DNA of 64,000 nucleotides from Brachyspira suanatina (lineage in GTDB: Bacteria > Spirochaetota > Brachyspiria > Brachyspirales > Brachyspiraceae), in assembly GCF_001049755.1 (NCBI RefSeq), contig NZ_CVLB01000002.1, forward strand, positions 171,743 through 235,742, read 5' to 3'. Positions 1 to 64,000 of the stretch are shown here, in pieces. Within the stretch, counting starts at the first letter, position 1. Every line of letters begins with the position of its first letter. The notes beneath the pieces are model-generated. The model made no database searches, was not told the DNA's origin, and was given only the letters and a program-made list of their open reading frames with translations. A program made the translations under genes and the position numbers.

Positions 1-2208
1 TCCTCTGCCTTCATATCTATCGCTTACATTGCCTTGTAAATCTCTTCCTGCTGACATTCCGTCTGTTGTATTTGCTGTCATTGGATATACTTTAGGTAAT
101 GCGAGTTTTCCGACTTCTTTATCATTTACTAATAATGAAGCCTCTCCTGAATCCTTACCAGTTTTTATGTATTTAACTTTTATAGCTAACTCACCTAAAG
201 GCAAAGGCTCATTTACTTCTATATGATATTTTGCGTCATCATATATATATTCATAATTTAATTTATTATTTATTATATATAATGAATATCCTCCGTAATG
301 ATTACCAAATGCCAATAATACGCCTTCCTCTGCTGATGATTTTCTATTTAAATAAGCTGTTATATCATAAGAACGGTTTAGTGCTGTAGGTATAGCTGAT
401 ATATTAACATTTATACTTGATGTATTTGGATATAATGTTAAAGAGTTTTTCTTTTCTATATTTTCGCTCAATTGCTTAGCTATTAGTTCAACATGCACTC
501 TATCATCAAGAGGATTAACTCCGTATTTTTCTGCCTCTTTATCCCATAAGTTTTTCATCTCTTTTAATTTGCTCTCATTTTCTTTTGAAATATCTTTAAG
601 CTGAGAGAAATCAGTATTCAAATCATAAAGAGCAAAATTATCATTATCAAAACTATCACCCTTTTTATGAGAAATTGATAAGAAGTATCCATTATCATAT
701 AATCCTCTATTTCCGTAAAGTTCAAAATACTGAGTAGTTCTTTTAGTATCAGCATTTGCATCATTGAAAGTAGGAAGTAAACTATATCCATGCAAAGGCA
801 TTTGTTCTATACCATCAACTGTTTTAGGTTCTTTTATGCCTGTAATATCTAATACGGTTTTTGCTATATCTGTAACGAAACTAAATTGTGTTCTTATGCT
901 TCCGTTTTGTGATTTATCAATACCTTTAGGATAATGTATTATTAAAGGTACTCTTATTCCGCCTAAATAATTTGCACTTTCTTTATAATATCTAAAAGGA
1001 GTAGCAGAAACCTGTGCCCAGCCTTGAGGATAATTAGGTGCTAATTTAGAAAATTCATTTATTCTTTTAACATCTTTTTCTATATCTGACATAATACCAT
1101 TTTTTATATTAACAGTATTCAAAGTTCCTGTAGCTTTTCCAGAAGGAGAAGGGCCATTATCAGCTATTAAGAATATTACAGTATTATCAAGCTCTCCCAT
1201 ATCTTCCAATGCTTTTATTAATCTTCCTATTTGTGCATCAGTATGTTCTATGAAAGCGGCATAATGTTTTTCATATTCTATAAATAATCTTTTTGTATCT
1301 TCATCAAGTTCATTCCAAGGCTTAACATTTTCATTTAATGGAGAAAGTTCTGCATCCATTGGTACTATGCCTAATTCTTTTTGTTTTTTTAATCTCGCCT
1401 CTCTTATTTTATCCCAGCCAACATTATAAACATTCTCATACTTCTTCACATATTCTTCCGGTACTTGATGAGGTGAATGTGCTGCACCTGTTGCATAGTA
1501 AAGCATGAAAGGTTTTTCTTTTGATATTGATTTATGGCTTTTAATATAATAAATAGCTCTGTCTGTAATATCTTCTGTCAAATGATAATTATCATCATAT
1601 ACAGTATCAACATGAGTATTTCCGTCAACAAGTTCAGGATTAAATTGATCAGTTTCTCCGTCCATAAATCCGTAGAACTTATCGAATCCTCTTCCTAAAG
1701 GCCAATTATTATAAGGCCCTATGCTGCTGGTTTCCCATAAAGGAGCCACATGCCATTTACCTACTGCATAAGTATTATAATTATTATCTTTAAGTACTCT
1801 TGGTGTTAAAGCTGCAGTATTTGTTATTTGTGCTGTAGAATGAGGAGCATTTAAAGTATAATTAGCAAGCCTTCCCATACCTACAGAATGAGAATTTCTT
1901 CCGCTTAAAAGTGCTGCTCTTGTAGGTGAACTTAAAGGAGTAACACAAAAATTATTATAGCGAAGTCCGTTTTCTGCTAGCTTATCTATATTAGGCGTGC
2001 TTATCTCTGAACCGTAACAGCCTAAGTCCGAAAAGCCCATATCATCTATAACTATATAAACAATATTGGGCTTTTCTATATTATTATTAGCTAAAACTAC
2101 ACTATTATCAGCCGCCGAATTATTATCATTACAGCTTGCACTTATCATTGATGAACTTAATGCACCTGCAAACAATAATGATTTAGAAAAAATATTATCT
2201 TTATTCAT
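1..2208 (-). CDS. Ser-type sulfatase lipoprotein (3' end off the window)
   Basis: Predicted type I sulfatase that hydrolyses sulfate esters, probably of host or dietary glycans, from the cell surface. 736 codons are visible; no stop is reached. The N-terminus is a signal peptide with a lipobox-like ISASC, so Cys26 is the likely lipidated residue. Metal-binding DD at 55-56 and a GKWH motif near 150-153 are present, and IADNG lies further on. The catalytic motif is SSPTRAALLSGR: Ser93 stands where Cys-type enzymes have Cys, so formylglycine would be made from serine. The C-terminal part (about 560 on) is a beta-rich extension I cannot name. ATG at 2206-2208; no strong SD. Two operator-like sites flank its promoter. 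Substrate unknown. Confidence 0.9.
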   Translation of the reverse strand, partial: MNKDNIFSKSLLFAGALSSSMISASCNDNNSAADNSVVLANNNIEKPNIVYIVIDDMGFSDLGCYGSEISTPNIDKLAENGLRYNNFCVTPLSSPTRAALLSGRNSHSVGMGRLANYTLNAPHSTAQITNTAALTPRVLKDNNYNTYAVGKWHVAPLWETSSIGPYNNWPLGRGFDKFYGFMDGETDQFNPELVDGNTHVDTVYDDNYHLTEDITDRAIYYIKSHKSISKEKPFMLYYATGAAHSPHQVPEEYVKKYENVYNVGWDKIREARLKKQKELGIVPMDAELSPLNENVKPWNELDEDTKRLFIEYEKHYAAFIEHTDAQIGRLIKALEDMGELDNTVIFLIADNGPSPSGKATGTLNTVNIKNGIMSDIEKDVKRINEFSKLAPNYPQGWAQVSATPFRYYKESANYLGGIRVPLIIHYPKGIDKSQNGSIRTQFSFVTDIAKTVLDITGIKEPKTVDGIEQMPLHGYSLLPTFNDANADTKRTTQYFELYGNRGLYDNGYFLSISHKKGDSFDNDNFALYDLNTDFSQLKDISKENESKLKEMKNLWDKEAEKYGVNPLDDRVHVELIAKQLSENIEKKNSLTLYPNTSSINVNISAIPTALNRSYDITAYLNRKSSAEEGVLLAFGNHYGGYSLYIINNKLNYEYIYDDAKYHIEVNEPLPLGELAIKVKYIKTGKDSGEASLLVNDKEVGKLALPKVYPMTANTTDGMSAGRDLQGNVSDRYEGRG

Positions 2209-2249
2209 AAATATTAATAAACTCCAAAATTAATCTTATTTACGGTATT

Positions 2250-2268
2250 AGAACAAATGTTCTGAACA
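2250..2268. promoter_or_regulatory. Overlapping palindromes, candidate operator
   Basis: AGAACA-AA-TGTTCT (2250-2263) is a perfect inverted repeat. It overlaps a second one, TGTTC-T-GAACA (2258-2268). Both sit just downstream of the sulfatase -10 box. A partial copy, TGTTCTGAA, occurs at 2309-2317, immediately upstream of the -35 box and 51 bp away. The arrangement is typical of a repressor site. The first palindrome also fits GAAC-N4-GTTC, the Gram-positive LexA-box shape, which may be coincidence. Confidence 0.5.
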
Positions 2269-2279
2269 ATTTTTCTATA

Positions 2280-2307
2280 ATTATACAATATAGCTGTATT
2301 TTGTCAA
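2280..2307 (-). promoter_or_regulatory. Promoter of the sulfatase gene
   Basis: On the minus strand TTGACA (2302-2307), 16-bp spacer, TATAAT (2280-2285): both hexamers match consensus exactly. It lies about 72 bp from the ATG. Confidence 0.75.
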
Positions 2308-2394
2308 TTGTTCTGAAATAAATTTCTAAATTTAAATATAAATTTATTAATATTTATTAAATTGATTAAATAAATAATAATTTATAAAATAAAA

Positions 2395-2760
2395 TTGTTT
2401 AAGATATACTAAAAATTTTGAAATTTTCCAAAAAGTATTTTTTAAGTTTTTTGTTTGTGGTGGCTTTGCCCCCACACCCCTACTTCTTTTACCGAGTAGG
2501 TACCTTTCGGTATTGGTATAAAAGAACCTTATATCCTCGACAGGCTCGGATACGCTTTGCGAACAACTGCATTTTTAACCAAAAACTGGGGGATTATACT
2601 ATATTTAATACATATTCTTAAAATATAAAGTTTAACAATTGCTTTTTTTTACGAAGTACATTTTAGGTATGCAGCAACTTTGACGAAGTCCACCTTTGGT
2701 ATGCGGCGGGAAAAAGTTGAATAAAAAAATTGACAAACTTAAAAATTTTCAGTATATCAT
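2395..2760. repeat. Dispersed composite intergenic repeat, copy 1
   Basis: Fills the gap between the sulfatase promoter and sorC. The left junction reads TTGTTTAAG then TATACTAAAAATTTTG. The right end is TTGACAAACTTAAAAA followed by TTTTCAGTATAT (2730-2757), an outward TTGACA-N17-TATA promoter form. The interior is much richer in G+C than its surroundings and shares with copy 2 the modules TCCTCGACAGGCTCGGATACG, CAACTTTGACGAAGTCC and GCGGCGGGAAAAAGTTG. The 67-codon ORF inside has no RBS and no recognisable product. Confidence 0.75.
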
Positions 2761-3689
2761 AAATTGAAGTTTGATATTATAGAGTCTGCTGTAGCTTCAT
2801 CGGTTATTAAAATATTAAAATACTTCTTCATAGCTACAAATTTAATAATATCTATTTTTTTTACTCCGGAAACTATACAAACTATATCTTTAATCTTTTT
2901 TAATTCTGAAAGCATTATAGAGTTTATATAATATTTATCAGGATAATTAAAAGTTTCTCCATTGTTCATGAAAAAACTTCCTAATATTATTCCTTCTATT
3001 TCATCAATATTTAATTTATCTACTTTTGGTATATCGGATATATATGATTGATAAGATTCTCTCCTGCTGCTTAAACCTATTACAGCAACATCTAAATCAG
3101 ACCAAAATTTTTTGAACTCCTCTAATTTTTCAAGGTCATTATTATTAAGAGATTTTTTTTCTATCAATGCAGGATAATTATTGAAATAAGCTTTTGAATT
3201 GAATTTTTCAGCAAATCTATCAACTATAGTAGTAATTTGTAAATAAGGATTATTATTATTTCCTAAATTTCCTATAAGCGGATAAAATACTTTTTGTTTA
3301 TCTGAGTCATTATATTTTAATTCTATAGAAATATTGTATAGGGTTTCATTCCACCCTACTCCTATTTTTTTACTATTTTCTATTAAAGCAGATAAATACT
3401 CTGATGCTTTTACATATAAAAGTTTATTATCATTTGAATCTTCTACTATCAAAACATCTTTAAGATTCAAATATTTTTTTATCTTTTCTGCCTTGCTTTC
3501 ATCTTTAATATTATTAGGCATGGATATTTCTATTTTTACTATTTCTAATTCTCTGGCTCTTTTTAATAATCTTGATATTTGAGGTCTTGATATATTTAAA
3601 ATTTTAGCTATTTCGCTTTGGGAATAATCATCTATATAATAATATTTAGCAACTGTATAAAGCAAGCTTGCATCATCAAAGATATTCAT
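2757..3689 (-). CDS. SorC/DeoR-type sugar-responsive transcriptional regulator
   Basis: DNA-binding regulator of the SorC family: an N-terminal helix-turn-helix (about residues 15-45, core SQSEIAKILNISRPQISRLL) followed by a large sugar-phosphate-binding domain of about 250 residues. Family members sense a phosphorylated sugar and control nearby catabolic genes. No sugar operon is adjacent here, so the target is unknown. I chose the second Met (ATG 3687-3689) because GGA lies 8 nt upstream; an ATG three codons earlier lacks an SD. The TGA stop falls inside the end of repeat copy 1, so the repeat abuts or has rewritten the C-terminus. Confidence 0.85.
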   Translation of the reverse strand: MNIFDDASLLYTVAKYYYIDDYSQSEIAKILNISRPQISRLLKRARELEIVKIEISMPNNIKDESKAEKIKKYLNLKDVLIVEDSNDNKLLYVKASEYLSALIENSKKIGVGWNETLYNISIELKYNDSDKQKVFYPLIGNLGNNNNPYLQITTIVDRFAEKFNSKAYFNNYPALIEKKSLNNNDLEKLEEFKKFWSDLDVAVIGLSSRRESYQSYISDIPKVDKLNIDEIEGIILGSFFMNNGETFNYPDKYYINSIMLSELKKIKDIVCIVSGVKKIDIIKFVAMKKYFNILITDEATADSIISNFNL

Positions 3690-3718
3690 TAAATGCATCC
3701 AAATTAGATTTTGATTTT

Positions 3719-3746
3719 ATTATACAAAAAAAAATTAATTTGTCAA
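3719..3746 (-). promoter_or_regulatory. Promoter of the SorC-type regulator
   Basis: Minus-strand TTGACA (3741-3746), 16-bp spacer, TATAAT (3719-3724), both consensus, about 30 bp before the start codon. Confidence 0.75.
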
Positions 3747-3758
3747 AACTATAGTTTT

Positions 3759-4520
3759 TTAATTAGATCCATCACTTCTTCCAAAAGATATACCTAAAAT
3801 TAAACCAATAGAAAGATCGGAGAAATTATATTGATTATATATATTGCCGCCTAAATTATTATTAACAACATCAGTTTTATACTGCATACCAAAATTATAC
3901 ATAATATATCCTCCTATAGTAAAAGCAAAATTAGGAGCTAAATATAAAAATCCTTCAACAGTAAGTTTTATATAAGGCATTATAGGAGCTTTAAATAGAT
4001 TTCTCATATCATCAACATTCCAATTATCCAAATTAGGTGAAGCTATAACCCCTCCGTATTTACTTGAAGATTCCATAGCATATAAAGGAGCTATTATTCC
4101 GGTACCAAACCCTATAGACATTTTACTGAAATTTAATTTAACAGTAGCCCCAACCATCATAGAATAAAATCCAAGTATCTCTGTATATTTTCTATTATTT
4201 TCTTTATAATCAGACATCAAAGCATTAATACTAAAACCAATATCTACAAATAAACTCACACCCTTAATAATACTCGTATAATCATCTTCAAATAATTTAA
4301 AATAATTTCCTATTTGGAAAAATACAGCTCCTTCAAAACCTAAAGTACCTTTAACGCTGTCATAAATAGTGTTTTTATAATTATCATTTACTTTTATAAA
4401 ATTAAACGGAAAAGTAATTCCATAATGTCCTTGAAAATTTATCTCTAAACTAGCAAATGCACTATATGTAATAGTTATAATTAAAATGTTTACAAATAAA
4501 AAATATTTTACAAACTTCAT
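3759..4520 (-). CDS. Putative secreted/outer-membrane protein, function unknown
   Basis: 253 residues. An N-terminal hydrophobic signal peptide (about 1-24, ending TYSAFAS) is followed by alternating hydrophobic/polar stretches rich in Gly, Tyr and Phe, for example GHYGITFPFNF and GYIMYNFGMQY. These look like beta-barrel strands. No catalytic motif is visible. The most likely role is an outer-membrane or periplasmic structural protein, inferred from composition only. I see no clear SD before the ATG and no clean promoter. It is followed closely by the SorC gene on the same strand, but that gene has its own promoter, so an operon link is doubtful. Confidence 0.6.
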   Translation of the reverse strand: MKFVKYFLFVNILIITITYSAFASLEINFQGHYGITFPFNFIKVNDNYKNTIYDSVKGTLGFEGAVFFQIGNYFKLFEDDYTSIIKGVSLFVDIGFSINALMSDYKENNRKYTEILGFYSMMVGATVKLNFSKMSIGFGTGIIAPLYAMESSSKYGGVIASPNLDNWNVDDMRNLFKAPIMPYIKLTVEGFLYLAPNFAFTIGGYIMYNFGMQYKTDVVNNNLGGNIYNQYNFSDLSIGLILGISFGRSDGSN

Positions 4521-4686
4521 AATAAATACAAAAACTTTATATTAAAAATAACAAAACAAAAATGATATCGTAAATACCTAAAATTAATAATATTAAGTAT
4601 GATTAGTATTATTAATAAATATAAAATTACCATTATTTAACAATTATTCTATAATAAAAAGAATTATAATTCATATTTAAATAAAA

Positions 4687-4718
4687 AAGCTGCCTAACTA
4701 ATTAAAGTCAGACAGCTT
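4687..4718 (-). terminator. Rho-independent terminator of the chemoreceptor gene
   Basis: Arms AAGCTGCCTAAC (4687-4698) and GTCAGACAGCTT (4707-4718) pair with two G-U or mismatched positions. Read on the minus strand the stem is followed by a T run. It is nearly identical to the hairpin at 6843-6877. Confidence 0.8.
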
Positions 4719-4738
4719 ATATTTACATTAAATAAAAA

Positions 4739-6571
4739 TTAATTATGTGAAATCTTAAAAAACTCAATACTTCTTTCTAAAAACTCTGCTTTTTCAACCA
4801 AGCTCTTTGAAATTTCATTTGAGTTTTCAGCTAAAGCAGCATTTTGAGTTGTAGCAGATTCCATATTATTTACTTCTATACTTATCTGATTAGTTCCTGA
4901 TTCCTGCTCTAATGCATTTGATGTAATAGTCTCCATTAATTTAGAGGTATCAGATACTTTATTCTGTAAATCAACGAATATTTCCTGAGATTGTTTTGCA
5001 GTTTGAGTAGCCGTATCTATTTTCTGAGAAGTATTATCTACTAATTCAGTGATATCTTTAACCGAAGCCTGGGTAGTTTGAGCAAGATTTCTAACTTCTG
5101 AAGCAACTACAGCAAATCCCTTTCCTTGATCTCCCGCACGTGCCGCCTCTACTGAAGCATTAAGAGCTAATATATTAGTTTGAAAGGCAATGTCTTCAAT
5201 AATCTTTGTAATATCTTTTATTTTCTCACTAGACTGATAAACTTCTTCTATATTTGAAGCAGTTTGAGCAATTATATTGGCTGCATCTTCTATATACTGC
5301 ATAGATTCTGACATCATATTTTTTCCAAGCAAAGATTTTTCAGCAGAAGTTTTTATATTAGAAACCATTTCTTCAATACTTGCTGCTGTTTCTTCCAAAC
5401 TAGATGACTGAGAATCAGTTCTTACAGATAATTCATTACTGCTTTCCATCATACTTTGTGCTGCTGTCATTATTTCCCTTGAAGCATCATTAACATTAGA
5501 AACAACCTCAGCCAATTTGCTGCTCATAACATCAAATACTTTTTCCAATTGTCCAAATTCATCTTTTCCATAATTATCTTTAATACGGGCGTTTATATTT
5601 CCTTCTGATATACTAGTAGCATGCTGCATTAAAACTTTAAGAGGATGAGTAACTTTTTTAATATAAAGAAAAGCAAATACATTTATAAAAATAATAGATA
5701 AAATACATATAATTATAGATATGAATATAGAATCATTATTAGCCTTATAAATAACCTTATCATCCATAGCCATAATTAAATACCAATCCAAATTTTCGAG
5801 TCTGCTGTAAACCGCAGTCCTAGGATCATTGCTTACAGAAGATATATAATTCATAACTCCAGAATACATTCCTCCTTTTATTATTGAAGTATATGCCTCA
5901 TTAGCTTCCGTATTAATTTCATTTTTAGTATCTAATACAACAATATTATTATCATCAATTGCAAATATTCTCGTTCTTTCAGGCAATTTTAATTCCTGAA
6001 GTTTAATGGCTAAATCCTCCCAATCCATAATCATATATACATTTCCAACATATTCTCCATTATATTTCACTCCGCAAATAACAGCCAATGACCATTTATT
6101 ATCAGCACTAGATCTCTGTATTCCATCATCAAAAGATGCCTCATTATTATTATTTTTTAATATATTTAAAATGTTAGGTCTTACTGTTGTTATATTTTCT
6201 CCTATCTTTACACTATTAACATTATCTAAAATTATTCCATTTGTATCTGTTATACCTATATCAAGTACATATTCATTAATAGCCTCAAATTCGGTAAGAG
6301 TGGTTCTTATATCAATCTCTCTATTTACTAAATAATTTCTTACTATAGGGGATACTGCATAAGTTTTTATTAAATTTATACTATCATCAAGCCAAACATC
6401 TAGCATATCTTTATAACCATTTACTGTATTATCAAAGCCAGATAATGTTGAATCTTTAACTATTGCATGTGATCTGTATGATAATATTGCTACTATCAAG
6501 ACTAAAAAAAATGTACTTAAAATGCTTATGGCTATAGGCATTTGTACCCTTATAGAATGTATTTTTTTCAT
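4739..6571 (-). CDS. Methyl-accepting chemotaxis protein with periplasmic Cache domain
   Basis: Membrane chemoreceptor that relays ligand binding to CheA/CheW. Order: TM1 (about 11-32), periplasmic sensor of about 245 residues with double-Cache character, TM2 (about 280-303), HAMP domain (start [10 protein letters not shown]), then the cytoplasmic coiled-coil signalling domain. The conserved hairpin tip is clear ([20 protein letters not shown], then [15 protein letters not shown], about 455-500). 610 residues is normal for the class. There is no C-terminal CheR-docking pentapeptide. It is monocistronic, with its own terminator. Ligand unknown; Cache receptors commonly bind amino acids or small organic acids. 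Confidence 0.93.
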
Positions 6572-6840
6572 ATATTTTCCTTTTATAAAATTATTTTATT
6601 TTCTATAAATGTGTAATATTGATAATAAAAATTTTTAACAAAGGCTATAAGCAGTAAAAATATAGTATCTGCTATTATAATAGTTTCATTATTAAAACAA
6701 AAAATTGATATATTTAAACTCTTGAATAAAAGATGATTATAAATTAAAAACTGATAAAGTCAATAAAAATCTAAAATATTTTTTTACTTTTACACATTTT
6801 TCTAAAAATTTTTTTTTACAACAAATATTATAAAAAATAA
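6572..6840. other. AT-rich intergenic stretch with nothing recognised
   Basis: About 270 bp upstream of the chemoreceptor gene. I find no ORF with an RBS, no RNA gene and no clear consensus promoter. It ends at the pyrophosphatase terminator. Confidence 0.5.
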
Positions 6841-6842
6841 AA

Positions 6843-6877
6843 AAGCTGCCCAACTTTTTATTGAAGTCAGACAGCTT
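6843..6877 (-). terminator. Rho-independent terminator of the pyrophosphatase gene
   Basis: Arms AAGCTGCCCAAC (6843-6854) and GTCAGACAGCTT (6866-6877), followed on the minus strand by a long T tract. It shares arms and right-hand flank (ATTAAATAAA) with the terminator at 4687-4718. Confidence 0.85.
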
Positions 6878-6901
6878 ATAATTTATATTAAATAAAATTG
6901 A

Positions 6902-9298
6902 TTACTTAATAATTTGATCAGCAATACCTAATATTGCTTGAATTTTTGGTGAGAAAGCAACTATAGCACCAGCGAATACAACACTTATCAAGCTCATTAA
7001 TTTGATAAGAATGTTGATAGAAGGTCCGGAAGTATCTTTGAATGGGTCACCAACTGTATCACCTATAACAGCAGCAGCATGGTTAGGGTTAGTAATTTTT
7101 TCTCCAGTTTTTGGATCAATTATTTTTTTACCGCCTAAATTACCAGCTTCAATGTATTTTTTAGCATTGTCCCAAGCACCGCCAGCATTAGACATCATAA
7201 CAGCCATAGCAAATCCAGCAGTTAAACCTCCTACTAACATACCTATAACAGCAGGTACTCCAAATAAGAAACCAACTACAACAGGTACAATGATTGCTAA
7301 TACAGAAGGAACAATCATTTCTTTCTGAGCTGATTTAGTACAGATTTGAACTGCTTTTTCATAATCAGCTTTTACACCTTTATCACCAGCTAATAAACCT
7401 TTGATTTCTCTGAACTGTCTTCTAACTTCTTCTACAACGCCTGCAGCAGCACGTCCAACAGCTTTCATAGTTAAAGCACAGAAGAAGAATACTAACATAG
7501 CACCAATAAATATACCTATTAATACTTTAGGGTTCATTAAGTGAATATTGAAAGCATTCATAAACTCATTCATACCTAAACTATAAACAACTTTGTCGTA
7601 TAATTCTTTAGCACTGTTAGCAGTGTATTGAACAGTACCTATATCTATAGAAGTAAGATTACCAGTATTAATCATTCTTCCTAAAGAAGTTTTAATCTCT
7701 TCAATATAAGCAGCAATCAAAGCCATAGCAGTTAAAGCAGCAGAACAAATAGCGAAACCTTTACCAGTAGCAGCAGTAGTGTTACCTAAAGAGTCTAAAG
7801 CATCAGTTCTTTCTCTAACACTCTCAGGAAGTCCTGACATTTCAGCGTTACCGCCGGCATTGTCAGCTATAGGACCATAAGCATCTGTAGCTAATGTAAT
7901 ACCTAAAGTAGATAACATACCAACAGAAGCTAAAGCAATACCATATAAACCTTGAGAGAATGAAGAAGCTTCAGCACCAAAACCGCCCGCAAAACCGAAT
8001 GCTAATATTATAGATATAACTACTGTAACAACAGGTATTAAAGTAGATTGCATACCTACAGCAAGTCCGCCTATTATAACTGTAGCAGGACCTGTTTTAG
8101 ACTGTTCAGCTACCCATTGAGTAGGTCTGTATTCAGCAGCAGTATAGTATTCTGTGAAGAAACCAACTACGTTACCAGCTATAAGTCCAACGATTATAGA
8201 AACAAATAATCCCAAATTGTTTGGAAGTAAAGCTTTTACAAGTAAGAAAGCAACTACAATGATTATAGCACTACTTACATAAACACCAACTCTTAAAGAC
8301 TTTAATAATTCTCCCATAGTAGCACCTTCTTTAGTTTTAACGAAGAATACACCTATAATAGAAGAAAGTGTACCAATAGCAGCAAGTATCATAGGAAGAG
8401 ATACAGCAAATATTGGGCTAACATCAGGATTAATATATCCGAAAGCAGCAGAACCTAAACTCATAGCAGCAAGTATAGAACCTGCATAAGATTCATAAAG
8501 GTCAGCACCCATACCAGCAACGTCACCTACGTTATCGCCTACGTTGTCAGCTATAACAGCAGGGTTTCTTGGGTCGTCTTCAGGGATACCTGCTTCAACT
8601 TTACCTACTAAGTCAGCACCAACATCAGCAGCTTTAGTAAATATACCGCCTCCAACACGAGCAAATAAAGCTTGGAAAGAAGCACCTACACCAAAGCTAA
8701 GCATTGTAGTAGTTACAAAGTGCATTTTAGCAGCAGTATATTCAGCAGTACCTTTAGCTATACCTGTAGAAGCTAAATTAAGGAAATCTGTGCCAAATAA
8801 ACTATTATCAAGCCATACATTCAATACTATAAACCATAATGAAATGTCAAACAAAGCAAGACCTACAACAGTAAGTCCCATAACAGCACCAGAACGGAAT
8901 GCTATTGTTAAACCTTCATTTAAAGACTTACTAGCAGCATTAGCAGTTCTTGCTGATGCATAAGTAGCAGTTTTCATACCTAAGAAACCAGACAAAGTTG
9001 AGAAGAAACCGCCTGTTAAAAATCCTATAGGAATGAATGGGTTTTGAACTTTTAATGCATAAGAAAGAATAGCAAAAATAATGAAAGCTCCAGCAAAAAA
9101 GAAAGCTATAACTTTATACTGTTGTTTAAGATAAGCTATAGCACCTGAGCGTACATGCGAAGCTATTTCTTTCATAGTGTCATTACCTTCATCTTGTTTA
9201 CGCATCCATTTATAGAAATAGAAGGCAAACGCTAATGTTAAAATTGCCGCTGATATTGTAAAAAAGCGGGCGTTTTCAGCTAATATTTCATAATTCAT
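6902..9298 (-). CDS. hppA: Membrane-bound ion-translocating pyrophosphatase, K+-dependent type
   Basis: Integral membrane enzyme that couples PPi hydrolysis to outward pumping of H+ and/or Na+, recovering energy from biosynthetic PPi. About 16 hydrophobic segments. The catalytic region carries GADLVGKVEAGIPEDDPRNP and DNVGDNVGD, and a second acidic loop lies near the C-terminus (GDTVGDPFKDTSGPS). The sequence GNTTAATGKGF has Ala at the position where K+-independent enzymes have Lys, pointing to the K+-dependent class. That class contains both H+ and Na+ pumps, and the ion cannot be settled by eye. I chose ATG 9296-9298 because AGGG lies 7 nt upstream; the ATG two codons earlier has no room for an SD. 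Confidence 0.96.
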   Translation of the reverse strand: MNYEILAENARFFTISAAILTLAFAFYFYKWMRKQDEGNDTMKEIASHVRSGAIAYLKQQYKVIAFFFAGAFIIFAILSYALKVQNPFIPIGFLTGGFFSTLSGFLGMKTATYASARTANAASKSLNEGLTIAFRSGAVMGLTVVGLALFDISLWFIVLNVWLDNSLFGTDFLNLASTGIAKGTAEYTAAKMHFVTTTMLSFGVGASFQALFARVGGGIFTKAADVGADLVGKVEAGIPEDDPRNPAVIADNVGDNVGDVAGMGADLYESYAGSILAAMSLGSAAFGYINPDVSPIFAVSLPMILAAIGTLSSIIGVFFVKTKEGATMGELLKSLRVGVYVSSAIIIVVAFLLVKALLPNNLGLFVSIIVGLIAGNVVGFFTEYYTAAEYRPTQWVAEQSKTGPATVIIGGLAVGMQSTLIPVVTVVISIILAFGFAGGFGAEASSFSQGLYGIALASVGMLSTLGITLATDAYGPIADNAGGNAEMSGLPESVRERTDALDSLGNTTAATGKGFAICSAALTAMALIAAYIEEIKTSLGRMINTGNLTSIDIGTVQYTANSAKELYDKVVYSLGMNEFMNAFNIHLMNPKVLIGIFIGAMLVFFFCALTMKAVGRAAAGVVEEVRRQFREIKGLLAGDKGVKADYEKAVQICTKSAQKEMIVPSVLAIIVPVVVGFLFGVPAVIGMLVGGLTAGFAMAVMMSNAGGAWDNAKKYIEAGNLGGKKIIDPKTGEKITNPNHAAAVIGDTVGDPFKDTSGPSINILIKLMSLISVVFAGAIVAFSPKIQAILGIADQIIK

Positions 9299-9345
9299 AC
9301 ACATACCCTATTTTTTGAATTTTGTTAGATTTTGTACAGTTATTG

Positions 9346-9374
9346 ATTATAACCCAAATTGTATAAATTGTCAA
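9346..9374 (-). promoter_or_regulatory. Promoter of hppA
   Basis: Minus-strand TTGACA (9369-9374), 17-bp spacer, TATAAT (9346-9351): full consensus, fitting a highly expressed gene. Confidence 0.8.
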
Positions 9375-9474
9375 TTGATTTTCAAAGTATTTTTAATACA
9401 TAGATAACCTATATTACAATTTTTTAAATACTATTAATTTATATATTAGTATACCAAAAAATTAAATTATATCA

Positions 9475-9502
9475 TTGAAAAAAAATAAACTATCATTATA
9501 AT
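9475..9502 (+). promoter_or_regulatory. Promoter of the cobalamin pair
   Basis: TTGAAA (9475-9480), 16-bp spacer, TATAAT (9497-9502), about 45 bp before the ATG at 9548. I looked for a cobalamin riboswitch here and saw none. Confidence 0.65.
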
Positions 9503-9547
9503 GTTAATATTATCTAAGAAAATAAAATATTATAGTCGGAGTATCAA

Positions 9548-10132
9548 ATGAAAATATTGTTCATACGTCATGGTCAAACTCAATTAAACGCTGAAGGAAG
9601 ATGGCTTGGTTCTACCGATGCTCCATTATCTGAATCTGGCAAAGAAGTATTAATAAATAAAAAAAATATAGTAGAAAAATATAAACCTGTACAAAAACTA
9701 TATTGCAGCCCTATGAAAAGATGCTTAGAAACAGCGGATATATATTTTAATGGTATGAACAAAGAAATTATAAATGATTTGAAAGAAAGATGTTTCGGAG
9801 ATTTTGAAGGTAAAAATCATGATGAATTAAAAAATAATCCATATTATAAAGAATTTTTTAGAACTAATTGGAAAAGCAATGTACCAAATGGTGAAACATC
9901 TGAAAGCTTCTTCAATAGAACAGAAAAATCATATCTCTATATAATAGAAGATATGAATAAAAATAATTTAGATTATACTGCTGTTGTAACTCATGGAGGA
10001 GTTATTATGTCAATATTCAGCAGATATGATAATCAAAAATTAGATTTTTATGATTATCTTATACAAAATGGAAGCGGATATTATGCAGAAATAGATGATA
10101 AAAATAATATAAATATTATAGAAAAGTTATAA
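9548..10132 (+). CDS. cobC: Histidine phosphatase, probable alpha-ribazole phosphatase
   Basis: Phosphoglycerate-mutase-like phosphatase of 194 residues. The phospho-acceptor motif FIRHGQTQLN is at 5-14, and the second catalytic His is in VVTHGGVIM near 155. The superfamily is broad. The assignment to CobC (dephosphorylation in nucleotide-loop assembly of cobalamin) rests on the next gene being CbiB/CobD, 44 bp downstream on the same strand. SD CGGAG is six nt before the ATG. Alternatives are a general sugar-phosphate or phosphoglycerate phosphatase. Confidence 0.8.
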   Translation: MKILFIRHGQTQLNAEGRWLGSTDAPLSESGKEVLINKKNIVEKYKPVQKLYCSPMKRCLETADIYFNGMNKEIINDLKERCFGDFEGKNHDELKNNPYYKEFFRTNWKSNVPNGETSESFFNRTEKSYLYIIEDMNKNNLDYTAVVTHGGVIMSIFSRYDNQKLDFYDYLIQNGSGYYAEIDDKNNINIIEKL

Positions 10133-10176
10133 TTTTACGATGATTATTAGTAATAACTTTTATTGGAATAAACAAC

Positions 10177-11154
10177 ATGAAAATATTATTAATACTGCCT
10201 ATATCTTTTCTTCTAAATATATTTATAAAAAACATCAAATTTGATCCTTTTGTCTTTGTATCAAGACTTCATTTTATAGCTGAAGATCTATTTAGAAAAA
10301 AAGGAAATCCTGAAAATAAAATATTAGCATATACAATAGGAATATTATCATCTTTAATACTTATAGCTATAGGTTTCTTAATTCCTTTCTTTATTTTAAT
10401 GCTTTTATATAAAGTTCATTTTATATTGGGATTAATAGTAGAACTTGCTCTATGTTATATAACATTAGGCATTAGAAAGCCTTTGGAAATAAGCTCCTAT
10501 ATACACCATAGCATGATAGCAAATGACATTAAAAAAGCTAAATCTCTTTTAAAAGAAAATGCTGAAATTGATACAGAAGATATTGGTGAAGAACAAATAA
10601 TCAAAAACACAATAGAATATACTATAATAAGCATTGCTGAAGATTATATATATCCTGCTATATTTTTATTGTTAGGAGGTGCTCCTCTTTGTATAGCTTA
10701 TAAAGTTATATATGTACTTTCTGAGAGTTCTTCTGATACTATATATATAGATGAAAATAAAAGCGATGATGTATTTGGAATATTAAATATCAAATTATGC
10801 TATATATTAAATATAATACCTTCATTCTTTACTGCTTTGATTTGTATTATTGCATCTATATTCTTCAAATATGAATATAAAAATGCATTTGCTGTTTTAA
10901 AAAGAGATGGTAAAAATAATAAAGCAAGATTAGAATCAGGTATTGCCGGTGCTATGAATATAGAACTTGGGGGAGAATATATAAAAGACGGCGAAATATA
11001 TGACAGACCATTAGTAGGAGAATATTTGGAAGATTTAAATCCTAATCATATAGAAAAAGCTAATAAATTAATATTAACTTCTGCTATATTTGCTTTGGCA
11101 GCATTGATAATAATTAAACTTATTTCTATGTTAATATCTTCAATAATTTTTTAA
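10177..11154 (+). CDS. cbiB: Adenosylcobinamide-phosphate synthase (CbiB/CobD)
   Basis: Membrane enzyme that attaches aminopropanol (phosphate) to adenosylcobyric acid. Several long hydrophobic helices (about 1-20, 50-100, 155-180, 205-225, 298-325) and the family blocks are visible: EISSYIHHSM, the loop NTIEYTIISIAEDYIYP in place of the usual NxxExxxDgvxaP, and AGAMNIELGGEY near the C-terminus. 325 residues is normal. It follows the histidine phosphatase by 44 bp and is probably cotranscribed. No other cobalamin gene is in the window. The conserved loop is somewhat divergent from the textbook form. Confidence 0.88.
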   Translation: MKILLILPISFLLNIFIKNIKFDPFVFVSRLHFIAEDLFRKKGNPENKILAYTIGILSSLILIAIGFLIPFFILMLLYKVHFILGLIVELALCYITLGIRKPLEISSYIHHSMIANDIKKAKSLLKENAEIDTEDIGEEQIIKNTIEYTIISIAEDYIYPAIFLLLGGAPLCIAYKVIYVLSESSSDTIYIDENKSDDVFGILNIKLCYILNIIPSFFTALICIIASIFFKYEYKNAFAVLKRDGKNNKARLESGIAGAMNIELGGEYIKDGEIYDRPLVGEYLEDLNPNHIEKANKLILTSAIFALAALIIIKLISMLISSIIF

Positions 11155-11156
11155 AT

Positions 11157-11512
11157 AGTATACTAAAACAAATACAGTTTGTCAAAAATAAATTTTTTAA
11201 ATTTAAAATATTTGCAGGGCTTTGCTGCGAAGCACACAGTCGTGCCGCACCCCACTTCTTTTGCTACCGAAGGAAGTGCCTGCGACTTAAAGGAGTACCT
11301 TTAGGTATGGTATTGCCACAAATAAGCTATATCCTCGACAGGCTCGGATACGCTTCGCGAAAGGCTATATTTTAGCTTAAATTTAATATTTTATACTTGC
11401 ACTTTCGCGAAGCGTGCCTGCGGCAGCAACTTTGACGAAGTCCGCAGAGCGTGTGCGGCGGGAAAAAGTTGAATAAAAAAATTGACAAAATGTAGTTGTT
11501 TAGGTATATATA
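11157..11512. repeat. Dispersed composite intergenic repeat, copy 2
   Basis: Lies between convergent cbiB and the MATE gene. Left end GTATACTAAAACAAATACAG plus TTTGTCAA (11158-11185) read outward is TTGACA-N17-TATACT. Right end TTGACAAAATGTAG plus TTGTTTAGGTATATA (11482-11510) is TTGACA-N17-TATATA. The interior is G+C-rich and shares the GACAGGCTCGGATACGCTTCG and GCGGCGGGAAAAAGTTGA modules with copy 1. Confidence 0.8.
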
Positions 11513-11524
11513 AAAAAATATAAT

Positions 11525-11569
11525 TATAGGCTTTAAATAATATAATATTGTTATTATTTAAAGCCTATA
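11525..11569. terminator. Bidirectional terminator between repeat copy 2 and the MATE gene
   Basis: A perfect 17-bp inverted repeat, TATAGGCTTTAAATAAT (11525-11541) and its complement (11553-11569). T-rich tracts follow on both strands. It serves the minus-strand MATE gene and possibly leftover readthrough from the repeat. Confidence 0.85.
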
Positions 11570-11581
11570 TTTTTATATTAA

Positions 11582-12928
11582 TTATTCATTTTGATAAACT
11601 GCTTTATTGATTAAATTATCATTCTTTAAATTCGTATTATAAAATATAAATGAAAATAAAATAGCTAATATTAACTGTGATACAGGTACAGCAAACCATA
11701 TACCATTAAGTTTCAAAAATAAAGGAAGTATCAATATACATAAAGGACTTACAAATAAAGGGTCTATATATGTTAAAAGCGTAGAATATCTGCTTTCTCC
11801 TGATGAATAAAAATATGCAGTTCCAAGCCTTACTATAGGCTGAAGTATAAAACCTGATGATATTATAGGAAGCCCCAAACTTATTATAGCATTAGTTTCT
11901 ATAGATGCACCGAATAATATTCCAAGTTTATTTCTAAAAATCAATACTGTTATCATAAGAAAAGCTCCAAGTATAATATCAAACAATATACCTTTTTTAA
12001 ATACTTTTCTCATAAGATCATTTCTGCATGCACCTTTAAAATAACTTATCATAGGCTGACATCCCTCTGCAACTCCCTCAAACAAATGCAAAATAGAGCC
12101 GTATATATAATTCATTACAGAATATGCAGTAGTACCTAAATATCCTCCATATTTGATGCATTGGAGATTATTAAATATCACTATAAGAGAAGGAGCCATA
12201 ACCAAACCAAATGGAGATAACCCTATTTGCAAAGCTCTCTTTGTCATAGATAAATCAAAATCTGATAATCTTATTTTTGTTCTGTTTTTCTTTCTTAGAA
12301 ATAGATAATAAACCGCTATTAAAGCAACTAATCCCTGAGCTATTATTGTAGCTAAAGCAGCACCGAACATCTCTAAATCAAAAACCATTAAAAATAAATA
12401 ATCAAGAATAATATTTGTTATAAGTCCAACTCCCATAAAACTCATGGCATGAATTGTTTTTCCTGAATTTCTTATTATAGGCATAGAACCGAATGATATT
12501 ATTTGAAAACTGCCTCCTAAAATTATAGTAGTAATATATGAATCAGCCTGTTTAAATACCTCATCTCTTGCTCCAAGCAAATATATAAGACTCTTTTTTA
12601 ATAAAAGAAGAACAACAGTTAATATTATACTAGCTAATATTAAAGAAATAAAAGTATTTACTTTAGCCCTATTAAATCCTTCTATATTACCCTCTCCAAG
12701 ATATGTTGACATTATAACAGAGCCTCCCATACCAAGCATAACAGCAGCAGCCATAAGCAAAGTACCTATAGGATAAACTAAATTAATCGCAGTAAGGCCT
12801 ATATCTCCCATAGAATTACCAACGAAAAAACCGTCTACAACTATATAAAAGCCTCCAAGCATAGTTGAAAATATAGCAGGTAAAACATATTTGAAAAAAG
12901 ACTTATCCATTTTTTGAATATTCATCAT
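11582..12928 (-). CDS. MATE family multidrug/cation efflux transporter
   Basis: Multidrug and toxic compound extrusion protein of 448 residues with 12 predicted membrane helices, in the usual two bundles of six. Family features: N-terminal KYVLPAIFSTMLGGFYIVVDGFFVG, the VYPIGTLLMAAAVMLGMGGS helix, and a second half opening LQIGLSPFGLV. It exchanges Na+ or H+ for cationic or organic compounds across the inner membrane; the substrate cannot be read from sequence. SD AAAGGAG lies before the ATG. Palindromic sequence between the promoter and start suggests a repressor, but no regulator gene is adjacent. Confidence 0.92.
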   Translation of the reverse strand: MMNIQKMDKSFFKYVLPAIFSTMLGGFYIVVDGFFVGNSMGDIGLTAINLVYPIGTLLMAAAVMLGMGGSVIMSTYLGEGNIEGFNRAKVNTFISLILASIILTVVLLLLKKSLIYLLGARDEVFKQADSYITTIILGGSFQIISFGSMPIIRNSGKTIHAMSFMGVGLITNIILDYLFLMVFDLEMFGAALATIIAQGLVALIAVYYLFLRKKNRTKIRLSDFDLSMTKRALQIGLSPFGLVMAPSLIVIFNNLQCIKYGGYLGTTAYSVMNYIYGSILHLFEGVAEGCQPMISYFKGACRNDLMRKVFKKGILFDIILGAFLMITVLIFRNKLGILFGASIETNAIISLGLPIISSGFILQPIVRLGTAYFYSSGESRYSTLLTYIDPLFVSPLCILILPLFLKLNGIWFAVPVSQLILAILFSFIFYNTNLKNDNLINKAVYQNE

Positions 12929-12960
12929 AATAAACTCCTTTAAAATATAGTCTTATTTCG

Positions 12961-13006
12961 TACTATTAGTAATGAAGTATTATATACATGTTTATTTGTT
13001 TGTCAA
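12961..13006 (-). promoter_or_regulatory. MATE promoter with downstream palindrome
   Basis: Minus-strand TTGACA (13001-13006), 16-bp spacer, TATAAT (12979-12984). Just downstream of the -10 is TACTA-T-TAGTA (12961-12971), a possible operator. Confidence 0.65.
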
Positions 13007-13098
13007 TAGAAAAAGTACGATTTTTTACTTTTTATTTATATTGAAATATTTAACTTTTAATATATATTTAAAACTATTAAGATAAGGAGGAAAGAATT

Positions 13099-13554
13099 AT
13101 GACTAAATATAATATAAAATTTTATTTTTTAATATTAATACTATATATAGTGTCTTCCTCATTCTTATTTTTTGATGATGAAAGTAATATTCAATTTATA
13201 CCTTATACATCATTACCAAGTAATATTCAGGAATTTGTAAATACATACTTTAACGAATATGAAGTGTATAGTGCTGCAGTATCCACTCATTATATGGTTA
13301 TTTTTAAAGGCGGTTCATCTATAAACTTTAACAGAAAAGGCGAATGGACTTCTATAATAGGAAACAGAAAAATAATACAGATAAGTACAGCTGAAAAATT
13401 TATTGACAGTAAAATCATGAATATCATAAAAAACAAATATACAAGCATAAATAATATATACAAAAGAAGCAAAGGCTATGAGTTTAAAGTAGATGATGCA
13501 TACTATATTTATATAGACTATAACGGAAATATTTTAAAAATAAAAAAAGCCTAA
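13099..13554 (+). CDS. Secreted PepSY-like protein
   Basis: 151 residues. A signal peptide (about 1-22) precedes a domain resembling the PepSY-like 'beta-lactamase-inhibitor-like' family: LPSNIQEFVNTYF, then MVIFKGGSSINFNRKGEWTS and a C-terminal YIDYNGNILKI strand. The family is periplasmic and of unknown role; a ligand or inhibitor function is not shown. Strong SD AAGGAGG before ATG 13099. It is paralogous to the protein at 13976-14359, with which it shares the block VFKGGSSINFN-x-KGEWTSIIGN almost exactly. Confidence 0.7.
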   Translation: MTKYNIKFYFLILILYIVSSSFLFFDDESNIQFIPYTSLPSNIQEFVNTYFNEYEVYSAAVSTHYMVIFKGGSSINFNRKGEWTSIIGNRKIIQISTAEKFIDSKIMNIIKNKYTSINNIYKRSKGYEFKVDDAYYIYIDYNGNILKIKKA

Positions 13555-13799
13555 AAATAATAATATAATTTTTTTTATAAAAATATTACATTCTTAAAAA
13601 ATAAATATGTATATTTATATATCTGCAAAATTAATAAATCATAAGTATTTATAAAAAAAGTTAAAATCATTTAGATTCAAATACATTTTTAATACTGTAT
13701 TTTAAGCAATTCTATCTACTAATTATAGATTGACATACTGCAAATAATATTATATTGTTTAACCCAAAAATTATTAATTAAATTATTAAAGGATTTTAT
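13555..13799. other. Gene-free AT-rich spacer
   Basis: About 245 bp, extremely A/T-rich. I see no ORF with an RBS, no repeat copy and no convincing hairpin. Confidence 0.4.
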
Positions 13800-13943
13800 A
13801 TGAAAACAAAAGAAGAATTAGTGGAATTCCTAAATAAAAAAATCAACAATAATCAAAATCTTGCAGATGTTCATAATTATATTTTCTTAAAGGCATATTT
13901 GGAAGATATGATAGAAAAAGAAAAGAACGAAGAAAATCAATAA
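13800..13943 (+). CDS. Small acidic/charged protein, 47 residues
   Basis: ATG 13800-13802 has the good SD AAAGGA 6 nt upstream. The 47-residue product is highly charged and helical (MKTKEELVEFLNKKI at the start, EDMIEKEKNEENQ at the end) with no signal peptide or membrane segment. It ends 32 bp before the next gene, itself with a good SD, so the two are probably cotranscribed. I do not recognise a family. The SD and heptad-like Leu/Ile pattern argue for a real gene. Confidence 0.5.
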   Translation: MKTKEELVEFLNKKINNNQNLADVHNYIFLKAYLEDMIEKEKNEENQ

Positions 13944-13975
13944 ATTAATTTCTATTAGAAGCAATAAGGATAATT

Positions 13976-14359
13976 ATGGATATTATTTCAGCAAATAACT
14001 TGCCTAAAAAAGCAAGAGACTTTATAGAAACATATTTCTCTGATTACTATTTATTTAAAGTAACATTTAATTCATCGTATAGTGCAGTATTTAAAGGCGG
14101 AAGTTCAATTAATTTTAATACAAAAGGAGAATGGACTTCTATAATAGGAAACGGAAATGAAATACCATTTAATATAGTAGAAAAACTTGCTGAAGATAAT
14201 ATTATTGAAAAAGAAGTAATAAAAACTATAAAAGATAAATATACAAGCTTCAATATATACAGAATAATTAAAAGAAAAAATAAATATGAAATAGAAATTA
14301 ATGGTAATATAATCATAATAGATATTGAAGGCAATATATTAAAAATAAAAAATGTATGA
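13976..14359 (+). CDS. PepSY-like paralogue without a signal peptide
   Basis: 127 residues, clearly paralogous to the 13099-13554 product over the whole domain (LPKKARDFIETYFSDY, VFKGGSSINFNTKGEWTS, IDIEGNILKIKNV). It begins directly with the domain: no hydrophobic leader exists upstream in frame, and AAGGA sits 5-6 nt before the ATG, so this start is sound. It would therefore stay in the cytoplasm, unlike its relative. Function unknown. Confidence 0.65.
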   Translation: MDIISANNLPKKARDFIETYFSDYYLFKVTFNSSYSAVFKGGSSINFNTKGEWTSIIGNGNEIPFNIVEKLAEDNIIEKEVIKTIKDKYTSFNIYRIIKRKNKYEIEINGNIIIIDIEGNILKIKNV

Positions 14360-14401
14360 AATATATATTGAAATTTGTATTTTTAAGGTTATTATATTAA
14401 G

Positions 14402-15157
14402 ATGAAAAACATATTGATAATTTTTTTTATATTAAATTCATTTTTATTTTCACAATACTACTCTTATACAAATATTCCATCTTTTCAAAAAAAGGAATAC
14501 TTTGTTCATAAGGGAGTATCAGGAAAGAAAAATAATGCTGTAATAATATATACAGAAACTTCTATAGATAATAACGGATATTGGAATGTCAAAGAAACTT
14601 CTATAAAAGGCTATGTAACAAATAAATTAAAAGATCCATTTTTATTAGAAGAAAGTATGATGACTAATATCAGAAAGTCAGAAATGTATTCTAAAATAGA
14701 TTTAGTAAATATGAGAACCATTTATAATAAAACAATAGATTATTATGATTTCGGTACTATGGAGCATACATTCGATATAAGAGGCAAAGTAAATTATACA
14801 AATGCCCCGGGTTCTTTAGCTATATTCTCTATGTACGGAGCTTATCAAATAGCCAGAACTTTTCCTCTTGAGGCAACAAATGAAATGAATATCATTATGC
14901 CTATGACTTCCAAAGATAATAAAATAAGAGTATCTATACTAAATAATGGAATAAAAAAGATAAAAATGCAAAATGAAGAAAAAGAATGCTATGAAATGGA
15001 AATAAAAATAGAAGGAATACCATTCTCAATATTTCTTCCTAAAATAGCAGCTTATATAGAAAAAGATGATAAAACAAGAAAAATAATCAAATATAATACT
15101 ATGTCTGGAATGCTTGATACTATGGATATTTTCCTTACAGATACAGAAAAAAAATAA
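14402..15157 (+). CDS. Secreted protein of unknown function
   Basis: 251 residues with a short signal peptide (about 1-18, ILIIFFILNSFLFSQ). The mature part alternates beta-strand-like segments and reads like the periplasmic beta-sandwich proteins with a 'YFVHKGVSG... ETSI' opening. No catalytic motif seen and no family recognised with confidence. SD is weak. It sits 42 bp after the PepSY-like gene and 25 bp before an MBL hydrolase, so it may belong to a short plus-strand transcription unit. Confidence 0.6.
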   Translation: MKNILIIFFILNSFLFSQYYSYTNIPSFQKKEYFVHKGVSGKKNNAVIIYTETSIDNNGYWNVKETSIKGYVTNKLKDPFLLEESMMTNIRKSEMYSKIDLVNMRTIYNKTIDYYDFGTMEHTFDIRGKVNYTNAPGSLAIFSMYGAYQIARTFPLEATNEMNIIMPMTSKDNKIRVSILNNGIKKIKMQNEEKECYEMEIKIEGIPFSIFLPKIAAYIEKDDKTRKIIKYNTMSGMLDTMDIFLTDTEKK

Positions 15158-15182
15158 TTTACTAAAAACGGGAGAAATAATA

Positions 15183-15806
15183 ATGAGCGAATTAAAAATA
15201 TACTGCATAAATAATAATATGTATGCTATGAATTCTTATGTTGTAACTGCTGATGATGAAGCTATGATTATAGATGCAGCACAATTAAATAATTATAATG
15301 TTTATAAAAAAGTATTGGAAGGAAAAAAACTAGTAAAAGTAATATATACTCATGGGCATTTCGACCATATATCCGGTGCCGATGATATAAGAAAAGAATT
15401 TCCTGATGTTCCTCATTGCGTTCATAGTATGGATTATGATTTCTTTCAGGACGGAAGTTTAAATGTAAGTTCATATTTAGGAAGCGTTATAAAATGCCAA
15501 AGCCCTGAAATACAATTCAATGACGGTGATACTTTCAAATTAAAAGATGTAGAGTTCAAAGTTATACATACACCGGGACATACAAGAGGCGGAGTATGTT
15601 TTTATACTAAAGGACATTTATTCTGCGGTGATACAATATTCGCCTATGGAATAGGAAGAACAGATTTTCCTACAGGTGATTTTGCTACTTTAGAAGAAAG
15701 CATATCCAAAAAAGTATTTGCTTTAGATGATGATACTTTACTATATCCCGGACATGATGCTTACGGAGTAAAATTATCACAAAGAAAGAAAATGGGCGTA
15801 TTTTAA
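15183..15806 (+). CDS. Metallo-beta-lactamase-fold hydrolase (glyoxalase II-like)
   Basis: 207-residue cytoplasmic hydrolase. The zinc motif THGHFDHISG (about 58-67) and the downstream HTPGHTRGG and GDTIF and PGHD elements give the full set of HxHxDH, H, D and H ligands. Family members hydrolyse thioesters such as S-lactoylglutathione-like compounds, or persulfides. I take ATG 15183 as start: GGGAG lies upstream and the fold begins there. The same frame is open 69 bp further upstream, but that part overlaps the previous gene and has no SD. Confidence 0.88.
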   Translation: MSELKIYCINNNMYAMNSYVVTADDEAMIIDAAQLNNYNVYKKVLEGKKLVKVIYTHGHFDHISGADDIRKEFPDVPHCVHSMDYDFFQDGSLNVSSYLGSVIKCQSPEIQFNDGDTFKLKDVEFKVIHTPGHTRGGVCFYTKGHLFCGDTIFAYGIGRTDFPTGDFATLEESISKKVFALDDDTLLYPGHDAYGVKLSQRKKMGVF

Positions 15807-15818
15807 ACTAAATACAAA

Positions 15819-16733
15819 ATGATAATAAGTGCAAGCAGAAGAACCGATATACCTTCTTTACATACTAAATGGTTTTTGAATAGATTAAAAGAAGAATATG
15901 TTATTACTCAAAATCCTATAAGTAAAAATAATTTTTACAAAATACCATTAAATAAAAATATAGTTGATATAATAGTATTTTGGTCAAAGAATCCTAATAT
16001 AGATTTTTTAAAAGAAGTTAAAGATTTAGGATATGAGTTTTATCTGCATTTTACTATAACACCTTATGATAAAAACATAGAAAAAAATATACCTGATAAA
16101 AATTTATTAATAAAAAATTTTCAAACTATAAGCAAATTATTCGGTAAAGAAAAAATCATATGGAGATACGACCCTATTATTTTAAATAATGATTTTGATA
16201 CTAATTATCATATAAATAATTTTAAAAACTTTGCTGATAGTTTAAATGGTTATACAGATGAATGCATATTCAGTTTTGTGCAAATATATTCAAAGATAAA
16301 AAACAATATTAAAAATATAAATGATGATGATAAACTTTTATTAATAGAAAATATGAAAGAAATATCTGAAAAAAATAACATAAAATTAAAATCCTGCTCT
16401 CAAGATTTTGATAATATAACAAATATAAGAATAGAAAAATCTGCATGTATAGATAAAGAAAGAATACAAAAAATATTAGGCTATTCTATAAAAGAAAAAA
16501 AGGATAAATCCCAAAGAAAATTATGCAATTGTATAGAAAGTATCGATATAGGAATGTATAATACCTGTACTAACGGATGCATTTACTGCTATGCCAATTC
16601 AAAAAATATATTAAAAGATTATGATGCAAACAATGAAATATTATCAGATAAAAATTTAATTGATAATGAAAATGCAGTTATGACAGAAAGAAAAATAATT
16701 GTTAATGAAAAAAATGCCGTATTTAAACTTTAG
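15819..16733 (+). CDS. DUF1848 protein with C-terminal radical-SAM-like Cys motif
   Basis: 304 residues, of the DUF1848 family from the N-terminal signature IISASRRTDIPSLHTKWFLNR and FWSKNP. The C-terminus has Cys236-x-Cys238 and then Cys250-x3-Cys254-x2-Cys257 (CTNGCIYC), the spacing that holds the 4Fe-4S cluster of radical SAM enzymes, though those carry it near the N-terminus. This suggests a permuted SAM-type enzyme; the reaction is unknown. It starts 12 bp after the MBL gene and ends 9 bp before tilS. Confidence 0.8.
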   Translation: MIISASRRTDIPSLHTKWFLNRLKEEYVITQNPISKNNFYKIPLNKNIVDIIVFWSKNPNIDFLKEVKDLGYEFYLHFTITPYDKNIEKNIPDKNLLIKNFQTISKLFGKEKIIWRYDPIILNNDFDTNYHINNFKNFADSLNGYTDECIFSFVQIYSKIKNNIKNINDDDKLLLIENMKEISEKNNIKLKSCSQDFDNITNIRIEKSACIDKERIQKILGYSIKEKKDKSQRKLCNCIESIDIGMYNTCTNGCIYCYANSKNILKDYDANNEILSDKNLIDNENAVMTERKIIVNEKNAVFKL

Positions 16734-16742
16734 GATATTTTT

Positions 16743-18107
16743 ATGTTAAAAGAAACTTATAATTTTCTGCTTTCAAATATAGACGATATAAAAAATAAAA
16801 CATTAGCCGTAGCATATTCAGGAGGAATAGATTCTCAAGTTCTTTTAAATATAGCATACAGATTAAAAGATGAATTATCATTCGATTTAATAATAATACA
16901 TGTTAATTATAATCTAAGGGGCGAAGATTCTACAAATGATGAATTATTCGCACGAGATATGGCTAAGAAATATAATATAGAAATATATGTTAAAGAAATA
17001 AAACCTAACAGCTATAATGGAAAAAATATTCAGCTTGAAGCTAGAAATGACAGATATAATTTTTTTGAAGAACTTCATAATAAAAAAATATACGACTATT
17101 TATTAATAGCACATAATAAAGATGATTTAGCTGAAACTATAATTTATAGAATGATTAAAGGTGCTGGAACTAATGTTTATAAAAGTTTAAGAGATAAAAA
17201 AGGATATATTTTAAGACCTATTTTAAATTTTTATAGAAAAGATATTGAAGAGTACGCTAAAAATAATAATCTTAAACATAGAGAAGATGTTTCAAATAAA
17301 AAAAATTATTATTCTAGAAACAAGATAAGAAATTTAATAATACCAATGCTTGAAGAAATAAATACAAATGCTAAAAACAATATTATAAGATTTGCAAAAA
17401 GAAGCTATGAAGAAACATATATATTAAGAAAAAAAGTTAATAAATTATACAAAAAAAATATATCTGAAAAAAACACTAAACTTAATATAGAGAAAATAAA
17501 AAATACAAATGAACTTTTTATAAAAAAAATCATAATCAAATTTTTAGCAAAAAACAATATAGAGATAACAGAGAAAAGAGTTTCAGAAATATTAAAACTG
17601 ATAAAATCAGATAAGCCCAATATAAGATTAAGACTGGATAATTTTTATTTGATAAAAGAATATAACTTTATAAAAACTATAGAAAAACAAAATGAAAAAA
17701 AACTTAATGATATAAAAACAAATAATTTTATAAAAATTGAAAAAGACGGAGTATATAACTTTTTAAATAAAAAAATAGAAATAAAAACCGTTTTAAACAA
17801 AGATATTAATTATAAGGATAATATTTATATAAAAGCAGATTATCCATTAATAATGAGAAATAAAAAAGAATCTGACTTTATAAATGCTTATCCTAATGGA
17901 AATAAAAAATATTTAAGAAAAATTTTCATAGATTTAAAAATACCTTTGTATGAAAGGGAATTAATACCAGTAATAACTTCTGTAAATGATGATATACTAG
18001 CATTATATTTAGAGCCTTACGGATTAAATAGAATATCAAAAAATTCTGCTGTAAATAAATATGATAAATATATATTAGAAATACATTTTTATAATGATAA
18101 AAACTAA
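16743..18107 (+). CDS. tilS: tRNA(Ile)-lysidine synthase
   Basis: Essential enzyme that uses ATP to modify C34 of tRNA-Ile(CAU) to lysidine so it reads AUA. N-terminal PP-loop ATPase motif AYSGGIDSQ (about 24-32), HNKDDLAET, and the substrate domain. The C-terminal TilS domain is recognisable (YPLIMRNKKESD to LIPVI). 454 residues is normal. SD AGGA before ATG 16743. The protein is Lys/Asn/Ile-rich, reflecting base composition. AUA is heavily used in this AT-rich genome. Confidence 0.95.
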   Translation: MLKETYNFLLSNIDDIKNKTLAVAYSGGIDSQVLLNIAYRLKDELSFDLIIIHVNYNLRGEDSTNDELFARDMAKKYNIEIYVKEIKPNSYNGKNIQLEARNDRYNFFEELHNKKIYDYLLIAHNKDDLAETIIYRMIKGAGTNVYKSLRDKKGYILRPILNFYRKDIEEYAKNNNLKHREDVSNKKNYYSRNKIRNLIIPMLEEINTNAKNNIIRFAKRSYEETYILRKKVNKLYKKNISEKNTKLNIEKIKNTNELFIKKIIIKFLAKNNIEITEKRVSEILKLIKSDKPNIRLRLDNFYLIKEYNFIKTIEKQNEKKLNDIKTNNFIKIEKDGVYNFLNKKIEIKTVLNKDINYKDNIYIKADYPLIMRNKKESDFINAYPNGNKKYLRKIFIDLKIPLYERELIPVITSVNDDILALYLEPYGLNRISKNSAVNKYDKYILEIHFYNDKN

Positions 18108-18128
18108 TTAAATTAAGAGGAATAATAA

Positions 18129-18617
18129 ATGGCATTTTTAGATAATGAAAGAATGATATTTGGAAAAGGTGTCGGCTGTGTAGTAATAAAGGACGGTAAA
18201 GTTCTTATAGAACGTCATAATTACGGAAGAGGAAAAGGACTTCTTATAATACCGGGAGGATTCATCAATGAAGTAGAACTGCCTGCTGAAGCTGCTGAAC
18301 GTGAAGTATTAGAAGAAATAAATGTGAAAGTAAAGACAAAAGAAATAGTATCAATGCGTTTTACTGAAAATGATTGGTATTTGATGTTCAGAGCAGAATA
18401 TATTTCATGAGATGCAAAAGTTAATGACAGCGAAAATAGCGAAGTTATTTGGATTGATATGGAAGAAGCTTTAAATAAAAAAGATGTTCCTCCCCTCTCA
18501 AAAAAAGCAATAAAATCATGTTTAAAATTTATGAACTCAGAAAATAAATATGCCATGAGTATAAAAGAGGATTATGATGCATCAAGAGAATTAGGTTCTT
18601 ATGCCTATTATGATTAA
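18129..18617 (+). pseudogene. NUDIX hydrolase with in-frame TGA
   Basis: The reading frame starts at ATG 18129 (SD AGAGGA) and shows a NUDIX box from GGFINEVELPAEAAEREVLEE (about 38-60), with Asn for the usual Gly near its end. It stops at TGA 18408-18410 after 93 residues. The same frame stays open for 68 more codons to TAA 18615-18617 and reads like normal NUDIX C-terminus (SEVIWIDMEEALNKKDVPPL). A single G-to-T change from GGA would explain it. NUDIX enzymes clear oxidised or odd nucleotides, ADP-ribose or NADH. It follows tilS by 21 bp. Confidence 0.75.
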
Positions 18618-18619
18618 AT

Positions 18620-18942
18620 TTATACTAAAAATTTTTAAGTTTTTGTCAACTATTCGCCTATACCCGTTAGGTACGCTTCACGGAGGCTTTCCGCACGGTA
18701 TTGCAAATCATTATGGATATACAACTATACACGACCGAAGGAAGTACTGTAAAGTATGCGGCTGATTACTTATTATTGTACAAAAATTTATAATTTATCT
18801 TACAGGTAAAACAATTTTAGTATGATTTAGTATTAATTCTATCCTTGCACTTTTTGGTTCTTGGCGAAGCCCGCATGTGGTGTGCGGTGGGAAAAAGAAC
18901 AATAAAAAAATTACAAAGTTAAAAATTTTCAGTATATACTAT
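18620..18942. repeat. Dispersed composite intergenic repeat, copy 3
   Basis: Between convergent NUDIX and lipase genes. Left end TATACTAAAAATTTTTAAG plus TTTTTGTCAA (18621-18649); right end TTACAAAGTTAAAAATTTTC plus AGTATATACT (18911-18940). The two are inverted repeats of each other. The interior shares GCGGCTGATTACTTATTATT plus GTACAAAAA with copy 4, and GTGGGAAAAAGAACAATAAA with the right part of copies 1 and 2 in variant form. Confidence 0.75.
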
Positions 18943-18948
18943 TAAAAA

Positions 18949-18980
18949 AGCATAAGTATAAATAATTATACCTATGCTTT
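18949..18980 (-). terminator. Terminator of the alpha/beta hydrolase gene
   Basis: Arms AAGCATAAGTATAA and TTATACCTATGCTT pair with one mismatch. On the minus strand the stem is followed by TTTTTT. Confidence 0.85.
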
Positions 18981-19002
18981 ATAAAAATATCATATAGTAA
19001 TA

Positions 19003-19935
19003 CTATGCTATATGAGCATTAAGCCAAGCAATTATCTCTTTAGCTACATCATCTCTTTGAACATCATTAAGTATTTCATGTCTTCCATTTTCATAAAGAC
19101 TTATAGTAACATCTTTAAATCCTAATGACTCATACATTTCATGAACCCATTTAACTCCCTTTCCCATATCTCCTACAGGGTCTTTCGCTCCTGATATTAA
19201 AAGTATAGGGAAATTTTTATCCATAGAAGAATAATTATCCTTATTTGAAATTTTATCAATAAGTTCAAATAATTGAATGTAAGTTTCTATACTTGCAGGC
19301 TTATTTGCAAAGTATTCATCTTCCTGAGCTTTTTTAATTTCTTCTTTATCTGAAGTAAGCCATGCTAAATCTGAATTATCTTTAGGGAAGAATTTTTTAC
19401 CGTATCCGCCAACTGATAATTTGTCAAGTAAATAAGCTCTTTTTCTTCCGCCGAATAATGACTTCTGAATATTAGCTATAGTTTTTCCTAAGTTTTCTAT
19501 TCCTTTAGGTTTTCCTCTGGTACCCATTATTATAGCACCATTTAAATCTTTATGATATTTAATTAAAAAACCTCTAGTAAGAAAAGAACCCATACTATGA
19601 CCCATCATAAAATAAGGAAGATTAGGATAATCAGCTTTAGTATTTACCATCAAATGCTTCATATCTTCTATAATAAGTTCATGTCCGTTTTTATCAGCCA
19701 TATGCCCTATTTGATCTTTACTTACAGTGCTTCTTCCAAATCCTCTATGATCATCAGCACAAACTAAAAATCCTTCTTTATTAAGTTTTTCAGCAATCTC
19801 TTTATATCTTCCAGCATGCTCTCCAAGTCCATGAACTATTTGCACTATTGCTTTAGGATTAGAATCAGGCTTAAAAATATACGTATACATTCTATGACCA
19901 TCATCTGATATTAAAACTCTATTAAGCATTTCCAT
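19003..19935 (-). CDS. Alpha/beta hydrolase, monoacylglycerol lipase / lysophospholipase-like
   Basis: 310-residue serine hydrolase. Oxyanion region VHGLGEHAGRY (about 34-44), nucleophile elbow GHSMGS (near 112), acid in ISGAKDPVGD and His in ENGRHEIL near the C-terminus complete the triad. Overall layout matches the monoglyceride-lipase group (Hydrolase_4). It likely releases fatty acid from monoacylglycerol or lysophospholipid in the cytoplasm; there is no signal peptide. SD CGGAG lies 7 nt before the ATG. Monocistronic with its own terminator. Confidence 0.9.
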   Translation of the reverse strand: MEMLNRVLISDDGHRMYTYIFKPDSNPKAIVQIVHGLGEHAGRYKEIAEKLNKEGFLVCADDHRGFGRSTVSKDQIGHMADKNGHELIIEDMKHLMVNTKADYPNLPYFMMGHSMGSFLTRGFLIKYHKDLNGAIIMGTRGKPKGIENLGKTIANIQKSLFGGRKRAYLLDKLSVGGYGKKFFPKDNSDLAWLTSDKEEIKKAQEDEYFANKPASIETYIQLFELIDKISNKDNYSSMDKNFPILLISGAKDPVGDMGKGVKWVHEMYESLGFKDVTISLYENGRHEILNDVQRDDVAKEIIAWLNAHIA

Positions 19936-20182
19936 AAAAAGACTCCGATAATAAAAAATTACTTTTTTTGACTATTATTCAATTTGACATAATTAATGCA
20001 GCTGTTATTTGTAAATAGTAGGATAAATTATATAGTATTTTTTTTCTTAATGCAATTAATATTTTAGCATAATAAATTATTTTTATTTTAATACAAATGA
20101 TTCCGAATAATACCCCAATAGGATATACTTGCAAAAAAATTATTTATATTTTAATATTTCATACATATTTAAGGAGGAACAT

Positions 20183-20974
20183 ATGAAAATAATAAATTTA
20201 AATTCAAATAAGCTGCATTCTATACTTTTTATAGCATTGCCTGTGGTTTTAATTGTTGGATTTTTAATATTTTCCAGCGTTACAATAGTATCAACAGGAG
20301 AAGTGGGAATAAGAAGTAGATTGGGTAAAGCAATATCAGAGGAAGAGCCTGGACTTCATTTTAGAATACCTTTTATAGATGCAATAAAAACTATGGAAGT
20401 AAGAGAACAAACAGTAGAAAAAACTTATGCTGTATCATCAAAGGATATGCAGACAATATCTATGACTTTAAATGTTCAGTATTCTATAACAGGAAATGCT
20501 TTGGATTTATTTAGAAAATTTGGAACAGATTATAAAAACAAATTAGTTAATCCTAGAATATCAGAGAGTTTGAATGCTGTTTCTGCAAGATATACTATAG
20601 AAGAATTCATAACAAAAAGAAATGAAATGGCTGGAGAGCTTTTAAAAGAAGTTATGAGCGATTTTGAAGATTATGGTATTACAGTTGCTGCATGCTCTAT
20701 TATAGAACATGATTTTTCTGATGAATTTGATCAGGCAATAGAGAGAAAATTGATAGCTTCCCAAGATGCTTTAACAGCACAAAATGCATTGGAAAAAGTA
20801 AGATATGAAGCTGAAGCTGAAATAACAAAAGCTAAAGGTATAGCAGAAGCTAATAGAATAATGCAGGAATCTTTAACTCCTCTTTTAATACAGAGAATGT
20901 ATATAGAGAAATGGGACGGTAAAATGCCTCAAGTTTCAGGCTCTGGAGTTACTCCTATGATACAAGTAAAATAA
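20183..20974 (+). CDS. SPFH/prohibitin-family membrane protein
   Basis: 263 residues: one N-terminal membrane helix (about 12-33), then an SPFH domain (STGEVGIRSRLGKAI, FRIPFIDAIKTMEVREQ) and a C-terminal coiled-coil rich in Ala/Glu (ALEKVRYEAEAEITKAKG). Prohibitin-like proteins form membrane-associated rings that influence protease quality control (HflKC/FtsH type). I chose ATG 20183 because a perfect AAGGAGG lies upstream. It is followed by comF at 11 bp. Exact role unknown. Confidence 0.88.
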   Translation: MKIINLNSNKLHSILFIALPVVLIVGFLIFSSVTIVSTGEVGIRSRLGKAISEEEPGLHFRIPFIDAIKTMEVREQTVEKTYAVSSKDMQTISMTLNVQYSITGNALDLFRKFGTDYKNKLVNPRISESLNAVSARYTIEEFITKRNEMAGELLKEVMSDFEDYGITVAACSIIEHDFSDEFDQAIERKLIASQDALTAQNALEKVRYEAEAEITKAKGIAEANRIMQESLTPLLIQRMYIEKWDGKMPQVSGSGVTPMIQVK

Positions 20975-20985
20975 TTAAATATTAA

Positions 20986-21717
20986 ATGAAACTTTACAAA
21001 CATATTATAAATAATATACTCTCTTTAATATTTCCTAATCACTGTATAATATGCGGTGAATTAATGCAAAGTAATAATATGAATTATGTTTGTATTGACT
21101 GCATAAATAAAAATTTGGATTATATACATAAAGATGAATATATACGATGCCCCAAATGCGGTAAAGTTTTAGAAAGTGAAAAATCAATATGCATTTGCAA
21201 AGATGAAGAACTTTATTTTGATGAATGTAAATCTATGCTTTATTATAATAATCATACAGTAGATTTGATTCACAAAATGAAGTTCTCTCATAGATATTTA
21301 ATTTGTAAAGACTTTGCTGCTATGCTTAGTTATTATTATAAAGATTATATTAAAAGCTATGATGCCGTTACTTTTGTGCCTCTTGGTAAAAATAGATTTT
21401 TGGAAAGAGGATACAATCAAAGCGAAATTATAGCAGAAACAATATCTAAAATTCTAAATATAAAATTAATAGATGATATAATATTCAGGCAAAAAGAAAC
21501 CAAAGCGTTAAGTTCTTTAAACAGTAAAACAGAAAGACTAAACATGATAAAAAATGCTTTTGTGATAAATACCGACTACAGCGATCATAATAAAATAGAT
21601 CTTCTTATAATAGATGATGTACTTACCACGGGAAGCACTTTAAATGAAATTTCTAAAGAGATTAAGAAACTAGAATGCATTAACAAAATAGGTTTGCTTA
21701 CCGTAGCCCGTGCTTAG
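20986..21717 (+). CDS. comF: ComF-family phosphoribosyltransferase-like protein
   Basis: 243 residues. N-terminal zinc-binding Cys set (CIICGE, CIDC, CPKCGK, CICK within the first 70 residues), then a type I phosphoribosyltransferase fold with the PRPP loop LLIIDDVLTTGSTLNE near 205. ComF proteins support DNA uptake in competent bacteria, and some members act more broadly in DNA repair. Whether this organism is competent is not shown. SD is not obvious. The gene overlaps the tail of the opposite-strand gene by 4 bp. Confidence 0.9.
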   Translation: MKLYKHIINNILSLIFPNHCIICGELMQSNNMNYVCIDCINKNLDYIHKDEYIRCPKCGKVLESEKSICICKDEELYFDECKSMLYYNNHTVDLIHKMKFSHRYLICKDFAAMLSYYYKDYIKSYDAVTFVPLGKNRFLERGYNQSEIIAETISKILNIKLIDDIIFRQKETKALSSLNSKTERLNMIKNAFVINTDYSDHNKIDLLIIDDVLTTGSTLNEISKEIKKLECINKIGLLTVARA

Positions 21718-22754
21718 TTTTTTATCTCTTTTTCAACTTTCTCTTTCAATTCTAAATCATTCATTTTATCGCATGCTTTAAAGAAAGAATCATATAAACT
21801 CTTTGAATATGTATTATGTTCATTAGTAAATGCTATCTTTATAAAATCCCATAATAAATTTATATTATCATTAATTTCTTTGTTAAGTAAAATTTTTAAT
21901 GCACTATCTACTATTGATATGCCGGCATGAACTTTATAAAAAGTATTATTATTAATAGACTTTATATCATCAATATTTGATAAAATAATATTCAAAGCCT
22001 CATCATAATTTGAAAGCATTATTAAATTCTCTGCATAATTACTTAAATATGAAACTAAATAAAATAAATACTTCTTTGATAGTGCCTGATTTTGTTTATT
22101 TTTATCATAATCACTTTTCACAATCTCATAAAGTTTTTTATTAGCCTCTAATTCACCATCTTTGTTTCCTATTTCAATTTCAAAATCTCTAAGCCTTTCT
22201 AAATTAATTCTGTCCCATTTTTCAATGCTTGATTTCCATACATCTATTAATTCATAATATAAATCTTTAAATCCCAATTCCAAAGCATAATGCATACAAT
22301 ACTGAATAGTTAATTTTTCTATATCAGTTTCAAATCTTACATTACTATCATAACCAATAGCACAATCAGTATTTATCTTTTTTGCTTTTTCAAATAAATC
22401 CTTATTATCTTTATTGTATTTACTTAGAAGAAATGTCAAAGACTCTAATGCTATTCCTATTCCTTTATACTTTGAGTGTTCTCTGTCTTTTAATTCTTCA
22501 TTAAATAAATGAATGATTATATTTTTCAAAGCTTCTTTATTTAAAGCTTGTAGATTTTTATAATATATAATTGAAAATGAAAGTCTAGCCCTTAACAAAT
22601 AATTTTTATCAACATCATCTTCCATTTCGCATGAATATTTACTTATTAAATTATTATATTTATCTTTATCATCAAAAAAACTTCCTATAATATTATCAAA
22701 ATCGTTTTGATAAATTTCCAAAGCTTTTAATAATTTTTCTTGAAATATCTGCAT
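21714..22754 (-). CDS. Alpha-helical protein of unknown function
   Basis: 346 residues, almost entirely charged amphipathic helices with no signal peptide or membrane segment. Helical pairs such as YAENLIMLSNYDEALNIILS look TPR-like, so a protein-interaction role is possible. No recognised family or catalytic motif. SD AGGAG precedes ATG 22754 and a consensus promoter lies upstream, so it is a real gene. Converges with comF. Confidence 0.65.
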   Translation of the reverse strand: MQIFQEKLLKALEIYQNDFDNIIGSFFDDKDKYNNLISKYSCEMEDDVDKNYLLRARLSFSIIYYKNLQALNKEALKNIIIHLFNEELKDREHSKYKGIGIALESLTFLLSKYNKDNKDLFEKAKKINTDCAIGYDSNVRFETDIEKLTIQYCMHYALELGFKDLYYELIDVWKSSIEKWDRINLERLRDFEIEIGNKDGELEANKKLYEIVKSDYDKNKQNQALSKKYLFYLVSYLSNYAENLIMLSNYDEALNIILSNIDDIKSINNNTFYKVHAGISIVDSALKILLNKEINDNINLLWDFIKIAFTNEHNTYSKSLYDSFFKACDKMNDLELKEKVEKEIKN

Positions 22755-22780
22755 AATTAAACTCCTAACTAACTTGAAAA

Positions 22781-22809
22781 ACTATATCAGTAAAATGTAA
22801 ATTTGTCAA
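22781..22809 (-). promoter_or_regulatory. Promoter of the helical-protein gene
   Basis: Minus-strand TTGACA (22804-22809), 17-bp spacer, TATAGT (22781-22786), about 25 bp before the ATG. Confidence 0.65.
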
Positions 22810-22836
22810 AAATTTATTCTGTAAAAAATAAAAATA

Positions 22837-22853
22837 GGGGACCATTAGTCCCC
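22837..22853 (-). terminator. Terminator of the rha/kinase operon
   Basis: GGGGAC-CATTA-GTCCCC (6-bp perfect GC-rich stem), followed on the minus strand by TATTTTTATTTTTT. Confidence 0.9.
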
Positions 22854-22908
22854 AAAAAGAGTTTTCTATAAAATGAAATTAATGATGGAAAAAATTCTTA
22901 CAATATAA

Positions 22909-24423
22909 TTATAAATCAATATTATCCCAAAGACTATCCAATAATTCTAATGTTTGTTTATATAATTTATACTTTTTAGAATATATTTCATGTTTATCTT
23001 TGTCTGCTTTTATGGTATTGGCAATTTTAACCATTTTTTCTGCAGCTTCTTCCATAGTTTTATATTGACCTGAAGCCACAGAACATGCAATAGCACATCC
23101 GAATGCTCCTGTTTCCATTATATCAATTACATCTATATCTATTCCCATAATATCACTGAACATACCGCTCCAAACTTTGGATCTAGCAACACCGCCAGCT
23201 AATTTGATAGATTTTATAGGTTTATTTCTGCTGACCTTTAATTTATCTAAATGAAATCTATGAGAGAAAGCGATTCCTTCATACATTCCTCTAAATAAAT
23301 GTGCTCTAGTATGATAATTATTCATTCCTATTATACTAGATTTAGCATTAGGATGAACATTGCTTGCCATTAAAAACGGATGAAATATAGGACAGAAATC
23401 TTTAATAGATACAGAGTCTATTTCTTCATCTATTTTTTTATATAAATCTTTTTTAGAAGATACACTTTGTACAAAATCACCAAAAATATTTTTCAAAAAC
23501 CATTCAAAGTTTCCGGCTGAAGTAGCACTAGATTCTTCTATGAGATAATATTCAGGCATACAGAAAACAGAATTCATCAATACCGATCCGTCTAATACAG
23601 CATCTTTTCTTATATATTCATTTATGCTCCAAGTACCTGCTATCATACATACATTATCTTCATTAACCAAACCTGTAGCAATAGCACAAGCATCTATATC
23701 AAACATTCCTCCAGCTACTGGTGTACCCTCTAATAATCCTGTTTTTTGAGCAGCTTCTTTTGTTACATAACCGCATATATCTGTAGAATTTTTGATAGGA
23801 GGAAGTTTATCTTTTATCATACTTAAATCAAATAATTTAAGAAGCTCATCATCATAATTTTTTGTATTTAAATTTAATAGATTAGATCCTGAATAATCAG
23901 TAATCTCGGCATTTGCCTCTCCTGTTAATCTAAATCTTATATAATCTTTACACTCAAAAATATATTGAGTATTATTTATTACATTTATATCATTATCTTT
24001 AAACCATGATAATAAAGCAACAGGCTGACAAGGCATTATATGCTGATATGATAATTTAAATACCTCTTTTTCTACCCCGCTCTCCTTCCAATTAGTAACA
24101 TATTTCCAAGCTCTGTTATCTGTTGATATAATACCATTATAAGATGGCTTATTATCTTTTCCCCACAAATATAAACCTTTACCATGTCCGCAGCATGCTA
24201 AAGCAGCTATATCTTTAGGATTAATTTTAGACATCTCAATAACCTGAGATATTATTCTGCAATTAGCTTCCCACATCTCTTCCATGTCTCTTTCAGTAAA
24301 ACCAGGTTTAGGATTAATGACATTTGTATCTGTTGAAGCTATGGTTATTTCATTACCTAATTCATCATATAAAGCCGCCTTAGTAGTAGTGCCTCCATTA
24401 TCTAATCCAATATAATATTGCAT
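22909..24423 (-). CDS. lyxK: FGGY kinase, L-xylulokinase-like (LyxK)
   Basis: 504-residue sugar kinase. N-terminal phosphate loop GLDNGGTTTKAALYD, PGFTERDMEEMW, GHGKGLYLWGKDNKP and the C-terminal ATP-site region GGVARSKVWSGMFSDI follow E. coli LyxK block by block from memory. LyxK phosphorylates L-xylulose (and 3-keto-L-gulonate). The products are substrates of UlaE and UlaD encoded about 15 kb away. Last gene of the minus-strand rha operon, 23 bp after the preceding kinase. SD GGAGA. The exact substrate is not provable from sequence. Confidence 0.82.
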   Translation of the reverse strand: MQYYIGLDNGGTTTKAALYDELGNEITIASTDTNVINPKPGFTERDMEEMWEANCRIISQVIEMSKINPKDIAALACCGHGKGLYLWGKDNKPSYNGIISTDNRAWKYVTNWKESGVEKEVFKLSYQHIMPCQPVALLSWFKDNDINVINNTQYIFECKDYIRFRLTGEANAEITDYSGSNLLNLNTKNYDDELLKLFDLSMIKDKLPPIKNSTDICGYVTKEAAQKTGLLEGTPVAGGMFDIDACAIATGLVNEDNVCMIAGTWSINEYIRKDAVLDGSVLMNSVFCMPEYYLIEESSATSAGNFEWFLKNIFGDFVQSVSSKKDLYKKIDEEIDSVSIKDFCPIFHPFLMASNVHPNAKSSIIGMNNYHTRAHLFRGMYEGIAFSHRFHLDKLKVSRNKPIKSIKLAGGVARSKVWSGMFSDIMGIDIDVIDIMETGAFGCAIACSVASGQYKTMEEAAEKMVKIANTIKADKDKHEIYSKKYKLYKQTLELLDSLWDNIDL

Positions 24424-24446
24424 ATTTCTATCTCCAGATTAATCAA

Positions 24447-26033
24447 TTAAAAATCTTTCATAATATTTTCATATTTAATTTTATCATTAAACATATTTAA
24501 ATAAATTTCGTATTTTTTATTATAGTAATCAGCTAATTTATTATTAGGTTTTACTATATCTCCAAGTCTTCCCATTTTATTCAATGCTTCTTTATATGTA
24601 GGATATTCGCCGGAAGCTATAGCAGCATTAATAGCACTTCCTAAAACAACAGCCTCATCATGACCGGCAAAATAAATATCCTGATTACAAATATCTGCTA
24701 ATTCCTGCATATATAATGTATTTTTAGTAGCACCGCCGCAAACAATAATAGTATTTATCTTATATCCATTATCTCTTGCAACTTCTATAATATGTCTAGT
24801 ACCAAAGCATATACTGTCTAAAACAGCCAAATATATTTTAGCCATAGACTCTAAGTTCTCAGCCATATCTATACCTACAATCATACCTCTAGGTTTATTA
24901 TCTGCTCTTGGAGATCTATTTCCATAATGATAATCTAAAACATGTAAATCTTTTATTATATAAGGATCTTTCTCTCTTAATCTTTTAATCTCATCATTCA
25001 ATACATCATATACTTTATTATGCACACCATTTACTTGTTTTAATACAGTGCTATAGTAAGAATGATTTCTCAATGTATAATCTAATAAACTGCCATAGGC
25101 ACTTTGTCCGCCTTCATTAAGCCACATATTAGAAACCATAGCATTATAATAAGGTCCCCATATACCGGGTATAAAAGTAGATTCATTTCTATTCATCATA
25201 TGACAAGCTGAAGTTCCAGCAACTATAACAAGAACATCATCAGCTTCATCTCTTAATGAACCAAGACCTCCTGCATGAGCATCTATCATTCCTACAGAAA
25301 CTTTTACATTTTCATGAAGCCCTAATTCTAAAGCACTTTGTTTTGTTAAAGTACCTGCCAAACTTCCAGGTTCTTTAACTGTGGTACCTATATTTTTATT
25401 TTCTAATAAATCAGATAAACCTATTGCCTCAAAAAAACTTTTATCCCATCTATTTTCATGTGCTAAATATGTCCATTTGCAAGCCAATGTACATGAACTT
25501 CTAATATCAGATCCAGAAGCCTTATACTGCAAAAAATCAGCTAAATCAAAAAACTTATCAATTCTTTTATATGAATCAATTAAATTATTTTTAAGCCATA
25601 GTATTTTTGGTATTTCCATTTCAATACTAATTTTACCGCCAACATAATTAAGAACTTCATAATTATTAGAATTTATAAGTTCAGTTTCTTTTTCTGCTCT
25701 GTGATCCATCCACATAATAATATTCCAATAATCATCATTATCCGGATTAACACTAACAGGTTTATCATCTTTATCTAATACTACAAGAGAACAAGTTGCA
25801 TCAAAACCTATAGCAATAATATCTAAAGGGTTTATCTTAGCCTCTTTAATAGATTCTTTTACAACATAGCAAAGACTTTCCCATATATCTGTAGATGACT
25901 GCTCAACAAAATTACCAGACATTTTTCTATTTTTGATGTCTTTACTTTTAAATATAAGACTATCCCCAGTAATTGAGAATATTCCAGCCCTTACACTTCC
26001 GCTGCCTACATCAACACCTATAACATATTGCAT
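24447..26033 (-). CDS. FGGY kinase, D-ribulokinase-like
   Basis: 528-residue kinase. Opening GVDVGSGSVRAGIFS, then GFDATCSLVVLDKDDKP, MWMDHRAEKET, VGMIDAHAGGLG and VCGGATKNTLYMQELADIC mark the D-ribulokinase/YpCarbK-like branch of FGGY kinases rather than AraB or RhaB. It would phosphorylate a keto-pentose or pentitol at C5. SD GAGG lies before ATG 26033. It sits 102 bp after rhaD and 23 bp before the LyxK-like gene. The wider gap to rhaD leaves room for processing, but I saw no terminator. Confidence 0.82.
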   Translation of the reverse strand: MQYVIGVDVGSGSVRAGIFSITGDSLIFKSKDIKNRKMSGNFVEQSSTDIWESLCYVVKESIKEAKINPLDIIAIGFDATCSLVVLDKDDKPVSVNPDNDDYWNIIMWMDHRAEKETELINSNNYEVLNYVGGKISIEMEIPKILWLKNNLIDSYKRIDKFFDLADFLQYKASGSDIRSSCTLACKWTYLAHENRWDKSFFEAIGLSDLLENKNIGTTVKEPGSLAGTLTKQSALELGLHENVKVSVGMIDAHAGGLGSLRDEADDVLVIVAGTSACHMMNRNESTFIPGIWGPYYNAMVSNMWLNEGGQSAYGSLLDYTLRNHSYYSTVLKQVNGVHNKVYDVLNDEIKRLREKDPYIIKDLHVLDYHYGNRSPRADNKPRGMIVGIDMAENLESMAKIYLAVLDSICFGTRHIIEVARDNGYKINTIIVCGGATKNTLYMQELADICNQDIYFAGHDEAVVLGSAINAAIASGEYPTYKEALNKMGRLGDIVKPNNKLADYYNKKYEIYLNMFNDKIKYENIMKDF

Positions 26034-26135
26034 AAAAACTCCTCATAATAAAAATAAGTATCTAGTAAGAATAACAGATACATAATAAAGCTATAAAAAT
26101 AAAAACATCAAAATTTAATATATTTTCCTATATAA

Positions 26136-26963
26136 TTATTTTTTTTCATATAAATATTCTTCAGGAAGAGTCAATTTAAAATCTACAGCTAAATCTCTGA
26201 AATTCTGAGGTAAAATAGTTTGTCTCTTATTATTTGACATAGATAAAACTTTCACTAAAATTTCAGCAGATTTTTCAATAGTATGAGCAAGCCCAAAAGT
26301 AATATCGTAATCCTCTCCTGAACAAAATAAACCATGATGCGCCCAAATAACAGCATCAAAATTATGCATAAGTTTAGAAGTAGCAATAGCTATATCTCTT
26401 CCGCCAGGAACCATCCATTCTACTATACCTATACCATTTGGAAATACTACAGGACATTCAGTAGCCATCTCCCAAAGCTCTCTAGTAAAAATTTTATGAT
26501 CCAAAGGAAGTACAAATGTTAAAGCAATAACATTAGTTGGGTGGCAATGATATATAACTCTATGTTTATTATCTGTAGTGATTTTTTTTATTTCATGATT
26601 CATTAAATGAGTAGGAAGCTCGCTAGTTGGTCTTCCTCCATTCTTTAAGCCCCATAATACACGGTAATTATCTCCGCTATTATCAACCTGTATTATACAA
26701 GTACTATCCTCTGTATCTAAATCAACATTTTTGAAAAATTTTCCTGAACCTGTAACCATAAAATATTCATTTGCCAATTTAGGAACTGATACACCTATAG
26801 GTTTATATTCATTATTTTCTTTAAAATATTTAGATGCTTCTTCAACATCTTTTTCTGTTAAACGATAGCTTAAATTTCCTCCGTTTCTTTCATGCCAATT
26901 ATGAAGATATCCGTCTTTAGCTAATTCTATAAAACCTTTTACAAATTTAATATTATAATCCAT
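26136..26963 (-). CDS. rhaD: L-rhamnulose-1-phosphate aldolase
   Basis: Class II aldolase that splits L-rhamnulose-1-P into dihydroxyacetone phosphate and L-lactaldehyde. Zinc ligands are visible: Glu in SELPTH and the HCH pair in IYHCHPTN (Glu115, His139, His141 with this start), plus AHHG near 209. N-terminal HERNGGNLSYR is typical. I prefer the Met at 26963, which has AAGGATGG five nt upstream; an ATG three codons earlier touches the SD. About 275 residues, the usual length. Fourth position in the operon order rhaB-rhaA-rhaD-kinase-kinase is consistent. Confidence 0.95.
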   Translation of the reverse strand: MDYNIKFVKGFIELAKDGYLHNWHERNGGNLSYRLTEKDVEEASKYFKENNEYKPIGVSVPKLANEYFMVTGSGKFFKNVDLDTEDSTCIIQVDNSGDNYRVLWGLKNGGRPTSELPTHLMNHEIKKITTDNKHRVIYHCHPTNVIALTFVLPLDHKIFTRELWEMATECPVVFPNGIGIVEWMVPGGRDIAIATSKLMHNFDAVIWAHHGLFCSGEDYDITFGLAHTIEKSAEILVKVLSMSNNKRQTILPQNFRDLAVDFKLTLPEEYLYEKK

Positions 26964-26992
26964 AAATTCCATCCTTATAATAACTATTAAAA

Positions 26993-28237
26993 TTAAACTC
27001 TTTTAACAAGAACATTCTTCTCATAATCTTCTATCTCTTTAAACCATTCTTCAGAGCCTATTACATTGTTTCTATTACAAAACTCATTCCATACATCTCC
27101 AAAAGGATAAGTTTTTATTTCTTCTTGTAAAAACATTAATTGAGTAAATTTACTTTTCATTTGAAGATCATATAAAGTTTTATTAGGCTGAAGTAATCCG
27201 AATAATAAAGCTTTCTGAACATTTCTAATTCCTATAACCCAAGCAGCTATTCTATTTATACTAGCATCAAAATAATCTGTTGCTATTTTTATTCTTGATA
27301 TATCATCGCATCTTGTTATTTCTTTACATATTTCTTTAACTTCATCATTAAATAATATAACATGGTCAGAATCCCATCTTACAGGTCTTGTTATATGCAA
27401 TGCTAAATTTTTATTGAATAAAAGCATAGAAGAAATTTTATCATAAATAGATTCTGTTGGGTGATAATGACCATTATCCATTAAAGGCATAATACCTCTT
27501 GAAGCTGCATAATTAATACAGAATTCAGCAGAACCAACTGTATAGCTTTCCAAACCTATACCAAAAACTTTAGATTCTAAACAAACAAGAACTTTTTCTT
27601 TATCATAATCTATAGATAATATTTCATCTAATGATTTTTGAAATCTTACTCTAGGAGACATTCTGTCTGCAGGTATATCTTTATAACCATCAGGTATCCA
27701 TATATTCATAACGCATGGTTCATTTAATTCTTCAGCAAAATATTGAGATATTCTTATACAAGCTTTTCCATGCTCTACCCAAAATTTTCTAATTTCTTCA
27801 TCAGGACTTGATAATGTGAATTGAGATGCTTTAGGATGAGAGAAAAATGTAGGGTTAAAATCAATACCCATATTTCTTTCTTTTGCAAAATCAACCCATT
27901 TTTTAAAATGTTTTGGTTCAAGTTTATCTCTGTCAGCAAATTCTCCGTCTTCAAATATAGCATAACTAGCATGTAAATTAAGTTTATGCTTTCCAGGTAT
28001 TAAACTAAAAGCCTTATCCATATCCTGCATCAATTCCTGATAGTTTCTAGCTTTTCCTAAATAATTACCTGTAGTTTGTATACCGCCAGATAGATTCTGT
28101 TTAGTATCAAAACCATTAACATCATCGCCCTGCCAGCAATGTACAGAAATTTTTATATTTTGTAATTTTTCTAATGCTTCATCTGTATTTATTGATAATT
28201 TAGAATACATTTTTTTAGCTTCTTCATATCTGCTCAT
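26993..28237 (-). CDS. rhaA: L-rhamnose isomerase
   Basis: 414-residue metal-dependent isomerase (L-rhamnose to L-rhamnulose). Family blocks include ISVHCWQGDDVNGFD, SGGIQTTGNYLGKARN, KLNLHASYA, GIDFNPTFFSHPKAS and PLMDNGHYHPTES. Known enzymes of this family also act on L-lyxose, D-allose, D-ribose and L-mannose, which matters for reading the neighbouring kinases. SD GAGG before the ATG. It is 19 bp from rhaB and 20-29 bp from rhaD, so clearly one operon. Confidence 0.97.
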   Translation of the reverse strand: MSRYEEAKKMYSKLSINTDEALEKLQNIKISVHCWQGDDVNGFDTKQNLSGGIQTTGNYLGKARNYQELMQDMDKAFSLIPGKHKLNLHASYAIFEDGEFADRDKLEPKHFKKWVDFAKERNMGIDFNPTFFSHPKASQFTLSSPDEEIRKFWVEHGKACIRISQYFAEELNEPCVMNIWIPDGYKDIPADRMSPRVRFQKSLDEILSIDYDKEKVLVCLESKVFGIGLESYTVGSAEFCINYAASRGIMPLMDNGHYHPTESIYDKISSMLLFNKNLALHITRPVRWDSDHVILFNDEVKEICKEITRCDDISRIKIATDYFDASINRIAAWVIGIRNVQKALLFGLLQPNKTLYDLQMKSKFTQLMFLQEEIKTYPFGDVWNEFCNRNNVIGSEEWFKEIEDYEKNVLVKRV

Positions 28238-28256
28238 AAAAAACTCCTCAAATATT

Positions 28257-29657
28257 TTAATTATATTGTTTTATATCAAAAGAATAAGAAATGCATTTTC
28301 TTGCTTCCTTAACAGAAGAAAATACACCCTTATTTAACATTTGGCATGTAATATTACCTATAGATGTTGCCTCAACAGGTCCTGAGAAAATATGCATATT
28401 AGTTTTCTTAGCTATTAAAGAATTTAAATAATTATCCTGAGAACCTCCTCCTATTATAAAGAATGAATCCATTTTCTTACCCGATAAAAACTCAACTTCT
28501 TTTATAGCTTCATGATAACTATGACAAAGACTGTTATATACAATATTTACAATATCATTTATAGATTTAGTTTCATAATTTAATTTAGTCTTACAATAAT
28601 CCTTTATACTATCTATCATAGAACTAGGAGAAAAGAATGCATTATCATTAACATCTATAATAACGCTGCTGTCATTTAATTCTCTTGCCATATTACTTAA
28701 TTCTTCAAAAGAATATTTATTATCTAATTCTTTTTTAATATTTTGTATTATCCATAGTCCCATTATATTTTTGAGATATCTATATTTATGATTATAACCG
28801 CCTTCATTGGTAAAATTCAATTTCAAACTATCCAAACTATTATTGTATTTTTCACTTTCTATACCCAATAATGACCAAGTACCAGAACTCATATATAAAA
28901 AGTCATCTTTTTCTGTAGGCACTGATAATACTGCTGAAGCTGTATCATGAGATGGTGCTGTAACTACTTCCAAATCAAATCCTACTGCTTCTTTTATATC
29001 ATCTTTCAACATACCCACAAATGTTCCAGGCTGTAATATATTTTGAAACATATGTTTAGGTATTTTTAGCTCATCCAATATATCAGTATCCCATTCACAA
29101 GATGAAACATTTAATAATTGTGTAGTGCTGGCATTAGTATATTCATTATTTTTTTTACCTGTAAGCAAAAAATTAAAATAATCAGGCATCATCAAAAAAG
29201 TATCAGCCTTACTTAAAATTACGCTGTCTTTCATTGAATATAATTGATATATTGTATTAAACTCCTTATTTTGTATTCCTGTTTTCTTATAAAGTTCTTC
29301 TTTAGATATTATTTTATACACTTCCTCAGGAATATTAAAAGTTCTTTTATCTCTATAACTTACAGCATTTCCCAATGCATTATTATCTTTATCCAATAAA
29401 ACAAAATCTACACCCCAAGTATCTATAGCCATAGAAACTGGTATTTTATTTATTTCTTTACATTTTTTTATGCCTTTTACAATTTCAGAAAAAAGATAAT
29501 TTAAATCCCAGCATAAATGATTGTCAATTTCAGATACGCCGTTTTTGAATCTGTAAACTTCTTCAACTGATAATTTATTATTTTCATTAATATATCCCAA
29601 TATATGTCTTCCGCCTGAAGCGCCTATATCTACAGCTAAAAAATAATTTATTTTCAT
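28257..29657 (-). CDS. rhaB: Rhamnulokinase
   Basis: 466-residue FGGY kinase that makes L-rhamnulose-1-P. The N-terminus LAVDIGASGGRHILGY is the RhaB-type phosphate loop (G-A-S-x-G-R). SMAIDTWGVDFVLLD and SYRDKRT follow; PSHDTASAV and SSGTWSLLGIE form the sugar and ATP cleft, with IIGGGSQDNYLN near the C-terminus. First gene of the minus-strand operon. SD AGAGGA 3-5 nt before the ATG. An inverted repeat in the upstream region probably binds its regulator. Confidence 0.96.
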   Translation of the reverse strand: MKINYFLAVDIGASGGRHILGYINENNKLSVEEVYRFKNGVSEIDNHLCWDLNYLFSEIVKGIKKCKEINKIPVSMAIDTWGVDFVLLDKDNNALGNAVSYRDKRTFNIPEEVYKIISKEELYKKTGIQNKEFNTIYQLYSMKDSVILSKADTFLMMPDYFNFLLTGKKNNEYTNASTTQLLNVSSCEWDTDILDELKIPKHMFQNILQPGTFVGMLKDDIKEAVGFDLEVVTAPSHDTASAVLSVPTEKDDFLYMSSGTWSLLGIESEKYNNSLDSLKLNFTNEGGYNHKYRYLKNIMGLWIIQNIKKELDNKYSFEELSNMARELNDSSVIIDVNDNAFFSPSSMIDSIKDYCKTKLNYETKSINDIVNIVYNSLCHSYHEAIKEVEFLSGKKMDSFFIIGGGSQDNYLNSLIAKKTNMHIFSGPVEATSIGNITCQMLNKGVFSSVKEARKCISYSFDIKQYN

Positions 29658-29684
29658 AATTCCTCTTTATATAATATATAACAT

Positions 29685-29715
29685 GTAGAATAAATTTATT
29701 ATTGAAATATTCTAC
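29685..29715. promoter_or_regulatory. Inverted repeat upstream of rhaB, candidate activator site
   Basis: GTAGAATA (29685-29692) and its exact complement TATTCTAC (29708-29715), spaced by 15 bp, lie 28 bp upstream of the rhaB ATG in the rhaB/araC-type divergent region. The spacing suits two half-sites of an AraC-family dimer, or a repressor. On the plus strand the region precedes the regulator gene. Confidence 0.5.
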
Positions 29716-29799
29716 TACAGTTGTTTTTTTTACATAAGGACTAAATTTGAAACTAACAGTATTTTTTTTTGATTTATTAATGAAATTTGACTTCAATTA

Positions 29800-29808
29800 T
29801 GTTATAAT
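29800..29808 (+). promoter_or_regulatory. Extended -10 promoter of the AraC-type regulator
   Basis: TGTTATAAT is an exact extended -10 element; no good -35 lies at 16-18 bp. It is 34 bp before the proposed start. Confidence 0.5.
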
Positions 29809-29841
29809 AAGTAGTATCATTATTATGCGGAGGTAAACACC

Positions 29842-30813
29842 ATAGATAGTAAAATTTTGAATTTCTTTGACAATATAACTGAAGAGGAACGTGAAATTTT
29901 ATCTGGAAAAAAGAGTTTTAAAAAACAGCTGTATACTGATGACAATGATTTTATATGCGTAGATGTAAATAAATTCTTAAAGAAAGGGAATTTAATCACA
30001 ATAAGACCACATACAAGATTTATAGATATACCGGAACACAATCATACATATATAGAAGTTATTTATGTTCTTAAAGGAAATATTATACATATAATAGATA
30101 ATGAAGAAATAACCTTAAATAAGGGAGATCTGCTATTTTTAAATTTTAATATCTCTCATAAAATAAAAGCCTGCAATAAAAATGATGTTGCCATAAACTT
30201 TATAATAAAAAAAGATTTTTTCAATGATGTATTATCTATGTTAGATGAAAATAACTATATAAAAGATTTTATAATAAATTTATCTAAAAGTGATAATACT
30301 AAAAGACAATTTTTACTATTTAATACATTCGGAATACTTCCAATAGAAAATATAATCGAAAATTTAATATACTCTATAATAACAAACCGATCTTTAGATG
30401 AAGTTAATATTAATAAAAAACTTATTGGCATATTATTTATGTATTTATACAATTATACTTTTCTTCTAGAAAAAAATTTTGTATTAGATGATGAATATAC
30501 TATATCAAAATATATAGAAAATTACATAGAAACAGAGTATAAAACAGCCAAATTATCAGAATTAGCCAAACAGCTTAATAGCAATATATTTCAGATAAGC
30601 AGATTCATAAAATCTAAATTTGGTCAAACTTTTAAAGAAATGCTGCAAAATAAAAAATTTGAGGTAGCCTCAAAACTTTTAATAGAAACTAATCTGTCCA
30701 TTTCAGATATTATAAGTAATATAGGCTATGAAAATAACAGCTACTTTCATAAGAGATTCAAACAAATATTTACACTCTCTCCTGCAGAGTACAGAAAAAG
30801 ATATAAAAAATAG
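29842..30813 (+). CDS. AraC-family regulator of the rhamnose cluster
   Basis: Transcription factor with an N-terminal cupin sugar-sensing domain (HNHTYIEVIYVLKGNI to GDLLFLNFNISHKI, about 60-115) and a C-terminal double helix-turn-helix (LSELAKQLNSNIFQISRFIK, then YENNSYFHKRFKQIF, SPAEYRKR). Divergent from rhaB and upstream of the ABC importer, so it probably activates both in response to a sugar. The start is odd. A perfect GGAGG (29829-29833) points to ATA at 29842. The first conventional in-frame codon is TTG 29857, 23 nt from the SD and with none of its own. Confidence 0.9.
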   Translation: MDSKILNFFDNITEEEREILSGKKSFKKQLYTDDNDFICVDVNKFLKKGNLITIRPHTRFIDIPEHNHTYIEVIYVLKGNIIHIIDNEEITLNKGDLLFLNFNISHKIKACNKNDVAINFIIKKDFFNDVLSMLDENNYIKDFIINLSKSDNTKRQFLLFNTFGILPIENIIENLIYSIITNRSLDEVNINKKLIGILFMYLYNYTFLLEKNFVLDDEYTISKYIENYIETEYKTAKLSELAKQLNSNIFQISRFIKSKFGQTFKEMLQNKKFEVASKLLIETNLSISDIISNIGYENNSYFHKRFKQIFTLSPAEYRKRYKK

Positions 30814-30814
30814 C

Positions 30815-30853
30815 AAAAAAGAATGTAACTTTTGTTAAATTACGTTCTTTTTT
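30815..30853 (+). terminator. Terminator of the AraC-type regulator
   Basis: AAAAAAGAATGTAA (30815-30828) pairs with TTACGTTCTTTTTT (30840-30853) with one G-U pair, and is followed by a long T run. It separates the regulator from the ABC operon. Confidence 0.85.
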
Positions 30854-30910
30854 TTTATCTATTTATGTACTATATTATAAAATAATTATTTAAATTAGGA
30901 TTTGATATTT

Positions 30911-32404
30911 ATGGATGATAAAACTTTCTTAGAAATTTCAAATGTAAGTAAAACTTTTCCTGGTGTAAAAGCATTAAATAATGTAAAATTTGATATTAGA
31001 TATGGCGAAGTACATTCTCTAGTTGGAGAAAATGGAGCTGGTAAATCCACATTAATAAAAATATTATCTGGGTTTCAGCAGCCTGATTCAGGAGCTAAAA
31101 TAGTTATAGACGGTCAAGAAACTAAACTTAATGGTGTAATAGATGCCATCAAAAAAGGGATATCTGTTGTATATCAGGATTTTAGTTTATTTGCTAATTT
31201 AACTGTGGCAGAAAATATAGGTATTAATGAAATTATAGAAAAAAAGCAATTTATTGTTAATTGGAAAAAACTTAATGAGAATGCGAGAAAGGCTTTAAAA
31301 TTTATAGGTTCAGATATTAACCCTAATGAGATAGTAGAAAATTTATCTGTTGCCAAAAAACAAATGGTTGCTATAGCAAGTGCAATAGCACAAGATGCTA
31401 AAATGATAATATTAGATGAGCCTACTTCTGCTCTATCAAGAGGTGAAGTAGAACATTTATATGAAATAATAGATATATTAAAAAAGAAAAATATGGCTAT
31501 TATGTTTGTAAGCCATAAAATGGAAGAATTATTTAGAGTTTCTGACAGATTTACTATATTCAGAGACGGACAATATGTTGATACTTTAGATAGAAAAGAT
31601 GTAGATGAAGATAAATTAGTTTCTTTGATGGTTGGACGTAAAGTTGAAATAAAAAAATACGCTAAATTAGAGCAAAATGAAGATATAGTATTGGAAGTAC
31701 AGCAATTATCTAAGAAAGGAAATATCAAAAATGTTTCTTTCAAGCTTCATAAAGGCGAAGTAGTAGGAATTACAGGACTTGTAGGTGCCGGACGTAGTGA
31801 ACTTGCTCAGATAATATTTGGAATACTGCAGCCTGACAGTGGTAAAATATTAATAAATGGCAAAGAAGTATCTATAAATTCTCCAAGCGAGGCATTAGAA
31901 AACGGTATAGCATATATACCAGAAAGCAGACAAACACAAGGTCTTATTTTACCAAAAACAATAGAAAGCAATATAACTTTGCCTATTTTATCAAAATTTA
32001 AAAATAAATTTGGTCTTATAGATATAAAAAAACAAAGAGATTCTGTAGATCAATGGATAAAAATGCTTGATGTAAGACCAAATGATCCTAATATGTTAGC
32101 TTCTCAGCTTTCAGGAGGAAATCAGCAAAAGGTTGTATTAGCAAAATGGATATCAACAGGTGCTAATATATTGATCATAGATGAGCCTACAAATGGTGTA
32201 GATATAGGAGCTAAATCTGAAATACATCAAATCATTAGAAAATTGGCTAAAGAAGGTACATCCGTTATTGTAATTTCATCTGAATTACCTGAAATTCTTT
32301 CTGTAAGCGATAGAATTTTAGTTATGAGAAGAGGAACTATAAATGGTGAATTCATCAATGATTCTGTATCTCAAGAAGATATTATGCATAAAGCAGTTGT
32401 TTAA
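30911..32404 (+). CDS. Sugar ABC transporter ATPase (two nucleotide-binding domains)
   Basis: 497-residue RbsA/MglA-type ATPase. First Walker A GENGAGKSTL (about 37-46), signature-like LSVAKKQM, Walker B IILDEPTSAL. The second domain has GLVGAGRSEL as degenerate Walker A, LSGGNQQK signature and LIIDEPTNGVD. It energises import with the two permeases and binding protein downstream. I chose ATG 30911: GGA is 10 nt upstream, and a TTG at 30902 is too close to it. The substrate is probably rhamnose or a rare sugar, inferred from the neighbours. Confidence 0.93.
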   Translation: MDDKTFLEISNVSKTFPGVKALNNVKFDIRYGEVHSLVGENGAGKSTLIKILSGFQQPDSGAKIVIDGQETKLNGVIDAIKKGISVVYQDFSLFANLTVAENIGINEIIEKKQFIVNWKKLNENARKALKFIGSDINPNEIVENLSVAKKQMVAIASAIAQDAKMIILDEPTSALSRGEVEHLYEIIDILKKKNMAIMFVSHKMEELFRVSDRFTIFRDGQYVDTLDRKDVDEDKLVSLMVGRKVEIKKYAKLEQNEDIVLEVQQLSKKGNIKNVSFKLHKGEVVGITGLVGAGRSELAQIIFGILQPDSGKILINGKEVSINSPSEALENGIAYIPESRQTQGLILPKTIESNITLPILSKFKNKFGLIDIKKQRDSVDQWIKMLDVRPNDPNMLASQLSGGNQQKVVLAKWISTGANILIIDEPTNGVDIGAKSEIHQIIRKLAKEGTSVIVISSELPEILSVSDRILVMRRGTINGEFINDSVSQEDIMHKAVV

Positions 32405-32426
32405 TTAATTTTTAGGGGATTATTTT

Positions 32427-33440
32427 ATGTCTAAATTTTTATTAACTATTACTAAACAAAAAGAATTTGGTATATTATTAATAATTATTGTATTATCTTT
32501 TGTATTAACTTTCATAAGTGATGCTTTTTTGAAAATAGATAATATCTTCGATTTTATGAGAAGTTATGCAGTTTTGGGCATCATGGCATTCGGTATGCTT
32601 CCTGTACTTATTTCAGGCGGTATTGACTTATCAGTATCATCTACTATAGCTTTATGTGCCGTTGTTATAGGTAAATTTTTGAATGCTTTTCCAAATTCAA
32701 ATCCTATAATAGTAATTTTATTATCAATGCTTACAGGAGCAATAATAGGACTTATAAACGGAGTAATAATAACAAAATTTAAAATAGCTCCTATAGTAAC
32801 TACTTTAGGTACTATGACAATTATATTAGGCGGAGTTTTATTCTATACAGGCGGAATATGGATTACAGGCTTACCTGAATGGTGGAAAGAATTCGGAAGA
32901 ATTCAAATAGGAAATTTTGCTAATTCTCAAGGTTCAACAACAGGTTTATCTATACAGGTTATAATGCTTATAATAGCGGGAATAATTACTTTTGCTTTAT
33001 TAAAATTTACTCTGATAGGAAGAGGAATATATGCTGTAGGCGGAAGTTATTCATCAGCTATAAGAGTTGGTTATAATGTTGAACAGATATTAATTTTCAT
33101 ATATGTATTTTGCGGTATAATGACAGGTTTCGCTGCTGCTGCTCATATATCAATAGTTGGACAGGTAGACCCTAATACTTATAATGGTTATGAATTAGAT
33201 GTTATAGCAATAGTTGTTTTAGGCGGTGCTAGTACAATGGGAGGATATGGAACAGTATTTGGAACTACATTAGGTATTATATTAATGGCTGTACTTAAAA
33301 ATGGATTAATTCTAGCTAAAGTTCCTACATTCTGGCAAAAAATAGTTATGGGAATTGTAATTGTAATAGCTGTTTCTGTTGATGTTATCAATAGAAAAAG
33401 AGAACAGGCAAAATTAGTACGTGTAGACATAGAAGAATAG
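32427..33440 (+). CDS. Sugar ABC transporter permease 1 (RbsC-like)
   Basis: 337 residues with about 8-10 membrane helices. The BPD_transp_2 signature is clear: GIMAFGMLPVLISGGIDLSV and IVVLGGASTMGGYGTVFGT (the EAA-like cytoplasmic loop). Partner of the following permease, forming a heterodimeric pore. SD AGGGGA before ATG. 22 bp after the ATPase gene. Confidence 0.93.
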   Translation: MSKFLLTITKQKEFGILLIIIVLSFVLTFISDAFLKIDNIFDFMRSYAVLGIMAFGMLPVLISGGIDLSVSSTIALCAVVIGKFLNAFPNSNPIIVILLSMLTGAIIGLINGVIITKFKIAPIVTTLGTMTIILGGVLFYTGGIWITGLPEWWKEFGRIQIGNFANSQGSTTGLSIQVIMLIIAGIITFALLKFTLIGRGIYAVGGSYSSAIRVGYNVEQILIFIYVFCGIMTGFAAAAHISIVGQVDPNTYNGYELDVIAIVVLGGASTMGGYGTVFGTTLGIILMAVLKNGLILAKVPTFWQKIVMGIVIVIAVSVDVINRKREQAKLVRVDIEE

Positions 33441-33503
33441 ATAAGAATAAAAAAGAATAAATAGAAAGAATAAAGAATATTTTATAAGAATAGAGGTATT
33501 TTC

Positions 33504-34508
33504 ATGAAATTTATTTCAGAGTTTAAATCAAAATATGTTGGTGAGTTTAGTTTAATCATCACATTTTTAGTAGTATTTTTGCTTATGGCTATTCTTAGCC
33601 CGACAAAATTTCTTTCACCATATAATTTACAAACAATGGCTTTTCAAATGCCTGAATTTGGACTTATGGCTTTAGCGATGATGATATGTATATTGACAGG
33701 CGGTATTAATTTGTCCATTACTATGTCAGCATCCTTATCAAGCATAATATCTGCATTCGTACTTTGTTCTAACTTTACACAATCCAATCCAGTGATTGGT
33801 GTTATATTAAGTATTATTGCTGTTTTAGGTGTAGCAATTATATTAGGATTATTCAATGGTGCTGTAATAGCATATATAGGTGTTGCTCCTATGCTTGTTA
33901 CTTTAGGTACTAAAACTCTATATGAAGGTATAGGCCTCAATTTCACAAAAGGCGGTTCTATATCAGGTTTTCCTGAACTTTATATAGAAATAGGTAACGG
34001 ATCTTTATTCGGCATACCATATTCTATTATAATTTATATACTTGTAATATTTTTATGCTATTTTCTATTTGAGAGAAGTGCTTGGGGAACAAAAGTTTAT
34101 ATGATAGGATGTAATGAATTGGCATCTAAGTTTTCTGGAATAGATACTAAAAAAATTCTTCTTCAAGTATATGTTTATTCTTCACTATTAACAGGTATAG
34201 CTTCAATATTTATCACTTCAAGATATAATTCTGCTAAAACAGATTATGGTTCATCTTACTTAATGCAGGCAGTTACAGCTGTTGTTTTAGGCGGCACCAG
34301 CATATCCGGAGGTCATGGTAAAGTTATTGGAACTGTTATCGCTGTTTGTATAATACAGGTAATATCAACAGGACTTAATATACTTCAAGTTAATAGATAT
34401 ATTATTAATATAATAACAGGAGGAATATTAATATTAGTATTAGCTTTGAGATATATATCAAATGTTATAAGTGATAAAAAACAAATACAAAATCGTTTAA
34501 ATAAATAA
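33504..34508 (+). CDS. Sugar ABC transporter permease 2 (RbsC-like)
   Basis: 334 residues, the same family as the preceding gene but clearly divergent (GLMALAMMICILTGGINLSI; VVLGGTSISGGHGKVIGT). Two different permeases with one double ATPase and one binding protein is the RhaSTPQ / LsrACDB-type arrangement. SD AGAGG before ATG 33504, 63 bp from the first permease. Confidence 0.93.
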   Translation: MKFISEFKSKYVGEFSLIITFLVVFLLMAILSPTKFLSPYNLQTMAFQMPEFGLMALAMMICILTGGINLSITMSASLSSIISAFVLCSNFTQSNPVIGVILSIIAVLGVAIILGLFNGAVIAYIGVAPMLVTLGTKTLYEGIGLNFTKGGSISGFPELYIEIGNGSLFGIPYSIIIYILVIFLCYFLFERSAWGTKVYMIGCNELASKFSGIDTKKILLQVYVYSSLLTGIASIFITSRYNSAKTDYGSSYLMQAVTAVVLGGTSISGGHGKVIGTVIAVCIIQVISTGLNILQVNRYIINIITGGILILVLALRYISNVISDKKQIQNRLNK

Positions 34509-34530
34509 AAATATTTTAGGAGGCTATTTT

Positions 34531-35523
34531 ATGCTCAAAAAAATCATTGTAGCTGCTTTAGCATTGAGTTTTGTTTTTATTAGTTGTTCTAATAATAATG
34601 CTTCAAATAATGCTGCAGGCGGAGAAAAAAAAGATGGATTCACTATTGTAGTTATGCCTAAATTAGTTGGAATTCCATACTTTACTCAAACAGGAGACGG
34701 TGCTGTAAAAGCAGGTAAAGATTTAGGTGTTAATGTTATTTATAATGGTCCTACAACTGCTGATGCTGCAGAACAGATCAAAATGTTGGAAGACTATATC
34801 ACTGTTGGTGCTGATGCTATTTGTGTTGCTCCAAATGACCCTGCTGCTATGGATCCAGTATTAAGAAAAGCAAAAAATGCTGGTATATTAGTACTTGACT
34901 GGGATACTCCTGCTAATGCTTCATTAGTAGATGCTTCTATTCGTCAGATATCTGATAAAGAATATGCTGAACATATGTTGGATAAAATGGTTCAATATAT
35001 GGGAACTGACACTGCTGAATGGGCTATATTAACTGGCGGATTATCTGCTGAAAATTTAAATACTTGGATTAATTTCGCTAAAGATTATGCTACAACTAAA
35101 TACCCTAATTTAAAATTAGTAGCTGATCCTTTCCCTACAGATGAAAAACAAGATGTTGCTTTATCTACAACTAAAGACATAATAAAAGCATATCCTAATG
35201 TAAAAGGATTATTCTGTGTATCTACTCCTACACCTATAGGTGCTGGCTTAGCTGTAAGAGAATTAGGAGTACAAGATAAAGTTAGCGTTGTTGGTTCTGC
35301 AGTAAAAGAAGACGTTCAAGATTTATTAACAGATGGTTCTGTTGACTGCGGTTCTTTATGGAACTGTCCTAATTTAGGATATTTAACTGTAGCTGTTGCT
35401 AAATATATGCTTGAAGGCGGAAAATTAACAGACGGCGCAGATATACCTGGTTGGGGAGTTATAAAAATGGAAGGCGATAAAAATGTTATTTTAGGACCTC
35501 CAGAAGATTATGAAAAACAATAA
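34531..35523 (+). CDS. Sugar-binding lipoprotein of the ABC importer (RhaS/LsrB-like)
   Basis: 330 residues. Lipoprotein signal peptide with lipobox FISC (Cys19), then Ser/Asn/Gly-rich linker and a periplasmic-binding fold (FTIVVMPKLVGIPYFTQTGDG, APNDPAAMDPVLRKAKNAGI, DWDTPAN). The opening and the GWGVIKMEGDKNVILGPP end resemble RhaS and AI-2-binding LsrB proteins. It captures the sugar and docks on the permeases. Strong SD AGGAGG. A good terminator follows. Confidence 0.9.
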   Translation: MLKKIIVAALALSFVFISCSNNNASNNAAGGEKKDGFTIVVMPKLVGIPYFTQTGDGAVKAGKDLGVNVIYNGPTTADAAEQIKMLEDYITVGADAICVAPNDPAAMDPVLRKAKNAGILVLDWDTPANASLVDASIRQISDKEYAEHMLDKMVQYMGTDTAEWAILTGGLSAENLNTWINFAKDYATTKYPNLKLVADPFPTDEKQDVALSTTKDIIKAYPNVKGLFCVSTPTPIGAGLAVRELGVQDKVSVVGSAVKEDVQDLLTDGSVDCGSLWNCPNLGYLTVAVAKYMLEGGKLTDGADIPGWGVIKMEGDKNVILGPPEDYEKQ

Positions 35524-35544
35524 ATAAAATAATTATAAATAGAA

Positions 35545-35580
35545 TTAGGTTGAAGTTTATACTTCAGCCTAATTTTTTAT
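35545..35580 (+). terminator. Terminator after the ABC operon
   Basis: TTAGGTTGAAGT and ACTTCAGCCTAA pair (one G-U) around a TTAT loop, followed by TTTTTTAT. Readthrough could still reach the epimerase gene 20-25 bp further on. Confidence 0.8.
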
Positions 35581-35602
35581 AGTATAGGAGGAATTAATAA
35601 AT

Positions 35603-36481
35603 ATGAAATATGGTATATATTATTCTTATTGGGAAGAGTCTTGGGGTGCTGATTTTGTAAAGTATATAGAAAAAGTATCTAAATTAGGTTTTGATGTTTT
35701 AGAAATCAATGCTTCTGCTCTTTTTGATTATTCGGATAATAAAATTAATGAAGTAAAAAAAATAATTAATGATAATAATATTATATTAACAGCAGGATAT
35801 GGCCCTATAGCAGAACATAATATAGGAAATATAAATACTAGAAACAAAGCTCTTGATTGGTATAAAAAAGTATTCTCTGTTATGCAGAAATTAGATATAC
35901 ATATTATATGTGGAGCTATTTATTCTTATTGGCCTGTTGATTACTCTAAAAAAATTAATAAAGAAGAAGATTTAAAAATGTCAATTGAAGGCATGAAATT
36001 ATTAGCTAATATTGCAAAAGAATATAATGTTAATATATGCTGTGAAGTATTGAACCGTTTTGAAAACTATTTATTAAATACTGCAAAAGAGGCTGTTGCT
36101 TTTGTAAAAGAAGTTGGTTTTGATAATGTAAAAGTGATGTTAGATACTTTTCATATGAACATAGAAGAAGAAAGTTTTGCTAATGCTATAAAAGAAGCAG
36201 GAAAATATTTGGGACATTTCCATCTTGGAGAACCTAATAGAAGAGTACCAGGTGAAGGAAGAATGCCTTGGAATGAAATATTAGATGCTTTAATAAGTAT
36301 AGATTATAAAGGTTATGCTGTTATGGAGCCTTTTGTAAAAAGAGGCGGAGAAGTAGAAACAGATATAAAAATTTGGAGAGATTTAGTAGCTGATACTTCT
36401 GAAGAAAAATTAGATAATGCTGCAAAAAATTCTGTTCATTTCTTAAAAACATTAGAAAAAATCAGAAGAGAATTATTATAA
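35603..36481 (+). CDS. D-allulose (psicose) 3-epimerase
   Basis: 292-residue TIM-barrel enzyme that interconverts D-fructose and D-allulose and acts on related ketoses. The sequence tracks the clostridial D-allulose epimerases closely: MKYGIYYSYWEESW start, GAIYSYWPVDY, EVLNRFENY, VMLDTFHMNIEE, GHFHLGEPNR and MEPFVKRGG. Metal ligands fall at Glu148, Asp181, His207 and Glu242. SD AGGAGG. It lies downstream of the importer past a terminator and likely belongs to the same regulon. Its presence near rhaA suggests linked rare-sugar metabolism. Confidence 0.92.
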   Translation: MKYGIYYSYWEESWGADFVKYIEKVSKLGFDVLEINASALFDYSDNKINEVKKIINDNNIILTAGYGPIAEHNIGNINTRNKALDWYKKVFSVMQKLDIHIICGAIYSYWPVDYSKKINKEEDLKMSIEGMKLLANIAKEYNVNICCEVLNRFENYLLNTAKEAVAFVKEVGFDNVKVMLDTFHMNIEEESFANAIKEAGKYLGHFHLGEPNRRVPGEGRMPWNEILDALISIDYKGYAVMEPFVKRGGEVETDIKIWRDLVADTSEEKLDNAAKNSVHFLKTLEKIRRELL

Positions 36482-36493
36482 AAAAATAATAAA

Positions 36494-36525
36494 AAAGAGG
36501 TTATAAACTTATTATAACCTCTTAA
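36494..36525. terminator. Bidirectional terminator
   Basis: AAGAGGTTATAA-ACTTA-TTATAACCTCTT is a perfect 12-bp stem between the converging epimerase and Cof-type genes; A/T runs flank both sides. Confidence 0.85.
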
Positions 36526-36559
36526 TTTTCTTTTCATTAATAAGAATATATAAAAAATT

Positions 36560-37363
36560 CTATAATCCCAAATTTAAATATTTATTGATAAAATAACCAA
36601 CCCCATCTTCTTCATTAGTTTTTGTAAGATGTCCGCATTTTTCTTTTACTATAGCTTCAGCATTTTCAACAGCAACAGATACTCCAGCAAAATCAAGCAT
36701 CTCCAAATCATTATTATTATCACCAAAAGCCATTATATTATCCGGCTTAATATTATATTGATCTGCTAAATAACTTAATGCCTTAGCCTTTGAAGCATTA
36801 GGGCTATGCACTTCTAAATAAACAGGTCTTGAAAATGTATAATATATACTATTTCCAAAAGTTTTCTTTAATTCTTCTGCTATAACTTTTAATCTGTTGT
36901 TTTCACCTATAAACATAAATTTGCTGAATGAAAAATCTTCTATATTATCAAAACCTATAGTATAATTATCTATTTTGGCTATTGATACATAAAAATCTAT
37001 CCATCTTTTATCAACAAAACCTATATTCCATCTTTCAGCTAAAAAACCCTGATGATATATATTATACTTCTCAGCAATCTTTATAAGCTCCTTACCTATA
37101 GAAGCATCTAAATTCTGCTGATATATAATATTAGAATTCTTATCAGTTATCATAGCACCATTAAATGATATAAGCTCTGTATCAATATTTAAATCATATA
37201 AAAATTTGGTAGCTGCAGAAGTGGGTCTGCCAGTAGACAATATTATTTTTATACCCATTTCAGCAGCTTTTTTTATAACATTTTTATTATATTCACTTAT
37301 TTGATGATTACTATTTAATAAAGTACCGTCTAAATCGGTAGCTATAAGCTGAATATTATTCAA
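36560..37363 (-). CDS. HAD-family Cof-type sugar phosphatase
   Basis: 267-residue cytoplasmic phosphatase. Catalytic IATDLDGTLLNS (about 6-17), then ILSTGRP, a long cap domain (Cof type IIB), lysine in PNASKAKAL and GDNNNDLEML at the end. It may dephosphorylate sugar phosphates such as those built up in this operon. Start is TTG 37361-37363 with GGAG seven nt upstream; the SD lies inside the last codons of ulaD, so translation is coupled. Confidence 0.9.
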   Translation of the reverse strand: MNNIQLIATDLDGTLLNSNHQISEYNKNVIKKAAEMGIKIILSTGRPTSAATKFLYDLNIDTELISFNGAMITDKNSNIIYQQNLDASIGKELIKIAEKYNIYHQGFLAERWNIGFVDKRWIDFYVSIAKIDNYTIGFDNIEDFSFSKFMFIGENNRLKVIAEELKKTFGNSIYYTFSRPVYLEVHSPNASKAKALSYLADQYNIKPDNIMAFGDNNNDLEMLDFAGVSVAVENAEAIVKEKCGHLTKTNEEDGVGYFINKYLNLGL

Positions 37364-37366
37364 AGA

Positions 37367-38005
37367 TTATCTCCAATACTTTAATATTTCTTCTTTAAAT
37401 TTTCTAGCCTCTTTAGCAGGATCTTCAGCATCTCTTATGCTTCTTCCAGTAATGAAAGTAAATACATTAATATCTTTGAAAAGTTTCAAAGTATCTATTT
37501 CAAGACCTCCTGTAACAGAAACTTTAAATCCCATTTCAGTTAATTTTTTAATTTTTTCTAAATCGCTGTCAGACCAAGTTTGTCCAGCTAAAAGAGCATC
37601 ACGGCTTTGATGGTATACAGCCTGAGTAATTCCTGCTTCTTTCCAAGCTTTAGCATGATCAAAAGTCCAATCTCCATAAAGTTCTACTTGAAGTTCTTTA
37701 ACTTCTTTTAAAGCAGCCTTCATAGTAGGTATAGTTGCAGAACATATAACAGTCATCCAATCAGCACCAGCATCAGCACACATTTTTGCTACTGTACCGC
37801 CAGCATCTGCACATTTAGTATCAGCTAATATAATTTTATCAGGGTATAAAGCTCTAAGACATCTTACAGCTTCCATTCCTTCAGCTAAACAAAGAATAGT
37901 ACCTGCCTCTATAACATCAACTTCATTTCCAACAGCTTTTGCAGATTTTAAAGCTCCGCTTAAAGTAGTATTATCTAATGCAATTTGTAATAAAGGTATA
38001 GCCAT
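37367..38005 (-). CDS. ulaD: 3-keto-L-gulonate-6-phosphate decarboxylase
   Basis: 212-residue TIM-barrel decarboxylase converting 3-keto-L-gulonate-6-P to L-xylulose-5-P. Motifs: LLQIALDNTTLSGAL, VIEAGTILCLAEGMEAV, LADTKCADAGG (the Asp-x-Lys-x-x-Asp active site) and VTGGL/FITGRSI for phosphate binding. SD AAGGAG. Third step of ascorbate catabolism in this operon. Confidence 0.95.
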   Translation of the reverse strand: MAIPLLQIALDNTTLSGALKSAKAVGNEVDVIEAGTILCLAEGMEAVRCLRALYPDKIILADTKCADAGGTVAKMCADAGADWMTVICSATIPTMKAALKEVKELQVELYGDWTFDHAKAWKEAGITQAVYHQSRDALLAGQTWSDSDLEKIKKLTEMGFKVSVTGGLEIDTLKLFKDINVFTFITGRSIRDAEDPAKEARKFKEEILKYWR

Positions 38006-38034
38006 ATTTTTCTCCTTAAAAATTATTTATATTA

Positions 38035-38730
38035 TCAATTTTGTCCATAATAAGCATTTGCACCATGTTTTCTGAAATAGTGCTTATTAAGTAAATACTG
38101 TTCTACAGATTTGATTTCAGGATTTATCTGTATAGTTCTATATGCCATTTTAGCAAGCTCTTCCATAACAACAGCATTATGAACTGCTTCTTTAGCATCT
38201 TTACCCCAAGCAAAAGGACCATGAGAAGCTATTATGATACCAGGTATGTCCATAGGATTAATGTTTCTCTTTTTTAGAGTTTCTATAATAACAAGCCCAG
38301 TATTTTTTTCATATTCTCCTTCTATTTCCTCTTTAGTTAAAGGTCTTGCACAAGGTATATCACCATAAAAATAATCTGCATGTGTTGTACCAAATGCAGG
38401 TATATCTTTTCTAGCTTGTGCCCAACTTGTAGCATAGCTTGAATGAGTATGTACTATTCCGCCTATTTCAGGAAATGCTTTATATAACTCTATATGTGTA
38501 GCTGTATCAGAAGAAGGCTTATATTTTCCTTCCAATTTATTTCCTTCCAAATCTAAAACTACCATATCTTCAGCTTTCATTACATCATAATCAACACCGC
38601 TAGGCTTAATAGCAAATGTTTTAGATTCTCTGTCTAAACCGCTTACATTTCCCCAAGTATATATTACAAGTTCTTTTTTAACGAGTTCAAGATTCTCTTC
38701 AAATACTATTTTTTTTAATTCTTCAAGCAT
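38035..38730 (-). CDS. ulaF: L-ribulose-5-phosphate 4-epimerase
   Basis: 231-residue class II aldolase-fold epimerase producing D-xylulose-5-P, which enters the pentose phosphate pathway. Visible: [29 protein letters not shown] and the zinc site [15 protein letters not shown], plus [26 protein letters not shown] is 13 nt upstream, rather far. It starts 4 bp after ulaE ends. Could equally be named araD; context favours UlaF. Confidence 0.94.
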
Positions 38731-38733
38731 GAT

Positions 38734-39591
38734 TTAACAAAATCCTCCCTCTTTCATTTTTTCTAATACCCATTTTTTTTCTTTCATCACATGTTCTTTA
38801 GGATTATCTGATTTTTCAGACCACATCTCTATCATAAAAGTTCCATTATAATTAAGTTCTTTTAATAATTTGAAACATTTAACAAAATCAACACAGCCCT
38901 CTCCAAAAGGTACCTCTTTGAATTTTCCTTCAAAACCTTCTTTAGGAGCTAGAGTATCTTTAATATGTATTGCAGTAATTTTATGAATTCCTTTTCTTAT
39001 TTCATCTTCAACATCATTTCCCCAAGCTGTTAAATTTCCTAGATCAGGATAAACTGTAAGCCAAGGACTGTTACAAATTCTGTCATATTCTAAAAACTTA
39101 GTGATAGAGTTTAAAAAAGGAGTATCCATAATTTCTATAGCAAGCATTACCTGATATTTAGCAGCCATTTCAAGAGATTTTTTTAATCCTTCTATAAATA
39201 ATTGCTTTGTCTCTTCATCGCCTTTTTCATAATAAACATCATAACCAGCTAATTGTATTATTCTTATACCTATATCGCTTGCAAATATAATAGCTTTTTC
39301 CATAAGCTCCATAGCTTTTTTTCTGGTATCAGGATTCTTACTTCCCATAGGAAATCTTCTATGTCCGCTAAAACACATAGTAGGTATTTTTATACCAGTT
39401 TCAAATATAGATTTTACTAATGATTCTCTTTCTTCTTTAGTCCAATCTAATCTTGAAAGTCTTTCATCTGTTTCATCTATTGATATTTCAACAAAATCAA
39501 AACCTAACTCTTTAGCATCCAATAATTTCTGATGCCAAGAAGTACTTTTTTCCAATGCTTTTTCATATATTCCAAATAAATTATTGATAAT
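38734..39591 (-). CDS. ulaE: L-xylulose-5-phosphate 3-epimerase
   Basis: TIM-barrel epimerase; from NNLFGIYEKAL onward it matches UlaE (FDFVEISIDETDERLSRLDW, MCFSGHRRFPMGS, IQLAGYDVYYE, AIEIMDTPFLNS, MIEMWSE). The start is unusual. An ATG 20 codons upstream (39651) would translate through a hairpin and poly-T, giving an unrelated leader. The only strong SD, GGAGGG (39596-39601), sits 5 nt before ATT (39589-39591) and 8 nt before ATC. No ATG, GTG or TTG is available in frame in that window, so initiation at AUU or AUC is inferred. Confidence 0.88.
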   Translation of the reverse strand: MINNLFGIYEKALEKSTSWHQKLLDAKELGFDFVEISIDETDERLSRLDWTKEERESLVKSIFETGIKIPTMCFSGHRRFPMGSKNPDTRKKAMELMEKAIIFASDIGIRIIQLAGYDVYYEKGDEETKQLFIEGLKKSLEMAAKYQVMLAIEIMDTPFLNSITKFLEYDRICNSPWLTVYPDLGNLTAWGNDVEDEIRKGIHKITAIHIKDTLAPKEGFEGKFKEVPFGEGCVDFVKCFKLLKELNYNGTFMIEMWSEKSDNPKEHVMKEKKWVLEKMKEGGFC

Positions 39592-39610
39592 AGCACCCTC
39601 CAATATAATT

Positions 39611-39648
39611 AAAAAAATAGGGAAATAATTAATTAATAAATATTTCCC
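39611..39648 (-). terminator. Hairpin plus T run inside the ula operon
   Basis: GGGAAATA (39620-39627) pairs with TATTTCCC (39641-39648). On the minus strand it is followed by TATTTTTTT, then the ulaE SD. It fits a partial intrinsic terminator between ulaB and ulaE. Confidence 0.65.
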
Positions 39649-39661
39649 CATTCAAAAATTA

Positions 39662-39970
39662 TCACTTACTTTTCAAATCTTCTAAATATCCGGATTCATT
39701 AAGTTTTTGTTTAAACTCCGGTTCTGATAGAACATTTTTAATTCCAATAACTCTTACGCCTTTTTCAATTGATTCTTTAAACATATCAATAAAATTCAAA
39801 GGACAAAATACCAAGTCATAATTAACAGCTGTACTCTTACCTTCAGATAAAGCACAATGGTGAACATTTGCTCCATTAATGCCTAATGACTTAAGAGCTT
39901 TTTCAGCAGTCATTTTCATCATTAAACTAGTACCAGATCCATTGGCACAAGAAACTAAAACTTTTAGCAT
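39662..39970 (-). CDS. ulaB: PTS ascorbate-type EIIB component
   Basis: 102-residue phosphocarrier. The phospho-cysteine loop VSCANGSGTS (Cys8) opens the protein, the mark of the ascorbate/galactitol EIIB group. It receives phosphate from EIIA (UlaC) and passes it to the sugar through EIIC (UlaA). SD AAGGAG. 27 bp after ulaA. Confidence 0.93.
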   Translation of the reverse strand: MLKVLVSCANGSGTSLMMKMTAEKALKSLGINGANVHHCALSEGKSTAVNYDLVFCPLNFIDMFKESIEKGVRVIGIKNVLSEPEFKQKLNESGYLEDLKSK

Positions 39971-39997
39971 AATAATAATCTCCTTACTATAAAATAT

Positions 39998-41473
39998 TTA
40001 AGCATTTGCTTTCTGTTGTTTTTCTTTCATTTTTTCTCTGTATGCTTCATAATCATCAGTGATTAAGAAATATGTATCTTTATTTTTCATATATTGTATC
40101 TGAGGTATAGCTATTAATATTAATATTATAATACCAACACCAGCATAACCTAAATATTTCATAATAACTGTAAAGCCAGGCCATAATACTGCCCAGTCCC
40201 ACATACCTAAATAACCGCCGTAAGCAGCAAGACCTACCCAATAAGCTATGAAAGCTGAACCGAATACCTGACATAATCCTGAAATAAATGGAAGAATCAT
40301 AGCAGCCTTAATACCGCCTCTGTTATTTGCAAATACAGCTATAGTAGCGTTATCGAAGAATACAGGAATAAATCCAGCTATTATTATAACAGGACTCTTC
40401 ATAAGTATCAATGTAATAATTGCAAGGAATTGTCCAGCAGCACCGAATAATAAACCTATAGTAACAGCATTTGGAGAACCGAAACCGAAAGTAGCAGCAC
40501 AGTCAATACCAGGAACAGCTCCAGGAAGAAGTCTTGTAGATATACCTTGGAAAGACTGAGTCAATTCAGTAACGAATGTTCTAACACCTAATTGAAGTAT
40601 AGCCAAATATACAGCAAAATTCAAAGCTGTTGTTAATGTATAGAAGAAGAAACTTTGTCCTTCTTTCATAAAGTTATTAGCTATTAAGTAATCTCTTCCT
40701 AAAGTCAACAATATTATTCCAAAGAATAATAACATCAATATAGAAGTAGATACCATATTTTCATTGAATATTGATAAAAATCCAGGGAATTGTATATCCT
40801 CTAATTTTTTACCTTCGCCTTTTCCTTTTAATTTTTCAGCTATAGTAGAAAATATTTTTAAAGCAAATACCTGTTGGTGAGCAACACAGAAACCGCCGCC
40901 TTCTGTTAAGTCTTGAGTAATTTCTACTGTTAAGTTAGAACCTACAGCCCAATATAAACCAAGAAGTATACTCATCATTACAAGCATAGGAGTATCACCT
41001 AACTCTGGGAAACAGAAAAATATTAGCCAGAAAGCTGTAGCAGCCTGCTGTATTTGTACGTTTCCTGTAGTAAATATAGAACGTATTTTTGTAACTTTTC
41101 TAAAAGCAACTAAAAGAATGTTAAATATAAATGCTATAAGAAGCAGAAGCATTACCTGAGAGAAAGATTTACCTATATGCTCCATTGCAGCCTGAACAGC
41201 ATTTTGTCCATAATAAGGGTCTATAACTGTTGCCTGCAAATTAAATTTATCTTTAAGTCCTACAAGTATAGGTCTGAAATTATTAACAAGTCCGCCAGAA
41301 CCTACTGAAAGTATAAGGTATCCAACAGTAGCTTTCAAAAAACCTGCTAAACATTCATACCAAGGTTTTTTTAACAGTATATAACCTATTAATACTATAA
41401 AACCAATAAAATATGCAGGCTGGGTGAGAATATTTTGGGCAAAATATGTCCATATCTTTAATAAAATCTCCAT
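39998..41473 (-). CDS. ulaA: PTS ascorbate-type EIIC permease
   Basis: 491-residue inner-membrane transporter with about 11 helices. Motifs AYFIGFIVLIGYILLKKPWYE, GFLKATVGYLILSVGSGGLV, GGGFCVAHQQ and PGAVPGIDCAATFGFGSPNA match SgaT/UlaA. It imports L-ascorbate as L-ascorbate-6-phosphate. SD AAGGAG. Part of the ulaC-G-A-B-E-F-D operon. Confidence 0.95.
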   Translation of the reverse strand: MEILLKIWTYFAQNILTQPAYFIGFIVLIGYILLKKPWYECLAGFLKATVGYLILSVGSGGLVNNFRPILVGLKDKFNLQATVIDPYYGQNAVQAAMEHIGKSFSQVMLLLLIAFIFNILLVAFRKVTKIRSIFTTGNVQIQQAATAFWLIFFCFPELGDTPMLVMMSILLGLYWAVGSNLTVEITQDLTEGGGFCVAHQQVFALKIFSTIAEKLKGKGEGKKLEDIQFPGFLSIFNENMVSTSILMLLFFGIILLTLGRDYLIANNFMKEGQSFFFYTLTTALNFAVYLAILQLGVRTFVTELTQSFQGISTRLLPGAVPGIDCAATFGFGSPNAVTIGLLFGAAGQFLAIITLILMKSPVIIIAGFIPVFFDNATIAVFANNRGGIKAAMILPFISGLCQVFGSAFIAYWVGLAAYGGYLGMWDWAVLWPGFTVIMKYLGYAGVGIIILILIAIPQIQYMKNKDTYFLITDDYEAYREKMKEKQQKANA

Positions 41474-41505
41474 TAATTATCTCCTTTAATTTTATTCATA
41501 TCTAA

Positions 41506-42564
41506 TTATAACATAGAACGGAATGGAATATTTTGCTCATGTTCAAAGCAATCATCAAAACCTCTAGGGTGATGATATTGAACTAAATCTTTATCTCTAG
41601 GATAAACATATTTACCGCCTACTTCCCATATGAAAGGCTTAAATTGATATTGAAGTCTGTCTTTTTTCATTTGATATAAAACTTCTATTTCTCTTGTATC
41701 AGCCATAAAGTTAGTCCATACATCATAGTGTATAGGTATAACTACTTTACATCTTAAAGCTTCAGCCATTCTAAGAACATCTACAGAAGTCATTTTATCT
41801 GCTATACCTATAGGATTCTCACCATAAGAACCTAAAGCAACATCAATATCAAAATCTTTACCATGTTTAGCAAAATAAATAGAATAATGAGAATCTCCGC
41901 TATGATATATATTTCCGCCAGGAGTTTTTATAACATAATTAACAGCTTTTGTATCCATTTCAGGAACAGTATTTCTCAAATCATCTGGAGGAGTAGTTAC
42001 CAAACAAGTTCTGTCAAAAGAATCTGTAGCTATTATCTCAACATCCTTAATTTTTACAGAATCGCCTGGTTTAACTACTATACATCTGTCAGCAGGAACT
42101 CCCCATTCAATCCATTTTTCAACAGAATATTTAGGACCTATAAAAGGTATAGGCTCTTTAATATTCTTCATAACAGCAGCAGCCACATTAATATCTATAT
42201 GGTCATTATGATAGTGAGTTGATAATATAGCATCTACTTTTTTTATTGCAAAAGGATCTATAACAAAAGGAGAAGCTCTAAGATTAGGCTGTAATTTTCT
42301 TACACCAGCCATATTAGCCATTTGGTGTCCTGCAACCATATTTTTAGTTTTCTTTGTTCTTTTTCCATTGCCGCACCATAAATCTATACATATATTAGCA
42401 TCGCCTGGTGTCTTTACCCAAATACCTACACATCCAAGCCACCACATAGCAAATGTATTTGGTTCTACAACTTCTTCTTCTATCTCTTCGTTAAGCCAAG
42501 TTCCCCATTCAGGAAAACTATCTAATATCCAGCCTTCTCTAGTAATTGAATCAATTTTGCTCAT
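41506..42564 (-). CDS. ulaG: L-ascorbate-6-phosphate lactonase
   Basis: 352-residue metallo-beta-lactamase-fold lactonase that opens the ascorbate-6-P ring to 3-keto-L-gulonate-6-[30 protein letters not shown] is the typical UlaG start; the metal motif [26 protein letters not shown] and [10 protein letters not shown] follow. Length matches E. coli UlaG. SD AAGGAG. 22 bp after ulaC and 32 bp before ulaA. Confidence 0.96.
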
Positions 42565-42586
42565 ATTTTCTCCTTTTTATTTTAAT

Positions 42587-43018
42587 TTATAATAATGATA
42601 AAATTTCCTCCTCTGTAAGGTCTTCTTTTATCATTTTTTCCAACTTTTCATCATCGCCTAAAAATTCAGCGAGCTCAGCTATTGCATCCTGATGCCCATC
42701 TGCATTTTCAGCAGCTAATGTAAAAAATAAATAAACTTTTCCATCTGTTTGATAAAAATCAACGCCATTTTTTACTTTTAAAAAACTCATTCCTTTTTTC
42801 AAAACACCATCTTCAGGTCTTGAATGAGGCATTGCTACACCATCAGTAAGAACTATATAAGGTCCATATTTATATACATTGTCTATTATAGCCTGAACAT
42901 ATTTTTCTTCTATATTTTTATTATCAACCAAAGATTTTGATCCTATTTTTAATGCCTCTTCCCAATTTGAAACACTTTCTATAATCTTTATATTGCCTTT
43001 TAAAAACTCTTTTAACAT
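42587..43018 (-). CDS. ulaC: PTS EIIA component of the ascorbate system
   Basis: 143-residue EIIA of the mannitol/fructose superfamily. The phospho-accepting His65 lies in VAMPHSRPEDG. First gene of the ula operon, behind its own promoter; SD TTGGAG. A second EIIA gene of the same type lies upstream at 43293-43727. Confidence 0.93.
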   Translation of the reverse strand: MLKEFLKGNIKIIESVSNWEEALKIGSKSLVDNKNIEEKYVQAIIDNVYKYGPYIVLTDGVAMPHSRPEDGVLKKGMSFLKVKNGVDFYQTDGKVYLFFTLAAENADGHQDAIAELAEFLGDDEKLEKMIKEDLTEEEILSLL

Positions 43019-43054
43019 AATAACTCCAAACTTAATTTATTATATTATTATATA

Positions 43055-43083
43055 AGTATAATTACTTTTTATAGTTTTGTCAA
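43055..43083 (-). promoter_or_regulatory. Promoter of the ula operon
   Basis: Minus-strand TTGACA (43078-43083), 17-bp spacer, TATACT (43055-43060), about 37 bp before ulaC. Confidence 0.75.
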
Positions 43084-43270
43084 TTATAATAGTACCATTT
43101 CCAAAACAAATACTTATTAGAATTTAATTTAAAATAATAATTATTATTATTAAAAAATAAAAACTATTAAATATTTAAAAATTTATATTATATTTTAATT
43201 AATAACAATAAATATGAGATAATGAAAAATATTTATTATAAATATTTAATAATTTTATACAAATATTATA

Positions 43271-43307
43271 ATTATTTTACAGCTAAAAAAAATTACTGTA
43301 AAATAAT
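43271..43307 (-). terminator. Perfect 12-bp hairpin at the end of the second EIIA gene
   Basis: ATTATTTTACAG (43271-43282) and CTGTAAAATAAT (43296-43307); the arm includes the last four codons. The T run is in the loop, not after the stem, so it is not a textbook terminator. Processing or a bidirectional role is possible. Confidence 0.45.
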
Positions 43308-43727
43308 ATCGTATATCTCTAAATCAGTTAATTCATCGTACATTATTCTTTTAATTTTTTCACTTTCATTTAATAAATCAGCAATTTCTTCCATTAATCC
43401 TTGATGCTGATCATTATTTTCTGCTGCTAACGTAAATAATAAAAATACTTTATTATTTTCATCAAAATCTACTCCATTTTTTATTTTCAAAAGAGTAATA
43501 CCATTCTTTATAACACCATCTTCAGGTCTGGCATGAGACATAGCCATTCCATCTCCAAGAACAATATAAGGTCCGCTTTCTTTAATATTATTTATAATAC
43601 AGTCTACATATCTAGGTTCTATACATTTATTTTCAATAAGAAGCTCTGCCCCTTTTTTTATAGCATCTTCCCAATTATCAATATTATCAACTATATCTAT
43701 TTTGTTTCTTATAAGTTCTTTTAACAT
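43293..43727 (-). CDS. Second ascorbate-type PTS EIIA (UlaC paralogue)
   Basis: 144 residues from the preferred ATG 43727 (SD TTGGAG). It is colinear with UlaC throughout (MLKELIRNKI, NWEDAIKKGAELL, SGPYIVLGDGMAMSHARPED) and retains His65 as phospho-acceptor. It has its own consensus promoter and is separated from ulaC by 274 bp. It may donate phosphate to UlaB as an alternative EIIA or act in regulation. Confidence 0.9.
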   Translation of the reverse strand: MLKELIRNKIDIVDNIDNWEDAIKKGAELLIENKCIEPRYVDCIINNIKESGPYIVLGDGMAMSHARPEDGVIKNGITLLKIKNGVDFDENNKVFLLFTLAAENNDQHQGLMEEIADLLNESEKIKRIMYDELTDLEIYDIILQ

Positions 43728-43766
43728 AAAAAACTCCAAAAATAATAAACTTTTATTTATTATAAT

Positions 43767-43795
43767 ATTATACTTTTATTTTTATTATTTGTCAA
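43767..43795 (-). promoter_or_regulatory. Promoter of the second EIIA gene
   Basis: Minus-strand TTGACA (43790-43795), 17-bp spacer, TATAAT (43767-43772), both consensus. Confidence 0.75.
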
Positions 43796-43956
43796 TTCTT
43801 ATTTTTTATGTACAAAAAAGTTTCAAAATATTAAAGTTATGTTGTATTTAATATATAAAAACAGAAATCACGATAATAAATTATTAAAATATAACAATTT
43901 TTATATAAATAGGTTATATTATATAATGAAAATTATATTTACAAATGGAATTTTAA

Positions 43957-46900
43957 TTGCGTCAAAAAAATAGATATTCCAGATTTAGAATGTATGTAGC
44001 TACAACCTTGTTAGCTTTTATGATACCAGCTTTATTTAGTATATCTATAGTATTATCTAATAAACAAAAATACTTAGATAACATCATAGAATATATAAAT
44101 AGAGTAAGCCCAATAGATATATATATATCAGATATAAGCATATCATATAAATTAGAATTAGTTTTAGATAATGTAAAACTATATTCCAAAAACAATAAAG
44201 AAGCTTTCTTTGAAATGGACAAAGCTTCATTAAGATTTAACTTCCTTAGAATATTTATAAAAAGAGATCCATTATATCTTTTAAGCGATATAAATATTAA
44301 TGATGCGGCATTTTATCCTGTATTAATGGATATGTCTATATTTCAAAGTGATAATACCAATAAAACTTCTTTGGAGGATATAAGAGAAATAGTTAATAAT
44401 ATAAGTCCTATATTTATGGATAAAAATATTAACATTAACAACTTTTCAGCTAAAATAGCAGATAATAATAATATTACAGAAGTATCTCTTAATTCGTTAA
44501 ATGGAAACTTCAGAAATTATGGCTATTTTCTTTCATATGATATAAATTTACCAGATAAAACATTAATACATTTTTCATTAGAAAGTAAAACTAACCTATC
44601 AGAAGTCAACACAAAAATATACGCTGAAGATGAACATGGAGACTTGTTCAAATATACATTATTTTTAACAAATGAATATAATATATTAGCAGCAAAGTTA
44701 CAAAATGAAAATCAGAATGATTTTATAGATTTTAAATATAATGTTGCTAATAAAGATATAGACTTTTCTATTACAAATGTAAAAATAAAAAAAGATAATA
44801 TATACAAAATGATGAATATAGTTTTAGACACACCTATAATTTATAATTTTGTAAAATTAGATAATAAAACTATAAGCACTGTTAGTAATTATATAAATAC
44901 ATTCAGGGATGCTGAGATAGAAGCATATGGATATTATTCATTTGAAGAAAAAGAAAAATCACATATTAATTTCGATTTAGATATAAGAGATAAATTATTT
45001 AATGTGATGGTTAATGCTGAATTAACTAATTCTAATATAATGCTATCAAATGCATATATTAATATTTCAGAAGGATATATTATAGCAAGCGGTATAGTAC
45101 CTTTGAATGATCCTATATCAAGCGTGCTTTCTTTAAATGTTAACAATGTAAAAGCAGGGGCAAATTATCTATCTACAAAAGTATATCTAAAACCTGTAAA
45201 TGTTAATGACGATGAAATAAAATCAAGATTTACTATATCATCGCTTAGTTATGCTAATACTATGCCTAATCCTATGACATTTGAATTCTTGTATAAAAAA
45301 CCTGAAAAAGAAATATCATTAAGATTAATACCAAATGAATATTATCAGCCTTTATATGCCAGTTATTCTCTAGATAATACTAATCCTGTAATAGCTTCTG
45401 CAAAAGGCATAATACCTCAGGATATATTTGTAGTATTATTAGGCCAAAATATTATAGATAACTTATCTTCTTTAAATGTAGAATACACTATGAGTAATGC
45501 TATGTACACAGGAGGAAAAGGTAATGTACATGTGTTGCAGGCTTCATCTAGAAAAATATATACAGAAGAATATTTAATAAGAATAGGAGCATCTGTTTAC
45601 AAAAATATTATAGATATTAATGATATTTATTATAGACTTTCTGAAGATGGTGGAATAAATGCTAATGCTAAAATAGAATATGATAAAAACTTCAATGTTA
45701 AAATTAATGGAAATGTCAATACTCCTGCTGGAAATTACGGTTTAAGCGGATTCAGCACAACATCCACTAATGGAAGCAAAATAATATATGCTTCAACAGA
45801 TAAATCAGAAATAATAGCAAGCGGAGTTATAGCTACAAACGGTATAATGGATTTAAATATAAAAACTCCTAAAACATTAAGTATAAAAGATATTGATATA
45901 AATGTAGATGTTAATATAAATAACTATATGCAAAAGCCTTTATACTTATATGGTAATGTAAAGGCTAATAAAAACCTTGCTCCAATATTTGCTTTAAATA
46001 CACAATTTGAATTATCAAATCAAAGTTTAATGTTTACAAATATTATTTTAGATTATGGAGAAAACAGAATAGCAGGAGATGGTATATTAAGTTCTACAGA
46101 TGGTATAACAAAATTTGCTGCATTATTAAAAGATTTAGAAAACAATGGAATATTTGCAGTAGATACCTCCATCAATAAAAATAATATATATGGTAAAATA
46201 ACTGTTAATCAGCTGCCTTTCGATATCAGTGGTCAGGCCTATGGCATATTAACTGCTAATGCTACTATAATAGGATTAATGAATAATCCTGTAATTTATC
46301 TTGAAAAATTTGATGTGAAAGATTTTCAGATACCTGGAATGCAATTTGATGTTTCTTTAAATGGATATTATAGAGAAAATGAATTAGAGATAAAAGATGT
46401 ACTTATAACTAAGACAGGAGATTTTGGAACTCTTACAGCAAAACCATTTGCAAAAAAACAACAGATAAAAATACCTTATGCTTATTTCTCAAGAGATCTT
46501 CAAAATATGACAGTAGAAGTTAATAATATGACATTTATGAGTTCATTTTCAGGAACAATAAATTATAATATGAGAAAACTTCCTAATGGAAAAGAAGAAT
46601 ATAGACTTCAAACAGGACCTATTACAATAAATAAAAGAAAATTACCTGAATTTGGAACTACAGTCATTAGAGATAAAAATGATATATTACTTACAAACAC
46701 AAAAAATCATGGTATAAAGGGCTCTATAGTAGGAGAAGATGGAAATACAAGAACTGATTTAATTTATATATATAATAATGATGATATGCTCAATATAGAC
46801 GGAGTTATAAAAAATACTAAAAAAGATCAAGTCGATTTATTAGTTACATCAGACATAATAAATGTAGAAATTTTTGAAATATTCAATGTATTATTCACAG

Positions 46901-48402
46901 AAATAAATTCATCTCCTACCAATTTTATGGTAGATGGAAAGCCATATACATTGTATGCCCATATACATGGTGATGCTGATAATGTTGCAATAGACGGAAG
47001 ATTTTTAGGACATGGAAAAAAAGTAAAAATAGCATATTTCAATGATATATTCGATGATACTATAGTAGATTTCGGTTTTAATGGAAATATGTTTAATGTT
47101 AATAACTTAACATTTACATCTAGAAATAATAAAAATTTAACTGTAACAGGCGAAGCAGAAATATTTAAAAATAATATAAATTATATGGCATTTGATTTGC
47201 TGTCATCAGATGAACAGCTTGGACTTTTAGATGGTAATTTAAATTTAGGTATAGCCAAAGTTAAAGGTCCTGTACATGTTGACCTTACAGTAAGCGGAAA
47301 TATTGGAGCACCTAGAATAGGCGGAATACTTACTCTTATGAAAAGCGATGTACAGCTTTCCACTCTTGCTTCCGGAAGTACATATAGAGAAAGAGTTTAC
47401 GGTATATTAAGTAAAATATATTGGGATTTTACTATAGAAGCTTGGCGTCAGGTTAGAGTTGCTCATAACTTAGTAGGAGATGTATATTTGGAAGAAGGTT
47501 CTAAAATGAGAGTTTATAATACTCTTATTGACGGAATAGAACTTGCTGGAACTATAAATGTAGAAAGGGGAAGTATATACTATTTACAAAATGTATATCA
47601 GTTAGAAAGAGGTTCTGTAACATTTCCAACAGCTAACAGTTTAGATCCTATAATAGAGGCTACAGCTTTTACATATAAAAAATATTATCCTTCAACAGGA
47701 AATACATCTTCTCAGTCATTTGAAAATGAATTAGCAGGTGAAAGTGTAACTTTATATATGGAAATGGATGCAAGATTATCGCAGCTATTATCATCTCAGG
47801 ATGGAGCATTAAGACCTGTAAAATTCTATACTATACCTGCTTTAGGGCAGTATCAGGTTAATCAGCTTGCTGGAATACCGCAGGGAAGTTTTGGAAGCCG
47901 TGAAGATCAAATGTTTGCAGATAGCACAGCAAATAGAAGCAGCATAAATAATGATCAATTACAGCAGCTTACAATGAATTACAGCGATTTACTATTAAGA
48001 AGTACTGTATTAAGACCTGTAGAAAGATGGTTTAGACAGTTTTTAGGTATTGACTATATTAACTTAAGCCCTACAGTAGTAAATAATTTATTATTTGTTA
48101 CAAACAATAACAATATTAGTCCTACTTCTGTATGGGATAATACAAGTGTTGGTATAGGTAAATATGTTTCTAAATATTTATACCTAAAATACGATGTTAC
48201 ATATAGAGTTAATGATACAACAAGACCTAGTTTAAATGGAAGAAACGTAGATCCTTATTATTTTGACCATCAATTTGGTTTTGAAGTGTCTTTATTAAAA
48301 AATTATAAACTTGCAAATTTTGTGTTTGAGTATAAAATAAATCCTTTCGATATAAGAGGAAAAGGACAAGATTTTAATATTGTTACTCGGTGGAGATTTT
48401 AG
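43957..48402 (+). CDS. tamB: TamB-like outer-membrane assembly/lipid-transport protein
   Basis: 1481 residues. One N-terminal membrane anchor (about 12-30), then a very long repetitive beta-helical region of AsmA/TamB type. The conserved C-terminal TamB (DUF490) domain spans about 1000-1481, with blocks such as LDGNLNLGIAKVKGPVHVDL, AGTINVERGSIYYLQNVYQ and RPVERWFRQFLGIDYINLSP. It bridges the periplasm and supports outer-membrane protein or phospholipid delivery. Start is TTG 43957 with GGAA upstream; the next ATG is at residue 12. Its TAG stop shares the G with the GTG start of bamA, so the two are translationally coupled. Confidence 0.9.
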   Translation: MRQKNRYSRFRMYVATTLLAFMIPALFSISIVLSNKQKYLDNIIEYINRVSPIDIYISDISISYKLELVLDNVKLYSKNNKEAFFEMDKASLRFNFLRIFIKRDPLYLLSDININDAAFYPVLMDMSIFQSDNTNKTSLEDIREIVNNISPIFMDKNININNFSAKIADNNNITEVSLNSLNGNFRNYGYFLSYDINLPDKTLIHFSLESKTNLSEVNTKIYAEDEHGDLFKYTLFLTNEYNILAAKLQNENQNDFIDFKYNVANKDIDFSITNVKIKKDNIYKMMNIVLDTPIIYNFVKLDNKTISTVSNYINTFRDAEIEAYGYYSFEEKEKSHINFDLDIRDKLFNVMVNAELTNSNIMLSNAYINISEGYIIASGIVPLNDPISSVLSLNVNNVKAGANYLSTKVYLKPVNVNDDEIKSRFTISSLSYANTMPNPMTFEFLYKKPEKEISLRLIPNEYYQPLYASYSLDNTNPVIASAKGIIPQDIFVVLLGQNIIDNLSSLNVEYTMSNAMYTGGKGNVHVLQASSRKIYTEEYLIRIGASVYKNIIDINDIYYRLSEDGGINANAKIEYDKNFNVKINGNVNTPAGNYGLSGFSTTSTNGSKIIYASTDKSEIIASGVIATNGIMDLNIKTPKTLSIKDIDINVDVNINNYMQKPLYLYGNVKANKNLAPIFALNTQFELSNQSLMFTNIILDYGENRIAGDGILSSTDGITKFAALLKDLENNGIFAVDTSINKNNIYGKITVNQLPFDISGQAYGILTANATIIGLMNNPVIYLEKFDVKDFQIPGMQFDVSLNGYYRENELEIKDVLITKTGDFGTLTAKPFAKKQQIKIPYAYFSRDLQNMTVEVNNMTFMSSFSGTINYNMRKLPNGKEEYRLQTGPITINKRKLPEFGTTVIRDKNDILLTNTKNHGIKGSIVGEDGNTRTDLIYIYNNDDMLNIDGVIKNTKKDQVDLLVTSDIINVEIFEIFNVLFTEINSSPTNFMVDGKPYTLYAHIHGDADNVAIDGRFLGHGKKVKIAYFNDIFDDTIVDFGFNGNMFNVNNLTFTSRNNKNLTVTGEAEIFKNNINYMAFDLLSSDEQLGLLDGNLNLGIAKVKGPVHVDLTVSGNIGAPRIGGILTLMKSDVQLSTLASGSTYRERVYGILSKIYWDFTIEAWRQVRVAHNLVGDVYLEEGSKMRVYNTLIDGIELAGTINVERGSIYYLQNVYQLERGSVTFPTANSLDPIIEATAFTYKKYYPSTGNTSSQSFENELAGESVTLYMEMDARLSQLLSSQDGALRPVKFYTIPALGQYQVNQLAGIPQGSFGSREDQMFADSTANRSSINNDQLQQLTMNYSDLLLRSTVLRPVERWFRQFLGIDYINLSPTVVNNLLFVTNNNNISPTSVWDNTSVGIGKYVSKYLYLKYDVTYRVNDTTRPSLNGRNVDPYYFDHQFGFEVSLLKNYKLANFVFEYKINPFDIRGKGQDFNIVTRWRF

Positions 48403-51035
48403 TGAATTTTATTAAGAAAAATTGTATTATTTTATTTTCATTTCTTTTGCTTGCTGCAGCTTTGCTGATATCTGCAGAAAGTGACTTTGAAAATTTACAA
48501 ACAGCAAGAAATATAGCTGTATATGAAGGTCTTACAATCAATCGTATAGATGTTACAGGTGAAGTAAGACTTACAAAGGAACAAATAATAAACAATTTTC
48601 CTATAAAAGCTGGAAGTAAATTTCAAAGAACACAAATAAATGAGGCTATAAAAAAATTATTTGATACTCAGTTATTTGACAGAGTTGCAATAGATGCCAA
48701 CAGAGAAGATGACGGAGTAGTTTTAAATATTGTAGTAGCTGAAAGATTTATAATAAAAGATATAGAATATATAGGAAATAAAAGATTAAGCAGAACAGCT
48801 CTTAATGATGCAGTAAAACCGATAATGAAAGCTGGTGATCCTTATATACCTCAAAAATTGAATGATGCTGTTAATGCTATTATCACTAACTATCAGGACA
48901 AGGGATATTTAAAAGCTTATGTTGAGCCTAAAGTAGTAGAAAATAAAGATACTTCTGATGTTTTAATACAGATGAATATAGTTGAAGGTAATGAAATTAA
49001 AGTTGCTAACATAAGATTCCATGGAAATACTCATTTTACTGCAAATGAACTTAAGAGACAAATGTCAACAAAAGAAAATGGCTTTATGACACTTGGTAAA
49101 TTCAATGAATTCACATTTGATGGAGACAAAGATAAAATAGTTAAATATTATGCAGACAGAGGTTATTATAGAGCCAAAGTTGATAATGTAAAGTTCACCT
49201 ATCAATGGAGAAATCCTCAAATAAAGAATGAACAGGATTTAATAATAGATATATATATTACAGAAGGTGATAAATATTATTTTGGTGATATAGGATTTAA
49301 AGGAAATTTCATTATACCTTCTGAAAATATACAAAAAGATATAAAATCTAAAAAAGGTGCTTTGTATAATTATACATACCATATGTCAGATTTTCAGGGT
49401 ATACAAAATAAATACTCTGAAAGAGGTTATATATTCAGACAAGTTATACCTGTAATCAACGTTAATGAAGAAAATAAAATTGTAAATATAATGTATGATA
49501 TAGTTGAAAATGATAAAGTACATATAGAAAATATTACTATAGCTGGGAATACAAAAACTAAAGATTTTGTTATAGAAAGATATATAGATATAAAACCTGG
49601 AGAAGTATTCAATACTGCAAAAATACAAAGAGTACAGGAGAGATTATATAACACTCAATTCTTTGATAATATAAATTTAGGGGTAAAACCTGGTTCTGCT
49701 GAAGGGCTTATGGAATTAAATTTAAATGTAACTGAAGGAAAAACAGCCATGGTATCTGGAGGTGGCGGTTTTTCCACTGGTTCCGGATTTAAAGTTTTTG
49801 CTTCTATTAGAGAAAATAACTTCTTAGGAAGAGGCTTACAGTTGGGATTAAGCGGGGAATTTGGAGAACAGCAAAAACGTATAGCAGTAAATTTTGCTGA
49901 ACCTTATTTGCTTAATTTACCTATATATTTAGGTGTAGACTTATCATACTTTAATGAAGGAATAAACACGGGATATGAAATAGGAACAGGTGATTTTGGA
50001 ATACCTAAATATTCATACTATACTAGACATGGTTTTGAAGGTATAGTAAGACTTGGTTATTATTTTGCTGACTACTATTCAACATTCATAACATTTGATA
50101 CTATAGTACAGCAGTATCAGCAATGGCATGACCAAGGAGCTACTGCTGCAGGTCCTAATTATGTTCTTAGTGACATAAAAAAATATTTAACCCATAGAGT
50201 TAATAAAAAGGATGGGTCTTTCCAAAGATGGGAAAGTGATTGGTTCACAACATTCATTGTCTCATATTCTTTACTTAGAGACAGCAGAAACGATTATTTA
50301 AACCCTACTAAAGGAAGTTTCTTAAGAGGTATGGTAGATTTCTATTTTGGACATACACAGCTTACAAGATTAAGTGCTACAGGATTCTTGGCCGTACCTG
50401 CTACAGAATGGCTTTCATTTGCATTCTACGGAGAATTAGGACAAATAATTGCTACACCAGGACTCTCTCTTCAAAACGATGCGGATGTTTTATACTATCT
50501 TAACCCATTTGAAGATGTAAGGGGATGGGATACATCTAAATATACTATATTTAAGAAAAATAGAGGTTTATCAACTTATGATATGCTAGGTGCTAATGGT
50601 TCAGATGGTAAACCTACTACTGATTCTTGGAGTTATGGTAGAGCAAAAGTAAGATTCTTTGCAGAACTTCGCGTACCTATAATACCTAAAACTCTTGGAT
50701 TTGTTACTTTCCTTGATGCAGGACAATTATGGATGCCATATAGTACAGGTTGGAATCAGGATGGAGATGCTCATTCATATCCTTCTCAATTTATGAATAT
50801 TAAAGATATATTCGATCCTTCTCAATATATATATTCTGTAGGATTCGGATTTAGACTTACAATACCGATATTTAATGTAAGATTCTATATTGCTAAAAGA
50901 TTTGTTTACAATAAAGAAGATGTTGGATTTGGTAAAGGTTTTCAGGATTTTGAGGGAGATACATTTACTCCTCTAGGTGCTTGGCTTGGAAGAGGCTGGG
51001 GAATTGCATTTACTATGAACCATCCATTCTATTAA
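48402..51035 (+). CDS. bamA: Outer-membrane protein assembly factor BamA
   Basis: Central Bam-complex insertase, 877 residues. Signal peptide (about 5-24), five POTRA domains (first INRIDVTGEVRLTKEQI, last VHIENITIAGNTKTKDFVIERYI), and a C-terminal 16-strand Omp85 barrel with GGGGFSTGSGFKVFASIRENNFLGRG and RGW near 700. The last residue is Tyr after PF, the usual aromatic beta-signal end. Start is GTG 48402-48404: GGAG lies six nt upstream within the end of tamB. A GTG four codons earlier would leave no SD. Confidence 0.96.
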   Translation: MNFIKKNCIILFSFLLLAAALLISAESDFENLQTARNIAVYEGLTINRIDVTGEVRLTKEQIINNFPIKAGSKFQRTQINEAIKKLFDTQLFDRVAIDANREDDGVVLNIVVAERFIIKDIEYIGNKRLSRTALNDAVKPIMKAGDPYIPQKLNDAVNAIITNYQDKGYLKAYVEPKVVENKDTSDVLIQMNIVEGNEIKVANIRFHGNTHFTANELKRQMSTKENGFMTLGKFNEFTFDGDKDKIVKYYADRGYYRAKVDNVKFTYQWRNPQIKNEQDLIIDIYITEGDKYYFGDIGFKGNFIIPSENIQKDIKSKKGALYNYTYHMSDFQGIQNKYSERGYIFRQVIPVINVNEENKIVNIMYDIVENDKVHIENITIAGNTKTKDFVIERYIDIKPGEVFNTAKIQRVQERLYNTQFFDNINLGVKPGSAEGLMELNLNVTEGKTAMVSGGGGFSTGSGFKVFASIRENNFLGRGLQLGLSGEFGEQQKRIAVNFAEPYLLNLPIYLGVDLSYFNEGINTGYEIGTGDFGIPKYSYYTRHGFEGIVRLGYYFADYYSTFITFDTIVQQYQQWHDQGATAAGPNYVLSDIKKYLTHRVNKKDGSFQRWESDWFTTFIVSYSLLRDSRNDYLNPTKGSFLRGMVDFYFGHTQLTRLSATGFLAVPATEWLSFAFYGELGQIIATPGLSLQNDADVLYYLNPFEDVRGWDTSKYTIFKKNRGLSTYDMLGANGSDGKPTTDSWSYGRAKVRFFAELRVPIIPKTLGFVTFLDAGQLWMPYSTGWNQDGDAHSYPSQFMNIKDIFDPSQYIYSVGFGFRLTIPIFNVRFYIAKRFVYNKEDVGFGKGFQDFEGDTFTPLGAWLGRGWGIAFTMNHPFY

Positions 51036-51079
51036 AAATATATAAAAATAATTTTTATTATAATTCTAAGGAGATAAAA

Positions 51080-51505
51080 ATGAAAAAGTATTATATTATG
51101 AGTTTATTATTTATAGCGGTACTTACAGTATCTATTGTTAGTCCTAGAGTTTTTACTCAGTCATATAGACTCACAAAGGTTGGATATATTGATCTTGAAA
51201 GAGTAATAAAAGAACTCACAAGCGATGATGAATTTGTTGAAAAGTTAAAATTAAAATTGGAAGAATATAAAACAAGAGATGCTATGCAGACAAATATGGA
51301 AGATACATCTATAGCACAAAACAGAGATTATTCTTTGAGAGGAGAAGTAAAAAGACAAGTTGCTAATTCTCTTATGTCTATAGTAAAAAAAGAAGGATAT
51401 ACTCTAATACTAGAAAGAACTGAACATGCTATTCTTTATGCTGATAGAAATTTTGATATAACAGAAGCTGTTATAGCAAATGTTAAAGCATCTTTGCAAA
51501 AATAA
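51080..51505 (+). CDS. OmpH/Skp-family periplasmic chaperone
   Basis: 141 residues. Signal peptide (about 1-25), then KVGYIDLERVIKELTSDDEF, a helical arm (charged, coiled coil), and GYTLILERTEHAILYADRNFDITEAVI: the OmpH/Skp pattern with short arms. It holds unfolded outer-membrane proteins in the periplasm. SD AAGGAG before ATG 51080, 44 bp after bamA, so cotranscribed. Confidence 0.88.
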   Translation: MKKYYIMSLLFIAVLTVSIVSPRVFTQSYRLTKVGYIDLERVIKELTSDDEFVEKLKLKLEEYKTRDAMQTNMEDTSIAQNRDYSLRGEVKRQVANSLMSIVKKEGYTLILERTEHAILYADRNFDITEAVIANVKASLQK

Positions 51506-51540
51506 TAAACAGAAAATAATTTAACAATGATTTTTATAAT

Positions 51541-51586
51541 AACTAAAATGCATTAAAGTTAATTAATGCATTTTAGTTTTTTGTAT
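51541..51586 (+). terminator. Terminator/attenuator between ompH and lpxD
   Basis: AACTAAAATGCATTAA (51541-51556) pairs with TTAATGCATTTTAGTT (51563-51578), then TTTTTT. The lpxD SD follows within 20 bp. Confidence 0.85.
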
Positions 51587-51608
51587 AAATAAAATGGAGA
51601 AATTTATT

Positions 51609-52649
51609 ATGAAAGTAAAAGATATAAGCAATTTTATTCAAGCAAAAAAAATAATAGGAGATGAAAATAAAGAAATATCTACACTCTCCCCTATTAATGA
51701 CATTATAGAAAATTCAATAGTATGCATAGATAATAACAAATATCTTGAAACTGCATTAAACAGTAATGCCAATGCATTGATTTTGAGAGAAGATACTGCT
51801 AATGAAATAAAAGATTTAAAAAATAAAACTGCATTGATACATAATAATCCTAAAGAAGCATTTATCAAATTGCTTTACTTTTTATTTGAAGATAAAAAAT
51901 ATCCGCTTGGCACTATAGAATCTACAGCAGTAATAAAAGAAAATGCAAATATAGATAATAATACTTATATAGGTGATAATGTACATATAGGAAAAAATAC
52001 AACAGTTGGAAAAGGAACTATTATAGAAGCCAATGTATTTTTAGGTGATAATGTAATTATTGGAGAAAACTGTATTATTTATGCTAATGTTACTATTCAT
52101 GACAGATGTGTAGTAAAAGACAGAGTTATAATTGGTTCTTCTACTGTTATAGGAAATGACGGATTTGGATTCTTCGAAGTTAATGGAAAGCAAATGAAAA
52201 TACCTCAAAGAGGAAATGTTATAATAGAGAATGATGTTGAGCTTGGAGCGAATGTTTGTATAGATAGAGCCACATTAGGTTCTACTATAATAAGGGAAGG
52301 TGTAAAAGTAGATAATCTAGTGCAAATAGCACATAACTGTGATATAGGAGAACATTCTATTATAGTATCTCAAGTAGGAATAGCAGGAAGTTCTAAAATA
52401 GGAAATCATTGTATATTAGGAGGACAGGCTGCATTAGCAGATCATGTTACATTAGGAGACAGAGTTATATTTGGAGGAAGAACTGCTGTAATGTCAAATG
52501 TAAAAATACCTTCAAATTCTATTATGCTTGGGACTCCGGCACAAAATATAGAAAGAGAAAAATTAAAAATGATTGCAGAACAAAAATTACCTGAATTGAT
52601 TAATCTGGTTGAAGAGCGTTTTGAAATAAAAATAAAAAGAATTAAGTAA
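51609..52649 (+). CDS. lpxD: UDP-3-O-acylglucosamine N-acyltransferase (LpxD)
   Basis: 346-residue left-handed beta-helix acyltransferase of lipid A synthesis, adding the second acyl chain. N-terminal uridine-binding domain, then many hexapeptide repeats ([45 protein letters not shown] with the catalytic His). C-terminal helix from about 315. Position after bamA-ompH is conserved in many diderms. Start ATG 51609 has GGAGA upstream; an ATG five codons earlier overlaps the SD. It implies this spirochaete makes lipid A. Confidence 0.96.
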
Positions 52650-52700
52650 ATTTATTTTAATAAAAATTGTAAAAAATAATATGAAAATATCAAATATTTT

Positions 52701-52729
52701 TTTACAAAAACTCAAAACTATTGTATATT
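52701..52729 (+). promoter_or_regulatory. Promoter of the second chemoreceptor
   Basis: TTTACA (52701-52706), 17-bp spacer, TATATT (52724-52729). Confidence 0.55.
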
Positions 52730-52767
52730 AAATATTATTAATTTTTATATATAAATAGGATTATTCT

Positions 52768-54732
52768 ATGGAAAATAAAAAATCTCTTGGACTTCAGTTT
52801 AAAATATTTGTACTTCTTACAGTATCTATATCAATAATGTTTGTAGCTGTTATTACTTATATGGTAACACATAATATTTCTACTTCAAAAAGAAAAGGGT
52901 ATGCCTCTACAGAATATATGATTACAACATATGCTAAAGATATAGAAATAGAAATGCTAAGTTATATATCAACGTTAAAAACATTGTCATCATCACTAAG
53001 AAATGATATAGTAAATGGAACTGTTACAAGAGAATCGCATGCAATAATTTTAGGGGATATGCTTCAAAATAATAAAAACTTATTTTCAATATATGAAATG
53101 TGGGAAAAAAACGCTTTTGACGGAAGAGATAATGAGTTTATAGATACAGATTATGGTTCTGAAGTTGATGGAAGGTATGGTCCTTCATATTTTTATGATA
53201 ATAATGTAGTTACTTATGATAAAGTGTATCAAGAAGAATTTGATGCTAATCCAAATTATTATACTATACCAAAAAGTACAAAACAATTATATATAAGTGA
53301 TGTAGAAAAAGATGATACTTATGAGGATGCTGGAACTGTATTGACTGTTAGTGTAGTTGAGCCTATATTAAATGATTCAGGCAATTTTTTAGGTACTATA
53401 GGGGTTGATTTTTCTGCAGATAACTTAGTTGCAATAGTATCTGATATATCTACAAATAATGGTTTAGTTGGATATTTAATTAATCAAAACGGAACTATAC
53501 TTGCTGCAACTAATACTCAAAATATAGGGAAACAAATATCAGATATATATAAAAATCATTCAAAAGAAATAATTGATAATTTAAACAATAATAATAAATA
53601 TTCTTTCGTAACCAAAATAGATGACCAAAAAACATTTAATATTTTAATACCATTAGATTCATTGAAAGATGATAATAATTCATTAGCTCTACTTGTAAAT
53701 GTACCTGAAATTGTCATAGTAAAAGAAAATATAAAAAATGCTATTGTAACTTGTATATTAGCTATTATTATTATTATAGTATTTTTAATCATTATAAATA
53801 TTGTGATAAAGAAAAGTATAATAGACCCTATATTGAAAGTTATGCATATATCTGAAAAACTAAGCAGCGGTAATTTAAGTCCTGATGAAAATAAATCTTT
53901 AAGCAGCAGGAAAGATGAAATAGGAATGATATTTAATTCTATTCAAAATACTCAAAATAAATTATCAAATATAATAAAACAAATACTAGACACCACTAAT
54001 ACTATGGAAAATGCAAGTAAGAATGTAAGTGCTGGTACAATGGATTTATCAAGCAGAACTGAAAAACAAAGAGATGATTTAAAACTTATAAATGAAACTA
54101 TGACTAATACATTAAAAGTTATAGATAAAACTACTAATGATATAGTATTAACTAATGATAAGATACAAGTGCTTACAAATTCAAGCGAACATTGCTATAA
54201 TCTATCAAAAGAATCTATGGTTCTTATGGAAGATATTACAAAAGCAACTTCTGAAATTTCAAACATAACAAAAATTATAGATGATATAGCTATGCAGACT
54301 AATATACTTGCTCTTAATGCATCAGTAGAAGCGGCACGTGCCGGAGAACAAGGAAAAGGCTTTGCTGTTGTAGCTGCGGAAGTAAGAAATTTAGCACAAA
54401 CTTCTCAGGAATCTGTAAAAAATATTACAAATATAGTTAATACTAGTATAGAAAAAATACAGGATGGAAATAAAAAAATAAAAGAAACTATGGATGCATT
54501 AGAAGATATCACTAATAAAGCTAGAGAAAGCAGCTATATAGTAAGTCAAATGGTTGAATCTTCTACTCAGCAAGATGCTTCTGCAAGAGAGGTTCAAAGT
54601 GCCGTTAATAGTGTTGATATTAGTGCTGAACAAAATAGCAATTTGGTAAAAACTAATGCTGATATAGTTATTGATATGGAAAAAGAAACTGAAAAACTTG
54701 CTGATCTGATGAAATTTTTCAGTTTAAAATAA
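52768..54732 (+). CDS. Methyl-accepting chemotaxis protein with double-Cache domain
   Basis: 654 residues. TM1 (about 12-34), a large periplasmic sensor (about 35-320) with dCache_1 character ([30 protein letters not shown]), TM2 (about 325-352), HAMP, then the signalling coiled coil. Hairpin tip [20 protein letters not shown] and [15 protein letters not shown] around 510-545. No CheR pentapeptide at the end. Not a recent duplicate of the receptor at 4739; the sensor domains differ. A ligand is not predictable. Confidence 0.93.
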
Positions 54733-54785
54733 AAAATATTTTTATGATAGCTGAAAATATATAAATTTACAAACCATAATTATTT

Positions 54786-55012
54786 GGTATATACTAAAAA
54801 TTTTTAACTTTGTCAACTACTAGCCGTACGAATGTACTTTATACGTGCGGCTTATTACTTGTTATTGTACAAAAACTAATAATTTATATTATTCCAACAA
54901 TATTAGATTATATTTTATATCATCAAAAATTATAATTTAAATTTAGAAATATAAAAATTGACAAAATATAGTTGTTTAAGTATATACTGAAAATTTTTAA
55001 ATTTATAACTCT
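54786..55012. repeat. Dispersed composite intergenic repeat, copy 4
   Basis: Left end GGTATATACTAAAAATTTTT plus AACTTTGTCAAC (54786-54817), read outward TTGACA-N17-TATATA. Right part TTGACAAAATATAGTTGTTT plus AAGTATATACTGAAAATTTT (54958-54998): a rightward promoter form (TTGACA-N17-TATATA) joined to the other end type. The interior shares GCGGCT-ATTACTT-TTATTGTACAAAAA with copies 3 and 5. Confidence 0.8.
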
Positions 55013-55086
55013 GCCTCACACCCAACCCTATTTATATTTTTTGAAATTATATTTATAATAAAGCAAATACTTTTTTGGAGCATAAA

Positions 55087-55380
55087 ATGAAATTCGCTTA
55101 TTTAATAATGGATAAAATTTTTGACAGTAAAAAAGATAAAGCATCTATACATAATGGCATTTCACAAATAATAGGAGTTTCAAATATAGAAGAAGCATGC
55201 AAAATAGCTAAAGAATTAAAATCAGAAGGCATTGACTGTATAGAGTTGTGCGGAGGATTCAGAGAAGAAGGAGCTAGAAAAATAATAGAAGCTACAGAAA
55301 ATAAGATCGCAGTTGGATTTGTAGTGCATTTAGAAGAACAGAATGATATTTACAAAAAATTGTTCGGAAATGAGAATTAA
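55087..55380 (+). CDS. DUF6506-like small protein
   Basis: 97 residues, cytoplasmic, alpha/beta (KFAYLIMDKIFDSKKD, ISQIIGVSNIEEACKIAKEL, GIDCIELCGGFREEGARKII, VGFVVHLEEQ). It resembles the DUF6506 family, function unknown. ATG 55087 has TTTTGGAG upstream. The rightward promoter at the end of repeat copy 4 (54958-54986) is the only consensus promoter I see ahead of it. Confidence 0.65.
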   Translation: MKFAYLIMDKIFDSKKDKASIHNGISQIIGVSNIEEACKIAKELKSEGIDCIELCGGFREEGARKIIEATENKIAVGFVVHLEEQNDIYKKLFGNEN

Positions 55381-55389
55381 ATAATTATA

Positions 55390-55590
55390 TTAAGAATTGG
55401 ATTTATATAAGAAACCGGCAACTATAGTAACAATACCAACAAGCATAGTGAAAGGTGCTAAAAATCCCATAAAACCTTCAGGATTTTGTCCTACCATAGC
55501 TATAAATAGAAAGCTGATAGCAAATATAGCAAGTCCTATTACTAGAATAATAATATTTTGTTTAGAAAGTTTATCATGATTATTTACCAT
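55390..55590 (-). CDS. Small two-helix membrane protein (DUF3098-like)
   Basis: 66 residues with two hydrophobic helices (IIILVIGLAIFAISFLFIAM and FMGFLAPFTMLVGIVTIVAG) joined by a Gly/Asn loop. This layout resembles DUF3098 proteins; the match is by eye. ATG 55590 lacks a clear SD. The opposite-strand ORF of similar size has no membrane pattern and is taken as a shadow. Function unknown. Confidence 0.5.
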   Translation of the reverse strand: MVNNHDKLSKQNIIILVIGLAIFAISFLFIAMVGQNPEGFMGFLAPFTMLVGIVTIVAGFLYKSNS

Positions 55591-55666
55591 ATTCAATATA
55601 CAAAAAAAGTTTATAGGTATTACACTACAAACTCTGCTTACTCCGTTTCATAAATTGATTGTTATT

Positions 55667-55751
55667 TGCTCGGGGCCGGAATCGAACCGGCACGGTCACA
55701 AGGACCAGCAGATTTTAAATCTGCTATGTCTACCAATTCCATCACCCGAGC
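55667..55751 (-). tRNA. tRNA-Leu(UAA)
   Basis: 85-nt class II tRNA on the minus strand. Acceptor stem GCTCGGG (55745-55751) with CCCGAGC (55668-55674). Anticodon stem GCAGA/TCTGC with loop TTTAAAA gives anticodon TAA. T arm GGTTCGATTCC; long variable arm between them. The 3' CCA is not encoded. Reads UUA, the dominant Leu codon in this genome. Confidence 0.97.
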
Positions 55752-55880
55752 TGGTAGTTGCCTAAAATATTAACATATAATAAAAAAAAATCAAGTGATA
55801 TTTTTGATTTTTTTTATATTTTATAAATTAATCAGATTAAAGTATACTATTTTCATATTTGAAATATATTAGAAAAAATA

Positions 55881-55909
55881 TTGACATAAGTATAAATTAT
55901 TGATAATAT
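55881..55909 (+). promoter_or_regulatory. Promoter of yajC-secDF
   Basis: TTGACA (55881-55886), 17-bp spacer, TAATAT (55904-55909), about 47 bp before yajC. Confidence 0.7.
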
Positions 55910-55956
55910 GATATATTATTAAAAAAAATTTCAAAAATTCAAGAGGTAATTAAAGA

Positions 55957-56388
55957 ATGTTCACAGCTACATTATATGCACAAGGACAACAAGCTCAGGC
56001 AGGAGGAAACCCATTAGTATCTATAGGTATGATGGTTGCCATATTTGCCATATTTTATTTTTTGTTAATAAGACCGCAAAAACAACAGCAAAAAAAATTA
56101 GCACAAAGTATAGCTGAATTAAAGAAAGGAGATAAAATAATAATAGCAGGTGGAATAATAGCTGAATATGTTTCTGATAAAGAAGGCGGAAGAGTTGCAA
56201 TAGTTAAAGTAGGTGAAAATACTAAAATGGAAATAGTTAAATCTTCTATATCTGCTGTAGTTACAGAAGAAATGCTAAACACTCCTAAAAAAGAAGAGAA
56301 GAAAAAAGAGGATAAAAAAGCTATAGAAGATAAAAATCAATTAAAAGAAGATTTGGAAAAAGCTCAGGCAGAAGATAAAAAAGAATAA
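55957..56388 (+). CDS. yajC: Preprotein translocase accessory subunit YajC
   Basis: 143 residues, larger than the E. coli protein. One membrane helix (PLVSIGMMVAIFAIFYFLLIRP, about 18-40) ending in the typical RPQKQQQKK, then the small domain GDKIIIAGGIIAEY. The extra tail (from about 110) is Lys/Glu-rich. Partner of SecDF at the Sec translocon. SD AGAGG. 32 bp before secD. Confidence 0.93.
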   Translation: MFTATLYAQGQQAQAGGNPLVSIGMMVAIFAIFYFLLIRPQKQQQKKLAQSIAELKKGDKIIIAGGIIAEYVSDKEGGRVAIVKVGENTKMEIVKSSISAVVTEEMLNTPKKEEKKKEDKKAIEDKNQLKEDLEKAQAEDKKE

Positions 56389-56420
56389 TAACTAAAAATA
56401 TAATAATAGGATAGTATAAT

Positions 56421-57932
56421 ATGAGTCATAATTTAAGACTAGCATTCATCATTTTAGGACTTGGTGTAATGGCTTGGTTTATTACTCCTACAGTGAGATG
56501 GTATTTTTTCACATCTGATGAAAAGAAAGAAGAAAGTAATATGTCTTTAGATGAAATGATAGCTAAAGGATATACTAAAGAACAAATAGATAATGTTCAA
56601 TCCCTTAAACGTTTAAGAAGCGAATCTGTAAATATGGGTTTGGACTTACAAGGCGGTATAAGGATAGTACTTCAGGCTGATTTTGAAGAGTATGCAAACA
56701 GATTGGACAGAACAGTTTCATCTCTTACAGCTGAAGAGAAAAATGATGCTATGGAAAGACTTATATCAAGACTTAGAGGAAGAATAGACCAATTTGGAGT
56801 AAGTGAAGTAGGTATAAGAAAGCAGGGAGAAGACAGAGTAGTTGTTGAACTTCCTGGTGCAAGAGACCCTGACAGAATAAAAAGTGTAGTACTTAGTCAG
56901 GGAGCTTTAACTTTCAATTTGGTTGATGAACAAGCTACAGCTACTTTAACTACTAATGATATGCTTATGGGAGTATTCACTAATACAGCTAAAGTACCTG
57001 AATATGGAAAACAGCTTTATTTCTATAGCGAGAAAGATGATTTTGGAAGAAGAGTAAGGGGAGCTCCTGTTATTGTTAATAAAGAACCTTCATTAGAGGG
57101 AAGTGCTTTAATCAATGCTCAGGTAGGCGGCGGTCAATTCGGAGAGGTTACTGTAGAATTTGAACTTAATGCCGAAGGATCTACTCAATTCGCTGAAGTT
57201 ACTGCACAAAATAAAAATAGAATGCTTGCTATAGTATTAGATGATAAAGTTATAAGTGCTCCTAATATTAATGATGAGATAAGAGGCGGAAGAGGTGTTA
57301 TCACAGGAAGATTCACTTTAGAAGAAGCTCAGGACTTAGCTAGAATATTAAAAGAAGGAGCTTTACCTCTTAATGTTAGCATTGTAGAAGAAGAAGTTGT
57401 AGGACAGTCTATAGGTGCTGACTCTGTTAAAGCTGGAGCTACTGCATTACTTATGGCTGCTGTTTTAGTTGCTGTATTTATGATAGCTGTATATAGAGTA
57501 TCAGGAGTTTTATCAACTATTGCGATGCTTGTAAACGTTGTACTCATTATAGCAGTATTATCACCTTTAAGATTTACTTTAACATTGCCTGGTATAGCCG
57601 GACTTATTCTTACTATAGGTATGGCTGTTGATGCCAATGTTATCATATTTGAGCGTATAAAAGATGAGTTAAAAGTAAAATCTAGTGTTGCTGATGCTAT
57701 TATATCTGGTTATGACAGAGCATTTGCGACAATATTTGACTCCAACATTACAACTATAATTGTAGCTTTAATACTTTGGATATTCGGAAGTGGTCCTGTA
57801 CAAGGTTTTGCTATTACTTTGTTCTTCGGTATTTTAATAAACCTATTCACAGCTGTATTCATTACAAGATATATCTATGAAGAGATTATAAGAACTAAAA
57901 TAGTAAAGAAAGCAGGATTCTTCTTTATTTAA
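56421..57932 (+). CDS. secD: Protein translocase subunit SecD
   Basis: 503 residues. TM1 near the N-terminus; periplasmic P1 domain with LDLQGGIRIVLQ and later P1-head; then five helices with the RND-like core (VAVFMIAVYRVSG, GIAGLILTIGMAVDANVIIFERIKDEL). It uses the proton (or Na+) gradient to complete protein export. SD AGGA. Forms one unit with yajC and secF. Confidence 0.97.
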   Translation: MSHNLRLAFIILGLGVMAWFITPTVRWYFFTSDEKKEESNMSLDEMIAKGYTKEQIDNVQSLKRLRSESVNMGLDLQGGIRIVLQADFEEYANRLDRTVSSLTAEEKNDAMERLISRLRGRIDQFGVSEVGIRKQGEDRVVVELPGARDPDRIKSVVLSQGALTFNLVDEQATATLTTNDMLMGVFTNTAKVPEYGKQLYFYSEKDDFGRRVRGAPVIVNKEPSLEGSALINAQVGGGQFGEVTVEFELNAEGSTQFAEVTAQNKNRMLAIVLDDKVISAPNINDEIRGGRGVITGRFTLEEAQDLARILKEGALPLNVSIVEEEVVGQSIGADSVKAGATALLMAAVLVAVFMIAVYRVSGVLSTIAMLVNVVLIIAVLSPLRFTLTLPGIAGLILTIGMAVDANVIIFERIKDELKVKSSVADAIISGYDRAFATIFDSNITTIIVALILWIFGSGPVQGFAITLFFGILINLFTAVFITRYIYEEIIRTKIVKKAGFFFI

Positions 57933-57965
57933 TATAACTTCTTAAAAATAAATAGGATTTCGTAA

Positions 57966-58889
57966 ATGAGTGAAGATATAAAAAAAGAAAATAATGATTT
58001 GACAAAAAATAAAATACCGTTTGTTAAAATTATGCCTATAGCTGCTGTGGTATCATCTATATTGTTTATAGCTTCTATTGCATTATTTATAAACAAACTT
58101 ACCACAAACAGCTTTAATATGGGTATTGACTTTGCAGGCGGTGTTGAATTAAAAGTACAGATAGATAATCCTGAAGTAATTAATATTGCTGAAATAAGAG
58201 CTTTATATAATAATTTCGGAACAGAAACTGTTAATATACAGGAACTTGAAGGTGCTGATAATGTAAATGCCTTTCTTTTAAGATTCAGAGGTTCTAATGA
58301 AGAATCTGACAGAGCTATGAAGGTGCTTTATGATAAATATACTCAGGAAAAAGTTAAGCTAATAGGAAGCAACATCATAAGCGGTGTAGTATCTGCTGAC
58401 AATTTAAAATTGGCATTTATTTTGATAATCGTATCTTGGATTATCATAATGATATATATTACTATAAGATTTAATTATAGATATGCTTTTCCTGCTATAA
58501 TTACTCTTATACATAATGTTGTTATAGTATTCGGTATACTTCTTTTCTTAAATAAAGAGTTTTCAGTATTAGTTCTTTCATCAATGCTTACTTTGATAGG
58601 TTATACAATCAACGACATTATCGTAGTATTTGACAGAATAAGAGAAAATGCTGATTCAAAGAAACCTTTCAAAGAGATAGTAAATATAAGTTTGAATAAC
58701 GTTGTAGGAAGAACAATCATTACTAGTATTTCTACCCTACTCGCTGCACTTGCCATTATGATATGGGGAGGATTCATACTTTATGATTTCGCATTCACAT
58801 TCTTCTGCGGTGTTGTTGTAGGTACTTATGCTAGTAATTTCATAGCAAGCGGACTTTTAATACTATTTATGAAAACCAAGAAAGACTAA
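57966..58889 (+). CDS. secF: Protein translocase subunit SecF
   Basis: 307 residues. TM1 (about 20-45), GIDFAGGVELKV (the SecF opening), then five helices with MLTLIGYTINDIIVVFDRIREN and NNVVGRTIITSISTLLAAL. SD AGGA before ATG 57966, 33 bp after secD. A strong terminator follows. Confidence 0.97.
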   Translation: MSEDIKKENNDLTKNKIPFVKIMPIAAVVSSILFIASIALFINKLTTNSFNMGIDFAGGVELKVQIDNPEVINIAEIRALYNNFGTETVNIQELEGADNVNAFLLRFRGSNEESDRAMKVLYDKYTQEKVKLIGSNIISGVVSADNLKLAFILIIVSWIIIMIYITIRFNYRYAFPAIITLIHNVVIVFGILLFLNKEFSVLVLSSMLTLIGYTINDIIVVFDRIRENADSKKPFKEIVNISLNNVVGRTIITSISTLLAALAIMIWGGFILYDFAFTFFCGVVVGTYASNFIASGLLILFMKTKKD

Positions 58890-58911
58890 AAATTTAAAAA
58901 ATTATAAATTA

Positions 58912-58952
58912 TAAAAAGAGTATGCATTGTTTATGATGTATGCTCTTTTTTA
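58912..58952 (+). terminator. Terminator of the yajC-secDF operon
   Basis: AAAAAGAGTATGCAT and ATGTATGCTCTTTTT pair around a short loop, followed by T run. Confidence 0.85.
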
Positions 58953-58998
58953 TTTGCAATATAAAAGTTTTATAACAATATAAAAATAATTTTTTATA

Positions 58999-59265
58999 AA
59001 CTTAAAAATTTTTAGTATATACCTAAACAACTATATTTTGTCAATTTTCAATTATTTATGAATGTAATTTTGATTTATTAATAGTATAAAATACTATTCC
59101 TTTTTAGAAAGTATGTTTTATATGTAAAATAAATTGTTTGTTTTTTGTATAATAATAAGTAATCAGCCGCACGTATAGTTGGCATTTGATAAGGATAAGC
59201 GATACCGTGCGGGTTGGTGGTGCGGCTCGCACTTTTGACAATATATTGATTTTAATATATCATAT
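58999..59265. repeat. Dispersed composite intergenic repeat, copy 5
   Basis: Left junction CTTAAAAATTTTTAGTATAT then ACCTAAACAACTATATTTTG plus TCAA (59001-59044): an A-type end fused to a B-type end at TATATAC. Inside, the copy 3/4 module is inverted (GTATAATAATAAGTAATCAG plus CCGCAC). The right end carries TTGACA-N17-TATCAT (59235-59263), pointing at the SWIM gene. Confidence 0.7.
59235..59263 (+). promoter_or_regulatory. Promoter ahead of the SWIM-protein gene, at the repeat end
   Basis: TTGACA (59235-59240), 17-bp spacer, TATCAT (59258-59263), 26 bp before the ATG. Confidence 0.55.
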
Positions 59266-59289
59266 TCACAAAATTGTTTAGGCTTTATA

Positions 59290-61047
59290 ATGACTGAAAA
59301 AATTAATAACTTAAAACAATATATCAATGAGAACTTTCTCCTTACATTGACAAATAAAGGTATATATAATCGTTCTATAAAAGATATTGATAATATTATA
59401 AATAACAGCCCTGAAAAAATACATATTGAAGAAGCTGAAGATAAAATAAAAGTTACTATAGATACAGGCGAAAAAATAGAAGTAATTCTTAATGATGAAG
59501 ATATAAAATCAAGTAAATGTTCATGCCCTTCAAAAGATATTTGTAAGCATATTATAATGTCGCTTTTATATATAGAACATTTAGACACAGAAAATAAAGA
59601 AAATGAAAGCAATAACGATACAGCAGAAAATAATACAGAAATAGAAAAAATAAATGATGATATACAAAATAATACATTCGATGAAGTAAAAAATATTAGT
59701 TATGATGAAATAAAAAAATCAAGCACAAAAAGAAATTTTGAATATGCTTTAGATAGATTTAATGATGATATTGAAGCGGATATAGAAGAAAAAGCAATGC
59801 TTGAAATAAATATACCTGAAGAAAATGTAATTATTTATTTTCCAAAAAAAGACAGTATAAAAAAGGCAGTATGTTCCTGTAAAGATTCTTCTCTTTGTGC
59901 TCATAAAATAATGGCAATACTTAAATACAAACAGATGTACAATTCACTTGAAGAAATTAAAGAAGAAGATAAAGAAATAGATGAAAACATTTTAAAATTT
60001 TCAAAAGACTACATAGAAAATATTTTTGAAAAGGGAGTTTATTCATGCAGTGAAAAAGATTTTGACATAGCAGAACAATTAAGTATAAAACTTCAAGTAA
60101 AAAATATGCCTGAATTGGCAAAGATGTTTAGAAGTATTGCCGACAGTATTGATTCTATGATAAATAAGCATGCATCATTTAATAAATTATTTACTTTCGC
60201 TATACTTTCAAGACTTTATAATACAATAAAAAATATAGAAAAAGCAAAACAAAACAATGATAATAGAACTGTAAAACTTCTAACAGGAGAAAATAGAAGT
60301 AAATATATAAATAGAAAAAGTGCTGAATTATTAGGTTTAGGTGCTTATCCTTGGATTTCTTCTACAGGATATTTGGGAGCAAGTGCTTATCTTTATAATT
60401 TAAATACTAAAAAATTATCATTCTTTTCTTATGTTATACCTACTTTTTATGATAATGCCAAGACTTCTTATGATGATGTAAGGAGCAATTATAGAAAAAA
60501 AATTCACTTTGAAAATAATATATCTATAGAAGAAATTTCAAAATATAAACTTAAATTTATAAATTATAAAGTTAATGATGAAGAGAGAATATCATCAAGC
60601 AAATTTACTTCAGTTATTCTAAATGATAGAATGAATTATACATTATTAAAAGAAATAAAATATTCTAAAAATAATGAAGAACTATTTGCTAAAAACTATG
60701 ATGATATAAAAAATATAGATTTCAAATATGATTATTTCAATAAAAATGACAGAGCAAAAATCATAATAGCTGAATTTCAAATAATAGAAAATCAGGAATT
60801 CGATAAAATAGATCAAGTACTTTATTTTGATATTATAAATCACTATGAAGAAGATAATGAAGAAAGATTAACTTTGAATGTAAAATACACATCTATTCAT
60901 TCAAATGGAATCAAATATATAATGAATTATAAAAATTCAAGTGTTGATAAAGATAGATTTATTGTATTAGAAAAAACTAAATATTATATAAGACCTGTAA
61001 GTATAATAAATGCGAATGCTGTTGTAAATATATTTTTTGATAATTAA
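59290..61047 (+). CDS. Protein with two SWIM-type zinc fingers
   Basis: 585-residue cytoplasmic protein. Two zinc-binding motifs of SWIM form, CSCPSKDICKH (Cys77-Cys79-Cys85-His87) and CSCKDSSLCAH (Cys195-Cys197-Cys203-His205), each CxCx5CxH with a helix after. They are linked by an acidic Asn/Glu-rich stretch. The remaining 370 residues are beta-rich and unrecognised, with GLGAYPWISSTGYLGASAYL near 350. SWIM domains bind DNA or protein. No helicase partner is adjacent. SD AGG. Confidence 0.75.
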   Translation: MTEKINNLKQYINENFLLTLTNKGIYNRSIKDIDNIINNSPEKIHIEEAEDKIKVTIDTGEKIEVILNDEDIKSSKCSCPSKDICKHIIMSLLYIEHLDTENKENESNNDTAENNTEIEKINDDIQNNTFDEVKNISYDEIKKSSTKRNFEYALDRFNDDIEADIEEKAMLEINIPEENVIIYFPKKDSIKKAVCSCKDSSLCAHKIMAILKYKQMYNSLEEIKEEDKEIDENILKFSKDYIENIFEKGVYSCSEKDFDIAEQLSIKLQVKNMPELAKMFRSIADSIDSMINKHASFNKLFTFAILSRLYNTIKNIEKAKQNNDNRTVKLLTGENRSKYINRKSAELLGLGAYPWISSTGYLGASAYLYNLNTKKLSFFSYVIPTFYDNAKTSYDDVRSNYRKKIHFENNISIEEISKYKLKFINYKVNDEERISSSKFTSVILNDRMNYTLLKEIKYSKNNEELFAKNYDDIKNIDFKYDYFNKNDRAKIIIAEFQIIENQEFDKIDQVLYFDIINHYEEDNEERLTLNVKYTSIHSNGIKYIMNYKNSSVDKDRFIVLEKTKYYIRPVSIINANAVVNIFFDN

Positions 61048-61104
61048 TCACAATTTAACAGCAAGAAGTTTCTATTCTTCCTGCCGTCAAATATAAATTT
61101 ATGA

Positions 61105-62238
61105 TCACTTATGTACGAATTCTCTAATCTTTTTAGCAGCCTCTTTCAATAAAGGTATATCCTGAGTCAAAGCTATTCTAAAGTAATTCTCACTTCCAAA
61201 AGCAATACCAGGAACTACAGCAACACCTGTTTCATCTAATAATCTCATAGCAAAATCAAGTGAAGGCTCTTTAGAAAATTTCTCATATCCTACAAATAAG
61301 TAAAATGCTCCTCTGGGCTCTATTACATCGAATCCTAAATCTGTTAATTCTTTAGCTAGGAAGAAAGCACGCTCTTTATAAATATCTCTGAAGCTCTCTA
61401 TAACAGGATATTTTTCTAAAGCATATTCAGCAATAGCACAAGAAAGAGTTACCATACTTCCTACATTATTGAAACTCGCATTAACTAAACATTTTCTAAC
61501 ATATTCAGGAGATATACTGTATCCTATTCTCCAGCCTGTCATAGAATGAGATTTAGAAAAACCATTAAGCACTATAACTTTATCCTTTATAGAAGGATAA
61601 GAAGCAAATGAAGTAAAAGGATAAAATGATATAGCAGAATATATTTCATCAGCTATTATAAATATATCTTTTTTTTCAAAATATTTAACAAGCTCATCCA
61701 TCTCTTCTTTTTTAAGCATATATCCTGAAGGGTTTCCAGGATTACTGAAAAGTATAGCCTTAGTTTTATTTGTTATAACTTTTTCTATTGCCTCAGGCTT
61801 AATTACAAGATGATCAGGTCTAGTATCTAAAAATACACATTTACCATAAGAAAGATTTACAGACTGTTCATAAGGAGAAAAAAAAGGAGTAGGTATTATA
61901 ACTTCATCATCTATATTTAAAATAGTTCTAAATACAGAAGAAATACCTTCCATAGAACCAATATGCATAGTTACATTATCAGCTTTAATATCAGAATTAT
62001 AATATTTATTATAATGATTAGCTACCAATGTTCTTATATGTTCGCTTCCGCCTGATTGAGTATATCCTAAAGTGTGAGTTTTAGCATACTCACATCCGTA
62101 TTCAATTAATTCTTTAGGAGGCAGCAAATCAGGTTCACCTATTGTAAGCATTATAGCATTTTCTTTTTTCTGTGCTTTTTCGGTAAGTTCTCTTATAAGC
62201 GAATATGGCACTTGAACTATGTTTTTATTGAGTTCCAT
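61105..62238 (-). CDS. PLP-dependent class I/II aminotransferase, probable DAP-pathway enzyme
   Basis: 377 residues, fold type I. GEPDLLPP near the N-terminus, FSNPGNPSGYMLKKEEM, ADEIYSAISF, and the PLP lysine in NGFSKSHSMTGWRIGY; C-terminal RIALTQ. Neighbouring dapH and dapB suggest it is the N-acetyl-LL-2,6-diaminopimelate aminotransferase (PatA-type) of the acetylase lysine pathway, though an aspartate aminotransferase is possible. SD TGGAGA. It is 268 bp from dapH with a terminator between, so not cotranscribed as one tight unit. Confidence 0.87.
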   Translation of the reverse strand: MELNKNIVQVPYSLIRELTEKAQKKENAIMLTIGEPDLLPPKELIEYGCEYAKTHTLGYTQSGGSEHIRTLVANHYNKYYNSDIKADNVTMHIGSMEGISSVFRTILNIDDEVIIPTPFFSPYEQSVNLSYGKCVFLDTRPDHLVIKPEAIEKVITNKTKAILFSNPGNPSGYMLKKEEMDELVKYFEKKDIFIIADEIYSAISFYPFTSFASYPSIKDKVIVLNGFSKSHSMTGWRIGYSISPEYVRKCLVNASFNNVGSMVTLSCAIAEYALEKYPVIESFRDIYKERAFFLAKELTDLGFDVIEPRGAFYLFVGYEKFSKEPSLDFAMRLLDETGVAVVPGIAFGSENYFRIALTQDIPLLKEAAKKIREFVHK

Positions 62239-62321
62239 AACGATTCTCCATAGATATTTTTTTAATTAATACATTCAAATATAATATTATATACAATAAT
62301 ATTATATATAATAATCAATAT

Positions 62322-62349
62322 ATTTTACCAAAAATATTTAATTTGTCAA
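62322..62349 (-). promoter_or_regulatory. Promoter of the aminotransferase gene
   Basis: Minus-strand TTGACA (62344-62349), 16-bp spacer, TAAAAT (62322-62327). Confidence 0.6.
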
Positions 62350-62451
62350 TTTCTATTATAAAAAAGTGGAATATTTTTTATAAAAAAATATATAATTAGC
62401 TATATAAATTTAATATAAAGTAATAAGTATTAATTAAAATTTTGAAATAAA

Positions 62452-62477
62452 AAAGCCTCCGTATACACAGAGGCTTT
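62452..62477 (-). terminator. Terminator of the dapB-dapH unit
   Basis: AAAGCCTC (62452-62459) and GAGGCTTT (62470-62477) form a perfect stem, followed on the minus strand by TTTTT. Confidence 0.88.
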
Positions 62478-62506
62478 ACAATTATTATTTATTGTAAGAA
62501 ATTATT

Positions 62507-63211
62507 TTATTTTCTTAAATCATCTACCAATTTAGTTTTATCAGCAGTTTTCTCATCTTTAGTTTTTACTACTTTAGCAGGATTTCCAGCAACCACCTGA
62601 TTTTCTTCAACATCTTCTATAACAACAGCACCAGCACCTATTACAGCATTCTTTCCAATATGAACACCTTCAATAATAACTGCATTAGCACCTATTACAA
62701 CATTATCCTCTACAATAACAGGTTTAGCAGAAGGAGGCTCAATAACACCTGCAAGTACAGCACCAGCACCTACATGACAATTCTTTCCTACAATAGCACG
62801 TCCTCCTAAAACAGCACCCATATCTATCATAGTACCCTCTCCTACTTCAGCACCAATATTTATAACAGCTCCCATCATAATAACAGCATTATCACCTATT
62901 GTTACTTTATCTCTGATTATAGCACCCGGCTCGATTCTTGCATTAACATTAAAATAATCTAAAGTAGGAACACCAGAATTTCTTCTGTCATTTTCCAAAT
63001 AATAATCTTCTATGGAATCTTTATATCCTTCTAATATAGCTTTTATATCCTCATAATCTCCAACTACAAAATGAAAATTTCCTGAAGAAAATACCTTAGC
63101 ATTAGTTTTTATTTCAGCTAAATTTCCTTTTATATACATTTTAACTGGTGTTTTCTTTTTAGAATTTTTAATGTAAGCAATAATATCTTCTGACTTTTCT
63201 AACATATCCAT
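62507..63211 (-). CDS. dapH: Tetrahydrodipicolinate N-acetyltransferase
   Basis: 234-residue hexapeptide-repeat acyltransferase. A helical N-terminal domain, then [66 protein letters not shown] and [11 protein letters not shown]. This is DapH of the acetylase branch rather than DapD (succinylase). Pathway: DapB product to N-acetyl form, then the aminotransferase. SD AGGAG nine nt before ATG. 60 bp after dapB. Confidence 0.95.
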
Positions 63212-63271
63212 TTCCGTATTCTCCTATAATAATTTTTAACAGCATTATCGACTTGTTATTTATAATTTTTA

Positions 63272-63967
63272 TTAAGCTAAAACCTCTTTCATTCTATAAA
63301 GACCAGGTTTTTTACCTACAAGGAATTTAGCAGCTTTAATAGCACCATTAGCAAAAATTCTTCTAGAAGTAGATGAGTGCTTAATCTCTATAATTTCATC
63401 ATCTCCATAAAAAATAACACTATGATCTCCTACAACAGATCCTCCTCTTACAGAATGCATACCTATTTCTTTTTTATCTCTTACATGAAGACCGCTTCTT
63501 CCGCTTACTAAGAACATTTCATTATCTAAAGCATCATTAATAACATTGAATAAACTTTTAGCTGTTCCGCTTGGGGAGTCAACTTTTCTATTATGATGTG
63601 TTTCAATGATTTCAATATCAAAATTCCTAAGCTGAGGAGCTATTTTAGATACTATCTCATTCATAAGATTTATTCCTATACAAGTATTAGATGATAATAC
63701 TATAGGTACATGTGTAGAAGCTTCAACAATCTTAGCAAGCATAGTTTCATCATAACCTGTAGTACATATAACCATAGGTATATTATTTTTAATACTATAA
63801 TCTATCATAGCAGGAAGTCTTGAAAAATGAGAGAAATCTATAATAATATCTCCCTTTTCATTTGTAAAATCATCAGCAAAACCTGATATTTCTAATTCTC
63901 CTTCTTTTTCTATAACTTCTTTTAAAATTGAGCTCATAACTCCTGTTCCATGTATTAATACTTTCAT
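63272..63967 (-). CDS. dapB: 4-hydroxy-tetrahydrodipicolinate reductase
   Basis: 231 residues, shorter than the E. coli enzyme (about 273) but like other compact bacterial forms. N-terminal Rossmann motif IHGTGVMSSILKEVI, then VICTTGYDE, SSNTCIGINLMNEI and the catalytic ETHHNRKVDSPSGTA (His pair, Lys). It makes the substrate of DapH using NAD(P)H. SD AGGAG before ATG 63967. First gene of the pair in transcription order within the window. Confidence 0.95.
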   Translation of the reverse strand: MKVLIHGTGVMSSILKEVIEKEGELEISGFADDFTNEKGDIIIDFSHFSRLPAMIDYSIKNNIPMVICTTGYDETMLAKIVEASTHVPIVLSSNTCIGINLMNEIVSKIAPQLRNFDIEIIETHHNRKVDSPSGTAKSLFNVINDALDNEMFLVSGRSGLHVRDKKEIGMHSVRGGSVVGDHSVIFYGDDEIIEIKHSSTSRRIFANGAIKAAKFLVGKKPGLYRMKEVLA

Positions 63968-64000
63968 ATTTTTCTCCTTTTAATTTTTATAAAATTATTT

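Follow-up and report, generated by a model that had tools for sequence, protein, structure and literature searches.

A conserved AUH codon as the probable translation start of ulaE in Brachyspira

Translation of pcnB, an Escherichia coli gene other than infC, is reportedly limited by its AUU start codon, a further precedent for an AUH start (AUA, AUC or AUU) outside infC, as proposed here for ulaE. The infC genes of E. coli (AUU) and Staphylococcus aureus (AUA) also start with AUH codons, which are subject to discrimination by IF3 (PMC5472188, PMC13009471). In S. aureus, AUU (cvfC1) and AUA (ccpN, citZ, infC) starts are reported to have been detected by ribosome profiling, with extended Shine-Dalgarno (SD) sequences at AUH sites; in poor medium, reporter expression for cvfC1, ccpN and citZ was about 10% of that from AUG, and in rich medium the ccpN reporter reached up to 30% (PMC13009471). 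In Streptomyces, sigR is described as starting at GTC under repression by IF3; this start governs a protein ratio, and databases usually misannotate it (PMC5472188).

Like ulaE, ccpN and cvfC1 are ordinary genes other than infC, with a strong SD and an AUH start conserved between species; unlike ulaE, an enzyme gene of a catabolic operon known here from sequence, they belong to another phylum and their starts are reported as proven by ribosome profiling and reporters (PMC13009471). The sigR gene shares with ulaE a conserved non-standard start, but this start is GTC rather than AUH, the product is a sigma factor and the IF3 effect was demonstrated by experiment (PMC5472188). The infC genes of E. 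coli and S. aureus are autoregulated, unlike ulaE (PMC5472188, PMC13009471). In Brachyspira, no AUH start of infC was seen in the 25 loci found (L090-L114), all of which have ATG (no locus was found in genome G003). Since infC starts with ATG, the setting in Brachyspira is not that of the classical IF3 feedback loop. Judged by title, none of the papers listed in literature searches reports non-canonical starts in Brachyspira or the start codon of ulaE.

The gene studied here lies in a 64,000-nucleotide stretch of the Brachyspira suanatina genome, hereafter the window. In profile searches, its product scored 421 bits with TIGR00542, against a cut-off of 272, and the E. coli UlaE structure 3cqh was matched with an E value of 2e-101, the alignment beginning at residue 5 of the protein started at AUC. 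Both the family profiles and 3cqh align only after the upstream extension discussed below; the original prediction, made from the window sequence, had placed the beginning of UlaE homology at NNLFGIYEKAL. The products of neighbouring genes passed the curated cut-offs for ascorbate-6-phosphate lactonase, ascorbate PTS IIC, 3-dehydro-L-gulonate-6-phosphate decarboxylase and an AraD-type 4-epimerase, and the IIB and IIA matches fell below theirs. By these matches, ulaE is identified as the L-ribulose-5-phosphate 3-epimerase gene of an ascorbate operon on the minus strand. The features of the region are as follows.

39662 to 39970, minus strand: ulaB-like PTS IIB gene just upstream of ulaE (NF007586 match with E 1.5e-9, short of the curated cut-off)
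39615 to 39653, minus strand: hairpin and U run between ulaB and ulaE (-16.1 kcal/mol, z -4.3, equalled by none of 200 shuffled sequences)
39597 to 39601, minus strand: SD sequence GGAGG, 8 nt before AUC, present in 7 of 7 orthologs
39589 to 39591, minus strand: ATT, alternative start (ATT in six of the seven orthologs; G005 has ACT)
39586 to 39588, minus strand: AUC, proposed ulaE start codon (AT[C/A/T] in 7 of 7 Brachyspira orthologs, aligned with ATG in L021-L024)
38734 to 39588, minus strand: ulaE coding sequence, 284 amino acids, L-ribulose-5-phosphate 3-epimerase (TIGR00542 and NF009689 matches far above curated cut-offs)

Direct reading of the minus strand gives GGAGGG (39601-39596), TGCT, ATT (39591-39589) and ATC (39588-39586), the last directly preceding AAT AAT TTA TTT GGA, the first codons of N-N-L-F-G-I-Y-E-K-A; the conserved start point of ulaE thus carries no ATG. 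The same reading bore out two statements of the original prediction, that GGAGGG precedes the ATT-ATC pair, and that an in-frame ATG (39651) lies 20 codons before ATT (21 before ATC), the stretch from this ATG onwards spanning the hairpin and U run. An in-frame TTG is found at 39603, four codons before ATT.

A close ulaE gene (90-100% protein identity) was found in 7 of the 26 genomes of the genus search. Four of the seven were matched through positions and identities to named collection records, labelled Brachyspira catarrhinii (L020), uncultured Brachyspira (L017, L018) and uncultured Spirochaetes (L019). Nucleotide identity between the seven orthologs is as low as 81%, and the frame contains no internal stop. 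The codon before N-N-L is ATC in G000, G025, G023 and G005, ATA in G017 and ATT in G020 and G003; it is never ATG. GGAGG lies 8 nt ahead of this codon in six orthologs and 6 nt ahead in G003. The avoidance of G at the third base is a small sample of seven related species, and is alone no proof of selection against AUG.

In the seven orthologs, the 18 nt upstream are predicted to pair with the 16S tail at -9.3 to -12.8 kcal/mol, a strength reached by only 0.5 to 9% of 612 control genes, even though each control gene was scored at the most favourable of several candidate starts, a bias in the controls' favour. The tail used, GGCTGGATCACCTCCT, was found in 22 of the 26 genomes, the exceptions being G003, G021, G022 and G025.

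No AUG, GUG or UUG that could serve as ulaE start is conserved across the seven orthologs. In G003, a TAA directly before ATT-ATT (an in-frame stop at -6) eliminates all upstream starts, and in G023 none of the codons ATG, GTG and TTG occurs between an in-frame stop at -42 and the AUH codon. A canonical codon does exist upstream in the other five orthologs but is not conserved. Downstream, the next canonical codon of the orthologs lies 11, 46 or 70 codons in, past GIYEKA.

Initiation at the ATG at 39651 would give a 305-amino-acid protein with a hydrophobic N-terminal extension. The frame is open from this codon in G000 and G025, and a GUGAU upstream of it might pair with the 16S tail, the predicted -5.3 kcal/mol being about the control median (-5.6 kcal/mol, n=612). 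However, this ATG (at -63) is in frame in only these two of the seven orthologs, and missing or out of frame in the other five. Its extension would be translated out of the hairpin and precedes all alignment with UlaE family profiles and with the E. coli structure. In a gapped alignment of five species (an ungapped version was misaligned by indels), codons 2-60 of ulaE show 96 of 138 differences at third positions and no gap differences, whereas the 63 nt upstream of the AUH codon show 8 of 65 differences at third positions and 26 gap differences. This substitution pattern and the gap contrast indicate that coding-type evolution begins at the AUH codon. Initiation at 39651 as the source of UlaE is thus highly improbable; a longer form may nevertheless be made from this codon in G000 and G025.

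If translation began instead at the TTG at 39603, the SD-like sequence would itself be coding. This TTG is kept in four of the seven orthologs; the same position (-15) is occupied by CTG in two others and by ATT in G003, in which the stop excludes it. No SD pairing is predicted upstream of the -15 codon (-0.3 to +1.3 kcal/mol), and a start there would leave the conserved GGAGG without explanation, which makes this reading extremely improbable.

Compared with genes outside the genus, the Brachyspira start appears to be the derived state. All 50 non-Brachyspira relatives have an in-frame ATG no more than 12 codons from the Gly of the GIYEKA-type motif, against none of the seven Brachyspira orthologs. 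In the four nearest relatives (L021 Acetivibrio, L022, L023 and L024 Lucifera), ATG stands exactly at the AUH codon, in the context M-x-N-L-L-G. As ATG is found in all the outside relatives and AUH in Brachyspira, ATG seems to have given way to ATH in the lineage leading to Brachyspira, the polarity of this change being inferred.

Sequence comparison also bears on the choice between the two adjacent Ile codons, both of which the original prediction had retained as candidates. SD spacing does not discriminate between them in the window, since 8 nt (ATC) and 5 nt (ATT) are both found at canonical GGAGG-led starts, and the first codon reads ATT in six of the seven orthologs. However, G005 reads ACT-ATC at the two codons, the gap between GGAGG and the first of them is only 3 nt in G003, and the ATG of the four nearest relatives aligns with the second. 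For these three reasons, AUC (39588-39586) is likely to be the start in preference to AUU (39591-39589), and initiation at AUU is very unlikely; ATT is probably untranslated leader just ahead of the start. The predicted non-canonical start was upheld, with AUH and GGAGG in seven of seven species, and narrowed to AUC.

We also considered that the gene might be decaying, or might have lost its ATG through mutation or sequencing error, with poor synthesis from an internal TTG or ATG. The next in-frame canonical codon is indeed a TTG 11 codons in for five of the seven orthologs, but in G017 it lies 70 codons in, and an internal start would delete the GIYEKA-type motif, present in all 50 relatives. 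Moreover, the state is identical in seven species, substitutions are biased towards third positions and internal stops are absent; this reading is barely conceivable. Sequencing error in particular was rejected, as seven assemblies of different species agree. Of the two outcomes named beforehand as contradicting the prediction, the sequencing error is excluded in this way, and a protein starting at 39651 is improbable given an ATG in frame in only 2 of 7 orthologs. In conclusion, comparison of the orthologs indicates that Brachyspira ulaE very probably initiates at the conserved AUH codon, which is AUC (39588-39586) in this genome.

Six of the seven species, all but G025, were folded, and a strong hairpin ahead of the SD was predicted in five of them, namely in the window and in L003, L005, L018 and L019; that of G020 (L019) has a different sequence, and the hairpin was absent in G003 (L020). 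The hairpin is terminator-like, and could possibly act as an internal terminator or attenuator between the PTS and enzyme genes. The start-codon argument is independent of how it is read.

The window holds a second AUH start, at an AraC-type regulator gene.

29829 to 29833, plus strand: regulator SD sequence GGAGG, 8 nt before ATA (motif and spacing shared by L071-L073)
29842 to 29844, plus strand: ATA, start codon of the AraC-type regulator and the window's second AUH start (ATA in 3 of 3 orthologs)

The layout, GGAGG followed by 8 nt, is that of ulaE. Close regulator orthologs were found in G023 and G025 (97%), and both retain GGAGG, the 8-nt spacing and ATA. Predicted pairing of the regulator SD with the 16S tail is -10.7 to -13.2 kcal/mol. 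In L072 and L073, a TAA stands two codons upstream of ATA, and the TTG found at 29857 in the window reads TTA. The proposal of a second non-standard start in the same sugar block thus held, with ATA kept and the canonical alternatives destroyed.

A search for SD-supported AUH starts, proposed genome-wide, was carried out on the window and 40 further stretches (864 kb, 26.5% of this one genome). The scan required GGAGG, so that AUH starts with a weaker SD would be missed, and used a coding-score cut-off of 8 (the regulator at 29842 scores 11.5). Among the 682 usable open frames of the 864 kb, GGAGG occurs close to the 5' end at 70 sites, of which 42 have a canonical start at 4-11 nt, 16 have no start of either kind and 12 have AUH only. 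Nine of these 12 were judged internal, mostly Gly-Gly stretches within coding sequence; of the other three, one is found beside the araD-like gene's ATG, and the remaining two belong to ulaE and the regulator. GGAGG-led AUH starts are therefore rare in the sampled part and not general (2 against 42 canonical). The occurrence of both in one 64-kb window of the 864 kb is not significant, because the window was chosen for them. A start-independent scan for coding signal before the first canonical start returned 19 open frames, most of which resemble broken frames or edge effects.

Three sites seen along the way are recorded here. In the araD-like gene (38730-38748, minus strand), ATG lies 13 nt after GGAGG, an unusually long spacing, and an ATC stands immediately before it, at 10 nt. 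In L130 (minus strand, 5261-5243), an open frame with coding signal, about 107 codons long, lacks a canonical start in the first 46 codons and contains an ATA after GAGGT; it could represent part of a gene or a further AUH start. In L140 (minus strand, near 19293), an open frame begins just after an in-frame TGA, in the context GGATGCGGC-TGA-GGACCT, the TGA being either a selenocysteine codon or the mark of a broken frame.

As to mechanism, we suppose that the strong SD helix would hold the 30S subunit at the ulaE AUH codon, where fMet-tRNA would pair with AU and be mismatched at the third base, and that IF3 would discriminate against this codon. By analogy with the reporters described above, UlaE output might be a fraction of the AUG rate, and the non-AUG start probably keeps UlaE production low. 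The epimerase would then be scarce relative to the other ula proteins, possibly in a growth- or IF3-dependent manner, and the upstream hairpin may, in addition, attenuate transcription between the PTS and the enzyme genes. A broader proposal, in our judgement doubtful, is that AUH starts with very strong SDs form a conserved translational brake on selected genes of sugar use in Brachyspira (ulaE and, at 29842, the AraC-type regulator, along with others yet to be found), whose output would respond to IF3 or initiation capacity; infC, which has AUG, would be without AUH autoregulation.

The AUH start of ulaE is well supported by comparative sequence evidence and would join the known precedents infC, pcnB, ccpN, cvfC1 and sigR. 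Gene finders limited to ATG, GTG and TTG would misplace the ulaE start in the Brachyspira species that carry the gene. An AUC, AUA or AUU start conserved within a genus in a metabolic enzyme would be a spirochaete addition to the few documented AUH starts, and ulaE offers an easy test of whether genes other than infC are subject to conserved translational braking through AUH starts.
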